From the NCBI GenBank assembly GCA_017410145.1, contig JAFQRJ010000027.1, positions 1 to 57,906 of the forward strand: 57,906 bases of DNA, written 5' to 3'. The notes under the pieces are model-generated. The model was given only the letters and a program-made list of their open reading frames with translations, did no database searches and was not told the origin of the DNA. The translations under genes were made by a program, and so were the position numbers. Positions 1 to 57,906 of this stretch are shown piece after piece. Position 1 is the stretch's first letter. Each line of letters opens with the position of its first letter. This stretch comes from Tyzzerella sp. Lineage in GTDB: Bacteria > Bacillota > Clostridia > Lachnospirales > Lachnospiraceae.

Positions 1-3000
1 AGAAAGAATATGTATACACAGAAGGTATCGGAACTTGCTTAGGTGCAGAACCAGATAATGTACTTGTTATGGAAGATATGACAGAAGTGACATATCCGAC
101 AACAATTACTAACGGAACAACCTACATGTATTCTTTTGAAACAAAGAATGATGCGACAGGAAGTGATTTCACATTTGGTTTTGGAGCTGGGGAAAATGCA
201 ATTTGGAGTGGCACAAGTGGTACACAAGCCGCAACAGATTGGACAACGGTTTCCGGTATGTTTACAGCGACATCAGATGCTTCAACTATTAAGTTTACAC
301 GTACAGGTGAAGGAAAAGTATATATTGATGATGTGTCTGTAAAAGAAATTTCTACGGATATCACTCCGGAAATTGTGGTAGAAGATAATACTCCAAACGC
401 AAATAACATGCCAAGTGGTAAAGAAAATATGATTAGTGGTGGTGATTTTACTACTGATCAGAGTGCGACATTTGCTGTGCAAAATGCTGAGTTTACAAAT
501 GGTTATGTAAAAATAAGTAAACCAAGTGGTGAGGAGAGAGCATTTTTAAGAACACCTGCGCTGACTTTTGTTAAAGATCATTCTTATACAATTTCATATT
601 ATGTGAATATTACAGAAGCAACAGGGTTAACTTTAGATATGTTGTATGAAAGTTCTAGCAATACGAGTGGATTTGACTCAAGTGAAGCATGGGGAAAGAA
701 TTTTATGCTTGCGCAATATACAGGTGGAACGGATGTTTCTTATAGATATAATGATGTAACTACGACACCAGCATCTATAACTACTACTACTGATGATTGG
801 GCTAAGATTGAATTCACATGGACTGCGGAGCAAAACGATACAGCTTATATTTATCTTATGGCATTCTACGGGCAAGCAACAATTTATGCGGACGACCTTG
901 TAGTATATGATAATACAGTGAAGCAGACTGTTGAAATCACACCTTCAAAAGCTTACCCTGACACTGACAATAGTTGGTATATTGGAATTGACGATATTTC
1001 AAAAGCAACATCATCTTACTACAAAATGACAATGAAGGTGGATGGAAAAGATGCAACTGTACCAGTAGGAATATACGATGGTAAATTTGTTATATGGCAT
1101 AACTTCTTCCCTGCTATTGATGGAACAAAAATTCCAAGTGAGAGTTTTGTGATTCCAAAAGATACCATTTTGTATCCGATTGATCCAGATAATACGGGAT
1201 GGACTACGGAAATTGATGCAAACCGTTTAATTACGACACAGGAATTAGCTGTCTATGCAATTGGTTCCGGTTGGGGCACATACTCAGAAGAACATGATAC
1301 AAGTGCTACACCAATCTATTATTGTATCGATAACAATATGAGTTACATGGTAACTTCAAGTGCCGGCGCATATGAGATTACAAAAGATGGTGTGGAGGTG
1401 ACTGCTACAGAACTAACAGAAGTAGGTACATATGACATTACACGTATTGAACAAGATACTAAATTTGTTCAAAAGGTTGTTCTATACAAGTCAGGTGATG
1501 CTCATGCAGATGCAACAAACACAATTACTTCTAAAGATCTTGTTGCAGTAAAAAAAGCAGCACTAGCAGAAAACACAAATACGCTCGGTGAACAGTTTGC
1601 AGCAGATGTTAACCGAAGTGGAAGTGTAGATGCATTCGATGCAAAGGTTATGAGAAGAGCACTTGTAAGTGATGATGCAGTTACTTACCTTAGTAAAGTG
1701 AAAGGTAACACATCTTTAAATGGAGAAATGCCGATTATCGGTTTTGATGGACCGGATACAAAGTTTTTAAATGGAAAAAATGCTGATACAATTTATTCCA
1801 TGATAAAAGAACTTGGATTTAACACCGTTTTATTGAATCGAGATGAAATTGGTACAAATTATGCATGGTCTAGTTCACAACTCTCCGTTGCAGAAAAATA
1901 TGGTTTAAAATTGTATTTGAATGACGGTTATATTAATGATGAATCAAATGTAGATGGAATTGGCTCTAACCTTGGAGACAGTGCAAAGACAAAACTGTCC
2001 AATATAACATCAAAATACGAAGGATACTCGTCGTTTGGAGGATATTTCATTGAAGACGAACCAATGTATAATGCCGTTTATAATAACAAAAAACCAATTG
2101 ATAATTTTGATGTGCCACTAACTAGCTTAAAGGGATATACCAATATACATAGTTATTTGAATTTAGCACCATATATAGCTGGTCAAATCAATAAACAACT
2201 TGGTGGTTCGTCATCGGCTCCTATGACATATCAAAATTATAAAAAATATATTGATGCGTCATCGACAGCTGGAGTAGAAGCATTGTCATATGATATGTAT
2301 TTGCGTGGAAATGGAATTACTACTGGCGCGTGGTTCTGGGAAAATACATCATATAAGATTCATACGGAAGACTTTTGGACTAACTTAGATTGGATGAGTA
2401 AGATTGCTAAAGCTGACAGTAACAAAAATCCATTCTATGCGTTTGTTCAGGTTGGAAATGATTTTAGCGATGAAAATAAAAATGCTACAGCTACAGCCAA
2501 CCTTACCACCATACAAGAAATGTATTTTGAAGCGAATGCAGCTCTTGCAATGGGTGCAAAAGGAATCAATTACTATTCTTTGGTGCAACCGCAAGAATAT
2601 GTTACCAGTGAAGATAATTCAACCGATTATACTCGTTCCGGTTTGATTAACTATTTGGGCGAAGCCAATAACGGCGGTTCTCATGGTGCTAATTATCAAT
2701 ATTATAACGCTGCCAAGAAGATTAATGCATACATCAAAGCTGTAGATGAAGTGTTGATGAACGCAACAAGTGAAGCAGTTATTACAACAAATTCTACTGT
2801 AGCTGGCTATCTGGAAAATGAGGTGAGCAGTTATGGTTCTATAGCAAGCATTAATAATACGGAAGTACTTGTTGGATGCTTCGATTACTATGGACAGGAA
2901 GCATTTATGGTAGTTAACATCACACCAGATGTAGGCAATTCAGGTTCGGCGCAAAATGTTACATTAACATTTGATGGTGCACAGTCAGGACAGTATATAG

Positions 3001-3095
3001 ATATGGATGATACTGCATGGCAAACAATGACTGCATCAAGCACGCTTGCACTTACTATTCCGGCAGGTGAAGCAGTGGTTATCGTTTTAGATTAA
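1..3095 (+). CDS. Modular secreted protein with CBM-like, dockerin-like and glycosidase-like domains (5' partial)
   Basis: The reading frame is open at the left window edge, so the start and any signal peptide lie outside; the first in-window ATG (69) is not a convincing start. Counting from it, residues 1-95 and about 120-300 look like jelly-roll carbohydrate-binding modules (tail YIDDVSV at about 90; later IYADDLVVYD). Residues about 472-535 hold two calcium-loop-like segments (SGDAHADATNTITSKDL and ADVNRSGSVDAFD), typical of a type I dockerin but placed internally. From about 553 a barrel-like domain begins (MPIIGFDGPDT) with an acidic FIEDEP motif; E662/E664 are candidate catalytic acids. 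The last 80 residues look like a C-terminal beta-sandwich. The role is inferred: extracellular polysaccharide binding and hydrolysis. The glycosidase family is not recognised; the domain calls come from motif reading. Confidence 0.75.
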   Translation, partial: KEYVYTEGIGTCLGAEPDNVLVMEDMTEVTYPTTITNGTTYMYSFETKNDATGSDFTFGFGAGENAIWSGTSGTQAATDWTTVSGMFTATSDASTIKFTRTGEGKVYIDDVSVKEISTDITPEIVVEDNTPNANNMPSGKENMISGGDFTTDQSATFAVQNAEFTNGYVKISKPSGEERAFLRTPALTFVKDHSYTISYYVNITEATGLTLDMLYESSSNTSGFDSSEAWGKNFMLAQYTGGTDVSYRYNDVTTTPASITTTTDDWAKIEFTWTAEQNDTAYIYLMAFYGQATIYADDLVVYDNTVKQTVEITPSKAYPDTDNSWYIGIDDISKATSSYYKMTMKVDGKDATVPVGIYDGKFVIWHNFFPAIDGTKIPSESFVIPKDTILYPIDPDNTGWTTEIDANRLITTQELAVYAIGSGWGTYSEEHDTSATPIYYCIDNNMSYMVTSSAGAYEITKDGVEVTATELTEVGTYDITRIEQDTKFVQKVVLYKSGDAHADATNTITSKDLVAVKKAALAENTNTLGEQFAADVNRSGSVDAFDAKVMRRALVSDDAVTYLSKVKGNTSLNGEMPIIGFDGPDTKFLNGKNADTIYSMIKELGFNTVLLNRDEIGTNYAWSSSQLSVAEKYGLKLYLNDGYINDESNVDGIGSNLGDSAKTKLSNITSKYEGYSSFGGYFIEDEPMYNAVYNNKKPIDNFDVPLTSLKGYTNIHSYLNLAPYIAGQINKQLGGSSSAPMTYQNYKKYIDASSTAGVEALSYDMYLRGNGITTGAWFWENTSYKIHTEDFWTNLDWMSKIAKADSNKNPFYAFVQVGNDFSDENKNATATANLTTIQEMYFEANAALAMGAKGINYYSLVQPQEYVTSEDNSTDYTRSGLINYLGEANNGGSHGANYQYYNAAKKINAYIKAVDEVLMNATSEAVITTNSTVAGYLENEVSSYGSIASINNTEVLVGCFDYYGQEAFMVVNITPDVGNSGSAQNVTLTFDGAQSGQYIDMDDTAWQTMTASSTLALTIPAGEAVVIVLD

Positions 3096-3117
3096 AGCAT
3101 ACATGATATTAATTGAA

Positions 3118-3149
3118 CAGAAGGGAGTCGGAATTCGGATTCCCTTCTG
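3118..3149 (+). terminator. Inverted repeat after the modular gene, weak terminator candidate
   Basis: CAGAAGGGA (3118-3126) pairs with TCCCTTCTG (3141-3149) around a loop that contains GAATTC. No T-run follows, so this may be a partial terminator or an mRNA-processing stem that lets transcription continue into the GH78 gene 28 bases on. Confidence 0.4.
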
Positions 3150-3176
3150 GATGATTGAAATTTGGAGGAAGCGATA

Positions 3177-4772
3177 ATGGATTATTGGAAAGAAGATAAT
3201 TATGTTTATTGTAAAGAAAAGATACTTCCGATATCAATTAAAGATTCAAAAGATGTAGATAATGTAAATGAACTCTTAAAAGAAAAAGAAGCCAGTGTTT
3301 CTTTTGAGACCACACAAGTATCCACTTTTGCAAAAAAAGGGGCTTATGTAGTTCTTGATTTTGGAAAGGAATTATGTGGTGGCCTTCGCTTTATTACACG
3401 TGCCATAGAAAGAGACGATGTTGATTTACGCATTACGCTTGGAGAATCACTATCAGAAGCATGTTCTAATCTTGGTGAGAAAAATGCTACCAATGATCAT
3501 TCGCCACGAGATTTTAATGTACGGATTTCCAATATGTCTGATTTGACATTTGGAATGAGCGGTTTTCGTTTCGCACGGATAGAATTATTAACAGATTCAT
3601 TTGTCTTGTTCCGTAATATCATTGCAGTAAATACTTTACCAGTGTTTGAAAAAGAGGGCTACATAAGGACAAGCGATGAACAATTAAATAAGATTATTGA
3701 TACTGCAATTTATACATTAAAACTAAATTTTCAAAATGGTTATATATGGGATGGAATTAAACGAGATCGTCTGGTTTGGAGTGGTGATCTCAATCAGGAG
3801 ATTATTACATCCATTTATCTGTTCGGTGACAATAAAAATATAACAAATTCACTTTCTTTCTTACGAAAAGAAACACCGGAAACAGAATGGATTAATACAA
3901 TTCCAATATACTCTGCATGGTGGGTAATTAATTTATGTGATTACTGTCGACTTTCAGGGAATCGGGTATATTTTGAAGAAAATAAGGAATATGCAAAAAA
4001 AGTTTTGAAGAAAATAAATAGTTGTATTTCAGATGATGGCGTGATGGATTTTAATCTTCCACCGGATGCAATGTCCTTTTATCTTGACTGGCCTACATAT
4101 GAGACGGCAGATGCAATGATAGGTACAGCTTGTCTTTTTATCTACGCAGCTAAAAGGTATCTTGCAATAGAAGAAAGTGAAAATGCACGGGCTATTATTA
4201 AAAAACTTGTAGTGTATTTAGAAATGTCCTGCGAGTTTAAGCAAACGCGTGCATTCCAGATTTTAGCCGGAAGAAATGCGTGTTGCGAGGATCTCTTTTT
4301 AGAAAAAAATGGAGCAAGTGGATTTTCGACTTTTATGTCTTACTACATATTGCTGGCGGATGCACTTGCGGAGGGTAAAAATATGCTCTCAATAATAAAA
4401 GAATATTTTGGAGGCATGCTTTCTCGTGGAGCAACCACCTTTTGGGAAGATTTTAATATAGAATGGCTTGATGGAAGCGGACGTATTGATGAATTTCCCA
4501 AAGAAGGAGAAAAAGATATTCATGGCGATTATGGCGCATTTTGTTACAAAGGATTTCGTCATTCACTTTGTCACGGTTGGGCAAGTGGAGTCCTTGCATT
4601 TATCATCGAATATATTTTAGGATTACAACTTCAAGATGGAGGCGATACATATGAAATTATGCCACATACAAGGGGGATTCGTGAAATAGAAGCAAAGCTT
4701 CCATTAAAAAAAGGATGGTTATCTATTCAAGTAATAAATGGGAAACTAACGTCGAAGTTAGAAGCAAATTAG
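3177..4772 (+). CDS. GH78 alpha-L-rhamnosidase-like protein
   Basis: A 531-residue protein starting at ATG 3177, 8 bases after GGAGG (3164-3168); an upstream in-frame TTG lies inside that RBS. The segment IWDGIKRDRLVWSGDL (about residues 190-205) matches the GH78 (alpha/alpha)6-barrel signature DGxKRDRxxWxGD. The N-terminal part (VVLDFGKELCGGLRF, later SGFRFARIELL) matches the beta-sandwich that precedes the barrel. The C-terminus (MPHTRGIREIEAKLPLKKGW) matches the usual small terminal beta domain. There is no signal peptide, so it probably acts in the cytoplasm on imported rhamnosides. It is shorter than many GH78 enzymes. It is followed closely by the small peptide gene (33-base gap), suggesting co-transcription. 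Family membership is fairly secure; the substrate is inferred. Confidence 0.82.
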   Translation: MDYWKEDNYVYCKEKILPISIKDSKDVDNVNELLKEKEASVSFETTQVSTFAKKGAYVVLDFGKELCGGLRFITRAIERDDVDLRITLGESLSEACSNLGEKNATNDHSPRDFNVRISNMSDLTFGMSGFRFARIELLTDSFVLFRNIIAVNTLPVFEKEGYIRTSDEQLNKIIDTAIYTLKLNFQNGYIWDGIKRDRLVWSGDLNQEIITSIYLFGDNKNITNSLSFLRKETPETEWINTIPIYSAWWVINLCDYCRLSGNRVYFEENKEYAKKVLKKINSCISDDGVMDFNLPPDAMSFYLDWPTYETADAMIGTACLFIYAAKRYLAIEESENARAIIKKLVVYLEMSCEFKQTRAFQILAGRNACCEDLFLEKNGASGFSTFMSYYILLADALAEGKNMLSIIKEYFGGMLSRGATTFWEDFNIEWLDGSGRIDEFPKEGEKDIHGDYGAFCYKGFRHSLCHGWASGVLAFIIEYILGLQLQDGGDTYEIMPHTRGIREIEAKLPLKKGWLSIQVINGKLTSKLEAN

Positions 4773-4805
4773 ATTTTAGTGCGAGTTCGAAAGGAGGAAG
4801 AACGA

Positions 4806-4916
4806 GTGAGGTATGAAGAACCTGAAATGGAAATAGTTGAATTTAGAAACAAACAAGATGTGGTTACGGGATCGACGATAGATAATAGACCAGGTGATCC
4901 GGATATTATCTGGTAA
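4806..4916 (+). CDS. 36-residue peptide with PEMEIVEF motif and DPDIIW tail, unknown function
   Basis: A GTG start at 4806 sits 8 bases after a perfect AAGGAGG (4791-4797) and reads 36 codons to TAA at 4914-4916. The peptide begins VRYEEPEMEIVEF, continues NKQDVVTGSTIDNRPG and ends DPDIIW. It has no signal peptide or membrane segment and no cysteine. It is acidic, with a Gly/Pro/Asp-rich tail and a hydrophobic aromatic end. It lies between the GH78 gene and a secreted-protein gene whose own RBS starts 14 bases after its stop. Short proteins with a Y-E-x-P-x-M-E-[IV] start are, to my recollection, frequent hypothetical proteins in gut Clostridia; I know no assigned function. It could be a modified-peptide precursor, a secreted signal or a regulator; none is shown. 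Confidence 0.7.
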   Translation: MRYEEPEMEIVEFRNKQDVVTGSTIDNRPGDPDIIW

Positions 4917-4943
4917 GGCCAACTGGAAAGGAGGAAAAAGGTT

Positions 4944-6071
4944 ATGAAAAATAAAGTATTAAAAAATGTGAGAGTAATTGCCTTATCAGTAGCTGCAGTT
5001 GCTATGGTAGTGGCAGGAATTCTAGGTACAGGAGTTGGAGCGAATGCCGCCAAAACTACAGAACAAACAGATGTCGTAAAATATGTAGAGTTTACTGAAG
5101 ATATTACATCTTATTTAAATGACAATACCGCACCTGAATATCCAACAAGCGAACCAATAGGATATGGTTATCTGTTTGGCGGATGGTATGATAAGAATGG
5201 AGATGTCTATACTGAAATTAAGGATACGACAGATTTGGCGAACAAAACTGGTACTGTAGTTGCTAAATTTGTTCCGGCACAGACATTAAGTGTAAAATGT
5301 CAGAACTGGGCAGGAACAAAGGAAGGCGACAGTGATGTTATTGTCAGAGTGATATCGGCAACAGATTCAACCAATTATAGTAATTTCGGATTTATCGTAT
5401 CAAGAATTGATGAAGCTGGTAAGGAAACTGTACTTACACAGGAACCATTCACAACAACAGATGTGTATTCTAAGTTTAATTATTATAAAGATGCAGAGGC
5501 TACTGAACCGACTGCAACATTTGAACCGGATGATTTGTTTGGAAAAGCGGCAAAGCATTTTACAACTTGTACGGTGGGAAAGATTCCGGCAACGGCACAT
5601 GGTACAATTATCTGTATCAAACCGTTTTGGGTAACTTTGGATGGAACAACAGTATATGGACTTAGCAAGTTTGCACATGTGGAAGATGGATATCTTGGTT
5701 ACGTGAATGTACCGGTAAACTTAAACATTCTGAGTGCAGATAATGCATCATCAGCAGGAATCTTAAGTGTAAAATCAGATGATGGTTTAACATTTGTTGG
5801 AACAGATGAAATTGAGTGTGGAAAAGTATTTGATGAAATGGAATTTAATGTACTGAGTGATGGTACAATTAAATGTGCCGGTAACACAAGTGACATTTCT
5901 GAAAAAAGTGAAATGGATATTTATATCAACCTAAAATTCTTAAGAAAAGACATAGACACGGATGCTCCGATAGCAAATGAGTTCTATACATTTACTGTTA
6001 CAGGAGAAGATTTCTGTAATGAAAAAGAAGTTTTTCTTGAAGAGATGGATGTTTGGAATGTTATATACTAA
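4944..6071 (+). CDS. Secreted protein of unknown function ending DVWNVIY
   Basis: A 375-residue protein with ATG 4944 preceded by AAAGGAGGAAAAAGG. Residues 1-36 form a clear signal peptide (basic MKNKVLKNVR, a hydrophobic stretch, then cleavage near GANAA). The region around residues 65-110 (FGGWYDKNGDVY...VVAKFVP) resembles the short beta-repeat (InlB B-repeat/Listeria-Bacteroides repeat) of surface proteins. The rest is beta-rich, with no catalytic motif recognised and no LPXTG or membrane anchor at the C-terminus. It ends in acidic residues followed by DVWNVIY. The gene is 27 bases after the small peptide and 17 bases before the acidic membrane protein, so the three are probably one operon. 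It could be an adhesin or a partner of its neighbours. Confidence 0.75.
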   Translation: MKNKVLKNVRVIALSVAAVAMVVAGILGTGVGANAAKTTEQTDVVKYVEFTEDITSYLNDNTAPEYPTSEPIGYGYLFGGWYDKNGDVYTEIKDTTDLANKTGTVVAKFVPAQTLSVKCQNWAGTKEGDSDVIVRVISATDSTNYSNFGFIVSRIDEAGKETVLTQEPFTTTDVYSKFNYYKDAEATEPTATFEPDDLFGKAAKHFTTCTVGKIPATAHGTIICIKPFWVTLDGTTVYGLSKFAHVEDGYLGYVNVPVNLNILSADNASSAGILSVKSDDGLTFVGTDEIECGKVFDEMEFNVLSDGTIKCAGNTSDISEKSEMDIYINLKFLRKDIDTDAPIANEFYTFTVTGEDFCNEKEVFLEEMDVWNVIY

Positions 6072-6088
6072 AATAGGAGTATTTGAAC

Positions 6089-6532
6089 ATGAAAAAAATG
6101 CTAAAAAATAAGAAACTGTATATAACGATTATTATTATCTGTATTTTAATTTTGGTAGGGTGGATAATTGGTATTGTTATGAACCAAGGCAAGGAAACAT
6201 CGGGCAAAAATGATTCAGAACAAGACGTGATTGTTCATGAAACAGATGAAAATACAGTAGAGGAAAAAGCGGAAGAAGGCTTGAAAGAATCTGATTCTGA
6301 GGATGGCCCAGTTTTAAACGAAGACAACATGATTGACTTTAACGGTAGTGATGCGAAAAGTGATAATAATGAGTCTGAAGGAAACGATGTCGATGATAGC
6401 AAAACGGATGACAAGCAGGGTAATGACAGTGAAGACAATGAGGATACAAATGTCACTGAACCATCCGATGATGAGCAGAAAGAAGATGATGAAAATTCGG
6501 ATGATACTGGCTCATGGGGCATATTTTATTAA
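6089..6532 (+). CDS. Membrane-anchored acidic low-complexity protein ending SWGIFY
   Basis: A 147-residue protein starting at ATG 6089, 9 bases after ATAGGAG. Residues 1-9 are basic (MKKMLKNKK). Residues about 10-32 form one hydrophobic helix (YITIIIICILILVGWIIGIV). The remaining 115 residues are almost entirely Asp, Glu, Ser, Asn, Gly and Lys, and end DDTGSWGIFY. The topology is probably a signal anchor with the acidic tail outside. There is no recognised family; the acidic part resembles surface spacer or calcium-binding low-complexity tails. Its aromatic C-terminus resembles that of the preceding protein (DVWNVIY). No T-tailed terminator was seen before the rpsU promoter. Confidence 0.7.
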   Translation: MKKMLKNKKLYITIIIICILILVGWIIGIVMNQGKETSGKNDSEQDVIVHETDENTVEEKAEEGLKESDSEDGPVLNEDNMIDFNGSDAKSDNNESEGNDVDDSKTDDKQGNDSEDNEDTNVTEPSDDEQKEDDENSDDTGSWGIFY

Positions 6533-6590
6533 AAAATTTTTTTCAAAATAAAATTTACGAAAATTTATAAAATAAAATTTTAGGAAATGG

Positions 6591-6618
6591 TTGACGAATG
6601 GGAAAAATATGATATAAT
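6591..6618 (+). promoter_or_regulatory. Promoter of rpsU
   Basis: TTGACG (6591-6596), a 16-base spacer and TATAAT (6613-6618): a strong sigma-A-type promoter. It gives a leader of roughly 75 bases before the rpsU start. Confidence 0.85.
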
Positions 6619-6698
6619 ATCATCTAGTGCAAATAAAAATACCCGTACAGTCGTATGACGCACAATATAGGGCTGGAGGGGAGGTTAGGTGTGAGACT

Positions 6699-6875
6699 AT
6701 GTCAAATGTAATCGTTAAAGAGAACGAAACGTTAGATAGCGCTTTACGCAGATTCAAAAGAAACTGTGCAAAAGCTGGTATTCAACAAGAAATTCGTAAA
6801 AGAGAACATTACGAAAAACCAAGCGTAAGACGTAAAAAGAAATCAGAAGCTGCTAGAAAACGTAAGTTTAACTAA
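6699..6875 (+). CDS. rpsU: 30S ribosomal protein S21
   Basis: A 58-residue protein, [19 protein letters not shown] followed by a highly basic tail ending RKRKFN, which is the S21 family pattern at its normal length. ATG 6699 is chosen because it gives the canonical S21 N-terminus. The purine-rich GGAGGGGAGG lies 14 or more bases upstream, so spacing is longer than usual; an in-frame GTG at 6627 would add 24 non-conserved residues. The gene has its own promoter and a strong terminator, so it is monocistronic. S21 sits on the small-subunit platform near the mRNA-anti-SD helix. Confidence 0.96.
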
Positions 6876-6892
6876 TATGTGCAGAATAAAGG

Positions 6893-6919
6893 GAAGTGTG
6901 AAAACACTTCTCTTTTTTT
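6893..6919 (+). terminator. Terminator of rpsU
   Basis: GAAGTGT (6893-6899), GAAA loop region, ACACTTC (6904-6910), then CTTTTTTT-type run to 6919: a textbook intrinsic terminator. Confidence 0.92.
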
Positions 6920-6975
6920 ATGTTTTGGTGTATGATAAATGAAGGGTGTTAATAGCAAAAGAGGTATGTAAAACA

Positions 6976-8043
6976 ATGAAAAAATATATTGGGTTAGAAG
7001 AAATGAAAAATGTCAACTGTTCCAGCGTGTTAGGTGTTATCTGCAATTGTGGTGAAGTATCGCGCAAGCAGATTACGGATATCACAGGGTTAAGTTGGGG
7101 CGGTATGACAAAAATTGTCAACAAGTTATTTGAACATGGTTATATAGAGGAAGCAAAATGTGAAAAAGTATCGGGAGTTAAACGAACACCCAATATAATT
7201 CGTGTATGTAGGGATAAACACTTCGTAATCGGGCTCGATATCAATCGAGTTGGTTTTGGTGCTTATGTTATGAATCTAGCAGGGGATATTATCAAAGAGT
7301 ATTCTTCTGACCTCTCTTATTGTGATAAGGAAGAACTATTACAAGCAATTTTTGATTTTATTGGGCAAATTGCAGATGAGTTCAAAGAAAAAAAACTTCT
7401 AGCCATGGGTGTGGCGATGCAAGGCATTTTAGATGTGGAAAATGGTATTTCAGTAAGATTTCCACATTGCCCAGATTGGAAAAACATTCCAATTAAAGAT
7501 ATTTTGAAAGAAGAGTTTGGAGTGGAAGTATTCATAGAGCATGATCCAAATTGTATGCTATATTCTAGTCAGCATGAGGAAGAAAGTGAAAATATGTTAT
7601 TACTTCGTATGGATAACAGTGTGGGAATGGCAGCATCTGTAAATGGAAGAATTATCAGAGGAAACGGTCTTTTGGAAGTTGCTCATTGTATTGTAGTACC
7701 ACAAGGAAAGGAATGCAGATGTGGGGAAAAAGGATGTTTGGAAGCATATGTTGCACCATGTCTTTCAAAGAACGGAGTAAATAAACAGGCTGTCTATGAA
7801 CTAGTAGAACCGCTTGCAATCTTTATGAATAATATGGTTCGTATTTTTCACTCTGATACAATCATTCTGACTGGAAAATTGGCAAAGTATCATGAGATTT
7901 TTGAAAAGGAATTACTTGAGAAATTTCATCAGTTTTATGATGGAGAAGAGATTTCTGTAAGATTTGTGGAAGAGGAGGAACGGGCAGTTCGCGGTGCGAC
8001 GTTAATCGCAGTGCAGGGTGCAATTGAACGGCTTAGAATATAA
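6976..8043 (+). CDS. ROK-family transcriptional regulator
   Basis: A 355-residue protein from ATG 6976 (AGAGGT about 10 bases upstream); an in-frame GTG at 6946 would add ten residues. Residues about 15-65 form a winged helix-turn-helix (EVSRKQITDITGLSWGGMTKIVNKL). The rest is a ROK sugar-kinase fold: FVIGLDI opening, an EHDPN segment in place of the common ENDAN, and the zinc motif ECRCGEKGCLEAY. NagC/XylR-type ROK proteins are mostly repressors released by a sugar or sugar phosphate. The sugar-metabolism genes beginning 80 bases downstream make it the natural controller of the palindrome at 8982-9020, which is inference. It ends at a bidirectional terminator. Confidence 0.88.
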   Translation: MKKYIGLEEMKNVNCSSVLGVICNCGEVSRKQITDITGLSWGGMTKIVNKLFEHGYIEEAKCEKVSGVKRTPNIIRVCRDKHFVIGLDINRVGFGAYVMNLAGDIIKEYSSDLSYCDKEELLQAIFDFIGQIADEFKEKKLLAMGVAMQGILDVENGISVRFPHCPDWKNIPIKDILKEEFGVEVFIEHDPNCMLYSSQHEEESENMLLLRMDNSVGMAASVNGRIIRGNGLLEVAHCIVVPQGKECRCGEKGCLEAYVAPCLSKNGVNKQAVYELVEPLAIFMNNMVRIFHSDTIILTGKLAKYHEIFEKELLEKFHQFYDGEEISVRFVEEEERAVRGATLIAVQGAIERLRI

Positions 8044-8083
8044 CAAGAGAACAGAATTATATACAATATGTCATTAATTGATA

Positions 8084-8122
8084 AAAAAGAGTAGCTTCAT
8101 TTGTTTGAAAGCTACTCTTTTT
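8084..8122. terminator. Bidirectional terminator between ROK and lactonase-like genes
   Basis: AAAAAGAGTAGCTT (8084-8097) and its exact complement AAGCTACTCTTTTT (8109-8122) form a 14-bp stem, with A-run on one side and T-run on the other. It serves the two convergent genes. Confidence 0.93.
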
Positions 8123-8125
8123 GAT

Positions 8126-8944
8126 TTACAATATATAACATTCTCCGGGTACGAACATATGGAATTTCTGCATAGGATTGATAGTGTACAGAATGTCAAC
8201 AAAATGAGCTGGGTTAACACAATTTACAGAATACAAATCATAATGCATTGGCACCATCATTCCCGCATTTGTTTTATTGGCGAGGATAACCGCTTCTTCA
8301 GCAGTCATGTTTCCAATAATATCATCGTCATAGACTTTGAAATAACTACGCCCATTTATTGGAAGCATCAGTACATCTGTATTCATTAATCGTTCAACGA
8401 GTCCGTCATATACGCAACAATCCCCTGCGTGATAAATAGAAATATCACCTACTGTAATTTTATAGCCTAATTCCATATAGTTACCATTTTCATCCATATG
8501 TAATTCTTCATGTGCAGATGGAACAGGAGTAATGGTACAGCCATTAAGTTCAAGCATTTCATCAGCAATTGCACCAATCATACGATCTGGCGTAATGCCA
8601 TAAGATAGTATGGTTTCTTTAATTGGTTCAGGGGCAATAAAAATGGCTTTCGAATTATATTTTGCCAGAGTGCCTAATGTATATGGATCTGCATGGTCAT
8701 AATGTGCATGCGTACAAAGCACATAATCTACAAAATCCAATTCCGCTGCTTCGATTGGAGCAGGATAGTTTCGTACCCATTTCACGGTCTTAGAACAACA
8801 ATTTTGATCCACATAATCAGAAAGGTAGGGGTCAATTAATATGTATTTTTTTCTATGTTTTATTAAGAAACCTTCTTGTCCCAGATAAAAAAGCGCTACT
8901 TGATTGTCGGTAAGTTTGGTTTCCATAATCGTATTTTTATTCAT
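8126..8944 (-). CDS. UlaG-like metallo-beta-lactamase-fold hydrolase (sugar lactonase-like)
   Basis: A 272-residue protein with the metallo-beta-lactamase metal motif THAHYDHAD (H79, H81, D83, H84) and a later YHAGD (residues 171-175). The conserved SAHEE and PINGRS segments are typical of the UlaG/L-ascorbate-6-phosphate lactonase group. UlaG opens the lactone ring of a sugar-acid phosphate; here the substrate is unknown but should belong to the same pathway as the divergent dehydrogenase/kinase operon. The start at 8944 is supported by AAAGGA nine bases upstream on the minus strand; a second Met (METK) seven codons in is possible. Its promoter overlaps the shared palindrome at 8982-9020. 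Confidence 0.88.
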   Translation of the reverse strand: MNKNTIMETKLTDNQVALFYLGQEGFLIKHRKKYILIDPYLSDYVDQNCCSKTVKWVRNYPAPIEAAELDFVDYVLCTHAHYDHADPYTLGTLAKYNSKAIFIAPEPIKETILSYGITPDRMIGAIADEMLELNGCTITPVPSAHEELHMDENGNYMELGYKITVGDISIYHAGDCCVYDGLVERLMNTDVLMLPINGRSYFKVYDDDIIGNMTAEEAVILANKTNAGMMVPMHYDLYSVNCVNPAHFVDILYTINPMQKFHMFVPGECYIL

Positions 8945-8981
8945 GTCATTTATTCCTTTTTTATTTGTAATATTTTAATTT

Positions 8982-9020
8982 ACTTGAATAGTATATCACG
9001 GTGTGATATTATTATCAAGT
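8982..9020. promoter_or_regulatory. Symmetric divergent promoter pair over a 39-bp palindromic operator
   Basis: Centred on base 9001 are ATATCAC (8993-8999) with GTGATAT (9003-9009), and an outer pair ACTTGA (8982-8987) with TCAAGT (9015-9020). The same bases contain a plus-strand promoter, TTGAAT (8984-8989), 17 bases, TATTAT (9007-9012). They also contain a minus-strand promoter, TTGATA (complement of 9013-9018), 17 bases, TATACT (complement of 8990-8995). A protein bound at the centre would cover both spacers at once. The likely binder is the ROK regulator at 6976, by position only. Confidence 0.75.
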
Positions 9021-9060
9021 AGAATAACATAATTCGATTATACATCAAGGAGGATACCAT

Positions 9061-10077
9061 ATGAAAGCAGTAGTTATCAAAGAGCCAGGAAAAGTCTCTT
9101 TAGAGCAAGTAAATATACCGAATCCGCCAGCCGGCTTTGTGCGTGTAAAAGTAAAAGCGGCAGCAATTTGCGCAACAGATTTAGAAGTGTTAGATGGCAA
9201 TATACCGGCAAACTATCCGTTGACACCGGGGCACGAATGGAGCGGAATTGTAGATGCAGTAGGAAGTGATGAGGATGCACATTGGATTGGCAAACGTGTA
9301 ATCGGAAGTAATGATGTGGTTTGTTTAAAATGCGAAGCTTGCAGAAGTGGTGATTGGAGATATTGTAAGGATTTTGAAGAGATTGGATTTAAAAGAAACG
9401 GAGCATATGCTGAATATGTAATTGTCCCGACATATGGTCTCTGTGAGTTGCCTGAAAATGTATCTTTTGTACATGGTGCTTTATGTGAACCACTTGGTGT
9501 GGCACTTGGAACATTGGAAAAGGCAGGAGCTAAATTTAGTGATACTTGTCTCATTATGGGAGCTGGTTCTATTGGACTATGTATCTTAGCAGCAGCAAAA
9601 GCAATGGGAATGAAGAAAATTGTAGTTTGCGCAACCACAGAAAAACGTTTAAAAATAGCGAAGAAAATGGGGGCTTCATACACCATTGCAACCAAGGAGC
9701 AAAATCTCATTGAAGAAATGAAAAAGATTCATCCGAACGGAACGGATGTTGTCATCGATGCTACCGGCATTGAAGAATGTATCCAACAAAGTCTGAAACT
9801 TGCAAGAAAAGGCGGAACGGTAGCGTTGGCAGGATACGGTCGTGGGAAAATGATGAACATCCGTATTGATGATATTCATGTGAATAATTTGCGTGTAGTT
9901 GGTGCAGGTAACAACTGGAATCAGCACAAGAAGGCTGTAACACTAATGGCAGATGGCTTGGTGGACATTGAACATTTTGCAACAGATTTAATTCAGATTG
10001 AAGAATATGAAAAAGGGTTAGATTTAGCCAGAAGACGTCCGGAAGGATTTTTGAAAGCGGTTTTTTGTTATGAATAA
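9061..10077 (+). CDS. Zinc-dependent medium-chain alcohol/polyol dehydrogenase
   Basis: A 338-residue medium-chain dehydrogenase. Catalytic zinc ligands are visible: C37 (AAICATD), H58-E59 (GHEW) and E143. The structural zinc cysteines are C88, C91, C94 and C102, and the nucleotide-binding loop is GAGSIGL (167-173). The pattern fits the sorbitol/L-threonine/galactitol-phosphate dehydrogenase branch, which oxidises a secondary hydroxyl of a polyol to a ketone with NAD(P)+. ATG 9061 follows AAGGAGG by seven bases. It is the first gene of a four-gene operon with overlapping junctions (8-base overlap with the kinase). Substrate unknown; context suggests a polyol or sugar acid. Confidence 0.88.
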   Translation: MKAVVIKEPGKVSLEQVNIPNPPAGFVRVKVKAAAICATDLEVLDGNIPANYPLTPGHEWSGIVDAVGSDEDAHWIGKRVIGSNDVVCLKCEACRSGDWRYCKDFEEIGFKRNGAYAEYVIVPTYGLCELPENVSFVHGALCEPLGVALGTLEKAGAKFSDTCLIMGAGSIGLCILAAAKAMGMKKIVVCATTEKRLKIAKKMGASYTIATKEQNLIEEMKKIHPNGTDVVIDATGIEECIQQSLKLARKGGTVALAGYGRGKMMNIRIDDIHVNNLRVVGAGNNWNQHKKAVTLMADGLVDIEHFATDLIQIEEYEKGLDLARRRPEGFLKAVFCYE

Positions 10078-11461
10078 GATGAAAAATATACTTGGCATTG
10101 ATTTAGGCACATCTTCTGTGAAGATACTTCAAAGGTTTGAAGATGGCACAATAGTAAAGACAAAATCCGCTTATGATGAAATTAGTCCAATGGGCTGGTG
10201 GAAAGCAATAAAACAGGCTCTTTCTCAATTAGAATTGATAAACGTATCTGCTATCGGCTTATCTTCGCAAGTTGGAACATACATAGTAGACGGAAAAGAA
10301 GTAATCAGCTGGAACACTGGAATCGGTACAGAGGAACTAAGACATATAAAAGAAAAGTTTAGTGCAAAGGATTTTTTGGATGAAATCTCGATGCCGCATC
10401 CTAATATTGCGTCCTATCCGATTCCAAGGCTTCTTTATATCAAGAAGAATTATCCTGAGGTACAGAAGATTTGTCAACCAAAGGACTTTATCTGTGAAAT
10501 GTTAACAGGAAATTTGGTGACAGATCCTTACTCGTGGAGAGGACTTGCTAACCTAAGAACCAAACAATATAGCCACAAATGTTTAGGCGTTACTGGTATT
10601 TGTGAAAAACAATTACCTATCATAATCGACTATACAGAAATTGCAGGATATACGAAAGAAATTCAATTAGAAGAAACTGTTTTACCGGAGGGCATTCCTG
10701 TTTATGTAGGACTGAATGATTATTATGCATCTCTATTGGGTATGGGAATACAAAATTTAGGTGATATGTTTGATATTTCGGGAACAAGCGAACATTTAGG
10801 TGTTATCGAAGAATTGATGGATTTAGACACCCAAATGGTAAGTGGACCTTATCTAAAACATAACGTACACTATGGTGTAACAGCTTCCAGTGGTGCGTCT
10901 TTGGATTTTGGTTTGCAGATTCATAAGGATGGACTGGTTCAACTTGAAAAAGTGAGTAAACATCAGCCACCGATTTTCCTTCCATATTTGAATGGAGAAC
11001 GTGCACCAATTTGGGATGCGGAAGCAAGAGGCATGTTTTTTGGAATTTCATCGGGCTGTACGAAAGAAGATATGTTTTATGCAGTTATGGAGGGCGTTGT
11101 ATTTAGTCTGTATCACATATACGAAAGTATGGGGAAACCAAAAACAACAATTATGAAGATTTCCGGAGGTGCAGCGGTAAATCCAGTGCTCAATCAATTA
11201 AAGGCAGAGATGTTCCAAATTCCTGTTGCAGTATTGGAGGAAAATGACACCTCAGCATTAGGTGCAGTTATGGTTGCGGCAGTAGGAGCAGGCTGGTATG
11301 AAAGTATAGAAGATGCCATTCTGAATATATGTCATATAAAAGAACAGACAGAGCCAGTCGGAAAGTATAACACATGGTTAGAAGAACGTTATTCTATCTA
11401 TAAAAAGTTATATCCGGCTGTAAGAGAACAATATAAGGAATTAAGGAGGATATCACAATGA
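10070..11461 (+). CDS. FGGY-family carbohydrate kinase
   Basis: A 463-residue protein opening with the ATPase-fold phosphate-1 motif GIDLGTSSVKIL (residues 9-20). The second-domain FGGY elements are MKISGGAAVNPVLNQLKAEM (about 363-382) and a following FQIPV...ALGAV. The length is near the xylulokinase/gluconokinase size. It would phosphorylate the ketose or sugar acid made by the preceding dehydrogenase. ATG 10070 overlaps the upstream stop by 8 bases and has no strong RBS of its own, suggesting translational coupling; ATG 10079 is an alternative. Its stop overlaps the next start in ATGA (11458-11461). Confidence 0.85.
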   Translation: MNKMKNILGIDLGTSSVKILQRFEDGTIVKTKSAYDEISPMGWWKAIKQALSQLELINVSAIGLSSQVGTYIVDGKEVISWNTGIGTEELRHIKEKFSAKDFLDEISMPHPNIASYPIPRLLYIKKNYPEVQKICQPKDFICEMLTGNLVTDPYSWRGLANLRTKQYSHKCLGVTGICEKQLPIIIDYTEIAGYTKEIQLEETVLPEGIPVYVGLNDYYASLLGMGIQNLGDMFDISGTSEHLGVIEELMDLDTQMVSGPYLKHNVHYGVTASSGASLDFGLQIHKDGLVQLEKVSKHQPPIFLPYLNGERAPIWDAEARGMFFGISSGCTKEDMFYAVMEGVVFSLYHIYESMGKPKTTIMKISGGAAVNPVLNQLKAEMFQIPVAVLEENDTSALGAVMVAAVGAGWYESIEDAILNICHIKEQTEPVGKYNTWLEERYSIYKKLYPAVREQYKELRRISQ

Positions 11462-12630
11462 AATGTGTAATGATGGGTGCAGGTAAAATTGCCAGAGGAT
11501 TTATAGGACATTTATTATATCTTAACGAGATTCCGTTTACTTTTGTGGAAAAGTTCGACGGACTTGTGGATTTGATTAATGAACGTGGTCAATATACCGT
11601 TAATATTCTCGGCAATAGCGACAAGAACTGTGTTGTAAAAGGAGTAAAGGCTATTCGCTTTTCTGATGTAGAAAAAGTAGCGGAAGCTATTGCAGATGCA
11701 GATGCAGTGTTTACTTCTGTGGGTGGAAAGAATTTAGGAGACTTGGTTCCGCTTCTCACAAAGGGAATCGAAAAGAAAGCAGAAAAAGGTGGCAATTTAA
11801 ATATTGTTACTTGTGAAAACTGGAAACTTCCAGCCACCATTCTGAGAAATGGTATTGAGAAATCTATTTGTGAGAGTGCAAAAGAATATTTTAATGACAA
11901 TGTTGGCATCACTGAGGCTGTTATCATGCGTTCTGCAATCGAATCAGATGCAGAATTATTGAAAATGGATCCGTTGGTTGTCAACGTACAGGATTTCTGG
12001 GAACTTCCGGTAGATGCGTCTCGTATTGTGGGTGAATTTCCACCGATTAAGGAATTGAAACTGATTCATGAATTCACAGGATTTTTAGAAAGAAAATTCT
12101 ATACATATAATGCCGCAAATGGCACTACGTCTTATGTGGGAGCACTTCTTGGTTTTGAAAAGATTGCTGACGCTGCTCATGATGAACGAATTTTAAAGGT
12201 ATTAGACGGAGTATATCAGGAAACTGCACAAGCATTGTCTAAGAAGCACAATTTTCCATTGGATGAACAGTTAGCATTTACACTGACTTCTAAGAGAAAG
12301 TTGCAAGATTATACTATCGTAGACTTTATTGAGAGAAATGCGAGAGATCCAATTCGCAAGCTTGGTCCCGATGACCGTTTGGTGGGTTCTGCACGTTTGG
12401 TATTAGAGTATGGTATCAAACCGGAAAACTTATGTATTGCAATTGCATCAGCAATTTATTATGTGAGCGAAGGCGATGAATTTGCCAGAGAATTAGTTCG
12501 CATGAGGACAGAAGAAGGTATTGATGCTGTAATAGAAAAGGTATGTAAACTTGATCCAAATGGAGAACTTGGCATGTTAATTAAAGAGAAGATAGAACTT
12601 TTGAAAGAATGGGGATGGATTCATGAGTAA
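11458..12630 (+). CDS. Mannitol-1-phosphate/polyol dehydrogenase-like protein (MtlD family), copy 1
   Basis: A 390-residue protein with the long-chain polyol dehydrogenase nucleotide loop MGAGKIARGFIGHLL and a C-terminal helical catalytic domain. The family's catalytic stretch (RKLFTLNTGH in E. coli MtlD, from memory) appears as RKFYTYNAAN: the Lys and first Asn are kept but the His three residues later is Asn. The RDPIRKLGPDDRLVGSA segment is the usual family signature. It would oxidise or reduce a polyol phosphate with NAD(P). ATGA overlap with the kinase and an 8-base overlap with the next gene make a tightly coupled operon. Family certain; the changed residue suggests a different substrate. 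Confidence 0.87.
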   Translation: MKCVMMGAGKIARGFIGHLLYLNEIPFTFVEKFDGLVDLINERGQYTVNILGNSDKNCVVKGVKAIRFSDVEKVAEAIADADAVFTSVGGKNLGDLVPLLTKGIEKKAEKGGNLNIVTCENWKLPATILRNGIEKSICESAKEYFNDNVGITEAVIMRSAIESDAELLKMDPLVVNVQDFWELPVDASRIVGEFPPIKELKLIHEFTGFLERKFYTYNAANGTTSYVGALLGFEKIADAAHDERILKVLDGVYQETAQALSKKHNFPLDEQLAFTLTSKRKLQDYTIVDFIERNARDPIRKLGPDDRLVGSARLVLEYGIKPENLCIAIASAIYYVSEGDEFARELVRMRTEEGIDAVIEKVCKLDPNGELGMLIKEKIELLKEWGWIHE

Positions 12631-13684
12631 AGTTGTAGTTGTAGGTGCCGGAAAGACTGGCCGAGGCTTTATTGCAAGATTGTTGCAGGAAGAGCAGCAG
12701 GAAGTCATTTTCATTGATAAGAACGCAGAATTAGTTGATAAATTAAATGCAGACAAGTCATTTAAAATCAGTTTTTTCGGCAATGTGAGAGAACCTTATG
12801 TTGTAAATAACTTCAAGGCATATACATGGGAAAATGCGTCTCTGGAAGATGCAGAGTTGATAATTGTATCAGTCGGTGGACAAAATTTGAGAGATGTGGG
12901 TGAGAGTCTTGCGAAGATTTTAGAAGCAGATAAGCACTATTACATTATCACAGGTGAGAATGCATCTCATCCTTCAAAAACACTTCGCGAAGCAATTGGA
13001 AAAGATAATATATCTGTAAGTGAAGCAACAGTATTTTGCACCACGATAGAGGATGGTGGCTTAGATATTAACTCAGAAAACTATCCATATTTGCAGTGTG
13101 ATGCAGATTTATTGGAAGGATATACGCCGGAAGCAAAAACGATAAAGCCAATAGGGGAATTTTCTAACTTTCTTACCAGAAAGCTTTTCACATACAATGC
13201 GGCAAGCTGTGTCATTGCTTATCTGGGATGGAAAATGGGATATAGTAATTACGCGGATGCGGCAAATGATGAAAAGATTTTGGAGATGCTAGATGCGAAT
13301 TATGCGGTAACCAACAAAGTGCTTTGTGCAGAGTTTGGATACGAAAAAGCAGATCAGGAAGAATTTGCGGCACTTTCTAAAACCAAATTCTGTGACCGTA
13401 CCATTATAGATACAGTGGCAAGGAATGCCAGAGATCCGCAGCGAAAACTGGGGGCGAATGAGAGAATTATTGGACCAATCAAGTTGTTGCATAAGTACGG
13501 AAAAGATGCTTCTATATTAGAGCAAACAGCAGCGGCAGCCATTTTATACGACAATGATGGGGAAGATGCTTGGCGAGCAATCAAAGCAGAAAAAAGTTAT
13601 GCACAGATTTTAACAGATATCTGTGGATTAGAAGAAGATAGTTTGATTTTCAAAAATATTATGAATTACATTGAGTCGGAGTAA
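12623..13684 (+). CDS. Mannitol-1-phosphate/polyol dehydrogenase-like protein (MtlD family), copy 2
   Basis: A 353-residue paralogue of the gene just upstream, starting with GAGKTGRGFIARLLQEE and carrying RKLFTYNAAS where MtlD has the Lys-x4-Asn-x2-His triad; here the His is Ser. RDPQRKLGANERIIGP is the matching downstream signature. It is about 37 residues shorter than copy 1. Two adjacent, non-identical copies could form a hetero-oligomer or act on successive intermediates. Its stop codon lies in the loop of the operon's terminator. Confidence 0.87.
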   Translation: MSKVVVVGAGKTGRGFIARLLQEEQQEVIFIDKNAELVDKLNADKSFKISFFGNVREPYVVNNFKAYTWENASLEDAELIIVSVGGQNLRDVGESLAKILEADKHYYIITGENASHPSKTLREAIGKDNISVSEATVFCTTIEDGGLDINSENYPYLQCDADLLEGYTPEAKTIKPIGEFSNFLTRKLFTYNAASCVIAYLGWKMGYSNYADAANDEKILEMLDANYAVTNKVLCAEFGYEKADQEEFAALSKTKFCDRTIIDTVARNARDPQRKLGANERIIGPIKLLHKYGKDASILEQTAAAAILYDNDGEDAWRAIKAEKSYAQILTDICGLEEDSLIFKNIMNYIESE

Positions 13685-13696
13685 TCCGGCTCTTTT
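13673..13696 (+). terminator. Terminator of the polyol operon
   Basis: GAGTCGGA (13673-13680) pairs with TCCGGCTC (13685-13692, one G-T wobble), loop GTAA containing the stop codon, followed by TTTTG. Confidence 0.72.
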
Positions 13697-13735
13697 GTAT
13701 TTGAGAATCTTATGTAATTATGACTATTAATTTAC

Positions 13736-13764
13736 TTGTAAATTCTTGCAAAAGATTATATAAT
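13736..13764 (+). promoter_or_regulatory. Promoter of the phosphoesterase-scpAB unit
   Basis: TTGTAA (13736-13741), 17-base spacer, TATAAT (13759-13764), 30 bases before the start codon at 13794. Confidence 0.7.
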
Positions 13765-13793
13765 CTAAAGGAATTTGAAAATAGGAGGCGTTC

Positions 13794-14657
13794 ATGATAA
13801 AGTGGCTTATTCTAATTGGTGTGATAGTTTTTATATGCATTATAGAATGGATACGAGAGATTGTAACGTTCAAAGTCACACACTACGATATAAGATCAGA
13901 CAAATTTAAAGAATTACAGCATGAACGTAAAGTTGTTTTTTTGAGTGATTTACATAACAATCGTTATGGCAAAAACAACGAAAAACTTTTATCAGCTATA
14001 AAAGAACAAAATCCTGATTTAATTCTAATTGGTGGAGACATGTTAATTGGCAAGTCAAATGTTTCATCAAAGGTTGCAGAAGACTTCGTTTCTAAACTTA
14101 CAGGAATATGTCCTATATATTATGCTAATGGAAATCATGAGCAGCGGATGAAAGTTTATTCTGAATACGGAACAATGTTTCAAGAGTATAAGGACATACT
14201 TGAGAGCAGTGGCGTAACATTTATTGAGAATGAATGTGTTGACGTGAGTTGGGATAAATGTCAGGTGAAAATCTATGGTTTGGAAATTCCAGTTGGTTAC
14301 TACAAAAAGTTCCAGAAGCAAACCTTACCGGTTGACGTTGTAGAAGAACAGATTTGTGAGCCAAAAGCGGATTGCTATAACATTTTACTTGCCCATAATC
14401 CAACCTATACAGACACCTATTTGAAATGGGGAGCTGATATGGTTCTGTCAGGGCATTTTCATGGTGGAGTAGTACGTATTCCGAAACTTGGCGGAATCAT
14501 AACGCCGCAATGGCATATGTTTCCGAAGTATTCCGGCGAGTTAACAGAAAAAAACGGGAAACATGTTGTCGTAAGCAAAGGCTTAGGAACGCATACGTTA
14601 AAAATACGATTTTTAAATCCGGCAGAGGTAATTGTTTTACACCTGAGCGGGAAATAG
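13794..14657 (+). CDS. Membrane-anchored calcineurin-like metallophosphoesterase (YkuE-like)
   Basis: A 287-residue protein with an N-terminal membrane helix (LILIGVIVFICIIEWI, residues about 4-20) and the calcineurin-like motifs in order: FLSDLHNN, GGDM, GNHE, LLAHNP and GHFHGG. These supply the two-metal ligands (Asp, His, Asp, Asn, His, His). YkuE-type enzymes act at the cytoplasmic membrane or wall on phospholipid or nucleotide substrates; the substrate here is unknown. ATG 13794 follows AGGAGG. scpA begins 13 bases after its stop, so the segregation genes are read from the same promoter. Confidence 0.87.
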   Translation: MIKWLILIGVIVFICIIEWIREIVTFKVTHYDIRSDKFKELQHERKVVFLSDLHNNRYGKNNEKLLSAIKEQNPDLILIGGDMLIGKSNVSSKVAEDFVSKLTGICPIYYANGNHEQRMKVYSEYGTMFQEYKDILESSGVTFIENECVDVSWDKCQVKIYGLEIPVGYYKKFQKQTLPVDVVEEQICEPKADCYNILLAHNPTYTDTYLKWGADMVLSGHFHGGVVRIPKLGGIITPQWHMFPKYSGELTEKNGKHVVVSKGLGTHTLKIRFLNPAEVIVLHLSGK

Positions 14658-14669
14658 ATGGAGGTACAC

Positions 14670-15413
14670 ATGGGAATCCCTGTGAAATTAGAAGCATTTG
14701 AAGGTCCTTTGGATTTACTGCTTCATTTGATTGAGAAAAATAAAGTTGATATCTATGATATTCCGATTGTAGAGATTACCAATCAGTACATGGAATATAT
14801 CCGTGCTATGCAGGAAAAGGACTTAAATATCATGAGTGAGTTCCTTTTGATGGCAGCTACCCTTTTGGATATTAAGTGCAGAATGCTTCTTCCGGCTGAA
14901 GTGAATGAAGAAGGCGAGGAAGAGGACCCGAGAGCAGAACTGGTTGAACAGTTATTGCAGTATAAGATGTACAAATATATGTCTTATGAGCTGAAGGACA
15001 GACAGATGGACGGCGCACTTTTAATGTATAAGGAGCCTACCATTCCTGATGAGGTAAAAGCATATGAACCACCGGTGGATTTGGATGCATTGTTTGATGG
15101 TGTAACTTTGGCACAGTTGAATAATATCTTTAAAGATATGATGAAACGCCAAGTGGATAAAATTAACCCTGTGGGCAGTGCATTTGGTAAGATCGAAAAA
15201 GAAGAAGTAACGGTTGAAGATAAGTTGGAATATTTAAATGACTACATCACATCACATAAGAAGTTCAGTTTTCGTGATTTGATGAAGAAACAAAAATCCA
15301 AGACACAACTTGTAGTAACATTTTTAGCCATTTTAGAAATGATGAAGATGGGTAAAATCTGGGTAGAACAAGAGAAGACCTTTGATGATATTGTAATAAC
15401 GTCAAAGGTATAG
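14670..15413 (+). CDS. scpA: Segregation and condensation protein ScpA
   Basis: A 247-residue kleisin of the SMC condensin complex, recognised by the conserved N-terminus GIPVKLEAFEGPLDLLLHLI and by NKVDIYDIPIVEIT. The C-terminal winged-helix region (FLAILEMMKMGKIWVEQE) binds the SMC head. ATG 14670 is chosen over ATG 14658 because GGAGG (14660-14664) lies five bases before it and the family normally begins at this point. scpB follows after 13 bases, the standard order; the pair organises and segregates the nucleoid. Confidence 0.95.
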   Translation: MGIPVKLEAFEGPLDLLLHLIEKNKVDIYDIPIVEITNQYMEYIRAMQEKDLNIMSEFLLMAATLLDIKCRMLLPAEVNEEGEEEDPRAELVEQLLQYKMYKYMSYELKDRQMDGALLMYKEPTIPDEVKAYEPPVDLDALFDGVTLAQLNNIFKDMMKRQVDKINPVGSAFGKIEKEEVTVEDKLEYLNDYITSHKKFSFRDLMKKQKSKTQLVVTFLAILEMMKMGKIWVEQEKTFDDIVITSKV

Positions 15414-15426
15414 ATGAGGTGCAAAA

Positions 15427-15999
15427 GTGGAGATTAAAAAGATTGAAAGTATTATAGAGGCGATTTTGTTTACAATGGGTGATTCCGTAGAAGCTAGCAG
15501 AATTGCAAAGGTAATAGAACAGGATACGGCGACAACCAAGAAAATCATTCGCAACATGATGATTCGATATGAAGAGGAAGATCGTGGCATTCGTATTCTG
15601 GAACTCGAAGATTCGTATCAAATGTGTACGAAGAAAGAGATGTATGAATATCTGATTCAGATTGCAAAGCAGCCAAGACGTTATCATTTGACTGATGTTG
15701 TGTTAGAAACTCTGTCTATCATTGCATACAAACAACCGGTAACAAGATTGGAAATTGAGAAAATCAGAGGCGTGAAATCTGATCATGCTGTAAACAAACT
15801 GATTGAATACGATTTGATTACAGAGGTGGGAAGATTGGATGCTCCAGGCCGTCCGATTTTATTCGGAACAACCGAAGAATTTTTGCGCCGCTTCAGCGTG
15901 CAGTCAGTTGACGAGCTTCCGAAGATTGCACCGGAAAAGATGGAAGATTTCAAGGCAGAAGTTGAAGATGAAATGCAACTCAAATTGGATTTAGAATAG
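15427..15999 (+). CDS. scpB: Segregation and condensation protein ScpB
   Basis: A 190-residue winged-helix protein that dimerises on ScpA. Conserved segments include IESIIEAILFTMGDSVE, the central ETLSIIAYKQPVTRLEIEKI and the GRPILFGTTEEFL block. The start is GTG 15427, with GAGGTG about eight bases upstream. It forms one unit with scpA. The C-terminus is acidic (FKAEVEDEMQLKLDLE). Confidence 0.95.
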   Translation: MEIKKIESIIEAILFTMGDSVEASRIAKVIEQDTATTKKIIRNMMIRYEEEDRGIRILELEDSYQMCTKKEMYEYLIQIAKQPRRYHLTDVVLETLSIIAYKQPVTRLEIEKIRGVKSDHAVNKLIEYDLITEVGRLDAPGRPILFGTTEEFLRRFSVQSVDELPKIAPEKMEDFKAEVEDEMQLKLDLE

Positions 16000-16056
16000 C
16001 ATGTGAAAACTACATGAAGCATATAATGTCAGAAACGAATAGTATGAGGAAATCAT

Positions 16057-17244
16057 ATGAAACGCTTTCTGGCATTTTTTGTGTCTTTTATACTGATATG
16101 TGGGTTTGACGTACAAGCAGAGGAACCTACCGGCTTGTATGCGAAGGCAGCTGTACTTATGGATGCAGACAGTGGGAGAGTTCTATTTAACAAGAATGGA
16201 GAAGAAGTTTTGGCAAATGCAAGTACGACAAAAATTTTAACTTGTATACTTGCGTTGGAAGAAGGAAATTTGGATGATATTGTGACAGTGTCAGACAATG
16301 CGGTTGTTCAACCAAGGGTGCATTTGGGAATGCAAAAGGGAGAAGAGTTTGTGTTAAGAGATTTACTGTATTCCCTTATGCTTGAGTCTCACAATGATTC
16401 TGCTGTAGCAATTGCCGAGCATATAGCAGGAACAACAGAAGAATTTGCAAAAAATATGAATAAAAAAGCAAAAAAAATTGGATGCAAAAATACATATTTT
16501 ATTACACCAAACGGACTTGATGAAACAGATGAAAAAGGAAGTCATTCGACAACAGCCACAGACCTCGCAAAGATTATGAGTTATTGCATTATGGAGTCTG
16601 AACAAAAAGATATGTTTATCACCATAACGGGCACCCCAAACCATAGTTTTTCGAATGTGGCAGGTACACGTAATTTCAATTGCTCAAATCACAACTCATT
16701 TTTGAATATGATGGAGGGGGCATTCTCCGGAAAGACCGGATTCACAGGAAAGGCAGGGTATTGTTATGTTGGCGCATTGGAACGAGATGGAAGAACCTTT
16801 GTGGTAGCCCTTCTTGCATGTGGGTGGCCTAACAATAAAAACTATAAGTGGAGTGATACTAGAAAACTGATGGAATATGGGGTAGAGAATTACTCCTATC
16901 GCTCAGTAGAAGAAAAAATCGAGTTGCCGAGGATACCAGTAGAAAATGGAGTGCCATCCGGTGACAGTATTTTTGATGAAGTATATGTGGATTTGGAAGT
17001 TGACTATGGAACCGAAAATGATTTTTCTTTCTTGTTGCGAGATGATGAAAAAATAGAATTAAAAACCACTTATAAAGAAAAACTGACAGCACCTTTGAAG
17101 GCGGGGGAAGGTGTGGGTGAAATTAGTTATTATTTAGATGGAAATGTCTTGAAGGAGTACCCGATTATAGTTGCAGAGCATGTGGAGGAACGTAGTATTG
17201 CGTGGCTTTTTGAAAAGATTGTAGAAATGTATTTTAAATTATAA
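16057..17244 (+). CDS. D-alanyl-D-alanine carboxypeptidase (DacF-like)
   Basis: A 395-residue low-molecular-weight penicillin-binding protein. The signal peptide is residues 1-21 (ends VQAEE). The three serine-transferase motifs are S56-T-T-K59, S111-H-N113 and K226-T-G228, and a C-terminal beta domain precedes an amphipathic membrane-binding tail (SIAWLFEKIVEMYFKL). It trims the terminal D-Ala from peptidoglycan stem peptides outside the cell; the scpB-dacF order recalls the sporulation-linked dacF region of other Firmicutes. A possible -10 TATAAT lies at 16022-16027. It ends in a hairpin shared with the convergent peptidase gene. Confidence 0.93.
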   Translation: MKRFLAFFVSFILICGFDVQAEEPTGLYAKAAVLMDADSGRVLFNKNGEEVLANASTTKILTCILALEEGNLDDIVTVSDNAVVQPRVHLGMQKGEEFVLRDLLYSLMLESHNDSAVAIAEHIAGTTEEFAKNMNKKAKKIGCKNTYFITPNGLDETDEKGSHSTTATDLAKIMSYCIMESEQKDMFITITGTPNHSFSNVAGTRNFNCSNHNSFLNMMEGAFSGKTGFTGKAGYCYVGALERDGRTFVVALLACGWPNNKNYKWSDTRKLMEYGVENYSYRSVEEKIELPRIPVENGVPSGDSIFDEVYVDLEVDYGTENDFSFLLRDDEKIELKTTYKEKLTAPLKAGEGVGEISYYLDGNVLKEYPIIVAEHVEERSIAWLFEKIVEMYFKL

Positions 17245-17277
17245 CAAGGGCAACATTATATTGCCCTTGTGTATTTT
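17244..17277. terminator. Terminator shared by convergent dacF-like and Xaa-Pro aminopeptidase genes
   Basis: ACAAGGGCAA (17244-17253) pairs exactly with TTGCCCTTGT (17261-17270). The stem begins at the last base of the plus-strand stop codon, and the minus-strand stop (17256-17258) is in the loop, so the 3' ends of both genes are part of one hairpin. Confidence 0.85.
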
Positions 17278-19043
17278 TCTAGCCATTCTCGTTCATTATC
17301 ACTTAGATAAGGCGAAACTGTATCGAATACGAGTTTGTGATATGCGTTTAGTTGTGCTTTTTCGTCATCCCGAAGGAGAGAAGAGTCAATCGCATCCAAG
17401 TCAAATGGAACATAGGTAATCACCTCAAAGTGCATGAATTGCCCATATTCATTTGCAATAGCTTTTCTGACAAGCAATTCGTTTTCCAAGCGAATGCCGT
17501 GGGAGCCTTCAATATAAATACCAGGTTCGTTGGTAATGACCATGCCATGTTCTAATTTCCAGGTAACTTCGTTGAGCCCCTGCCAATTAATGCGGGCAGA
17601 TGTCTCGTGGATACTTAGCAGGTATCCTACGCCGTGACCGGTGCCATGTTTATAATCAAGGTTATTATTCCATAAATATTGTCTTGCGAGGATATCCACA
17701 TTTTGACCAGTGCATCCATATAAGAATTTTGCGTTTGAAAGAGCAAGGTTTCCGCGAAGTACATTGGTATAATCCCGTTTTAAGGAAGCATTGATTTCAC
17801 CAATTGCGTAGGTTCTGGTAATATCAGTAGAACCCTCCATATAATTTCCGCCGGTATCACTCAAATAAAGAAAACCTTCTTCTAATTCCACGTTCGTTTC
17901 TTCTGAAGAAGAATAGTGGCACATAGCGGCGTTAGGACCAAATGCGCTAATTGGATCAAAACTTGGCCAAAGGAAATTCTCTTGTTCTTTGCGAAGACTA
18001 TATAGTTTATCTGATGCACTGAGTTCAGTAATTGATTCTTTGCCAATTGTATTTTTGAGCCAATACATAAATTTCGTGTGGGCAACCGCGTCTTTCACAT
18101 GTGCTTTTTTGATATTTTCCACTTCCACATCATTTTTAACAGCCTTCATTAATATACACGGATTGAGCCCGGCTACACGTTTTACCGAGTTAGGGATGAT
18201 GTTATATAATGCATAGTTTAATCTTGCAGGATCAAAGAGTACCACTTCGTCAGGAGACAAATTTTGTGTAAAGGTATATACATCATTGTATGGGTGCAAA
18301 AGAATGTTGTGTTCCTTGAAGTTGTCTTTGATTTCAGACGAAAGTTTTTCGGCGTTTATAAACAAATGCACACAGTCCAGCTTAACAATTGCATAGCAAA
18401 GTACAACCGGGGTGTATGCAATATCACTGCCGCGCATGTTTAACAACCATGCAATGTCATCCAAAGTGATTAATAAATGTGTAGTTGCTTTTGCTTTTTT
18501 CATTTCTTCACGAACACGTTCTAACTTGCTTGCAGTTGATTCGCCGGTGTATGCTTCGCCTAAAAGGAATACCGGTTTTTCGGACATAGCAGGACGATTG
18601 CTCCAGATTTCATCAATCAGGTCAATGTTTGCTTCAATCTGAACGTTCTTGTATGCAAATTTTTCTGCATATTCCTTTCCTTTTGACATGGCTATGACAC
18701 GTCCATCAAACCCAAGCACACCGTTTTCCGGCAAAGCAGCTTCTAAATATTCCTCAACGGTTGGGACATCTGGATTCCCCATTTTATATAACTTCACGCC
18801 ACTTCCGGCAAGCTCCTTTTCTGCCTGAATAAAATAGCGCCCATCTGTCCATAGTCCGGCTTCTGTTTGGGTAATAACAGCAGTGCCGGCAGAACCAGTA
18901 AAACCAGTAATAAATTCCCTTGCTTTAAAATAATCACCCACATATTCGCTTTGGTGATTATCTGAGGACGGCACAATATATGCATCTATATTTTTTTCCT
19001 TCATTAACTGCCGTAGGGCAGTAATACGTTGTTGAATGGTCAT
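17256..19043 (-). CDS. Xaa-Pro aminopeptidase (M24B)
   Basis: A 595-residue cytoplasmic metallopeptidase with the two N-terminal creatinase-like domains (opening IDAYIVPSSDNHQSEYVGDY) and a C-terminal pita-bread domain. The metal ligands are in YLSDTGGNYMEGSTDITRT (two Asp), HGTGHGVGY (His), NEPGIY (Glu) and RLENELLV (Glu). It removes an N-terminal residue in front of proline. The length matches the long eukaryote-like aminopeptidase P type common in Clostridia rather than the 440-residue E. coli PepP. ATG 19043 has AAGGAGGGG just upstream on the minus strand. Confidence 0.94.
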   Translation of the reverse strand: MTIQQRITALRQLMKEKNIDAYIVPSSDNHQSEYVGDYFKAREFITGFTGSAGTAVITQTEAGLWTDGRYFIQAEKELAGSGVKLYKMGNPDVPTVEEYLEAALPENGVLGFDGRVIAMSKGKEYAEKFAYKNVQIEANIDLIDEIWSNRPAMSEKPVFLLGEAYTGESTASKLERVREEMKKAKATTHLLITLDDIAWLLNMRGSDIAYTPVVLCYAIVKLDCVHLFINAEKLSSEIKDNFKEHNILLHPYNDVYTFTQNLSPDEVVLFDPARLNYALYNIIPNSVKRVAGLNPCILMKAVKNDVEVENIKKAHVKDAVAHTKFMYWLKNTIGKESITELSASDKLYSLRKEQENFLWPSFDPISAFGPNAAMCHYSSSEETNVELEEGFLYLSDTGGNYMEGSTDITRTYAIGEINASLKRDYTNVLRGNLALSNAKFLYGCTGQNVDILARQYLWNNNLDYKHGTGHGVGYLLSIHETSARINWQGLNEVTWKLEHGMVITNEPGIYIEGSHGIRLENELLVRKAIANEYGQFMHFEVITYVPFDLDAIDSSLLRDDEKAQLNAYHKLVFDTVSPYLSDNEREWLEKYTRAI

Positions 19044-19066
19044 AAATTCCCCTCCTTTTTATACGG

Positions 19067-19094
19067 ATTATACCACATAAATATTATATTGCAA
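19067..19094 (-). promoter_or_regulatory. Promoter of the Xaa-Pro aminopeptidase gene
   Basis: On the minus strand, TTGCAA (19094-19089), 16-base spacer, TATAAT (19072-19067), 24 bases before the start codon. Confidence 0.7.
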
Positions 19095-19134
19095 AATTTA
19101 ACGCAGATTTAACAAAAATTCGACAGAAAAATGT

Positions 19135-19163
19135 TTGCCTTAATTTGACAGTTGCATTATAAT
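19135..19163 (+). promoter_or_regulatory. Promoter of the Na+-pump decarboxylase cluster
   Basis: TTGCCT (19135-19140), 17-base spacer, TATAAT (19158-19163). A TTGACA at 19145-19150 is also present but is too close to this -10. Confidence 0.6.
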
Positions 19164-19211
19164 AGATAATGGCTGAAAATTTTTATTAAATATAAATGGA
19201 GGGCTTGAGTT

Positions 19212-20651
19212 ATGAGCAATGCAACATCAAACAGCCTCGCAAGTACAAGAATTGCCGCTTTACTTGACGAGGGAAGCTTTGTTGAAATCGGTGGCGCTAT
19301 TACAGCAAGAACAACGGATTTTAACATGCAACAAAAAGAGACTCCAGCAGACGGTGTTATTACCGGTTATGGAGTGATTGATGGCAACTTAGTGTATGTT
19401 TATAGCCAGGATGCAACTGTTTTAAAAGGTTCTATTGGTGAAATGCATGCGAAGAAGATTGCAAACATCTATGATATGGCAATGAAAATGGGAGCACCTG
19501 TTATTGGTTTGGTAGACTGTGCGGGACTCCGACTTCAGGAAGCAACAGATGCATTAAATGCGTTTGGTAGTGTTTACTGCAAACAAGCAATGGCATCAGG
19601 GGTGATTCCACAGATTACAGCGGTGTTTGGAAAATGCGGTGGTGGACTTGCAGTAGCATCTGCAATGACAGATTTTACATTTATGGAAGGTAAGAATGGA
19701 AAATTATTCTTAAATTCTCCAAATGCCATCGAAGGAAATGAAATTTCAAAATGTGATACTTCATCAGCGGCATTCCAAAGTGAAAAAGCAGGATTGGTTG
19801 ATGTAGTTGGTACAGAAGCAGATATCATGGAAGAAATTCGTGCATTGGTAAGCATCTTACCTGCAAATAACGAGGATGATGCTTCTTATGATGAATGTTT
19901 GGACGATTTAAATCGTGCTTGTGAAGGGATTGAAAATGCAGCAGATGACACTGCATTAGTTGCAGCTATGATTTCTGACGACAACATGTTCTTCGAAACA
20001 AAAAGAGCTTATGCAAAAGATATGGTAACAGGTTTCGTTCGTTTGAACGGTATGACTGTTGGTGTGGTTGCAAACCGTTCAAAAGTTTACGATGAAGACG
20101 GAAATGTAGCAGAAGAATTTGATGGCACACTCTCAGAGGCGGGATGCAAGAAAGCTTCTGACTTTGTAGAATTTTGTGATGCATTCAACATTCCTGTTGT
20201 TTCATTTACAAATGTGACTGGTTTCAGAGCATGTGAATGTGCAGAAAAGAGATTGGCAAGAGAGATTGCGAAACTTACTTACGCATTTGCGAATGCAACA
20301 GTTCCAAAAGTTAACGTAGTAATCGGTAAAGCTTATGGAAGTGCATACATTACAATGAATAGCAAATCTATCGGTGCAGATATGGTATATGCATGGCCTA
20401 ATTCTGAAATCGGTATGATGGATGCTAATCTTGCGGCTAAAATCATGTACGCAGACGCTGATGCTGCAACAATCAATGAAAAAGCTGCAGAGTATAAAGA
20501 ATTACAGTCTAGCCCAATGGCAGCAGCTAGACGTGGATATGTAGATACAATCATTGCACCTGCTGATACAAGAAAGTACTTAATCGGTGCATTTGAAATG
20601 TTATTTACAAAGAGAGAAGAACGCCCGGCAAAGAAACACGGAACAATTTAG
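19212..20651 (+). CDS. Acyl-CoA carboxyltransferase subunit (MmdA/PccB-like) of a biotin decarboxylase
   Basis: A 479-residue crotonase-fold carboxyltransferase with two homologous halves. The N-half includes the oxyanion-forming glycine stretch FGKCGGGLAVASAMTDF; the C-half includes the FANATVPKVNVVIGKAYGSA segment and the WPNSEIGMMD tail element. These enzymes move a carboxyl group between an acyl-CoA (methylmalonyl-, glutaconyl- or propionyl-CoA) and biotin. It is the first gene of a cluster with a gamma-like anchor, a biotin carrier, the beta Na+ pump and an oxaloacetate/pyruvate carboxyltransferase. Which acyl-CoA it uses cannot be read from sequence alone. Confidence 0.88.
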   Translation: MSNATSNSLASTRIAALLDEGSFVEIGGAITARTTDFNMQQKETPADGVITGYGVIDGNLVYVYSQDATVLKGSIGEMHAKKIANIYDMAMKMGAPVIGLVDCAGLRLQEATDALNAFGSVYCKQAMASGVIPQITAVFGKCGGGLAVASAMTDFTFMEGKNGKLFLNSPNAIEGNEISKCDTSSAAFQSEKAGLVDVVGTEADIMEEIRALVSILPANNEDDASYDECLDDLNRACEGIENAADDTALVAAMISDDNMFFETKRAYAKDMVTGFVRLNGMTVGVVANRSKVYDEDGNVAEEFDGTLSEAGCKKASDFVEFCDAFNIPVVSFTNVTGFRACECAEKRLAREIAKLTYAFANATVPKVNVVIGKAYGSAYITMNSKSIGADMVYAWPNSEIGMMDANLAAKIMYADADAATINEKAAEYKELQSSPMAAARRGYVDTIIAPADTRKYLIGAFEMLFTKREERPAKKHGTI

Positions 20652-20664
20652 TGAGGTGAGGCAA

Positions 20665-21423
20665 GTGAAGAAAAAGATTAGTTTATTACTTTGTGTTCTT
20701 GTTATGGCCTTAAGTTTTGTGGGATGTTCAGAAGAAAAGGTGTCTAAGACAACAAGAGAGACATTGGAACAAAGTGCAGAAGTGTTTATCGGCAGCTTCT
20801 CACAGATGGCAGATGAGGACCTTGAAAGTTTCAAAACAGTTTCGGATTTTCAGTTAGATTACATTATGATGTCAAACTATCTTCCGGTAACTGGTGAGAA
20901 TTTCTTAGCCATTATTAATTCATGGCAGGCTGCAGAAGCAGAATGCGGTGAGTATGTGAGCCATGGTGATTATGAAGTCACAGCAAAGAATGATGGATAT
21001 GAAGTTTCTACAGAAGCAGAATATGAAGTCAGAAAAGCGACGATTCTTTTTGTTTTTGATGAAAAGATGAACGTTGAGTCGATGGATGTATCGGCTAAAT
21101 TTTCCATGGGAGAAGTGCTTACAAAAGCAGGTTTGAACACCTTGTTAGGTATGGGAACTGTATTTGTAGTATTAATTTTCCTTGCTTTCTTAATTTCCTT
21201 GATGAAGTACATTCCTGTACTTATGAGTTTCTTTGACAAGAAGGAAAAGAAAGCAGAAGTGAAAGAAGCTGCTCAAACGGTAGCGGTTGATGATACAGTA
21301 GAAATGACAGATGATTTAGAACTGATTGCAGTTATTACAGCAGCAATTGCAGCTGGGGAAGGCACAAGTACAGATGGCTTTGTAGTACGTTCGATTAGAA
21401 GAAGAACATCAAATAATTGGTAA
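20665..21423 (+). CDS. OadG-like gamma subunit with lipoprotein N-terminus
   Basis: A 252-residue protein starting at GTG 20665 after GAGGTGAGG. Residues 1-21 are a lipoprotein signal (VMALSFVGC, lipobox Cys then SEEK). An extracytoplasmic domain of about 130 residues follows. One membrane helix (about 154-176, TVFVVLIFLAFLISLMKYI) leads to a cytoplasmic tail ending FVVRSIRRRTSNNW. The helix and this tail match OadG/MmdD gamma subunits, which anchor and stabilise the Na+-pump complex. Typical OadG is only about 85 residues, so the lipidated outer domain is an addition. It lies between the carboxyltransferase and the biotin carrier. Confidence 0.8.
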   Translation: MKKKISLLLCVLVMALSFVGCSEEKVSKTTRETLEQSAEVFIGSFSQMADEDLESFKTVSDFQLDYIMMSNYLPVTGENFLAIINSWQAAEAECGEYVSHGDYEVTAKNDGYEVSTEAEYEVRKATILFVFDEKMNVESMDVSAKFSMGEVLTKAGLNTLLGMGTVFVVLIFLAFLISLMKYIPVLMSFFDKKEKKAEVKEAAQTVAVDDTVEMTDDLELIAVITAAIAAGEGTSTDGFVVRSIRRRTSNNW

Positions 21424-21440
21424 TAATATTGGAGGAATAG

Positions 21441-21812
21441 ATGATGAAAAGTTATACAATTACAGTAAACGGAAATGTATATGACGTAACAGTAGAAGAA
21501 AATGTTGGAGGAGCAGTAGCTCCGGCACCAAGAAAAGCAGCAGCTCCGGTTGCTCCAAAAGCAGCTCCGGCAGCACCTAAGGCTTCTGGCAATGCAGGTA
21601 GCATTCAAGTTACAGCAGGTGCAGCAGGTAAAGTGTTTAAGGTAGAAGCAAATGTAGGACAAAGCGTGAAAAAAGGTGATGCAGTTATCATTATTGAAGC
21701 AATGAAGATGGAAATTCCTGTAGTAGCTCCGGAAGATGGTACTGTTGCAAGTATTGATGTGGCAGTTGGTGATGCGGTAGAAGCAGGAGCAGTTTTAGCT
21801 ACATTAAACTAA
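21441..21812 (+). CDS. Biotin carrier protein of the decarboxylase
   Basis: A 123-residue protein with a biotinyl domain: EAMKMEI with the biotinylated Lys at residue 89. An Ala/Pro/Lys linker (residues about 26-49) allows the arm to swing, and a 25-residue N-terminal beta segment (SYTITVNGNVYDVTVEE) is typical of MmdC/GcdC. It shuttles carboxyl from carboxyltransferase to the beta subunit. GGAGG lies a few bases upstream; ATG 21444 is an equally possible start. Confidence 0.94.
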   Translation: MMKSYTITVNGNVYDVTVEENVGGAVAPAPRKAAAPVAPKAAPAAPKASGNAGSIQVTAGAAGKVFKVEANVGQSVKKGDAVIIIEAMKMEIPVVAPEDGTVASIDVAVGDAVEAGAVLATLN

Positions 21813-21850
21813 TTAAGACATCGTAGTTTCACTACATTAGGAGGTTAAAA

Positions 21851-23002
21851 ATGGAATATATTTTAAATACATTAGGAAACCTCGTAGAGCAGACCGCATT
21901 TTTGAATTTAACCTTTGGTAACTTCATTATGATCGGTGTTGCCTGCGTGTTCCTATATTTAGCAATCAGACATGGTTTTGAGCCATTGCTGCTTGTGCCA
22001 ATTGCTTTTGGTATGCTTTTGGTTAATATTTTCCCAGATATTATGATATCGCCGGAAGAAGCAGAAAACGGTGTGGGTGGATTGCTTCATTATTTCTATG
22101 TTTTAGATGAATGGTCAATTTTACCGTCGCTGATTTTCTTGGGTGTTGGTGCGATGACAGACTTTGGTCCGCTAATTGCAAACCCAAAAAGCTTTCTTCT
22201 TGGTGCAGCAGCACAGTTTGGTATCTTTGCAGCATACCTTGGTGCGATGGCTTTGGGATTTTCAGACAAGGCAGCAGCAGCTATTTCAATTATCGGTGGA
22301 GCAGATGGTCCAACCTCTATCTTCCTTGCAGGTAAGTTGGAGCAGACGGCAATTATGGGGCCTATCGCGGTAGCGGCATATTCTTATATGTCATTGGTAC
22401 CGGTTATTCAACCGCCAATTATGAAATTATTGACAACAGAAGAAGAACGTAAGATTAAAATGGAACAATTAAGACCAGTTTCTCAATTGGAAAAAATCTT
22501 ATTCCCAATTATCATTACAATCGTTGTATGTTTGATTCTTCCTACAACAGCACCACTTGTTGGTATGTTGATGTTAGGTAACTTGTTCAGAGAATCAGGC
22601 GTGGTAAGACAGTTGACAGATACAGCATCCAATGCACTTATGTACATCGTAGTTATTTTACTTGGTACATCCGTAGGTGCAACCACAAGTGCAGAAGCAT
22701 TTCTGAACTGGGATACAATTAAAATTGTATTGTTAGGATTGATTGCGTTTGCATTTGGTACGGCAGCGGGTGTAATCTTTGGTAAGATTATGTGTAAGGC
22801 GACCGGTGGAAAAATCAATCCACTCATTGGTTCGGCAGGTGTATCTGCGGTTCCTATGGCAGCCCGTGTATCGCAAAAGGTTGGTGCAGAGGCTGACCCT
22901 ACAAACTTCTTATTAATGCATGCTATGGGACCAAACGTTGCAGGTGTTATCGGTACAGCAGTAGCTGCCGGTACATTTATGGCAATCTTTGGTGTGAAAT
23001 AA
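21851..23002 (+). CDS. oadB: Na+-translocating decarboxylase beta subunit
   Basis: A 383-residue polytopic membrane protein with the defining GGADGPTSIF motif (residues 149-158, D152 being the Na+/carboxybiotin aspartate), the upstream FLGVGAMTDFGPL and the C-terminal SAVPMAARVSQ...HAMGPNVAGVIG block. It decarboxylates carboxybiotin and exports Na+. The family is shared by oxaloacetate, methylmalonyl-CoA and glutaconyl-CoA decarboxylases, so the symbol denotes the subunit type, not the substrate. The start follows TTAGGAGG. Confidence 0.95.
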   Translation: MEYILNTLGNLVEQTAFLNLTFGNFIMIGVACVFLYLAIRHGFEPLLLVPIAFGMLLVNIFPDIMISPEEAENGVGGLLHYFYVLDEWSILPSLIFLGVGAMTDFGPLIANPKSFLLGAAAQFGIFAAYLGAMALGFSDKAAAAISIIGGADGPTSIFLAGKLEQTAIMGPIAVAAYSYMSLVPVIQPPIMKLLTTEEERKIKMEQLRPVSQLEKILFPIIITIVVCLILPTTAPLVGMLMLGNLFRESGVVRQLTDTASNALMYIVVILLGTSVGATTSAEAFLNWDTIKIVLLGLIAFAFGTAAGVIFGKIMCKATGGKINPLIGSAGVSAVPMAARVSQKVGAEADPTNFLLMHAMGPNVAGVIGTAVAAGTFMAIFGVK

Positions 23003-23019
23003 TTATGGAGGACAATAAA

Positions 23020-25934
<2,915 letters not shown>

Positions 25935-25937
25935 TAT

Positions 25938-25988
25938 AAAAACATTGCTTAAAAACATGATTTTACCATGATTTAAGCAATGTTTTTT
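25938..25988 (+). terminator. Terminator after glpK
   Basis: AAAAACATTGCTTAAA (25938-25953) pairs with TTTAAGCAATGTTTTT (25972-25987) and runs into T residues; a 16-bp stem. Confidence 0.92.
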
Positions 25989-26062
25989 TAGTATAATATT
26001 GACAAATCAATGATTTTGCAGAGTTATATGAACAGATTGCCTTTCTTTACGAATAATTTTAC

Positions 26063-26091
26063 TTGATGTTTTCTACCAAATATCGCATAAT
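26063..26091 (+). promoter_or_regulatory. Promoter of the FAD oxidoreductase-cmk-ispH unit
   Basis: TTGATG (26063-26068), 17-base spacer, CATAAT (26086-26091). The rest of the 25989-26131 gap holds a TTGACA (25999-26004) without a well-spaced -10, and no small ORF worth calling. Confidence 0.6.
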
Positions 26092-26131
26092 AAAAGAAAT
26101 CGTTGTATTAAGAGAAAATGGGGACATGTAA

Positions 26132-27370
26132 ATGATTAAGGTTCTTGTAGTAGGTGGCGGGGCGGCCGGTATGTTTGCGGCGATTTTTGCAGCCTACAAT
26201 GGAAATGAAGTGCATATATTTGAGAAAAATGAAAAACTAGGGAAAAAGCTGTTTATCACAGGGAAAGGCCGATGTAATATTACCAATGCAAGTGATATGG
26301 AGACACTTTTTTCATCTGTGGTCACGAATTCCAAATTTCTGTACAGTAGTTTTTATGGCTATACGAATCAAGATGTGATTGAGTTTTTTGAACGAATTGG
26401 TGTAAATACTAAGATTGAACGTGGAAATCGTGTATTTCCGGTTTCAGACCATTCTTCTGACGTAATCGCAGGGCTGACACGAGAATTGCAGCAATTAGGT
26501 GTAGAGATTCATTTGCATACAGCGGTTAAGAAGGTTGTTGGAAAAGAACGTTTCGAGTACATCGAACTGCAGAAGGGAACAAGAATAGAAGGCGATGTTT
26601 GTATTGTCGCAACCGGTGGATTTTCCTACCAGACAACCGGTTCAACAGGAGATGGGTATCGATTCGCAAAGGAACTTGGTCATCAGGTGACAGGAATATT
26701 GCCGGCGTTAGTTCCACTGACCATCAAAGAATGGTATGCAAAAGAATTGCAGGGGCTATCCCTACGCAATGTGAAAGCAACCATCTATGACGAAAAAAAG
26801 AAGCTATATGATGATTTTGGAGAAATGCTGTTTACCCATTATGGTGTGAGTGGGCCGTTGATGCTGAGTGCAAGCAGTTATATAGGAAATATACTTAAAG
26901 AAAAAGAATTAAAATTGGTGATAGATTTGAAACCGGCTCTTACAAGCGAACAATTAGACCAGCGTGTATTGCGAGACTTTGAGGAAAACATGAATAAAAG
27001 TTTTAAAAATGCAATTGGAAAATTGTTCCCGACAAAATTGATTCCGATTATGTTAGAATTAAGTGGGATTGACCCGGATAAAAAAGTGAATTTGATTTCA
27101 AAAGAAGAAAGACAACAATTTGTTTTATTGATTAAGAATTTCACCATGACCATTACGGGACTTCGCGATTTTAATGAAGCAATTATCACAAAGGGCGGCA
27201 TTTCGGTAAAAGAGGTAAACCCATCTACAATGGAATCAAAGTTGGTAAAAGGATTGTATTTCGCAGGAGAAGTTCTTGATTTGGATGCACTGACCGGTGG
27301 ATTTAATCTGCAGATTGCATGGTCCACAGGCTATGCGGCTGGAAATAGTATCTGTGATTGGAATAAATAA
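26132..27370 (+). CDS. HI0933/YtfP-family FAD-dependent oxidoreductase
   Basis: A 412-residue flavoprotein opening with the dinucleotide loop VVGGGAAGMFAAI, followed by FEKNEKLGKKLFITGKGRCNITN, the signature of the HI0933/YhiN/BaiN group. The C-terminal FAGEVLDLDALTGGFNLQIAWSTG closes the FAD site. These enzymes are thought to act as flavin reductases or dehydrogenases with unclear physiological substrates; some clostridial relatives are annotated in bile-acid reduction, which is not implied here. It precedes cmk by 20 bases in a conserved-looking core operon. Confidence 0.92.
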   Translation: MIKVLVVGGGAAGMFAAIFAAYNGNEVHIFEKNEKLGKKLFITGKGRCNITNASDMETLFSSVVTNSKFLYSSFYGYTNQDVIEFFERIGVNTKIERGNRVFPVSDHSSDVIAGLTRELQQLGVEIHLHTAVKKVVGKERFEYIELQKGTRIEGDVCIVATGGFSYQTTGSTGDGYRFAKELGHQVTGILPALVPLTIKEWYAKELQGLSLRNVKATIYDEKKKLYDDFGEMLFTHYGVSGPLMLSASSYIGNILKEKELKLVIDLKPALTSEQLDQRVLRDFEENMNKSFKNAIGKLFPTKLIPIMLELSGIDPDKKVNLISKEERQQFVLLIKNFTMTITGLRDFNEAIITKGGISVKEVNPSTMESKLVKGLYFAGEVLDLDALTGGFNLQIAWSTGYAAGNSICDWNK

Positions 27371-27390
27371 ATATAACGGAGGATAAGAAA

Positions 27391-28047
27391 ATGGGATATA
27401 ATGTAGCAATTGACGGACCTGCAGGTGCAGGAAAAAGTACAGTGGCAAAGAGGGTTGCAAAGGAATTAGGCTTTATTTACGTGGACACAGGTGCAATGTA
27501 TCGTGCATTGGCAGTCTTCTTTTTGAAGAAAGGATTGAAACCAGAGGATACGAAAGAGATAGCGGAAGTATGCAAAGAAGCTGAAGTTTCCATTGGATAT
27601 GAAGAAGGTATTCAACAGGTTTATTTAAATAGGGAAAATGTGACCTCCTTACTTCGCACAGAAGAAGTTGGGAATATGGCATCTGTAAGTTCTGCGGTAA
27701 GAGAAGTTCGTGCACAACTTTTGGAACTTCAAAGAGAACTTGCAAGAACCAAGGATGTGGTAATGGATGGTCGTGATATTGGAACCAATATTTTGCCAAA
27801 CGCAGATGTGAAAGTATATTTGACTGCAAGTGTAGAAACACGTGCAAAAAGAAGATATCTTGAATTACAGGAAAAGGGTGTGGAATGTAATTTGGAGGAT
27901 ATTGCCCGGGACATCGAAGAACGCGATACCAGAGATATGAATCGTGAGATTGCACCACTTAAACAAGCGGAGGATGCGATACTAGTTGATAGCTCCGATA
28001 TGACAATTGATGAAGTGGTGGATACAATCAAATCATTATGTAAGTAG
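27391..28047 (+). CDS. cmk: Cytidylate kinase
   Basis: A 218-residue P-loop kinase: IDGPAGAGKST (residues 7-17), YVDTGAMYRA (substrate loop), VMDGRDIGT and RDTRDMNREIAPLK. It phosphorylates CMP/dCMP in pyrimidine nucleotide synthesis. The length is standard. The RBS GGAGG lies about nine bases before ATG 27391; ispH follows after 14 bases. Confidence 0.97.
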   Translation: MGYNVAIDGPAGAGKSTVAKRVAKELGFIYVDTGAMYRALAVFFLKKGLKPEDTKEIAEVCKEAEVSIGYEEGIQQVYLNRENVTSLLRTEEVGNMASVSSAVREVRAQLLELQRELARTKDVVMDGRDIGTNILPNADVKVYLTASVETRAKRRYLELQEKGVECNLEDIARDIEERDTRDMNREIAPLKQAEDAILVDSSDMTIDEVVDTIKSLCK

Positions 28048-28061
28048 GAAAAGGGAGAAGC

Positions 28062-28916
28062 ATGGAAGTAAGACTGGCAAAGACAGCAGGATTTTGTTTT
28101 GGCGTAAAACGTGCAGTGGACACTGTTTATCAGCAGGTTGAGGAATGCAAGAATGAAAAAATATACACCTATGGGCCGATTATACACAACGAAGAGGTGG
28201 TAAAGGATTTAAGAAGCAAGGGTGTGGAGGTCATTGAAACGGAGGAGGAATTAAAGCAGCTAACATCAGGCGTTGTGATTATTCGTTCTCATGGTGTTTC
28301 GAAGCACATTTATAACATTCTGGAGGATCAAGGTTTAAAGTGTGTAGACGCAACCTGTCCTTTTGTGAAAAAAATCCACCGAATCGTGGAAAAAGAAAGC
28401 GGCGATGGTGCACATATTATTATCATAGGTGATGAAAAACATCCGGAAGTACAAGGAATTCAGGGGTGGTCCCATACACCTGTAACGATTATTAAAACTG
28501 AGGAGCAGGCAGTAAACTTTAAGATGCCTGAAAATACGAAAATTTGTATCGTTTCACAGACGACATTTAATTACAATAAATTCAAATATTTAGTTGAAAT
28601 TATTTCAAAAAAGAAGTATAATGTAAATGTTTTAAATACAATTTGCAGTGCAACGAAAGAACGGCAGACTGAGGCACAGAATGTTGCTGACGAAGTCGAT
28701 GTTATGATTGTGATTGGGGACAAGCACAGTTCCAACACGCAAAAGTTATTTGAAATATGCCGTAGTGCATGTGCCGATACGTACTATATACAGACACTTG
28801 ACGATTTGAATATGAATCAATTAAAGTCGGTAAAAACGGTAGGTATTACAGCGGGCGCTTCGACGCCTAGCAATATAATTGAGGAGGTTCAAAATTATGT
28901 CAGATTTAACTTTTGA
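28062..28916 (+). CDS. ispH: 4-hydroxy-3-methylbut-2-enyl diphosphate reductase
   Basis: A 284-residue iron-sulfur enzyme of the non-mevalonate isoprenoid pathway. The three cluster cysteines are C12 (AGFCFGVKRAV), C99 (DATCPFV) and C195 (NTICSATKERQ); the substrate histidines are H41, H77 and H127. It makes IPP and DMAPP. The 3' end overlaps the S1-protein gene by 20 bases in another frame. In several Clostridia IspH and the S1 protein are one fused polypeptide; here they are separate but physically interlocked. Confidence 0.96.
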   Translation: MEVRLAKTAGFCFGVKRAVDTVYQQVEECKNEKIYTYGPIIHNEEVVKDLRSKGVEVIETEEELKQLTSGVVIIRSHGVSKHIYNILEDQGLKCVDATCPFVKKIHRIVEKESGDGAHIIIIGDEKHPEVQGIQGWSHTPVTIIKTEEQAVNFKMPENTKICIVSQTTFNYNKFKYLVEIISKKKYNVNVLNTICSATKERQTEAQNVADEVDVMIVIGDKHSSNTQKLFEICRSACADTYYIQTLDDLNMNQLKSVKTVGITAGASTPSNIIEEVQNYVRFNF

Positions 28917-30129
28917 ACAGATGTTAGAGGATTCATTCAAAACAATACGAAATGGAGAGGTTGTAGACGGTACAGTCATCGATGTAAAACCTGACGAGAT
29001 CGTTTTAAATATAGGCTACAAAGCTGACGGTATCATTACACGCAGCGAATACACAAACGAAGCGAATGTGGATTTGACAACATTAGTATCTGTAGGAGAT
29101 ACAATGGCTGTGAAAGTATTGAAAGTGAATGACGGTGAAGGTCAAGTGCTGTTAACATACAAGAGATTGGCAGCAGAAAGAGGAAATGAAAGATTAAGAG
29201 AAGCTTTCGAAAACAAAGAAGTATTAAAAGCTACAGTAGCTCAGATTCTTGGTGGTGGATTAAGTGTTGTCGTGGATGAAGCAAGAGTTTTTATTCCTGC
29301 AAGCTTAGTTTCAGATGTATATGAAAAAGACCTTAGCAAATATCAAGGTCAAGAAATTGAATTTGTAATCAGCGAATTCAACCCAAGAAGAAACAGAGTT
29401 ATTGGTGACAGAAGACAACTTTTGGTTGCTGAAAAGGCGGAATTACAAAAAGCTGTATTTGCAAAATTAAATGTTGGTGATACTGTTACAGGTACTGTTA
29501 AGAATGTAACTGATTTTGGTGCATTTATCGACCTTGGTGGTGTGGATGGATTATTACATATTTCTGAAATGTCATGGGGCAGAGTAGAAAGCCCGAAAAA
29601 AGTATTTAAAGTTGGTGAAGAAATCAACGTTCTTGTAAAAGAAATCAATGAAACGAAAGTTGCATTAAGTTTAAAATTCCCGGAAACAAATCCTTGGGTG
29701 AATGCAGCTGAAGTTTATGCTTTGGGTAATGAAGTAACAGGTAAAGTTGCAAGAATGACAGACTTTGGTGCGTTTGTTGAATTAGCACCGGGTGTGGATG
29801 CGTTATTGCATGTATCTCAAATTTCAAGAGCTCATGTTGAAAAACCGGCTGATGTATTATCTGTTGGTCAGGAAATCACAGCAAAAGTTGTTGAATTCAA
29901 TGAAGAAGATAAGAAAATCAGTTTGAGCATGAAAGCATTAGAGCCGGTAGCAGTTCCAGTTGAGGAAGAAGCTACTGAAGAAGTTGTAGAAGAGGTTGCT
30001 GCTGAGGAAGTGGCAGAAGTGGCTGTGGAAGAAGTGGCTGTGGAAGAAGTGGCTGAGGAAGAAGTGGCTGCTGAGGAAGCTGTTACTGAAGAACCAGTGG
30101 AAGAAGTTGTTGAGGAAACAGCTGAATAA
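28897..30129 (+). CDS. S1 RNA-binding domain protein (ribosomal protein S1-like)
   Basis: A 410-residue protein with four S1 (OB-fold) repeats at about residues 12-82, 100-168, 183-255 and 270-340; the last two carry the canonical TDFGAFI/VxL...GLLH(I/V)S pattern. The final 65 residues are a Glu/Val/Ala low-complexity tail made of repeated EEVAVEEVA units, mirrored by near-identical 15-base DNA repeats at about 30016-30060. ATG 28897 is chosen because GAGGAGG (28881-28887) precedes it; it lies inside the ispH 3' end. It probably binds mRNA or the 30S subunit. Four rather than six domains is usual for Firmicute S1-like proteins. Confidence 0.92.
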   Translation: MSDLTFEQMLEDSFKTIRNGEVVDGTVIDVKPDEIVLNIGYKADGIITRSEYTNEANVDLTTLVSVGDTMAVKVLKVNDGEGQVLLTYKRLAAERGNERLREAFENKEVLKATVAQILGGGLSVVVDEARVFIPASLVSDVYEKDLSKYQGQEIEFVISEFNPRRNRVIGDRRQLLVAEKAELQKAVFAKLNVGDTVTGTVKNVTDFGAFIDLGGVDGLLHISEMSWGRVESPKKVFKVGEEINVLVKEINETKVALSLKFPETNPWVNAAEVYALGNEVTGKVARMTDFGAFVELAPGVDALLHVSQISRAHVEKPADVLSVGQEITAKVVEFNEEDKKISLSMKALEPVAVPVEEEATEEVVEEVAAEEVAEVAVEEVAVEEVAEEEVAAEEAVTEEPVEEVVEETAE

Positions 30130-30139
30130 TACGTATCAC

Positions 30140-30167
30140 AGGAGACTGTAATTACAGTCTCCTCATT
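30140..30167 (+). terminator. Perfect 24-bp palindrome after the S1 gene
   Basis: AGGAGACTGTAA (30140-30151) and its exact complement TTACAGTCTCCT (30152-30163) are followed by CATTTT. The T-run is short, so it may only attenuate before ruvA. Confidence 0.6.
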
Positions 30168-30185
30168 TTAGTTTGGAGGTACTGT

Positions 30186-30794
30186 ATGTTATCGTATATA
30201 AGAGGTGAATTGATTGCCATAGAAGCGGATAAAGTTATCCTTGATGTCAACGGAGTAGGATTTGGGATATATATGCCTTTACAATCCATGAATTATCTTC
30301 CGCCAACTGGTGAAGAAGTTCGGTTACATACTTATATGAATGTTCGAGAAGATGCTATCCAATTATATGGTTTTTTGACAAGAGATGATTTGAAAGTATT
30401 TAAATTGATTATCGGTGTAAGTGGAATTGGTCCAAAAGGTGGTTTGAGTATTTTATCACAAATGTCACCGGATGATTTGCGGTTTGCCGTGATGGCAAAT
30501 GATTCAAAAACCATTGCAAAAGCCCCTGGCATTGGAAAAAAGACAGCGGAGAAGTTAATTATTGAATTAAAAGATAAATTGGACATTGAAGATGTACTGA
30601 ATAGAGATGTAGAAGATGTCAATGCTATTTCTTCAGTCAATACCTCCAATGGAATACAAGCAGAAGCGATTCAGGCGTTGGTTGCATTGGGATACGGTAG
30701 TACGGAAGCTACCAGAGCAGTGAAAAAGGTTTCTGTCACGGAAGATACCACGGTAGAGGATTTGCTGAAAGTGGCTCTTAAGAACATGATATAA
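30186..30794 (+). CDS. ruvA: Holliday junction branch migration protein RuvA
   Basis: A 202-residue protein: N-terminal OB domain (MLSYIRGELIAIEADKVILD), helix-hairpin-helix motifs (GVSGIGPKGGLSIL and APGIGKKTAEKLIIELKDK) and a C-terminal RuvB-contacting domain (QALVALGYGSTEATRAVKKV). It forms a tetramer on four-way DNA junctions. The RBS is GGAGG before ATG 30186; ruvB follows after 27 bases. Confidence 0.97.
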   Translation: MLSYIRGELIAIEADKVILDVNGVGFGIYMPLQSMNYLPPTGEEVRLHTYMNVREDAIQLYGFLTRDDLKVFKLIIGVSGIGPKGGLSILSQMSPDDLRFAVMANDSKTIAKAPGIGKKTAEKLIIELKDKLDIEDVLNRDVEDVNAISSVNTSNGIQAEAIQALVALGYGSTEATRAVKKVSVTEDTTVEDLLKVALKNMI

Positions 30795-30821
30795 GCCTTA
30801 CACAGATAGGTGGGATAGGAA

Positions 30822-31823
30822 ATGAAGAAAAGAATCATAACAACGGAAAATTTAGAAGAAGATATCAAGATAGAAAGCCATTTGCGTCCACAGTTATTAA
30901 AGGACTACATCGGACAGGAAAAGGCCAAACAGATGCTCAAGGTTTATATAGAAGCGGCAAAGTCAAGAAAAGAATCCTTGGACCATGTGTTGTTTTATGG
31001 CCCGCCTGGACTTGGAAAGACAACATTAGCCGGTATTATTGCAAATGAAATGGGTGTTAATATTAAAATTACATCCGGACCTGCAATTGAAAAGCCGGGT
31101 GAAATGGCTGCAATTTTAAATAACCTACAAGAAGGTGATGTTCTTTTTGTGGATGAGATTCATCGTTTGAATCGCCAGGTTGAGGAAGTTTTGTATCCGG
31201 CTATGGAAGACTTTGCCATTGACATTATGATTGGGAAGGGTGCAAATGCACGTTCCATTCGTTTGGAATTGCCGAAGTTTACTTTGGTTGGTGCCACAAC
31301 AAGAGCAGGTATGCTAACTGCACCGCTTCGTGACAGATTTGGCGTTGTCAATCGTCTTGAGTACTATACAGAAGAAGAATTACAGACAATTATTATGCGT
31401 TCTTCGAAGGTTCTTGATGTTGAAATAGAGCCAAATGGAGCGCTTGAGATGGCAAAGCGTTCGAGAGGTACTCCGCGTTTGGCGAATAGACTGTTGAAAC
31501 GTGTTCGCGATTTTGCGCAGGTGAAGTATGATGGAGTCATTACAGAAGAAGTGGCAAATTATGCATTGGATTTGTTAGATGTGGATAAATTTGGATTAGA
31601 TCACAATGACCGTAACCTCTTACTTACAATTATTGAGAAATTTCAGGGTGGTCCGGTTGGCTTGGATACACTTGCTGCATCCGTAGGTGAAGATGCGGGA
31701 ACCATTGAAGATGTATACGAACCATATCTTTTAAAGAATGGATTTATTCAAAGAACGCCGAAGGGAAGGATTGTTACAGAACACGCATATTATCATTTGG
31801 GAATTCCTTGCCAAAACGGATAA
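30822..31823 (+). CDS. ruvB: Holliday junction branch migration helicase RuvB
   Basis: A 333-residue AAA+ motor: Walker A GPPGLGKT (residues 60-67), Walker B/DEIH (111-114), sensor and arginine-finger regions ([18 protein letters not shown]) and a C-terminal winged helix ([16 protein letters not shown]). It pairs with RuvA to drive branch migration. The start follows AGGTGGGATAGGA. A promoter for zapA lies in its last codons. Confidence 0.97.
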
Positions 31824-31836
31824 AAACGTATATAAT
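31808..31836 (+). promoter_or_regulatory. Promoter for zapA inside the end of ruvB
   Basis: TTGCCA (31808-31813), 17-base spacer, TATAAT (31831-31836), overlapping the ruvB stop and 35 bases before the zapA start. Confidence 0.72.
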
Positions 31837-31870
31837 GGACTAAGATTTAAGAAAAGTGAGGAGGATCCCT

Positions 31871-32275
31871 ATGGCATCTTCAAAAAACTGCACAGAAGTT
31901 TTAATTGGCGGGAAAGTATTTACCTTAAGTGGATTTGAAAGTGAAGAATATTTACAACGAGTATCTACATATCTGAATCATAAGATTGCAGAATGTACAA
32001 GCATAGAGGGATATCAAAGACAAAGCGCGGAGACAAGAAGTACAATTTTGGCGCTTAATATTGCTGATGATTATTTTAAAGCTAAGAAGCAAGGTTCTGT
32101 TCTTGAAAATGATGTAGAACAGAAAGATAAAGAGATGTATGATTTAAAGCATGAGCTGATTTCTACACAAATTCGTTGTGAGAATTTGGAACAAGAGATT
32201 GTACGTTTAAAGGAAGAAAATCAGCAATTACAGATGAAGATTGTAAAATTAGAAACAGAAAATCAATGGAAATAG
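31871..32275 (+). CDS. zapA: Cell division protein ZapA
   Basis: A 134-residue protein starting at ATG 31871 after GAGGAGG. The N-terminal domain (TEVLIGGKVFTLSGFESEEY) is the ZapA fold; the C-terminal half is a long coiled coil (about residues 75-132, rich in Glu/Lys/Leu heptads such as LEQEIVRLKEENQQL). ZapA cross-links FtsZ filaments at midcell. The C-terminal coil is longer than in the shortest Bacillus forms. The stop lies inside a terminator-like stem. Confidence 0.88.
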   Translation: MASSKNCTEVLIGGKVFTLSGFESEEYLQRVSTYLNHKIAECTSIEGYQRQSAETRSTILALNIADDYFKAKKQGSVLENDVEQKDKEMYDLKHELISTQIRCENLEQEIVRLKEENQQLQMKIVKLETENQWK

Positions 32276-32301
32276 AATCTCGCATGCGAGGTTCTATTTT
32301 G
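32271..32301 (+). terminator. Terminator after zapA
   Basis: AATAGAATCTCGCA (32271-32284) folds back on TGCGAGGTTCTATT (32285-32298, one G-T wobble), followed by a short T-run. The zapA stop codon (32273-32275) is part of the stem. Confidence 0.7.
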
Positions 32302-32339
32302 TATAATCGGAAATTTTGAATATATAAAATGGAGACAAA

Positions 32340-34709
32340 ATGAGGAACAACGTAGAAATTCTATCGCCGGCAGGTTCATATGAGAGTTTGAAAGCAGCCA
32401 TTGCTGCAGGGGCTGATGCGGTCTATATAGGCGGCACTCGTTTTGGTGCGCGTGCATATGCAAATAATCTAACGGAAGAAGAACTTTTGGAAGCTATTGA
32501 TTATGTACATCTACATGGAAGAAGAATTTATTTGACAGTTAATACGCTTTTGAAAGAGCAGGAATTGCAAAAGGAATTATATAAGTATTTGTTGCCTTAT
32601 TATAGACAAGGAATAGATGCGGTTATTGTACAAGACATCGGTGTTCTTAAATTTATCAGGGAACAATTTCCGGATTTGCCGATTCATGCCAGTACGCAGA
32701 TGACGGTTACAAATGTTTTGGGAGCAAAATTCTTACGTGATCTTGGCGTGGAACGCGTGGTTACTGCACGGGAGATGCAACTGTCAGAGATTAAAGACAT
32801 CACAGAGCATACAGACATTGAAATTGAGAGTTTTGTACATGGTGCTTTGTGTTATTCTTACTCTGGCCAGTGCTTATATAGCAGTTTAATAGGGGGAAGA
32901 AGCGGAAACAGAGGACAATGTGCACAGCCATGTCGGTTGCCATATTGTGTAAATGATGAAAAAAATCCGCAATACGTATTAAGTCTAAAAGATATGTGTA
33001 CCTTGGAATATATTCCGGAACTTGTGGAAGCTGGTATCTATTCGTTCAAGATAGAAGGGCGAATGAAAAAGCCGGAGTATGTTGCACTTGTAACGGCTAT
33101 GTATCGTAAATATGTGGATTTGTATTTCAAGTACGGTAAACAGAAGTTTTTTGTTGAAGCAAAAGACCGGGAAATGCTAATGGACATATATAACAGAGGC
33201 GGTTCTCATGGTGGATATTATCACATCAAAAATGGCAGAGAAATGCTTTCCTTGAAACGTCCAAATCATGCAGGAGTACCGGCACTTCAAGTAGTGAAAT
33301 ATAGTGGCCGCAATATTACTGCGAAGGCGCTTGTAGACATTTGTAAGGGTGATGTAATAGAACTGCCGGATGGAGCTGAGAATTATACCTTTGCCAATGC
33401 TGCATCAAAAGGACAGACGATTACGTTTTCAACCCATAAACAACAAAAGTTCACAAAAAATCATATCTTAAACAGAACAAGAAATGAAAGTTTACTAGAT
33501 TGGGTAAAAACAAATATTATTAACGCGAGACTGAAGGAAAAAATAAATGGGAAGTTGAGTCTTTCTACAAAAGAGGCATCAAAGCTCACCATAGAATACA
33601 ACAATTTGATAGTAGAAATGCATGGTGAGACGGCCCAAGAAGCTGTAAATCAACCGATGGATAAAAAACGTGTGGAAACTCAGATGCGAAAAACCGGGAA
33701 TACCCCTTTTGAATTTGATGATTTGCAGATAGAACTTGACGGAAATCTGTTTCTGCCAATGCAAGTGCTCAATGAACTTCGAAGAACAGCATTGGATTGT
33801 TTGGAAGATAAAATCTTGTCCTCATATCGACGGGAGGAAAAAGAGAAAATAATCCATGCATATCAAAGGAAACAAACAAAAAAACGCACAGCCATGTTTG
33901 TTTATGTGGAAACCTTTGAGCAATGGAAAGAAGCAGTGAAACATGAACGAGTAGAACGAATTTATCTTGATTGCAATGCGGTCGAGCGGATTTGGGATAA
34001 TCTGCAAATTAGAGAAATTGTGATGGTGACACGGCAAGCAGGAAAACAAATCTATCTGGGAATGCCACATGTTTTTCGGGAACATACTATTCAAAAATAT
34101 GAAGAAGGATATGAGCATATTTTTGGAATGTTATGGGACGGTGTGTTGATTCGAAATTATGAAAGCTATGCTTTCTTGCATAACCACGGATACAAAGGGA
34201 ATATTGTTACGGATTATAATCTATATCAATTGAACCAATATGCAAAAGAATTCTGGCAGGAACAGAATGTCGAAGCAATGACTGCCCCGTTGGAACTGAA
34301 TTTTAGAGAGTTAAAAGAACTTGGATTGGAAAACAGCGAACTTGTTGTTTATGGCTATTTTCCGATGATGATTTCAGCACAGTGTATAAAGAACACAACA
34401 GAAGGATGCAAAAAGCAAAAAGGCATGCTGACTCTCAAAGATAGATATAGCAAAATATTTGCAGTTAAAAACCAATGTGATTATTGCTATAATATTATTT
34501 ATAATACAGCACCGGTTGTTTTAACAGACCAAAAAATGGAAATCATAGAATTAAGTCCAAAGGCATTGCGATTGCATTTTACTATAGAAAACGGACAAAT
34601 GATGAGAAGAATTTTGGATTTGTATGACGAAGTGTTTTTCAGAGATGGTCAAGCGTTAGAGCCGGATTTTGAGTTTACCCGAGGACATTTTAAACGAGGG
34701 ATTAAGTAG
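32340..34709 (+). CDS. Peptidase U32-family protein (YhbU/RlhA-like)
   Basis: A 789-residue protein. The N-terminal barrel begins NVEILSPAGSYESLKAAIAAGADAVYIGG, and the family signature follows as ESFVHGALCYSYSGQCLYSS with GNRGQCAQPCRLPY, supplying clustered cysteines that bind an iron-sulfur site in U32 relatives. The second half holds the extended domain of long U32 proteins and a late cysteine group (CIKNTTEGC, NQCDYCYNI). U32 members include collagenase-like peptidases and tRNA/rRNA hydroxylation enzymes such as RlhA and TrhP; the RNA-modification role is the more likely for this cytoplasmic protein. The FtsW/RodA-like gene starts eight bases downstream. Confidence 0.88.
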   Translation: MRNNVEILSPAGSYESLKAAIAAGADAVYIGGTRFGARAYANNLTEEELLEAIDYVHLHGRRIYLTVNTLLKEQELQKELYKYLLPYYRQGIDAVIVQDIGVLKFIREQFPDLPIHASTQMTVTNVLGAKFLRDLGVERVVTAREMQLSEIKDITEHTDIEIESFVHGALCYSYSGQCLYSSLIGGRSGNRGQCAQPCRLPYCVNDEKNPQYVLSLKDMCTLEYIPELVEAGIYSFKIEGRMKKPEYVALVTAMYRKYVDLYFKYGKQKFFVEAKDREMLMDIYNRGGSHGGYYHIKNGREMLSLKRPNHAGVPALQVVKYSGRNITAKALVDICKGDVIELPDGAENYTFANAASKGQTITFSTHKQQKFTKNHILNRTRNESLLDWVKTNIINARLKEKINGKLSLSTKEASKLTIEYNNLIVEMHGETAQEAVNQPMDKKRVETQMRKTGNTPFEFDDLQIELDGNLFLPMQVLNELRRTALDCLEDKILSSYRREEKEKIIHAYQRKQTKKRTAMFVYVETFEQWKEAVKHERVERIYLDCNAVERIWDNLQIREIVMVTRQAGKQIYLGMPHVFREHTIQKYEEGYEHIFGMLWDGVLIRNYESYAFLHNHGYKGNIVTDYNLYQLNQYAKEFWQEQNVEAMTAPLELNFRELKELGLENSELVVYGYFPMMISAQCIKNTTEGCKKQKGMLTLKDRYSKIFAVKNQCDYCYNIIYNTAPVVLTDQKMEIIELSPKALRLHFTIENGQMMRRILDLYDEVFFRDGQALEPDFEFTRGHFKRGIK

Positions 34710-34717
34710 GTGAAAGA

Positions 34718-36193
34718 TTGGCTAACATTATCGTAGGATGTGCAAAATACATGATGATTATCTTCATAGCCATATACACATATCAGTGTTTTGCTATATT
34801 TGGATATGAAGACCAGGCTGCAAAAAAAAGGATACAGAAGAATCAAAACCGTGTAATGTTTATGATTCATTTCATGGCATTTGCAGGCATGTATTTTAAA
34901 ATAGGTGAAAATAAAATATTGATTTTTTATTTGGTGCAACTTGTGATTTTGATAGGGATACTCTTGCTGTATGGGAAGTTGCATCCAAAGGTTTCACGAC
35001 TCATTGTCAACAACATGTGTATGTTGCTGACCATTGGTTTTATTATGCTTACCAGACTGTCATATGATAAGGCCGTGAAGCAAAGCATGATTGCGGCGGG
35101 AGCTGTGCTGATCAGTCTTGTTGTTCCTGTGATTATTCGTAAGGCTAAAGGACTTGCGGATTTGAGAATTTTATATGCCATTATAGGAATTATAGCATTG
35201 GCAGCGGTTGTTGTTATGGGACAGGTTTCGGGAGGCGCAAAATTAGGATTTACCATTGCAGGGATCGGAATACAGCCATCCGAGTTTGTGAAAATTTTAT
35301 TCGTATTTTTTGTTGCATCTAGTTTTTATCGTTCCACAAAGTTTAAAAATGTTGTGATTACAACCATTGTGGCAGCTATGCATGTGTTGATTTTGGTTGT
35401 ATCCAAAGATTTGGGTGCTGCATTGATTATTTTTGCTGTGTATTTGGTGATGCTGTATGTTGCCACAAGGAAGCCCATCTATGCATTTGCCGGGCTTGGG
35501 GCAGGCAGTGTTGCGGCGGTTTTGGCCTATCATTTGTTTTCTCATGTTCGTGTTCGTGTTCATGTTTGGAAAGATCCGTTCGCTGTATATCATAAAGGTG
35601 GGTATCAGGTTGCCCAATCTCTTTTTGCAATAGGAACGGGAAGCTGGTTTGGAACCGGATTGTTTCAAGGAAAAGCGGATGCAATACCTGTGGCAGATGA
35701 AGATTTTATTTTTTCTGCTATTTCTGAAGAAATGGGGCTGGTTTTTGCGTTATGTATGATTCTGATTTGTATCAGTTGCTATGTCATGTTTTTAAATATT
35801 GCCATGCAATTACGGAACCGCTTTTACAAACTGGTTGCACTAGGATTAGGAACATGCTACATTTTCCAAACATTTTTAAATATTGGAGGCGTGACCAAAT
35901 TCATACCTTCCACGGGAGTTACATTGCCCCTTGTAAGTTATGGGGGCAGCTCTGTTGCAAGTACTTTGATTATGTTTGCAATTATTCAAGGATTATATAT
36001 CTTAAAAGAAGATGAGGAAGAAAGTATTGAGAGAAAAAGACAGAAAAAACAAGCGGAGCAAGACGCCAGACAAAGAAATAGAAATCATACCACTAAATCT
36101 CGAACCGGAAATAACAAAGAGATCTCCTCAAACTCACAGAAACGAAAACAGAGAACGCCGGGAGAAAGAAACAAGCAATCGAGAGTTCGCTAA
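34718..36193 (+). CDS. FtsW/RodA/SpoVE-family peptidoglycan polymerase
   Basis: A 491-residue polytopic (about ten-helix) SEDS protein. The C-terminal signature PSTGVTLPLVSYGGSS (about residues 402-417) and the GIQPSEFVKI loop are the family marks. It polymerises lipid II outside the membrane together with the class B PBP encoded next. The start is TTG 34718 six bases after AGGTG, giving MANIIVGCAKYMMIIFIAIYT. The last 60 residues are a hydrophilic Arg/Lys/Gln-rich tail, and this part is also read in another frame by the PBP gene over 182 bases. Confidence 0.9.
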   Translation: MANIIVGCAKYMMIIFIAIYTYQCFAIFGYEDQAAKKRIQKNQNRVMFMIHFMAFAGMYFKIGENKILIFYLVQLVILIGILLLYGKLHPKVSRLIVNNMCMLLTIGFIMLTRLSYDKAVKQSMIAAGAVLISLVVPVIIRKAKGLADLRILYAIIGIIALAAVVVMGQVSGGAKLGFTIAGIGIQPSEFVKILFVFFVASSFYRSTKFKNVVITTIVAAMHVLILVVSKDLGAALIIFAVYLVMLYVATRKPIYAFAGLGAGSVAAVLAYHLFSHVRVRVHVWKDPFAVYHKGGYQVAQSLFAIGTGSWFGTGLFQGKADAIPVADEDFIFSAISEEMGLVFALCMILICISCYVMFLNIAMQLRNRFYKLVALGLGTCYIFQTFLNIGGVTKFIPSTGVTLPLVSYGGSSVASTLIMFAIIQGLYILKEDEEESIERKRQKKQAEQDARQRNRNHTTKSRTGNNKEISSNSQKRKQRTPGERNKQSRVR

Positions 36194-37562
36194 AGTCACT
36201 TATCTATTTGTTGCTATATTCTTGGCAATGATGGGATATCTGATATATTTTAACGTTGTGCAGAGTAAAGAAATTATTAATAGTCCCTATAATGTGAGAT
36301 TGGATTCCATGGCAGACCGAGTGGTACGTGGGAAAATATTAGATAATGCAGGAAATGTTCTGGCAGAGACAAAAGTCAAAGAGGATGGTACGGAAACCAG
36401 AGTGTATCCATATAAAAACATGTTTGCGCATGTAGTGGGTTATGATACGAAAGGGAAATCGGGTCTAGAGTCTAATGCAAATTTTCACTTGCTTACTTCA
36501 AACGCGAATTTTATGGAGCAATTTATCCATGAATTACGGGAAGAAAAGAATATAGGAGACAATGTGATAACAACATTGGATATGACCTTGCAGGAAGCAG
36601 CATATCATGCATTAGGAAACTATAAAGGTGCTGTTGTAATAACAGAAGTCACAACCGGAAAAATCCTTGCAATGGTCTCTAAACCGGATTTTAATCCCAA
36701 TACCATTGGTGAAGATTGGGGAGAAATAGCAAATAGCACGGACAGCTTGCTTTTAAATCGTGCAACCCAAGGAGCCTATGCTCCGGGATCTATTTTCAAA
36801 CTAGTTACCACTCTTGAATATATAAGAGAGAATGCTGATTATAACAATTTCAGTCACAACTGCGAAGGGGAAATTGAGCATGAAGGGACTGTGATACACT
36901 GCGCGAAAAACAGAAAGCACGGGGAAGAAGATTTGGCAACTGCATTGGCCAATTCCTGTAATACTGCATTTACTAATATCGGTCTTTCCTTGCATATATC
37001 CAACTTACAAAAAACAGCAAAAGGCCTTTTGTTTAATTCAAAATTACCGGGTCAATTTCCATATTCTCAGAGTAAATTCCAATTGGCAAATGAAGATGCA
37101 TCTTATGAGGTTATGATGACTGCTATCGGGCAAGGTAAAACACTGGTGAGCCCGTATCATATGGTGCTGATTGCTTCAGCTGTTGGAAATGGTGGCCTTT
37201 TAATGGAACCGTATCTTGTGGATCAAGTTGTGAGTTATACGGGTGCATCTGTTGAAAAAAATATGCCGAAAAAGTATGCGGAACTCATGAGTTCGGAGGA
37301 AGCAGCTGTTTTAAAGGATTATATGTTAAAGGTTGCGGAGAGTGGTACCGCAAGTGCATTGAAAAGTGAGAAATATACCATTGCCGGAAAAACCGGAACA
37401 GCCGAGTACAGTAGCAACAAAGAAAAAGCCCATTCTTGGTTTATGGGATTTACTAATCCGGACAATCCGGACTTGGCAATTAGTATTGTTGTGGAAAGTG
37501 CGGACAATTCAGGCATGAGTGCGGTTACTGTTGCAAAGAAAATACTGAATGCGTATTATTAA
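36012..37562 (+). CDS. Class B penicillin-binding protein (transpeptidase)
   Basis: Up to 516 residues: a very basic cytoplasmic N-terminus, one membrane helix (about 65-84, VTYLFVAIFLAMMGYLIYF), then the transpeptidase domain with S260-I-F-K263, S-C-N (ALANSCNTAF) and K-T-G-T (AGKTGTAEYS). It cross-links peptidoglycan and should partner the SEDS protein before it. A TAA at 36003-36005 bounds the frame. ATG 36012 has only a weak RBS; TTG 36027, after GAGGAAG, is an alternative. Either choice leaves well over 150 bases of out-of-frame overlap with the upstream gene. Confidence 0.9.
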   Translation: MRKKVLREKDRKNKRSKTPDKEIEIIPLNLEPEITKRSPQTHRNENRERREKETSNREFAKVTYLFVAIFLAMMGYLIYFNVVQSKEIINSPYNVRLDSMADRVVRGKILDNAGNVLAETKVKEDGTETRVYPYKNMFAHVVGYDTKGKSGLESNANFHLLTSNANFMEQFIHELREEKNIGDNVITTLDMTLQEAAYHALGNYKGAVVITEVTTGKILAMVSKPDFNPNTIGEDWGEIANSTDSLLLNRATQGAYAPGSIFKLVTTLEYIRENADYNNFSHNCEGEIEHEGTVIHCAKNRKHGEEDLATALANSCNTAFTNIGLSLHISNLQKTAKGLLFNSKLPGQFPYSQSKFQLANEDASYEVMMTAIGQGKTLVSPYHMVLIASAVGNGGLLMEPYLVDQVVSYTGASVEKNMPKKYAELMSSEEAAVLKDYMLKVAESGTASALKSEKYTIAGKTGTAEYSSNKEKAHSWFMGFTNPDNPDLAISIVVESADNSGMSAVTVAKKILNAYY

Positions 37563-37578
37563 AGGTAGAGGATGAATT

Positions 37579-37917
37579 ATGAAATACTATTATGCGCTTT
37601 ATATGGACGAATATGCAAAAGAGAATCAAGCCGATATCATAAGGAAAATTGAAAATGACAAATGGCAGATGAATATTTATTTAGTTGCATTGACAAAAGG
37701 TGAAAAAAATCACATGGAAGTTTTTCATTCTGTTTTGTTGATACAAAAGGCATTATCAAAGGATGATTTATTTGTTGTGGGAATAGCAAATGGTTATTTT
37801 GAAGCGTTAGAATTGGTTGAAAAGATTACACAGGAAGTGTATGATGAGACTGGTGGAGTGGATATTCGAAATTATATCTTGCAGAAGCAACGAAAGCATG
37901 AAGAAGAAAGAGTATAG
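37579..37917 (+). CDS. Hypothetical protein, 112 residues
   Basis: Starts at ATG 37579 after GTAGAGGATG and opens with a repetitive aromatic run (MKYYYALYMDEYAKENQ). It is soluble, mixed alpha/beta in appearance, with no cysteine or catalytic motif and a charged C-terminal helix (YILQKQRKHEEERV). It sits between the PBP and the YtfI-like gene with 16- and 8-base gaps, so it is co-transcribed with cell-wall and sporulation genes. I do not recognise the family. Confidence 0.8.
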   Translation: MKYYYALYMDEYAKENQADIIRKIENDKWQMNIYLVALTKGEKNHMEVFHSVLLIQKALSKDDLFVVGIANGYFEALELVEKITQEVYDETGGVDIRNYILQKQRKHEEERV

Positions 37918-37925
37918 GTGTTAAA

Positions 37926-38771
37926 ATGCTACATATACTATTTTTAATACTGAAAATAATAGGTATTATCTTGTTAATTTTATTAGGAATCACATTGGTG
38001 CTTGTGGGTGTTGTCTTGTTTGTGCCAATTCGTTATCGGATAAAAACAGAAACCACTAATGGCATGAAGGGACTGAGAACAGAAGGCAAAGCGACGTGGC
38101 TTTTACATTTAATATCAGCACATATAACCTACCAGGATGAAAAATGGGATTGGCATGTTCGAGTTGGGTGGAAAAAATTTCGAGCAAGTACAGAGGATGA
38201 GGAAACATGTGATGAGGAAACATGTGATGAGGATATGACCTCTCAAGTGAAGGAACCTTCCAATGAGGAGGATAATACCGGTAAGGAAGCAGGTACTAAT
38301 AAAAAGCAGGATTCTGACAAGGGTGCGATTGAAAATCGTGGTAAAAAATCCGAAAAAAAAGAAAACTGGTTTCAAAAGATAAAATGTACATTCCAAGAAA
38401 TTTGTGATAAGATAAAAAATATCAAAGAATATTTAATGGACGAAACGCACATTCAGGCATTTCTTCGATTGAAAAAAGAAATCACTTTCTTTGTTAAAAA
38501 AATAAAACCGGATGTCATAAAGGGATATCTTCGCATTGGCTTAGAAGACCCATATAATACAGGAAGAGTATTGGCGATTTTAAGTGTGCTGTATCCTTTT
38601 TACGGAGAACACTTTCAAGTGTATCCGAATTTTGAACAAGAGATACTCGAAGGCGATGTTTTTTTTAAGGGACGTATCCACCTTATGCATCTATTATTGG
38701 CGCTTGGCAGAATTTATTTTGATAAAGATGTAAAGACAGCATACAAACATTATAAAACAATAAAAGGCTAA
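37926..38771 (+). CDS. YtfI-like DUF2953 membrane protein
   Basis: A 281-residue protein with an N-terminal membrane helix (about residues 2-33) followed by VPIRYRIKTET, typical of DUF2953 proteins such as Bacillus YtfI. A middle acidic/basic linker includes a short tandem repeat (DEETCDEETCDED) encoded by a 15-base DNA duplication at about 38196-38234. The C-terminal part (GYLRIGLEDPYNTGRVLAILSVLYPFY) is the conserved core. In Bacillus the ytfI-ytfJ pair is sporulation-associated, and the same order is found here. Molecular function unknown. Confidence 0.82.
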   Translation: MLHILFLILKIIGIILLILLGITLVLVGVVLFVPIRYRIKTETTNGMKGLRTEGKATWLLHLISAHITYQDEKWDWHVRVGWKKFRASTEDEETCDEETCDEDMTSQVKEPSNEEDNTGKEAGTNKKQDSDKGAIENRGKKSEKKENWFQKIKCTFQEICDKIKNIKEYLMDETHIQAFLRLKKEITFFVKKIKPDVIKGYLRIGLEDPYNTGRVLAILSVLYPFYGEHFQVYPNFEQEILEGDVFFKGRIHLMHLLLALGRIYFDKDVKTAYKHYKTIKG

Positions 38772-38793
38772 AGGAATTTAGGAGGAAGTAAAA

Positions 38794-39186
38794 ATGGAAG
38801 AAAACAAATTTAATTCAACAGTGTCAGCTTTGTTTAGCGGAATGGATAGTTTCATCTCATCAAAAACGGTAGTAGGTGATGCGATTCACGTTGGGGACAC
38901 CATTATATTGCCATTGGTAGATGTTTCTTTTGCAGTGGGTGCAGGCGCATTCCATGCAGACAAAAAGGAAAGAGGCGCTGGAGGACTTGGTGGAAAAATC
39001 AGTCCAAGTGCAGTTCTGGTCATCCAAAATGGAAGAACAAAACTCGTAAATATTAAAAATCAAGATACGATTACAAAACTTCTCGACTTGGTTCCTGACG
39101 TAATCGACAGAGTGAAGGAAAAGAAAGAAGACAAAGTAACAGAAAAAGATGTCGATGAAATGTTAGATAAGGCAGAGAATAAATAA
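38794..39186 (+). CDS. GerW/YtfJ-family sporulation protein
   Basis: A 130-residue protein with the YtfJ core VVGDAIHVGDTIILPLVDVSFAVG followed by a glycine-rich loop (GAGGLGGKISPSAVLVIQ). GerW is a spore protein needed for normal germination in Bacillus. The C-terminal 25 residues are Lys/Glu/Asp-rich. The RBS is TTAGGAGG. It follows the DUF2953 gene, the conserved pair, and agrees with the SASP gene downstream that the host makes endospores. Confidence 0.9.
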   Translation: MEENKFNSTVSALFSGMDSFISSKTVVGDAIHVGDTIILPLVDVSFAVGAGAFHADKKERGAGGLGGKISPSAVLVIQNGRTKLVNIKNQDTITKLLDLVPDVIDRVKEKKEDKVTEKDVDEMLDKAENK

Positions 39187-39236
39187 AGACAAGCATACAG
39201 CATATATTATAGTAAGTAAAAAAAATGGAGCAAAAC

Positions 39237-39374
39237 ATGAAGCGAGTAATGGGATTTGCAATCTTCTTTATTGCAGTAGGAATGGTGATATCAATGATGT
39301 TGCCGGGTACTTTTGTGGAAGTTTTGATTATTTTTATATGTTTGCTCCTGGGATACAATTTATTTTGTTGTTAG
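39237..39374 (+). CDS. Small two-helix membrane protein, 45 residues
   Basis: ATG 39237 lies seven bases after ATGGAG and reads to TAG 39372-39374. Two hydrophobic segments (MGFAIFFIAVGMVISMML and FVEVLIIFICLLLGYNLF) are joined by a PGT turn, ending in CC. No family is recognised. It may stabilise a membrane partner or act in sporulation like its neighbours; this is inference. Its stop is followed by a strong bidirectional terminator. Confidence 0.65.
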   Translation: MKRVMGFAIFFIAVGMVISMMLPGTFVEVLIIFICLLLGYNLFCC

Positions 39375-39392
39375 TATAAAAGTGCAACACAA

Positions 39393-39426
39393 AAAAAACG
39401 AGATGACTCCAAACATCTCGTTTTTT
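39393..39426. terminator. Bidirectional terminator between the small membrane protein and rpmB
   Basis: AAAAAACGAGATG (39393-39405) pairs exactly with CATCTCGTTTTTT (39414-39426), loop of eight bases. Confidence 0.93.
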
Positions 39427-39442
39427 ATTATGATTCTTTAAA

Positions 39443-39628
39443 TTAAGCTCTTTCAACTTTTCCGGATCTTAAACAAGAAGTACATACGTACATTTTCTTA
39501 GATCCGCCTTCTGTTTTAACTTTTACAGATTTTACGTTTGATTTCCACATTTTTGGTGTTTTTCTATTAGAGTGACTTACATTGTTTCCGAAGTGAGCAC
39601 CCTTTTCACAAATAGCACATTTAGCCAT
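39443..39628 (-). CDS. rpmB: 50S ribosomal protein L28
   Basis: A 61-residue basic protein: MAKCAICEKGAHFGNNVSHSN, then KTPKMWKSNVKSVKVK and VCTSCLRSGKV. The CxxC pairs (C4/C7 and C53/C56) make it the zinc-binding L28 variant. The start follows TAGGAGGTG on the minus strand. It is transcribed alone, away from the yloU-fakA unit, as in many Firmicutes. Confidence 0.97.
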   Translation of the reverse strand: MAKCAICEKGAHFGNNVSHSNRKTPKMWKSNVKSVKVKTEGGSKKMYVCTSCLRSGKVERA

Positions 39629-39681
39629 GATTGCACCTCCTAACGATATTAATAGTCATATCAGACTCACACAACAAAGGT

Positions 39682-39710
39682 ATTTTATCAGAAAAAGAAA
39701 AAATATGCAA
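39682..39710 (-). promoter_or_regulatory. Promoter of rpmB
   Basis: On the minus strand, TTGCAT (39710-39705), 17-base spacer, TAAAAT (39687-39682); the start codon follows after about 53 bases. Confidence 0.72.
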
Positions 39711-39736
39711 GTACAATTTTAAAAAAACTAAAAGTG

Positions 39737-39765
39737 TTGTAAAATGATGAAAAACAGAGTATAAT
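39737..39765 (+). promoter_or_regulatory. Promoter of the yloU-fakA-like unit
   Basis: TTGTAA (39737-39742), 17-base spacer, TATAAT (39760-39765), giving a leader of about 50 bases. Confidence 0.75.
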
Positions 39766-39821
39766 AAATGCGTTAAGTACGTGTAAATGTATGAAACCTT
39801 TATAGAATTGGAGGTACAGAT

Positions 39822-40181
39822 ATGAAAGGAAGTATGACAACAGACTTAGGTGTAATTACAATTGATCCTGAAGTTGTTGCAAAATATGCAGGAACTGTTG
39901 CGGTGGAATGTTTTGGTATTGTCGGCATGGCAGCTGTCAGCATGAAGGATGGTCTTGTAAAATTACTCAAAAAAGAAAGCCTAACACATGGAATCCAAGT
40001 GGAAATTTCAGATGACAATAAACTTACAATTAATTTCCATGTTATTGTTTCATATGGCGTTAGCATTTCAACAGTATGTGAAAATTTAGTTGGGAATGTA
40101 AAATATAGAGTAGAAGAATTCACAGGTATGGAAGTGGATAAAATCAATATTTACGTTGAAGGCGTAAGAGTGATTGATTAA
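39822..40181 (+). CDS. Asp23/Gls24-family protein (YloU-like)
   Basis: A 119-residue protein with the DUF322 core (GVITIDPEVVAKYAGTVAVE, then VEISDDNKLTINFHVIVSYGVSI). Members are small cytoplasmic proteins linked to the cell envelope and alkaline stress. The yloU gene is almost always followed by the fatty-acid kinase gene, as here. The RBS is TTGGAGG before ATG 39822. Confidence 0.93.
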   Translation: MKGSMTTDLGVITIDPEVVAKYAGTVAVECFGIVGMAAVSMKDGLVKLLKKESLTHGIQVEISDDNKLTINFHVIVSYGVSISTVCENLVGNVKYRVEEFTGMEVDKINIYVEGVRVID

Positions 40182-40194
40182 GGAGGACATGAGT

Positions 40195-41853
40195 GTGGCA
40201 ACAAAAACAATTAATGCAGATATGCTTTCTAAGATGTTTCTGGCCGGTGCTGGGAATATTGAGGCAAAGAAAGAATATATTAATGAATTAAATGTTTTCC
40301 CTGTTCCGGATGGTGACACGGGAACAAACATGTCATTAACTATTATGGCAGCAGCAAAGGAAGTAGCTGCTCTTGACAATCCGAATATGGAGGCTTTGGC
40401 GAAAGCAATTTCTTCAGGTTCCCTTCGTGGAGCACGAGGTAATTCTGGTGTAATTTTATCACAATTGTTCCGTGGTTTTACGAAAGCAATTCGTGATACG
40501 AACGAAATAGATGTTCTGACCCTTGCGGCAGCATGCCAAAAGGCAAAAGAGACTGCGTATAAGGCTGTTATGAAACCAAAGGAAGGGACCATTCTTACGG
40601 TTGCAAGGGGAATTGCGGATAAGGCATTGGAACTTGCTGAGACAGTAGAAGATTTGGAAGAATTTATTCCGCAAGTCATTGCACATGCAGAAGAAGTATT
40701 GGCTCAGACACCGGAAATGCTTCCGGTATTAAAAGAAGCCGGAGTTTTGGATTCCGGAGGACAAGGCCTTATTGAGGTGCTAAAAGGAGCATATGATGCG
40801 TTCCAAGGCAAAGAGATTGACTATAGCAAGATTGCACCGAGCACATCTGTTAATGTAACGAAGGTAAGTGCAGATACCAATGCAGAGATTAAATTCGGTT
40901 ACTGTACAGAATTTATTATTATGACAGAAAAGGCATTTACAGATAAAGACGAGAGAGATTTCAAAGCGTATCTGGAATCTATCGGTGATTCTATCGTTTG
41001 TGTGGCCGATGATGACATTGTGAAGATTCACGTTCACACAAATGATCCTGGTCTTGCAATTCAAAAAGCATTGACCTATGGTCAACTTACAAAGATGAAG
41101 ATTGACAACATGCGTGAAGAACACGAAGAAAAGTTAATTCGTGAAGCTGAGAAGGTTGCAAAACAGGAGAAAGAAAAGGCAAAAGCGCAGCAGAAAGAGT
41201 TCGGATTTATTGCAGTTTCCATCGGGGAAGGATTGAATGAAATCTTCAGAGAATTGGGCGTTGATTACATTATTGAAGGTGGTCAGACTATGAACCCAAG
41301 TACGGATGATATGTTGAATGCCATTGATGAAGTAAATGCAAAACATGTATATATCTTCCCAAATAATAAAAATATCACTTTGGCTGCAAATCAGGCAAAA
41401 TCGTTAGTGAAGGATAAAGAAGTAATTGTTATCCCTACAAAAACAGTACCGCAAGGCATTACGGCGATTATTAATTTTGTTCCTGATATGTCAGCGGAAG
41501 AAAATGAAGAGGCAATGCTTGAAGCAATCAAATATGTGAAGACAGGACAGGTAACATATGCGGTTCGTGATACACATATTGATGATAAAGAAATTCACAA
41601 GGATGATATCATGGGAATTGGTGATTCCGGTATTCTCTCTGTAGGTACAGACATTGCAGAAACAACAAAAGAGATGCTTGCTGAATTGGTAGATGATGAA
41701 TCTGGTATGATTAGCATTTATTATGGTGCTGATGTTTCAGAAGAAGATGCTGAAAAATTAACAGCAGAAATTGAGGAATTATATCCAGATGTTGACGTTG
41801 ATACACATTTGGGAGGACAGCCGATTTATTACTATGTAATTGCAGTAGAATAA
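40195..41853 (+). CDS. FakA/YloV-like fatty acid kinase (DhaL-DegV-like fusion)
   Basis: A 552-residue protein: N-terminal DhaL-like ATP-binding domain with VFPVPDGDTGTNMSLT (DGDTGTN residues 39-45) and SLRGARGNSGVILSQLFRGF; a middle domain (about 215-320); and a C-terminal DegV-like domain (IIEGGQTMNPSTDDMLNAI). FakA phosphorylates fatty acids held by a FakB protein, feeding phospholipid synthesis; no fakB is in the window. GTG 40195 is eight bases after AGGAGG (40181-40186); ATG 40189 is also in frame but only two bases from it. Confidence 0.9.
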   Translation: MATKTINADMLSKMFLAGAGNIEAKKEYINELNVFPVPDGDTGTNMSLTIMAAAKEVAALDNPNMEALAKAISSGSLRGARGNSGVILSQLFRGFTKAIRDTNEIDVLTLAAACQKAKETAYKAVMKPKEGTILTVARGIADKALELAETVEDLEEFIPQVIAHAEEVLAQTPEMLPVLKEAGVLDSGGQGLIEVLKGAYDAFQGKEIDYSKIAPSTSVNVTKVSADTNAEIKFGYCTEFIIMTEKAFTDKDERDFKAYLESIGDSIVCVADDDIVKIHVHTNDPGLAIQKALTYGQLTKMKIDNMREEHEEKLIREAEKVAKQEKEKAKAQQKEFGFIAVSIGEGLNEIFRELGVDYIIEGGQTMNPSTDDMLNAIDEVNAKHVYIFPNNKNITLAANQAKSLVKDKEVIVIPTKTVPQGITAIINFVPDMSAEENEEAMLEAIKYVKTGQVTYAVRDTHIDDKEIHKDDIMGIGDSGILSVGTDIAETTKEMLAELVDDESGMISIYYGADVSEEDAEKLTAEIEELYPDVDVDTHLGGQPIYYYVIAVE

Positions 41854-41860
41854 GATTTAT

Positions 41861-41890
41861 AAAGAGATTGCGTTTTCTGCAATCTCTTTT
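41861..41890 (+). terminator. Terminator after the fakA-like gene
   Basis: AAAGAGATTGC (41861-41871) pairs with GCAATCTCTTT (41879-41889) and ends in a T-run. Confidence 0.85.
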
Positions 41891-41911
41891 GAGTTACCAA
41901 AGTATTGGGAA

Positions 41912-41932
41912 GGAACTGCCAGTGGCAGGTCC
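41912..41932 (+). promoter_or_regulatory. Inverted repeat in the recG leader
   Basis: GGAACTGCCA (41912-41921) and TGGCAGGTCC (41923-41932) complement each other except for one position. The stem ends 23 bases before the recG start and could shape its translation. Confidence 0.4.
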
Positions 41933-41955
41933 TGTAGGTGAGTGGAGAAATCACG

Positions 41956-44016
41956 ATGAACGAATATTCAAGAATGCGCGACTTAAAAGGCATTGGTGAA
42001 AAATCTGAAAAATTATTTCAAAAACTGAATATCAATACAGTTGGAGACTTGATACGTTTCTATCCGAGAAGCTACGATATTTATGAAACGTCCAAGCCCA
42101 TAAGTGAAGTGGTGGAAGGTGAAATTGCTACCATAACCGGAACCATCTATGGAAAAGTACAGCTTAGTAATGCGAAGAACCTGCAGATTACAACCATTCA
42201 TGTAAAGGATTTGACGGGTGTTATAAAAGTCACTTGGTTTCGTATGCCATTTTTAAAGAATACCCTTGGACGTGGCGGCGTGATTACGCTTCGCGGACGT
42301 ATTGTCAATCGCAGAGGCGCCCTTTGTATGGAACAACCGGAAATATTCTTCCCAAGTTTGAAGTATAACGAAAAAGAAGATACGATGCAGCCGATTTATC
42401 CATTGACAAATGGTTTGACTAACAACATGATGATGAAGGCTGTAAAACAGGCATTGGAATATTTGGATTTGAAACGAGAATTCTTGCCAAACAGTATTCG
42501 CCTAGAGCATCATTTGGCAGAGTATAATTTTGCTATACGACAGATTCATTTTCCAAAGGATAAGGATTCCTTCTTTAAGGCAAGAGAACGTCTTGTATTT
42601 GAAGAATTCCTGATATTTATATTGGCACTTCGTCAAATGAAGGAAACCAATGAGAAAACACGAAATGCATTTGCATTACCAAAAACAGAGATGGTGGAAC
42701 AATTGATCAAACAGCTTCCATATGAACTCACCCATGCACAGAAAAAAGTATGGCAAGAGATTCTTGCAGATATGCAGGGTGAACGCGTGATGTCACGTTT
42801 GGTACAGGGGGATGTTGGTTCCGGTAAAACAATTATCGCATTGCTGGGATTGGTTCTGGCTGGGGCAAATGGATATCAGGGCGCAATGATGGCACCTACA
42901 GAAGTTCTTGCAAAACAGCACTACGCATCCATAACAGACTTGTTTGCGCAGTATCAGATACCACTCAAGGTAGAGCTGCTTACAGGCTCCATGACTGCCA
43001 AAGAAAAGCGAGAAGCTTATGAGCGAATTGCATCCGGGGAGGCAGACATTATTGTAGGAACACATGCGCTTATTCAAGACAAGGTGCAGTATAAAAACTT
43101 GGCTTTGGTTGTGACAGATGAGCAGCATCGTTTTGGTGTAAAGCAGAGAGAAAAGTTAGCAGAAAAGGGACAGACACCTCATATCCTGGTGATGAGTGCG
43201 ACGCCGATTCCGAGAACCCTGGCGATTATTTTATACGGCGACTTGGATATTTCTGTAATCGATGAACTTCCGGCGAACAGACTGCCGATTAAGAATTGTG
43301 TGGTTGATACCAGTTATCGAAATACTGCTTACACATTTATGAAGAAGCAGATTGCCGAAGGCAGACAGTGTTATGTTATCTGCCCGATGGTGGAAGACAG
43401 CGAATTTTTGGAGGCTGAAAATGTAATTGATTATGCAAGAATGCTTCAAGGCGAATTGGGAAACAGTATTAAAGTTGGCCATCTACACGGAAAAATGAAG
43501 CAGGCTGAAAAAGATGCAATTATGGAACGGTTTTCAAAAAATGAGATACAAATACTGGTGTCTACAACAGTTATTGAAGTTGGTATTAACGTGCCAAATG
43601 CAACTGTAATGATGGTCGAAAATGCAGAGCGATTTGGACTTGCCCAGTTACATCAGCTTCGTGGACGTGTAGGACGAGGTAAGCATCAGTCATATTGTAT
43701 TTTTATGAGTGGTTCTAAGACGAATGATACGCAGGAGAGGTTATCGATTTTAAATAAGTCAAATGATGGATTTTACATAGCAAGTGAAGATTTGAAACTT
43801 CGTGGTCCGGGAGATTTGTTTGGAATCAGGCAAAGTGGAGTTTTGGATTTCAAACTTGCTGATGTATTTCAAGATGCAAAGGTCCTGCAGCGTGCCAGTG
43901 AGGCGGCGGCTCAGCTAATGAAACGTGACCCTCATTTGGAGATGGAAGAGAATCGGAATTTGAAAAATTATTTGAATTTTTACATCAAAGAAGGCATGCT
44001 AGAAACCACATTATAA
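41956..44016 (+). CDS. recG: ATP-dependent DNA helicase RecG
   Basis: A 686-residue superfamily-2 helicase. The N-terminal wedge domain starts MRDLKGIGEKSEKLFQKLNI. Walker A is GDVGSGKT (residues 285-292), with MAPTEVLAKQHY after it, DEQH at 388-391, SATPIPRTL (motif III) and the C-terminal QLRGRVGRGKHQSYC (motif VI). RecG remodels stalled forks and junctions. ATG 41956 is eight bases after GGAG; a GTG at 41938 is possible but lies inside the leader. Confidence 0.95.
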   Translation: MNEYSRMRDLKGIGEKSEKLFQKLNINTVGDLIRFYPRSYDIYETSKPISEVVEGEIATITGTIYGKVQLSNAKNLQITTIHVKDLTGVIKVTWFRMPFLKNTLGRGGVITLRGRIVNRRGALCMEQPEIFFPSLKYNEKEDTMQPIYPLTNGLTNNMMMKAVKQALEYLDLKREFLPNSIRLEHHLAEYNFAIRQIHFPKDKDSFFKARERLVFEEFLIFILALRQMKETNEKTRNAFALPKTEMVEQLIKQLPYELTHAQKKVWQEILADMQGERVMSRLVQGDVGSGKTIIALLGLVLAGANGYQGAMMAPTEVLAKQHYASITDLFAQYQIPLKVELLTGSMTAKEKREAYERIASGEADIIVGTHALIQDKVQYKNLALVVTDEQHRFGVKQREKLAEKGQTPHILVMSATPIPRTLAIILYGDLDISVIDELPANRLPIKNCVVDTSYRNTAYTFMKKQIAEGRQCYVICPMVEDSEFLEAENVIDYARMLQGELGNSIKVGHLHGKMKQAEKDAIMERFSKNEIQILVSTTVIEVGINVPNATVMMVENAERFGLAQLHQLRGRVGRGKHQSYCIFMSGSKTNDTQERLSILNKSNDGFYIASEDLKLRGPGDLFGIRQSGVLDFKLADVFQDAKVLQRASEAAAQLMKRDPHLEMEENRNLKNYLNFYIKEGMLETTL

Positions 44017-44023
44017 TGTTATT

Positions 44024-44047
44024 AAAAATGCAAGCATTTTGTGTCTG
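44024..44047 (+). terminator. Short hairpin after recG
   Basis: AAAAATGC (44024-44031) and GCATTTT (44034-44040) with a two-base centre; no clean T-run. The remaining 44048-44195 holds no ORF and only the candidate SASP promoter. Confidence 0.3.
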
Positions 44048-44133
44048 TTTTATAAAATTTTGCTTAGCTCTGAACAGTTTCAAAAAATGGTAAAACAAGA
44101 AACAACTTCTAGTGTATCTTTTTAATTTCCTCA

Positions 44134-44140
44134 CATACTA
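44134..44140 (+). promoter_or_regulatory. Candidate sigma-G-type -10 element before the SASP gene
   Basis: CATACTA (44134-44140) fits the CATNHTA -10 pattern recalled for forespore sigma-G promoters. A -35 of the GHATR type is not well placed (GTATC at 44114-44118 is two to three bases too near), so the call is tentative. Confidence 0.4.
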
Positions 44141-44195
44141 AGGTTGTAACATAAAGTTACGAAAAAGTAATCTAAAGAATGAGGAGGAAACGAAT

Positions 44196-44402
44196 ATGTC
44201 AAGTCGTTCATCAAACAGAGCAGCAGTTCCAGAAGCAAAAGCTGCATTAGACAAATTTAAATATGAAGTAGCTAGTGAACTTGGAGTACCTTTAAAAGAA
44301 GGTTACAACGGAGATTTAACTTCTAGACAGAACGGTTCAGTTGGCGGTTATATGGTTAAGAAAATGATCGAACAACAAGAAAGACAAATGTCTGGTAAAT
44401 AA
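44196..44402 (+). CDS. Alpha/beta-type small acid-soluble spore protein
   Basis: A 68-residue protein with the two SASP signatures: EAKAALDKFKYEVASELGVP with the GPR-protease region near its end, and GDLTSRQNGSVGGYMVKKMI. SASPs coat and protect spore DNA and are degraded at germination. The RBS is AGGAGG before ATG 44196. It is monocistronic with its own terminator, and is direct evidence for endospore formation. Confidence 0.96.
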   Translation: MSSRSSNRAAVPEAKAALDKFKYEVASELGVPLKEGYNGDLTSRQNGSVGGYMVKKMIEQQERQMSGK

Positions 44403-44422
44403 GTAGAAGAGTAAGAAAAGAA

Positions 44423-44463
44423 AAAAGGTGCGATTCGTGTGAATCGTACCTTTTCTCTTTTCT
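44423..44463 (+). terminator. Terminator of the SASP gene
   Basis: AAAAGGTGCGATTC (44423-44436), GTGT loop, GAATCGTACCTTTT (44441-44454) with one G-T wobble, then CTCTTTTCTTT. Confidence 0.87.
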
Positions 44464-44503
44464 TTATAAGACATTTGCATTTTGGCTCTTTTGTTTGCTA
44501 AAC

Positions 44504-45331
44504 TCAAGAACGATATTGTTTCCGCACCTGCGAAGGCAAGAGCCCATAATGTGCTTTAAATCGACGGGTAAAATAATTGGAATCATTAAAGCCACAATGC
44601 CTAGCGATTTCACTTACATTGTATTCACGATTCTCAAGCATTTTGAGCGCTATTTCCAACCGATATATTTCCAAATATTTCATAGGTGCAAGTCCTGTAA
44701 CTTCTTTGAACTTCCTGCTTAAATGCGCTTCGCTATATCCAAATTTCGTACAGAGTGAAGCGATTGAAAGTTCCTGTGCAAAATTTGCTTCAATATACAG
44801 TGCGATTTCTCTGACTATATCCTGTTTTGGCTCATTTTTGTAATCAACAACATGGTGTTCCAATAGATGAGCGAGCAGACAGTAAATCATACCGACAACT
44901 TCGAGAGAATCTTTTTCTGCATTTTCATAAATGGCGTCAAAACATCGTATTGTTTCTGATTTCTGAATAATCGTTTCGAATTGTACACGACCATCATAAA
45001 TTGCTGGCAGGTGTGCTTTGCATATCTTGCTATCGTTATAAAAAGAACGCACATCAAACATTAACACATCATAGATCAATTCACAATCTCTGAAATTTCC
45101 TTTGTGAGGAACCCTTGGAGGTAAGAGAATTATTTCGCCTGCATGTAAGGTAACTGTATTTGAACCTAATTCAATAATCATCTCTCCTTGATGAACACGT
45201 ATTAGTTCCATGCGTTCGTGCCAATGGGGATGGAAACAGATATCCCAACCTTTGGGAAGATCAAAATGTAATACCTTAATTGCTGTTGCAGTATAGACTG
45301 TCAATGTTGGTTCTTTTACATAATATGCCAT
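44504..45331 (-). CDS. AraC-family transcriptional regulator
   Basis: A 275-residue protein: an N-terminal cupin sugar-sensing domain (PHWHERMELIRVHQGEM near residues 35-51) and two C-terminal helix-turn-helix motifs (IASLCTKFGYSEAHLSRKF and VSEIARHCGFNDSNYFTRRF). It is divergent from the oxidoreductase-transporter-GH43 operon and probably activates it on sensing an oligosaccharide product. The start follows GAGGTG on the minus strand. Candidate binding repeats lie at 45366-45388. Confidence 0.9.
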   Translation of the reverse strand: MAYYVKEPTLTVYTATAIKVLHFDLPKGWDICFHPHWHERMELIRVHQGEMIIELGSNTVTLHAGEIILLPPRVPHKGNFRDCELIYDVLMFDVRSFYNDSKICKAHLPAIYDGRVQFETIIQKSETIRCFDAIYENAEKDSLEVVGMIYCLLAHLLEHHVVDYKNEPKQDIVREIALYIEANFAQELSIASLCTKFGYSEAHLSRKFKEVTGLAPMKYLEIYRLEIALKMLENREYNVSEIARHCGFNDSNYFTRRFKAHYGLLPSQVRKQYRS

Positions 45332-45365
45332 GTTTTACACCTCAAAATATCAGAATAATGCTAAT

Positions 45366-45416
45366 TTTCATAAGTTTCATACTATGAATAAGATAGGGTA
45401 AATACTATCATATAAT
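45366..45416 (+). promoter_or_regulatory. Candidate activator sites and promoter of the sugar operon
   Basis: TTTCATA occurs at 45366-45372 and 45375-45381. The second copy also forms an exact palindrome TTCATA-C-TATGAA (45376-45388). A -10 TATAAT lies at 45411-45416 but the -35 position (45388-45393, ATAAGA) is poor, as expected for an activator-dependent promoter. AraC binding is inferred. Confidence 0.5.
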
Positions 45417-45448
45417 TATGAAAAAATCAACAATGGGGGTGACATGTT

Positions 45449-46738
45449 GTGAAAAAATATTCGGTAATCATTATAGGTGCTGGTGGACGTGGAACCGATT
45501 ATGCTCGTTATATGAAAATGATGCCCGAAAAATTTCAGGTTGTGGGTGTAGCTGATACCATCAAAGAACGTCGTGAAAATATTAAAAACATGTTTGGTTT
45601 AAAAGAAAATGAATGCTATAAAAGTTGGGTAGATATTTTAAGTAAACCGAAGATGGCAGATATTGCGGTGATTGCTACGATGGACGATGTGCATTATAAG
45701 CCTGCAATGAAAGCAAATGAACTAGGGTACAATCTTTTACTGGAGAAACCGGTAGCGCAGACTGCTCAGGAATGCATTGACATTGCAAATGCTGCAAAGG
45801 AGAAAGGTGTGGAGGTATTGGTTTGTCATGTGCTTCGTTATGCACCGTTCTTTAAGAAAGTCAAAGATATAGTCATGAACGGAATGATTGGTGAAGTTAT
45901 GTCAGTGCTTCAGGTGGAGGCAGTGGGACATTTGCATCAGAGTCATAGTTATGTTCGCGGTGATTGGCATAGGGAAGATGAGACAACACCAATGCTTCTT
46001 GCAAAATGTTGTCATGACATAGACATAATTCAGTGGCTGATTGATAAGCCTTGTAAAAAAGTATCTTCTTTTGGAGAATTATCTCATTTTAAACCAGAGA
46101 ATGCTCCGGCAGGTGCCCCTAAAAGATGTATTGATGGCGATTGTCCGGCTGGTGATACGTGTCCTTACAATTGCAGAAAACTATATGTAGATGACCATGA
46201 CAACTGGATGCGAAGAGCTGTAGGACGAGGATTTTCAAAAGAATTTATGCCTACCGATGAAGAAGTTATAGAAGGATTAGTATATACGAATTTCGGGTCA
46301 TGTGTTTATTATGCAAATAACGATGTTGTAGATCACCAAGTTGTGAACATGGAGTTTGAAGGCGGAGCTACAGCAAGTCTTACGATGAATGCATTTAATA
46401 AGGGTGGACGATACATACGAATTTTTGGAACAAAAGGTGAATTATATGCAAACGCATCTGATACGGAAATTACGTTATTCACCTTTGATAAGAAAGAAAC
46501 TCAAAAAATACAAGTGGAAGAAACAGAAGAAAGCATTGCTGGTGGACATGGCGGTGGAGATTTTGGAATTGTCGAAGAACTGTATGATTACCTAAATGGA
46601 AATTATAAAGGTTACTGTGCTGCCAATATTGACATATCTGTTAAAAATCATTTAATCGGATTTGCAGCAGAAAAGGCAAGATGCAAAAACACTGTAGAGA
46701 ATGTTGAAACATTTGGTAAAAAGCTTGGTTTCAAATAA
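45449..46738 (+). CDS. Gfo/Idh/MocA-family oxidoreductase
   Basis: A 429-residue NAD(P)-dependent sugar oxidoreductase: Rossmann opening VIIIGAGGRGTDYARYM, the LLEKPVAQT substrate motif with the catalytic Lys, and CCHDIDIIQWLID with the His. A cysteine-rich insertion (CIDGDCPAGDTCPYNC) is shared by a large subset of this family. It starts at GTG 45449, seven bases after GGGGGTG. It is first in the transporter operon and may oxidise the imported sugar or its derivative; substrate unknown. Confidence 0.9.
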   Translation: MKKYSVIIIGAGGRGTDYARYMKMMPEKFQVVGVADTIKERRENIKNMFGLKENECYKSWVDILSKPKMADIAVIATMDDVHYKPAMKANELGYNLLLEKPVAQTAQECIDIANAAKEKGVEVLVCHVLRYAPFFKKVKDIVMNGMIGEVMSVLQVEAVGHLHQSHSYVRGDWHREDETTPMLLAKCCHDIDIIQWLIDKPCKKVSSFGELSHFKPENAPAGAPKRCIDGDCPAGDTCPYNCRKLYVDDHDNWMRRAVGRGFSKEFMPTDEEVIEGLVYTNFGSCVYYANNDVVDHQVVNMEFEGGATASLTMNAFNKGGRYIRIFGTKGELYANASDTEITLFTFDKKETQKIQVEETEESIAGGHGGGDFGIVEELYDYLNGNYKGYCAANIDISVKNHLIGFAAEKARCKNTVENVETFGKKLGFK

Positions 46739-46821
46739 TTACCAATAATGAATATATTTCCCAGTAATTATGAGAAATTCGGGAATGTATAATAAAAAAT
46801 GAAGAAAGAGGAGGAAAAAAC

Positions 46822-48645
46822 ATGAAAAAACAAATTAAAAAAACAATCACATTATTACTTGCAGTGATTATGGTGCTTAGCTTAGCAGGCTGCAGTGGCA
46901 AAAACGGAGGTTCTGCGGATGCCGGTGATAGAACTGTTGTTTATTATGCAGCATCTTATGTTACAGCGCAGGTAAGAGATTCTTATCTTGAACTAATAGA
47001 ATCTTATAACAACGGGCAAGGTAAAGAAGATGGAGTATATGTTCAGATGACAGATAATGCAGGAGCTATTAGTGGTCTTGATTCAGCACTTCGCAGCAAT
47101 TACATGTATGACGTGATTCAATTAAGCGATGGTGAGTACAAAGCGCTTGCTATGCAGGGCGGAAACTATTTCGTAGCATTGGATGAATATCTTACAGATG
47201 AAGTAAAGACGGCAATGCAATGGGAACAGATTCCAGAAAACTTAGTTAACCGTTTTCGTATGAATACCACTGCAGACAGCAACGGCTTATTTACTGCAGG
47301 TGAAGGAACAAGTCTTTTGGCACTTCCTAACGGAAGCAACCCACAGATGCTTTACTACAACAAGAAGATTTTAGAACAATGCGGAATCAATATCGTTTCC
47401 GTTCCTGAATCGGAATTAGCTACATACAATTCGGAAAATGGTGCTTCCTTAAAAGCACACGGTTATGCGGAATACAAAGAAGCTCCATACGTTGATGCAA
47501 AGAGCAGCAAAAATGAAACTGGTGAATTTGTATACAAAGTATTTAACGAATGTATCGCAATGAACTGGGAAGAATTAAGATGCGTTGCACGTGCTTTTCA
47601 AAAACAATACGGATATGAATACGGATACATGAGTGAATGGTGGTTTAACTATGGATTCTCAGTTGGTGGCGACTGCGTAGGCTGGGATGATGCAGCAGGA
47701 CAATACAAATTTACTCTTACAGACAAACAGGCAAACTACTTAGCATTAACAGATATTACTGTAAACGGAAGAAACTACAGCAAGGGTGATGTCCTTTTTT
47801 ATGAAGATAAAACATTCTTGAACAACAATGCATCAGAAAAATCAGCACTTAATGGGAAAATTTACGAGCTTCCATCTCAATATGATGCAATCTTAGAATT
47901 TAATCGTTTGGGTGTACCAGCAGACAAGCAAGCTGACACAGGTGTAATGGGATACGGAGTAGCACCAAGCACAACAGCTAACCGTACAGCAAGATTTACA
48001 TCTGGTACAGACTGTCCGCTTCTTGTGGAAGACTTCTCACAGGCAGCATCATTTAAAGGAATTCTTGGTGATGCACTTGGAATGGCAATGCCAGCACAAT
48101 ATAGAGAATATGTAGGCGGAAGTACTTATACAAAAGGTGGAACGGAGTACTTGAAAGTAATCGGTGAAACATACAACGGAGCAGTTTACACAGGTGATTT
48201 ACATATGGAAGGTGACACAGCAATTGTTGGTGAAGCTGCAACAGAAAGTGATGGAAAAGGACTTTTCATTCCTGCAAACACAAAGAATAAAATCTATGAC
48301 GCAGCATTCAAGTTTGCAAGCTGGGTAGCAGGACCAAAAGGTCAGGCAATCCTTGCAAAAGGTAACTCGGCAGTTCCAAACCAGACATCATATGGTCTTG
48401 GAGAATATGCAACATCAGAAGACAGAATCATCTCGAATATGTGGGCAGGGGCCTACATGGCACAAAAAGCTGACATTGGTGACTACACATACTTCACAAC
48501 TGTAACTTGGATTACAGAATGGTCTCAAACTTTCAACAGCGATGTACGTGAAGGTAAGATGACTCTTACAGATTTCATAAACGCAAAAATAGAAGTAGCA
48601 AACACCAGCCTTAAAGGTATGAGATTTAGAATTGTAGGAAGATAG
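46822..48645 (+). CDS. ABC transporter sugar-binding lipoprotein
   Basis: A 607-residue extracellular solute-binding protein with a lipoprotein signal (LSLAGC, lipidated Cys24). The segment AGEGTSLLALPNGSNPQMLYYNKKIL is a family-1 binding-protein feature, and the C-terminal AAFKFASWVAGPKGQAILAKGN is typical of oligosaccharide binders. It is longer than the usual 420-450 residues. A -10-like TATAAT is at 46788-46793. It supplies substrate to the two permeases that follow. Confidence 0.92.
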   Translation: MKKQIKKTITLLLAVIMVLSLAGCSGKNGGSADAGDRTVVYYAASYVTAQVRDSYLELIESYNNGQGKEDGVYVQMTDNAGAISGLDSALRSNYMYDVIQLSDGEYKALAMQGGNYFVALDEYLTDEVKTAMQWEQIPENLVNRFRMNTTADSNGLFTAGEGTSLLALPNGSNPQMLYYNKKILEQCGINIVSVPESELATYNSENGASLKAHGYAEYKEAPYVDAKSSKNETGEFVYKVFNECIAMNWEELRCVARAFQKQYGYEYGYMSEWWFNYGFSVGGDCVGWDDAAGQYKFTLTDKQANYLALTDITVNGRNYSKGDVLFYEDKTFLNNNASEKSALNGKIYELPSQYDAILEFNRLGVPADKQADTGVMGYGVAPSTTANRTARFTSGTDCPLLVEDFSQAASFKGILGDALGMAMPAQYREYVGGSTYTKGGTEYLKVIGETYNGAVYTGDLHMEGDTAIVGEAATESDGKGLFIPANTKNKIYDAAFKFASWVAGPKGQAILAKGNSAVPNQTSYGLGEYATSEDRIISNMWAGAYMAQKADIGDYTYFTTVTWITEWSQTFNSDVREGKMTLTDFINAKIEVANTSLKGMRFRIVGR

Positions 48646-48669
48646 TTCCAAAGTTAGGAGGTAGTTCGT

Positions 48670-49638
48670 ATGCAGACGAAACCTGCAAATAAAAAGAAAA
48701 AACATTGGAGAACAGAATCCAAGATAGCCCTTGCAGTAGCGTGTATTCCGCTACTCGGGTTTATCATTTTTAACGGATTTCCACTCATCATTTCTTTTAT
48801 TGGAATGTTCTGCAATGTGGATTTATATAACTTAACAAATATTCAATGGAATAATTTTGAAGGCTTTAAATCAGTGTTTATACCACGACACGCTTTTGAC
48901 TTGTTTTATTTCGACTTGTCAAAATATTTTTACAAAGCAATTTATATTACAATTTGGATTGCTTCCACACAACTTGTAACATTGTTGATTGCATTGTTCA
49001 TAGCAACGTTACTTCGTGAAAAGTTTGCCGGAAGCAAGATCTTCCAGATATTGTTTTTCATTCCATATATCTGTTCAACTGTTGCAGTAGCCCTTATGTG
49101 GAGATGGATATTTGACTGGGAAGGTGGTATTTTAAACAGTATGCTAGGAACCAATATTAAATGGCTGGAAGATCCGAAAACTATGACATGGTGTATTATC
49201 ATTGCTACTATGTGGTCAGCACCAGGTTACGGTATTGTTATGTATAAAGCGGCATTTTCCAATATTAATAGTGCGTTATACGAAGCGGCTGCAGTGGACG
49301 GAGCGAATGCATGGCACAAGTTTCGTCATGTAACACTTCCAGGTATCAGTCCAACCACCTTCTACTTAATGCAGGCAGGTGTAGGTGCCGGACTTTTGAC
49401 TTACGATTTGGCGCAACTAGTTATTCCAAATGCGTGGGGCGTTCCAGGGGGGAATGAATCCATGGGTCTTACTATGATGCGCTTGGTTTACTATTTAATC
49501 ACAAACTCGACAACAACAGATGCAAACGGTATCAGCTATATGGTATCTTGCGCATGTGTTATCAGCTGGTTACTCTTTGTCGTGACAGGTGCAATCTCTA
49601 TGGTGCTACTCCACTTTAGAGATAAGAGTGTTCAATAG
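48670..49638 (+). CDS. Sugar ABC transporter permease (MalF type)
   Basis: A 322-residue membrane protein with about six helices and the EAA loop YEAAAVDGANAWHKFRHVTLPGI (about residues 204-226), which contacts the ATPase. The RBS is GGAGG before ATG 48670. It pairs with the next permease. No ATP-binding gene is present, so a shared MsmK-type ATPase elsewhere is likely. Confidence 0.94.
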   Translation: MQTKPANKKKKHWRTESKIALAVACIPLLGFIIFNGFPLIISFIGMFCNVDLYNLTNIQWNNFEGFKSVFIPRHAFDLFYFDLSKYFYKAIYITIWIASTQLVTLLIALFIATLLREKFAGSKIFQILFFIPYICSTVAVALMWRWIFDWEGGILNSMLGTNIKWLEDPKTMTWCIIIATMWSAPGYGIVMYKAAFSNINSALYEAAAVDGANAWHKFRHVTLPGISPTTFYLMQAGVGAGLLTYDLAQLVIPNAWGVPGGNESMGLTMMRLVYYLITNSTTTDANGISYMVSCACVISWLLFVVTGAISMVLLHFRDKSVQ

Positions 49639-49653
49639 GGGGCGGTGAGAGCA

Positions 49654-50538
49654 ATGAAAACAAATACGAAAAAATTTCCGATAGGAAGAATATTGGTTTA
49701 CATAGCACTGATACTTTATACCGTTTTCTTATTCTTTCCTATTATAACAGTTTTAGTAACCTCTTTTATTCCAACTGAGGAACTGGCAACAAGCACAGAG
49801 TTTTCATGGTGGTCAGCGAATGCGAATCTAGATGCGTATATTTCGATTTTTACGAATGACAGTTATATCATGACAACAGGATTACCGGGTCTGGTGCTTG
49901 GTTTTATTAATACTATGTGGATTACATTAGTTCCACTTCTTATGGGACTTATGACAGCCGGATTTTCAGCTTTTGCATTTTCGAAGATGGATTTTCCTGG
50001 CAAAGAAGGATTATTTAAATTCTCAATAATCATCAGAATGATTCCATTAGGTGCATTCGGAATTATCTCCTATGTGTTCTATTCGAACATCGGATGGACA
50101 GGAGATTTAGGATTCTTACCACTTGTAATTCCAGGAATGTTTGGTGGTATCGGAACCATGTTCTTTTTAAGATTGTTTTTTGATGGAATTCCAGATTCAC
50201 TGATTGAAGCTGCAAGATTGGATGGGGCCGGATTTTTCCAAGTGTTCTTTAAGGTAATGGCGCCGCTTGGAAAACCTGCATTTATTTCGCAGTTTATCTT
50301 TGGATTTGTAGGTGGATATAACAATTATTTGGGACCACAGTTGTATTTACAAAATCAACCGAAGTTCGTAACGCTTCAGTTGTACTTAAGTCAGATACGA
50401 AGCTTGTTCCCAAATGCAGGAAGTGAAAATATCTATAGTGCAGCGGCTATTCTAGGAATGCTTCCTCTGATTGTAATTTACTGTTTCATGCAGAAATACT
50501 TCATTGAAGGTATTGCTGTAGGCGGTGTAAAAGAGTAG
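49654..50538 (+). CDS. Sugar ABC transporter permease (MalG type)
   Basis: A 294-residue membrane protein with six predicted helices and the EAA loop IEAARLDGAGFFQVFFKVMAP. ATG 49654 lies close behind GGTGAG; an upstream GTG at 49645 is also in frame. It is the second channel half of the importer, ending GIAVGGVKE as is common in MalG-like proteins. Confidence 0.94.
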   Translation: MKTNTKKFPIGRILVYIALILYTVFLFFPIITVLVTSFIPTEELATSTEFSWWSANANLDAYISIFTNDSYIMTTGLPGLVLGFINTMWITLVPLLMGLMTAGFSAFAFSKMDFPGKEGLFKFSIIIRMIPLGAFGIISYVFYSNIGWTGDLGFLPLVIPGMFGGIGTMFFLRLFFDGIPDSLIEAARLDGAGFFQVFFKVMAPLGKPAFISQFIFGFVGGYNNYLGPQLYLQNQPKFVTLQLYLSQIRSLFPNAGSENIYSAAAILGMLPLIVIYCFMQKYFIEGIAVGGVKE

Positions 50539-50557
50539 GAGAAGGAGGTAACATGAT

Positions 50558-52399
50558 TTGAAACAAAGAAAAGCAATTTATGTAACAATAATCGGGTGCT
50601 TGCTTTCGGTTAGTATGTTGCTTGGTGGTTGTGTCAGTATAGGCGAAACACAATATGAAGTGGCGAGTTATCAAGGCGAATTGAAAGAGGGCGAGACAAA
50701 GACAGATTTTAATCATGAACTCTTTTATCGAAATGACAAGAAGACTACTGGGGCAGACCCGTTTGTATTCGATAACACAGAGAGAGATGGTTACTACTAC
50801 CTATTTGCAACCACAGGCGCTTGCTTCTGTTATCGTTCAAAAGATATGTCAGATTGGAAAACGGTAGGCCATGCTCTGGATCTTCTTGCATACGGAGAAG
50901 ATGGCGCTTACACAGAAGAACGTCAGGCAGCATGGACGGATATATGGGCACCGGAGATGGTCTATGATTCGGAAACAGAGCTTTACTATCTGTTTTTCAG
51001 TGCATCATCACGTGAAGACACCAATGTGAAGGAAGGAAACGGGGTAAAACCGGGGACAGCCATTTATCAGATGATGGTTGCAACTTCAAAATATCCGGAT
51101 AGAGATTTTAAATTAGTAAACTTTATGGATGCAGAAAGTTGTGGAAAAGAAAATCTTCACGACTATGATACGAAAAAATATCCACACTACTATGCGAAAT
51201 ATTTTATACTTGATCCAAGTAAATATACAGCATTTACAAAAACGACGGGTAGTACGGATGAGGATTCTGGATTCGGTGGATATACATGTTCTATCGACCC
51301 ACATCCATTTGTAGATGAAGATGGTACAAAGTATCTTTTCTGGACAGATAACATGGGAGAAAATCGTATAAATGCTGTTAAGATGGATAATTGGTTAAAA
51401 CCAGATTGGAGTACAGCAACTGCTGTTGCTTATTGTAACTATTATACAGTAGAGGATAGAAATAATGCATTGACTGGTGCTGTAGTGAGTCAGGTTAGTT
51501 ATGAGAACGGTACGGTAAATGAAGGACCAGTTGTAGTAAAGCATAATGATAAATATTATTTGACATTCTCTGTGAATGCCTATACAGACAGTTCATATCA
51601 GGTGGCACAGGCCGTTGCAGACAGTCCACTGGGGCCATATCGTAAGCTTACATTAGAGGAAGGAGGAGTACTTCTTTCCGGTGGTGTGGCTGGAAGTCAA
51701 AAGGTTTCTGGTTCCGGACATCACTCTTTTATTACAGTGGGAGAGCAAAGATTTATTGTCTATCATAAACACGATAGTTTTACAGTAGGTGGAAATCCAA
51801 GACATACCGCATTTGATGAGGTGAAGTGGATTACAGTCAAAGATAAAGATGGAAATGATTTGGATGTAATGTATGCAAATGGACCGACATGGTCAGTACA
51901 ACCGAAGATTGAAGCTTTTAGTGAATACGAAAATATTGCGGATGAGGCTTCGATTAGTGGAGCAGAAAATACATCTTACTTGAATGATGGTTTGTTATCT
52001 ATTTATAAATATGGGGATCCAACTTTTATGGAATATATTAAGGAAACTACCATTCACGAGACGACTACATTTACCTTCAATTTTGATGAGCCAAGAGCAG
52101 TGCGTGCAGTGATGGTTTACAATTCCAAGATGGAATTCGATTGTTTTCAGAAGATTTCTAGAGTAGAACTTGTATGCGAGGAAAATGGCGAAGAGGTTGT
52201 TCGTTATATAAAAGATATTGAATTCAGCGCAGAAAATCTCAAACTGAATGATATGGGTGGTGTGTTCTACGTGGACCCGGGAGCTGCGGCATATGCAGAG
52301 TTTGATGAACTCAATGTCAAAACAATTCGAATTACAATTGAAGTGCCGGAAGGACAAGAGCAAGTAGGCATTTCTGAAATAAGAATTTTAGGGAAATAG
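50558..52399 (+). CDS. GH43-family glycoside hydrolase lipoprotein
   Basis: A 613-residue protein. TTG 50558 follows GGAGG by nine bases and gives a lipoprotein signal (SMLLGGC, Cys25). A five-bladed propeller follows with the GH43 acids: D67 (ADPFVF, base), D247 (SIDPHPF, pKa modulator) and E322 (NEGPVVV, acid). The WAPEMVYDSETELYYLFFS blade is characteristic. Residues about 460-613 look like a galactose-binding/F5-8-type beta-sandwich. GH43 enzymes release arabinose or xylose from arabinan or arabinoxylan; anchored at the surface it would make the importer's substrate. Confidence 0.9.
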   Translation: MKQRKAIYVTIIGCLLSVSMLLGGCVSIGETQYEVASYQGELKEGETKTDFNHELFYRNDKKTTGADPFVFDNTERDGYYYLFATTGACFCYRSKDMSDWKTVGHALDLLAYGEDGAYTEERQAAWTDIWAPEMVYDSETELYYLFFSASSREDTNVKEGNGVKPGTAIYQMMVATSKYPDRDFKLVNFMDAESCGKENLHDYDTKKYPHYYAKYFILDPSKYTAFTKTTGSTDEDSGFGGYTCSIDPHPFVDEDGTKYLFWTDNMGENRINAVKMDNWLKPDWSTATAVAYCNYYTVEDRNNALTGAVVSQVSYENGTVNEGPVVVKHNDKYYLTFSVNAYTDSSYQVAQAVADSPLGPYRKLTLEEGGVLLSGGVAGSQKVSGSGHHSFITVGEQRFIVYHKHDSFTVGGNPRHTAFDEVKWITVKDKDGNDLDVMYANGPTWSVQPKIEAFSEYENIADEASISGAENTSYLNDGLLSIYKYGDPTFMEYIKETTIHETTTFTFNFDEPRAVRAVMVYNSKMEFDCFQKISRVELVCEENGEEVVRYIKDIEFSAENLKLNDMGGVFYVDPGAAAYAEFDELNVKTIRITIEVPEGQEQVGISEIRILGK

Positions 52400-52411
52400 G
52401 AGGTGTCAGGA

Positions 52412-55400
52412 ATGGAAAAAAAGAAAAAGTTGACCACTAAGAAGCTGATAGCGATTCTTGTAGTAGTTTTTGCAGCTTGTTGTGGTGCTTTAGGAATACT
52501 GGCATTTGCCCGCAATCACGTGAATGAGGTTGCTGCCGAGAAAAAGTATGAGTATTACAATCCGGACGAGACAAAAGCAGAGACGGATGAAGACTTTAAT
52601 ATAGATGGTGTTCTAGACGAGAAAATTTATCAGGATTGTACGTGGCTTTATGCACGTAATGTAAAGGGGGATGCATTTGTAGACCTTGCCATGACAAGCT
52701 ATTATGGCGATAAAGGTGTGTATTATGTGTATGATGTTACAGAAAGTTCAACCATTTATGTGAATCCGGAACGTTCCAACTATTGTAACAGCGGTATTGA
52801 AATGTATCTGGCTCCGGATGAGGCATCAAACTTAAGATACAATAATACCTATGAAATGCATTTACTCCCAACAGGTGAAGTTGGAGTTTATAGAAGCAGC
52901 GGCACGGGTCGTTTTATCCGTGGTGAATCACAAGAGGAATTTATGCCTTACTTGGGTGCAACTACAAAGGGTGGAGCAGTGAATTCGCCTGATTGTCATG
53001 GATATTACCTGGAATTATTTATTCCATGGGAATATTTTGAAACACAAGACTCAGACCTTGAGGAAATAAAGAGTAATTTTATGTACATCAATCCTGCGCA
53101 TATCACTTCCTACAATGAGAGTGGTTCGGATTTAAATGGTGACCGATTCTGGTACGCATTTGCAACACAGCTCGGAGGAGATGGTTGGAGTGATGTGACA
53201 AAATATTTTAAATTCGATGGTCAGGGATTGGTTGGTTCTGTGCCGATTACATATGAAAAAGAGGAACACTGTACCATTACCGGAAGTAAGACGATTATTC
53301 CGGGGATGAAAGCATACGTTACTATCACACCGGAAGAAGGATATGCACTCAGTTCCATCTTGGTAAATGGAGAGGAGCAGATTAAGAAAGTATCTTATAA
53401 CGAGGATGGTTCTGTTACATTAGCGCTTAAGAGTAAAGGGGAACCAATCACAATCTCAGCTTCTGCAGAAAAGATTACCGAGGGCAATAAAACTTTACGT
53501 GGAATTGTTTATCCGCATAAGTTAGGTGGAGACAGCCTAAGTGGGGTAGAGATTAGTTATAAGGGTCCAAACGGTGAAAAACCGATTACACTAGACAAAA
53601 ATGGTGCATTTGAATTAAAGGATTTGCAACAGGGATATTATACAATCACAGTTTCTAAAGCGGGATATCAGACTCTTGTTCGAAACATTAGTCTAAAACG
53701 AGATATTGAAACGGAATTATGGTTGGAATACGACCTGTTTGCAAAAGTGAGCGGTACCAGTTGGGATATTGAAGAACAGAATGATGGTATTTTGAATTCT
53801 ATCGGAGGAAATGGCATTATCCTTACAAAAGATTCTTATAATAAATTTTCTGTAGAAGGTAATTTCCGTTTTGATGAAAGTATCAAGGACCTTGCAGAAC
53901 ATGATTATTATGAACAACAGCGTATCGGGTTAAGAATCAAATTTAGTAACGGAAAGTATTGGCATGTGGATGTCCTGCAACAGAAAGGAAAATATCTGGT
54001 GCAGTATGCTGAGCTTACCGGAAAAGATTCTATTTATAGCTGGACTACGATACATACCATGACAGATGAGGAGATAGCAAAATACAGGAGTGCAGAGGGT
54101 ATCAATTTAAAAGTGGTACGAGATGGTCAGTATGCAAATGTGTATTTGGATAATAAATTCGTTGCGGCAGAAGATTTTGGTGCTGATTATAGCAAACTGA
54201 CAGCACAATTAGGATTTGAATCCTATGCTGTATGTGATGGAATTTCAACTGTAAAATTTGATATTAAAACAAACAACGTGAAGGTTGAGAAAACTCCTTA
54301 TTTCTCACGCAGTGGCGGATGGAATATTTCAAAACAATTTGAAGGGTTAGTAACTCTGCCAAACGGCGGATATAATGCGAAGTTAAAATTCAGTCAGAAA
54401 TATACAGACATGGATTTGACCTTAACAGTAAGAGATTACGCAAAAGGGAAAGATGACACCATAACAGACTCTCCAAGAACGGATGTGAAGTTTGTATTTG
54501 AAAATGGAAAAGAACTGACATTTGGTGTTCTGCAGAGAAAGAATAACGGCAAAGTCGTGATTCAATCTATGGATGATAGTGATAAGACTATTACCGGATG
54601 GACAACACAGTATACATTTTCGGAGGAAGAAAAAGCACAGTTTAAAACGGAAGAAGGAATCGACTTTAGAATCGTTCGAATCGGAACAGAGTTTGCTCTT
54701 TACATCGGCGATAAGATGGTGAAGGTTTGCGATTTCGAAGGAAAGATAAAAGCAGATACCAAGGCAAATATCTACCTCAGACACTGGGGAGACGAAGGCG
54801 TTGATGTAGAGATTCCGTTTAGTATGAAGACAGACTTGAACAAAGTAACTATCAATGATGTAGGAAGTAAGAATGGTAAAGTGGTTGGTCAGAAGAAAAC
54901 CTATCTGGTAGGAGATACCGTTGTTTTAGTCGGACAATCAGAGGCGTACTACTGTAATGCAATGAGCATAGATGGTCAGGCAGTTACCATGAATGATGAT
55001 ATAACCTACCGTTTTGTTGCAACGAAAAATAGTTACAACGTACAAGGAAACTTCGTTAAAAAAGTATTTGCGGATAATTATTCATGGAATTTGTTAAAGC
55101 AAAACGAAGGATTTATTACACTTCCTGGTGGCGGTGATAATTTTGGTTTAAAATTCTATGAAAAATATGTAGATATGGATTTGACTTTGACAGTAAAAGA
55201 CCATCCGATTGGGGAAGATAATACAGCAACGGACTCTCCAAGAAACGATGTGAAATTCATTTTTGAAGATGGAAAAGAGTTAACATTTGGCGTTCTTCAA
55301 AGAAAAGATAATGGAAAGTGTATTATCCAATCTATGCAAGATAGTAAGAATACAATTACCGGATGGACAACGCAGTATACATTTACAGACGAAGAAAAAG

Positions 55401-57906
55401 CACAGTTTAAGTCCGAAGAGGGAATCAAATTTCGTATTGTTCGAATGGGTACAGAATTTACCCTTTACGTAGATAATAAGATTGTGAAAGTTTGCAATTA
55501 TGCAGACAAAATCAAAGCAGATACAAAGGCAGAATTATATATCAGACACTGGGGAGACGAAGGTGTTGATATTGATATGCCATTCCACATGACTGCAAAC
55601 CTGAACAAAGTAACCATCACAGATGCAGGTAGCAAAAATGGCAAGGTGGCTGCACAGAAGACATATCTTGTGGGAGATCAGGTTGTCCTTAAAGGAACAG
55701 GAGATGAGGGATACTACTGCTATGGAATGAAGGTGGATGGAAAAGAAGTTGAGCTAAATGCAAACGGTACATACACCTTTACAGCAGAAAAAGCAAACTA
55801 TACAGTAGAAGGTCTCTTTGATAAGAAAGTGTTTGCAGACAATAGTTCATGGAATCTAGTAAAACAAAATGAAGGACTTATCACTCTTCCTGGTGGTGGA
55901 GACAACTTTGGACTTAAGTTCTATGACAAATATGCAGACATGGATTTGACTTTAACAGTAAAGAATGATCCAACGATTGCAGACAGTGCTACCGATGATA
56001 CACCTAGAACAGACGTGAAGTTTGTCTTTGAAGACGGAAAAGAGCTTACTTTTGGTGTTCTTCAGAGAAAGAATAATGGAAATGTCGTGATTCAGTCTAT
56101 GGCTGATAGTAATAAGACTATTACAGGATGGGAAACACAGTATACATTTACACCAGAAGAAAAAGCACAGTTCCAGTCAGAAGATGGAATTAAGTTCCGT
56201 ATTGTTCGAATTGGAACAGAGTTTACACTTTATATCAATGGAAACATGGTAAAAGTTTGTGACTTTGAAGGAAAAATAGAGGAAGATGTAAAAGCGACTG
56301 TGTATCTCAGACATTGGGGTGACAAAGGCGTAGATATCGATATTCCTTTCAGTGTAAAAACAACATTCGATAAGGTAACAATCGAAAATGCGGATAACCA
56401 ACATGGTAAGGTTGTAGGTCATAAAAAGACATACATATTGGGAGATAAGGTTGTTCTTAAAGGAAAAGGTAACGAAGGCTATTATTGCAGTGGCATGAAA
56501 GTAGATGGAGAAGATGTTTCACTCGGAATGGATGGAACATATACATTTACGGCAACCAAAGAAACGTATGTTGTAGAAGGTTTATTCCAGAAATCAATAT
56601 TTGTAGATAATAGTGAATGGAATCTGGTTAAGCAAAACGAAGGACTAGTTACTTTGCTGGAAAGCACTACAGATGGAAAAAAATTAAAATTCCATGACAA
56701 GTATGAAACGATGGATTTGAAACTTACTGTTAAGGATAATGGTAGAACAGATGTATTCTTTGAATTTGCGAATGGAGAATCCGTGTCATTTGGAGTTCTA
56801 AATAATAATAATGATGGAAACACCTATATTGTGCAAACGCTGAACGATGGTTCTAGTTCATTGATTAATTATAATACAAGGCATTATACATTATCTTCAG
56901 ATGAGATTGCGGATTATAAAGGTGAGGGAATTGAATTCCGTATTGTTCGTGAAGGAACAAAATTCTATGTATTTATTGAAGGTCATTTAATATCATACAA
57001 ACATGCCACAAATCCAAATAATGGTATTTTTGATTTTACTAAAAAGATTGATGCAGATACGAAGATGAACGTAACAATCCGACATTACGCTTGGAGTGGT
57101 GAAGAAGCTGCGGTAGAGATTCCGTTTAGTGTAAGTCATACGTTGGATAAGAGTTTTACAAAATTTGTAGAGTATAAATCAGTTTCAGATAAGTTCACTA
57201 CAAACGATGTGGTGCAGGATATGATTGATGATAGCAAAAACAAATTCGTGTACCAATCGAATTTCCAGTATGCAGGTTTATCATCAGCAGGAAATGATGA
57301 TTCTAAAGCATGCGCTAGAGTTCTGTTTGATATGGCAATAGATGGAGATACTACTCCACCGGTATATCGTGTTGGATTATATAAAAATGCGGAAGGTTGT
57401 TACTTGAAAGCAGATATATATAGTGACAATTCTGATAGTGGCTTTACAGCACAGACAGTGGCATTAACAACGAAACAAATTGCAAAAATTGAGAGTACCG
57501 CCGGTTTGAATATCTTCTTTGTTCAGACTGGAGAAACTGCCTATACATTATTTGTGGAAGACGGAGAAACAAATACAGCGACGCAGGTGGCAAATAGTAC
57601 ATATTCATATAAGGGAGCAGACAGTATAGCAAGATATAGATCTGGTTCGCAAACTGGAGCATCTCCTACAATTGTGACAAACGGTTATTTTTATGGTTCT
57701 GGTTACATGACAGGAGAAGATGTGGCAAAAGTATTGTTAGCATCTGTTACAGTAACAAAGGATATAGCAAAAGGTGTAACTGTAACAGGCTTAAATGATG
57801 CGTATAAGATTGGCGATACAGTTTCCTTTAAGGCTGATTTGGAATTTGGTTATCTGGCAAAATTAGTGAAGGTGAATGGTGAAACATTAGAAGCAAATGC
57901 AGAAGG
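52412..57906 (+). CDS. Very large repeat-built surface protein with CBM9-like domain (3' partial)
   Basis: ATG 52412 follows AGGAGGTG, and the frame stays open to the window edge (over 1830 codons). Residues 1-42 hold a basic start and a membrane/signal segment (LIAILVVVFAACCGALGILAF). Residues about 63-270 resemble a family 9 carbohydrate-binding domain (FNIDGVLDEKIYQDCTW...GVYYVYDV). Residues about 361-435 resemble a carboxypeptidase-regulatory beta domain (LRGIVYP...GYYTITVSKAGYQTL). Then come lectin-like units of about 175 residues separated by beta spacers of about 80 (KTYLVGD..VVL), four of them at a 255-256-codon period. It has the makings of a polysaccharide-binding scaffold. No catalytic motif was seen in the visible part. 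Confidence 0.85.
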   Translation, partial: MEKKKKLTTKKLIAILVVVFAACCGALGILAFARNHVNEVAAEKKYEYYNPDETKAETDEDFNIDGVLDEKIYQDCTWLYARNVKGDAFVDLAMTSYYGDKGVYYVYDVTESSTIYVNPERSNYCNSGIEMYLAPDEASNLRYNNTYEMHLLPTGEVGVYRSSGTGRFIRGESQEEFMPYLGATTKGGAVNSPDCHGYYLELFIPWEYFETQDSDLEEIKSNFMYINPAHITSYNESGSDLNGDRFWYAFATQLGGDGWSDVTKYFKFDGQGLVGSVPITYEKEEHCTITGSKTIIPGMKAYVTITPEEGYALSSILVNGEEQIKKVSYNEDGSVTLALKSKGEPITISASAEKITEGNKTLRGIVYPHKLGGDSLSGVEISYKGPNGEKPITLDKNGAFELKDLQQGYYTITVSKAGYQTLVRNISLKRDIETELWLEYDLFAKVSGTSWDIEEQNDGILNSIGGNGIILTKDSYNKFSVEGNFRFDESIKDLAEHDYYEQQRIGLRIKFSNGKYWHVDVLQQKGKYLVQYAELTGKDSIYSWTTIHTMTDEEIAKYRSAEGINLKVVRDGQYANVYLDNKFVAAEDFGADYSKLTAQLGFESYAVCDGISTVKFDIKTNNVKVEKTPYFSRSGGWNISKQFEGLVTLPNGGYNAKLKFSQKYTDMDLTLTVRDYAKGKDDTITDSPRTDVKFVFENGKELTFGVLQRKNNGKVVIQSMDDSDKTITGWTTQYTFSEEEKAQFKTEEGIDFRIVRIGTEFALYIGDKMVKVCDFEGKIKADTKANIYLRHWGDEGVDVEIPFSMKTDLNKVTINDVGSKNGKVVGQKKTYLVGDTVVLVGQSEAYYCNAMSIDGQAVTMNDDITYRFVATKNSYNVQGNFVKKVFADNYSWNLLKQNEGFITLPGGGDNFGLKFYEKYVDMDLTLTVKDHPIGEDNTATDSPRNDVKFIFEDGKELTFGVLQRKDNGKCIIQSMQDSKNTITGWTTQYTFTDEEKAQFKSEEGIKFRIVRMGTEFTLYVDNKIVKVCNYADKIKADTKAELYIRHWGDEGVDIDMPFHMTANLNKVTITDAGSKNGKVAAQKTYLVGDQVVLKGTGDEGYYCYGMKVDGKEVELNANGTYTFTAEKANYTVEGLFDKKVFADNSSWNLVKQNEGLITLPGGGDNFGLKFYDKYADMDLTLTVKNDPTIADSATDDTPRTDVKFVFEDGKELTFGVLQRKNNGNVVIQSMADSNKTITGWETQYTFTPEEKAQFQSEDGIKFRIVRIGTEFTLYINGNMVKVCDFEGKIEEDVKATVYLRHWGDKGVDIDIPFSVKTTFDKVTIENADNQHGKVVGHKKTYILGDKVVLKGKGNEGYYCSGMKVDGEDVSLGMDGTYTFTATKETYVVEGLFQKSIFVDNSEWNLVKQNEGLVTLLESTTDGKKLKFHDKYETMDLKLTVKDNGRTDVFFEFANGESVSFGVLNNNNDGNTYIVQTLNDGSSSLINYNTRHYTLSSDEIADYKGEGIEFRIVREGTKFYVFIEGHLISYKHATNPNNGIFDFTKKIDADTKMNVTIRHYAWSGEEAAVEIPFSVSHTLDKSFTKFVEYKSVSDKFTTNDVVQDMIDDSKNKFVYQSNFQYAGLSSAGNDDSKACARVLFDMAIDGDTTPPVYRVGLYKNAEGCYLKADIYSDNSDSGFTAQTVALTTKQIAKIESTAGLNIFFVQTGETAYTLFVEDGETNTATQVANSTYSYKGADSIARYRSGSQTGASPTIVTNGYFYGSGYMTGEDVAKVLLASVTVTKDIAKGVTVTGLNDAYKIGDTVSFKADLEFGYLAKLVKVNGETLEANAE
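54310..57140 (+). repeat. Tandem 765-bp coding repeats
   Basis: Corresponding TGGAAT positions fall at 54320, 55085, 55850 and 56618, giving periods of 765, 765 and 768 bases. Each unit carries TDVKFVFEDGKELTFGVLQR, a KTITGW..QYTF segment and RIVRIGTEFTLYI, then a beta spacer. The fourth unit is more diverged. Diverged copies lie at about 53740-54290 and 57235-57770. Confidence 0.88.

Follow-up and report, generated by a model that had tools for sequence, protein, structure and literature searches.

A C-terminal aromatic motif is nearly exclusive, in the three genomes scanned for it, to a system of short peptides, secreted proteins and membrane proteins, one set of which is encoded in the 57,906-nucleotide stretch of DNA analysed here (the window; contig C27 of genome G000, which comprises 1.89 Mb in 32 contigs and is 67.8% complete). 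Across related loci, peptides and neighbouring membrane proteins share their ends in a locus-specific manner; in the subgroup to which the window belongs this is absent, and the two have in common only the class of tail, an acidic stretch followed by an aromatic end. The explanation that we favour, which we would place a little short of probable, is a surface-display cassette, formed by an LPP-like RiPP, a cohesin scaffold and a membrane tag serving as ligand, beside a polysaccharide-degradation operon.

Gene Organization of the Window

Genes were called with a simple ORF/RBS script, which listed 51 genes across the window; all features given below are on the + strand. At 69..3095 a modular protein is encoded, listed with 1008 aa from an uncertain start. 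It has a Dockerin_1 domain (1518-1664; E 4.1e-7, over cut-off) that was absent from the preliminary description, together with DUF4434-like and CBM-like parts, both below the Pfam cut-offs. The GH78-like alpha-L-rhamnosidase gene (3177..4772) ends 33 bases 5' of the gene of an LPP-like RiPP precursor (4806..4916; 36 aa, GTG start, AGGAGG upstream), which ends DPDIIW. After gaps of 27 and 17 bases come the genes of a secreted one-cohesin scaffold-like protein (4944..6071; 375 aa, ending DVWNVIY) and of a membrane-anchored tag protein (6089..6532) with an N-terminal TM helix, a long acidic low-complexity arm and the end SWGIFY, the tag WGIFY being encoded at 6515..6529. The latter has 147 aa from the RBS-preceded ATG at 6089 and 149 aa from the TTG at 6083. 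Just 3' of the cassette, a 58-aa ORF (6699-6875) resembles by eye the ribosomal protein bS21.

When the genes were re-read, the three tails were as the preliminary description had given them, and W-x-x-x-[YF] ended no other of the listed genes, in line with its statement that the ending is exclusive to the trio. The three tails are unequal, and DIIW alone is not recognisable as the same motif.

The Peptide and Its Relatives

The leader of the window peptide is predicted to be formed by residues 1-21 (4806-4868; YEEPEMEIVEF...DVVT) and the core by GSTIDNRPGDPDIIW, with S23 as a candidate phosphoserine; both the cleavage and the phosphorylation site are predictions. Y3 and P6 of the YxxP leader do not vary among 20 aligned peptides (A1), and among 37 leaders Y3 is invariant and P6 is present in at least 90%. 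By loose regular expressions, 91 of 99 peptides have a YxxP-like leader and 63 have T-x-S. The leader consensus here, YExPEMEIxxFxxxDVxTxS, has no HQ and its T-x-S would place the serine at core position 2, departing in both respects from the published LPP consensus YxxPxVLxHQxIxFETxxS, in which the phosphorylated serine is at core position 3 (PMC13381572).

The related-locus search returned 4 loci only, and most relatives were supplied by other genomes. The peptide and the secreted protein have many relatives in G000 and G004, mostly as adjacent pairs. A search with the profile A4, trained on peptides of G000, G004, G007, G016, G061 and UBA1230, found the peptide in 10 of 150 family genomes, the matches in G133 (E 0.0098) and G121 being doubtful, as the gene caller sees no gene there. 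G061 and G082 are one genome, with peptide matches at identical coordinates; G000 and G082 both belong to family f1. A match in G012 was rejected, as it lies inside an opposite-strand gene call (L163).

Two orphan YExP peptides have W-type ends (L147:6994-7107, G000:C11; L154:6337-6501, G004:C53). Their neighbourhoods, the ssb/rpsR and coaD regions, look housekeeping by eye, and like-tagged membrane proteins are present elsewhere in the same genomes (L268 and L155).

Conservation of the C-Terminal Ends

The DNA pattern TGG RRN NNN NTN TWY TAR was scanned with its reversed form as control. There were 57 matches, 29 in G000, 18 in G004 and 10 in G061 (control 11, 20 and 28), so that among these three genomes the bare matches were above the control in G000 only. 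We inspected 56 distinct matches, nearly the same set plus one G007 stretch and locus flanks, and 16 of them terminate an ORF of 35 aa or longer that has a start codon. Fifteen of these belong to the system (10 membrane proteins, 3 secreted proteins and 2 YExP peptides), and the sixteenth is an 85-aa ORF of a different kind. Considering that the pattern was built without knowledge of the families, these were recovered through the tail alone, which speaks against the background frequency in unrelated proteins that the preliminary description had named as a possible refutation.

The ends are also kept at homologous loci, the second point on which the earlier proposal depended. At 11 of the 16 secreted loci read (G000 7/8, G004 1/5, G061 2/2, UBA1230 1/1), the membrane gene lies directly 3' of the secreted gene. 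All 11 copies have W-G at positions -5/-4, ten of them with a final Y or F; identity to the window copy goes down to 21% (8 of the 11 aligned). Of 16 copies of the secreted protein, 13 have W-x-x-x-Y, which in 10 of them forms the extreme C-terminus. Peptides adjoining the secreted gene have a final W in 8 of the 15 read, and the sixteenth (L055) appears broken. Over all distinct peptides, 32 of 99 finish in W, F or Y; among 938 background genes the number is 92.

Proteins with a hydrophobic N-terminal helix and then low-complexity sequence were sought mechanically, which gave 25 in the stretches scanned. In L043 a TM helix is found in frame 5' of the start chosen by the script, and lipoprotein-like versions of the membrane protein were recognised by eye in L148, L157, L162 and L253; taken with the TM helix, these versions suggest that the tag is located outside the cell. 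No recognisable tag was found in the acidic lipoprotein of L187. Matches of the membrane protein to PFF1_TM, EbpS and similar Pfam/NCBIfam entries were discarded, since they are below the cut-offs and look compositional.

Some membrane proteins contain an internal second copy of the tag (DxSGSW, DNEIPFDD, SDDFDSMF). The one at L159:6707-7441 (G016:C51) has the tag-like stretches DNEIPFDD, DNEISFED and DEDGWTTIIVKP, one of which recurs within the end of a peptide encoded elsewhere (L161:7981-8097); the protein looks as if it were a multi-tag display.

The Secreted Protein, Its Cohesin and the Dockerins

After its signal peptide, the secreted protein has a List-Bact repeat-like part at residues 61-102 that stays below the Pfam cut-off, an Ig-like region, here named DSNY (5283..5681, residues 114-246), over which no Pfam family matched, and a cohesin domain (5697..6068, residues 252-375) whose last residues are the VWNVIY tail. 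DSNY recurs in large secreted proteins adjoining other YExP peptides. The type I cohesin fold was borne out for residues 252-375, with the alignment extending to residue 375. With the whole model, Foldseek gave nothing at E <= 0.001; its cohesin rows had prob 1.00 and E 0.028-0.05, and the last 8 residues of the model had pLDDT <50. As the tail of the secreted protein is the end of the cohesin domain, domain homology explains it without a tag. The tag that the preliminary description had extended to all three products is therefore retained only in part: the motif links peptides with membrane proteins, but a single sorting tag for all three proteins is weakened by the alignment reaching the secreted C-terminus.

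Dockerins were matched in the cassette-bearing genomes G000 (8), G004 (2) and G061 (5), and none was found in G003, G016 or G104; the search for the secreted gene covered the genomes other than G104. By fold and linkage, the dockerin protein at 69..3095 should be a candidate partner of the cohesin. The arrangement is like that of cellulosome scaffoldins with type I cohesins in its C-terminal cohesin fold, in the dockerin-bearing protein 3.3 kb away and in the further dockerins elsewhere in G000; it is unlike them in that each protein has a single cohesin and no recognised anchoring domain.

Matching of Peptide and Membrane Protein Tails

Matching was scored as the summed local alignment of the peptide core with the last 25 residues, and compared with permuted pairs. 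For 25 neighbouring pairs the observed sum was 612 against a permuted mean of 441.7 (sd 27.7), and 0 of 20,000 permutations were as high; the own partner was the best-scoring one in 6 of the 25. The result was again 0/20,000 with 27 pairs, when additional peptides of L255 and L274 were included, and 51 of 20,000 permutations reached the observed value when the three strongest pairs were removed (22 pairs). Without the ten three-gene cassettes, the remaining 15 pairs scored 430 versus 268.7 (0/20,000), and the 8 pairs of the LPxVP class 225 versus 167.0 (34/20,000). The 11 pairs from W/DSNY loci, which include the window, scored 192 versus 203.7, with 16,108 of 20,000 permutations as high; taken by itself, the pair of the window lends no support to specific matching. 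The tested pairs leave aside the L053 peptide, which ends GGWGNQ.

This last value, the reach of the cohesin alignment to residue 375, and the fact that the window peptide has little in common with the others beyond its last aromatic residue are what would be seen if the tails were a family resemblance only, that is, a cohesin strand, an inherited membrane tail and a loose hydrophobic W in the peptide, with no common recognition. We consider this reading rather unlikely, because the tag is kept on membrane proteins with quite different arms: an orphan of G004 with a Gly-Ser repeat arm (L112/L155) ends TGWGPLF, and an orphan of G000 with an acidic arm (L268), adjoining an HprK-like gene, ends TGWSPFF. 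Like-tagged peptides are found elsewhere in the same genomes (KWGALF for GWGPLF; in G000 an orphan peptide with GWSGFF for GWSPFF). In other loci, moreover, peptide and membrane ends match nearly letter for letter, as in DEDGWTVIIVKP/DEDGWTTIIVKP, LPDDVF/LPDDIF and SGWSGYY/DGWTGYY, or contain identical stretches (EYELPFIP; ELPFVP). The peptides of L253 and L254 do not have the tag of their neighbour.

Tag Class and the Linked Secreted Domain

Large secreted proteins beside the peptides carry either DSNY or a second domain, LYLY (both names coined here). Among 20 membrane proteins, 13 W-type ones are found with DSNY and 7 LPxVP-type ones with LYLY, and none is crossed (Fisher p 1.3e-5); this table started from 30 membrane proteins, of which 10 without either domain within 6 kb drop out, and of the 13 W/DSNY loci, 11 belong to a single paralogous cassette. 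Loci of interest supplied the seeds of the DSNY and LYLY profiles, and the regular expressions for the tails were written post hoc; the Fisher tests, here and below, ignore relatedness, and the independent events are fewer than the counts. As both kinds of tag are present in G000 and in G004, phylogeny alone is insufficient for the pattern; co-duplication of linked genes is the main alternative. In L274 (G150) the two classes are seen together, the DSNY-side peptide ending DTGWDQFRVDPEKSDI and the LYLY-side peptide holding SVLPDDD.

The association was also observed in a second family of 38 peptides, where the tail ES[FY]xx[LMF]F is present in 14 of 15 DSNY-linked versus 3 of 23 unlinked members (p 9e-7). 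L284, which has no DSNY neighbour and a different tail, stands outside this count, and none of the membrane tag proteins flagged lies within 3 kb of a peptide of this family.

In most of the loci L283-L321 (mostly family f11), a YExP peptide lies 3' of a large secreted protein; the tail classes ITY/INY, KFN, EIKF and ESFSSLFGK seem to track the class of the protein.

Putative Modification Machinery

A discrete PqqD-like RRE is encoded on contig C3 of G000 (PF05402, 51 bits, cut-off 23.4), and PqqD-type RREs were found in the five peptide genomes tested first and not in G003, which is also peptide-free by profile. Over the 150 family genomes, 46 have an RRE, namely all 10 peptide genomes and 36 of the other 140; a complete overlap by chance would be about 3.5e-6 (calculated by hand, relatedness ignored). 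With the HprK-like profile A6 the same 10 genomes rank first, partly by construction, since 7 of its 9 training sequences came from these genomes (not G000, G144 or G133). The kinase of G000 (C20:85053-85754) scored 301 bits with A6, in which the P-loop SGTGKST is conserved; NCBIfam HprK_rel_A gave E 0.027, far below cut-off, and no Pfam kinase matched.

ORFs for an archaeal-type, SipW-like signal peptidase with S-M-x-P and H-R motifs were recognised by eye near the RRE in L180 (G000), L182, L185, L187 and L191. That of L191 matched TIGR02228 at E 1.4e-5, below cut-off, and neither it nor that of L182 had a Pfam match. The MsbA-like exporter L180:10746-12389 matched PF00664 and PF00005 over cut-off, and TIGR02204/TIGR02203 at about 260 bits, below the equivalog cut-offs. 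Contig C3 of G000 thus holds RRE, SipW-like ORF and ABC exporter together. An NTP transferase (PF14907, E 1.9e-37) is present in L187, with similar ORFs by eye in L189, L252 and L282.

On the window contig there was no RRE or kinase match; in G000 the RRE matches are on C3 and C7 and the kinase on C20. For this reason we call the window peptide LPP-like, acting in trans, and not part of a standard LPP cluster. Peptide and RRE are 0.8-6.1 kb apart in 6 of the 10 peptide genomes, including G133 with its doubtful peptide. Where they are close, the operons (S26, NTase and ABC named by eye) read HprK-RRE-S26-NTase-secreted protein-peptide-membrane protein in L252, secreted-peptide-lipoprotein (KWGRIF)-HprK-RRE in L253, peptide-secreted-membrane protein-HprK-RRE-S26-ABC in L254 and two peptides-membrane protein (GWTGYY)-HprK-RRE in L255, while L282 has three peptides with HprK, RRE, S26, ABC and NTase.

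Membrane tag proteins adjoin kinase or RRE genes in L253, L254, L255, L191 and L268, which ties the tag to the machinery and not to one enzyme locus. Taking into account that the tags are short, C-terminal and aromatic on both classes of carrier, they might instead mark their carriers for one common enzyme or quality-control factor outside the cytoplasm, such as a ligase or a PDZ or tail-specific protease, that acts on both the exported LPP core and the membrane protein. We regard this as unlikely: the tags vary between loci of one genome, with W-type and LPxVP-type in G000 and G004, their type follows the linked secreted domain, and no such protease was noticed in the operons read.

In L185, L191, L252 and L257, RRE, S26 or HprK-like genes are beside exopolysaccharide-like genes (Wzz/tyrosine kinase, by eye); LPP genes are found beside exopolysaccharide genes in Bacilli too (PMC13381572). 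In three genomes the RRE operon also encodes a similar membrane protein of ~315 aa (L180:9771-10724, L189:5034-5975, L191:8549-9502), the first of which is weakly polysaccharide deacetylase-like (TIGR03933, E 1.5e-4, below cut-off).

Comparison with Known Systems

The preliminary description had presented the locus as its best candidate for an undescribed system. This does not hold, as the leader, together with the RRE, HprK-like, SipW-like and MsbA-like genes, matches the LPP family of RiPPs, published in May 2026 (Popov et al., Nat Commun 2026; PMC13381572). The main text of that paper describes serine polyphosphorylation and an RRE-assisted cleavage of the leader after T-1 by a SipW-like peptidase; as of 2026, the role of LPPs was unknown and their final product unidentified (PMC13381572). 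The likeness comprises a short precursor whose leader has YxxP and whose C-terminus varies, the discrete RRE, the HprK-like kinase, the SipW-like signal peptidase, the MsbA-like exporter and, at the related locus L187, the NTP transferase; LPP loci are often in capsular polysaccharide regions (PMC13381572). Peptide modification and a surface polysaccharide setting, which had both been proposed, are likely.

Unlike in the LPP loci of that main text, the window precursor belongs to a set of many scattered copies, the machinery is on other contigs, glycosidases and a cohesin scaffold are encoded next to the precursor, and precursors here share C-terminal tags with membrane-anchored proteins; the terms 'membrane protein' and 'Lachnospiraceae' do not occur in the main text (PMC13381572). 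The system is thus partly known, the new elements being the dispersed glycan-locus setting and the tags common to membrane-anchored partners. Alternatively, the membrane protein might give immunity to a bacteriocin-like LPP or serve as its decoy, displaying the same end so as to titrate the producer's own peptide or its receptor. This would suit the adjoining genes with matching ends and the patchy distribution that the authors deemed typical of biological conflict (PMC13381572), but is improbable with up to 18 peptide matches per genome, many of them beside glycan-degradation or large secreted genes and with the machinery elsewhere, and with the orphans L147 and L154 in neighbourhoods of housekeeping type.

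Paeninodin-like lasso peptides of rumen bacteria are alike in that their clusters are reported to hold a Y/WxxP-type leader, PqqD, an HPr-kinase-like gene and a nucleotidyltransferase (PMC7533575). A lasso peptide was rejected here, since the leader peptidase PF13471 was over cut-off in none of the 6 genomes searched, with one sub-threshold match in G061. Judged by titles and the beginnings of abstracts, none of the papers that the literature searches returned deals with such sharing of tags or with a link between RiPPs and cohesins.

Bacterial amyloid signalling motifs are likewise short, locus-specific terminal motifs common to the products of neighbouring genes. Unlike them, the tags described here are probably extracellular, they are acidic or contain proline, and one of the partners is a RiPP-like precursor.

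Proposed Mechanism

In the surface-display cassette that we favour, the steps on the peptide are modelled by homology. The discrete RRE of the genome would bind the YxxP leader, and the serine that comes after T-x would be the target of the HprK-like kinase. Cleavage behind the threonine would fall to the SipW-like peptidase, and export of the core, which ends in the tag, to the MsbA-like transporter. For the secreted one-cohesin scaffold, the expected partner is the dockerin of the protein encoded nearby, and the membrane protein would expose a tag of this class on the cell exterior, carried by an anchor with a long flexible acidic arm. Most likely, the tag is a short ligand at the C-terminus that is recognised by a domain of the linked secreted proteins; DSNY would read the W-type tags and LYLY those of LPxVP type. 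The membrane copy would then tether the enzyme complex to the cell. The exported peptide would provide the same ligand a second time, either free or anchored at another place, and may compete with the tethering or extend it.

A more far-reaching form of the surface-display cassette, which we hold to be doubtful, is a surface tag code, in which LPP-type RiPPs and membrane proteins carry interchangeable C-terminal ligands, each read by a co-encoded secreted glycosidase or scaffold domain. If true, the peptides would serve on the surface as adaptors, or would regulate how enzymes are attached, and would not be antibiotics; LPPs would thereby gain a first function, and a cellulosome-like complex a new mode of anchoring. 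Precursors are many per genome here and several adjoin glycosidase and scaffold genes; their variable C-terminal part is common to a membrane protein, beside kinase/RRE genes in several genomes. The finding offers a testable hypothesis for the purpose of the variable core, identifies a gene that accompanies the precursor, and connects RiPPs with cohesin-dockerin assembly at the surface.

In two further loci (L263:3883-5420 and L277:4083-8977), an RRE/HprK-like/S26/ABC-type toolkit is found with a radical SAM-like protein (by eye) and Cys-containing short peptides; this is perhaps a different RiPP class with common machinery.
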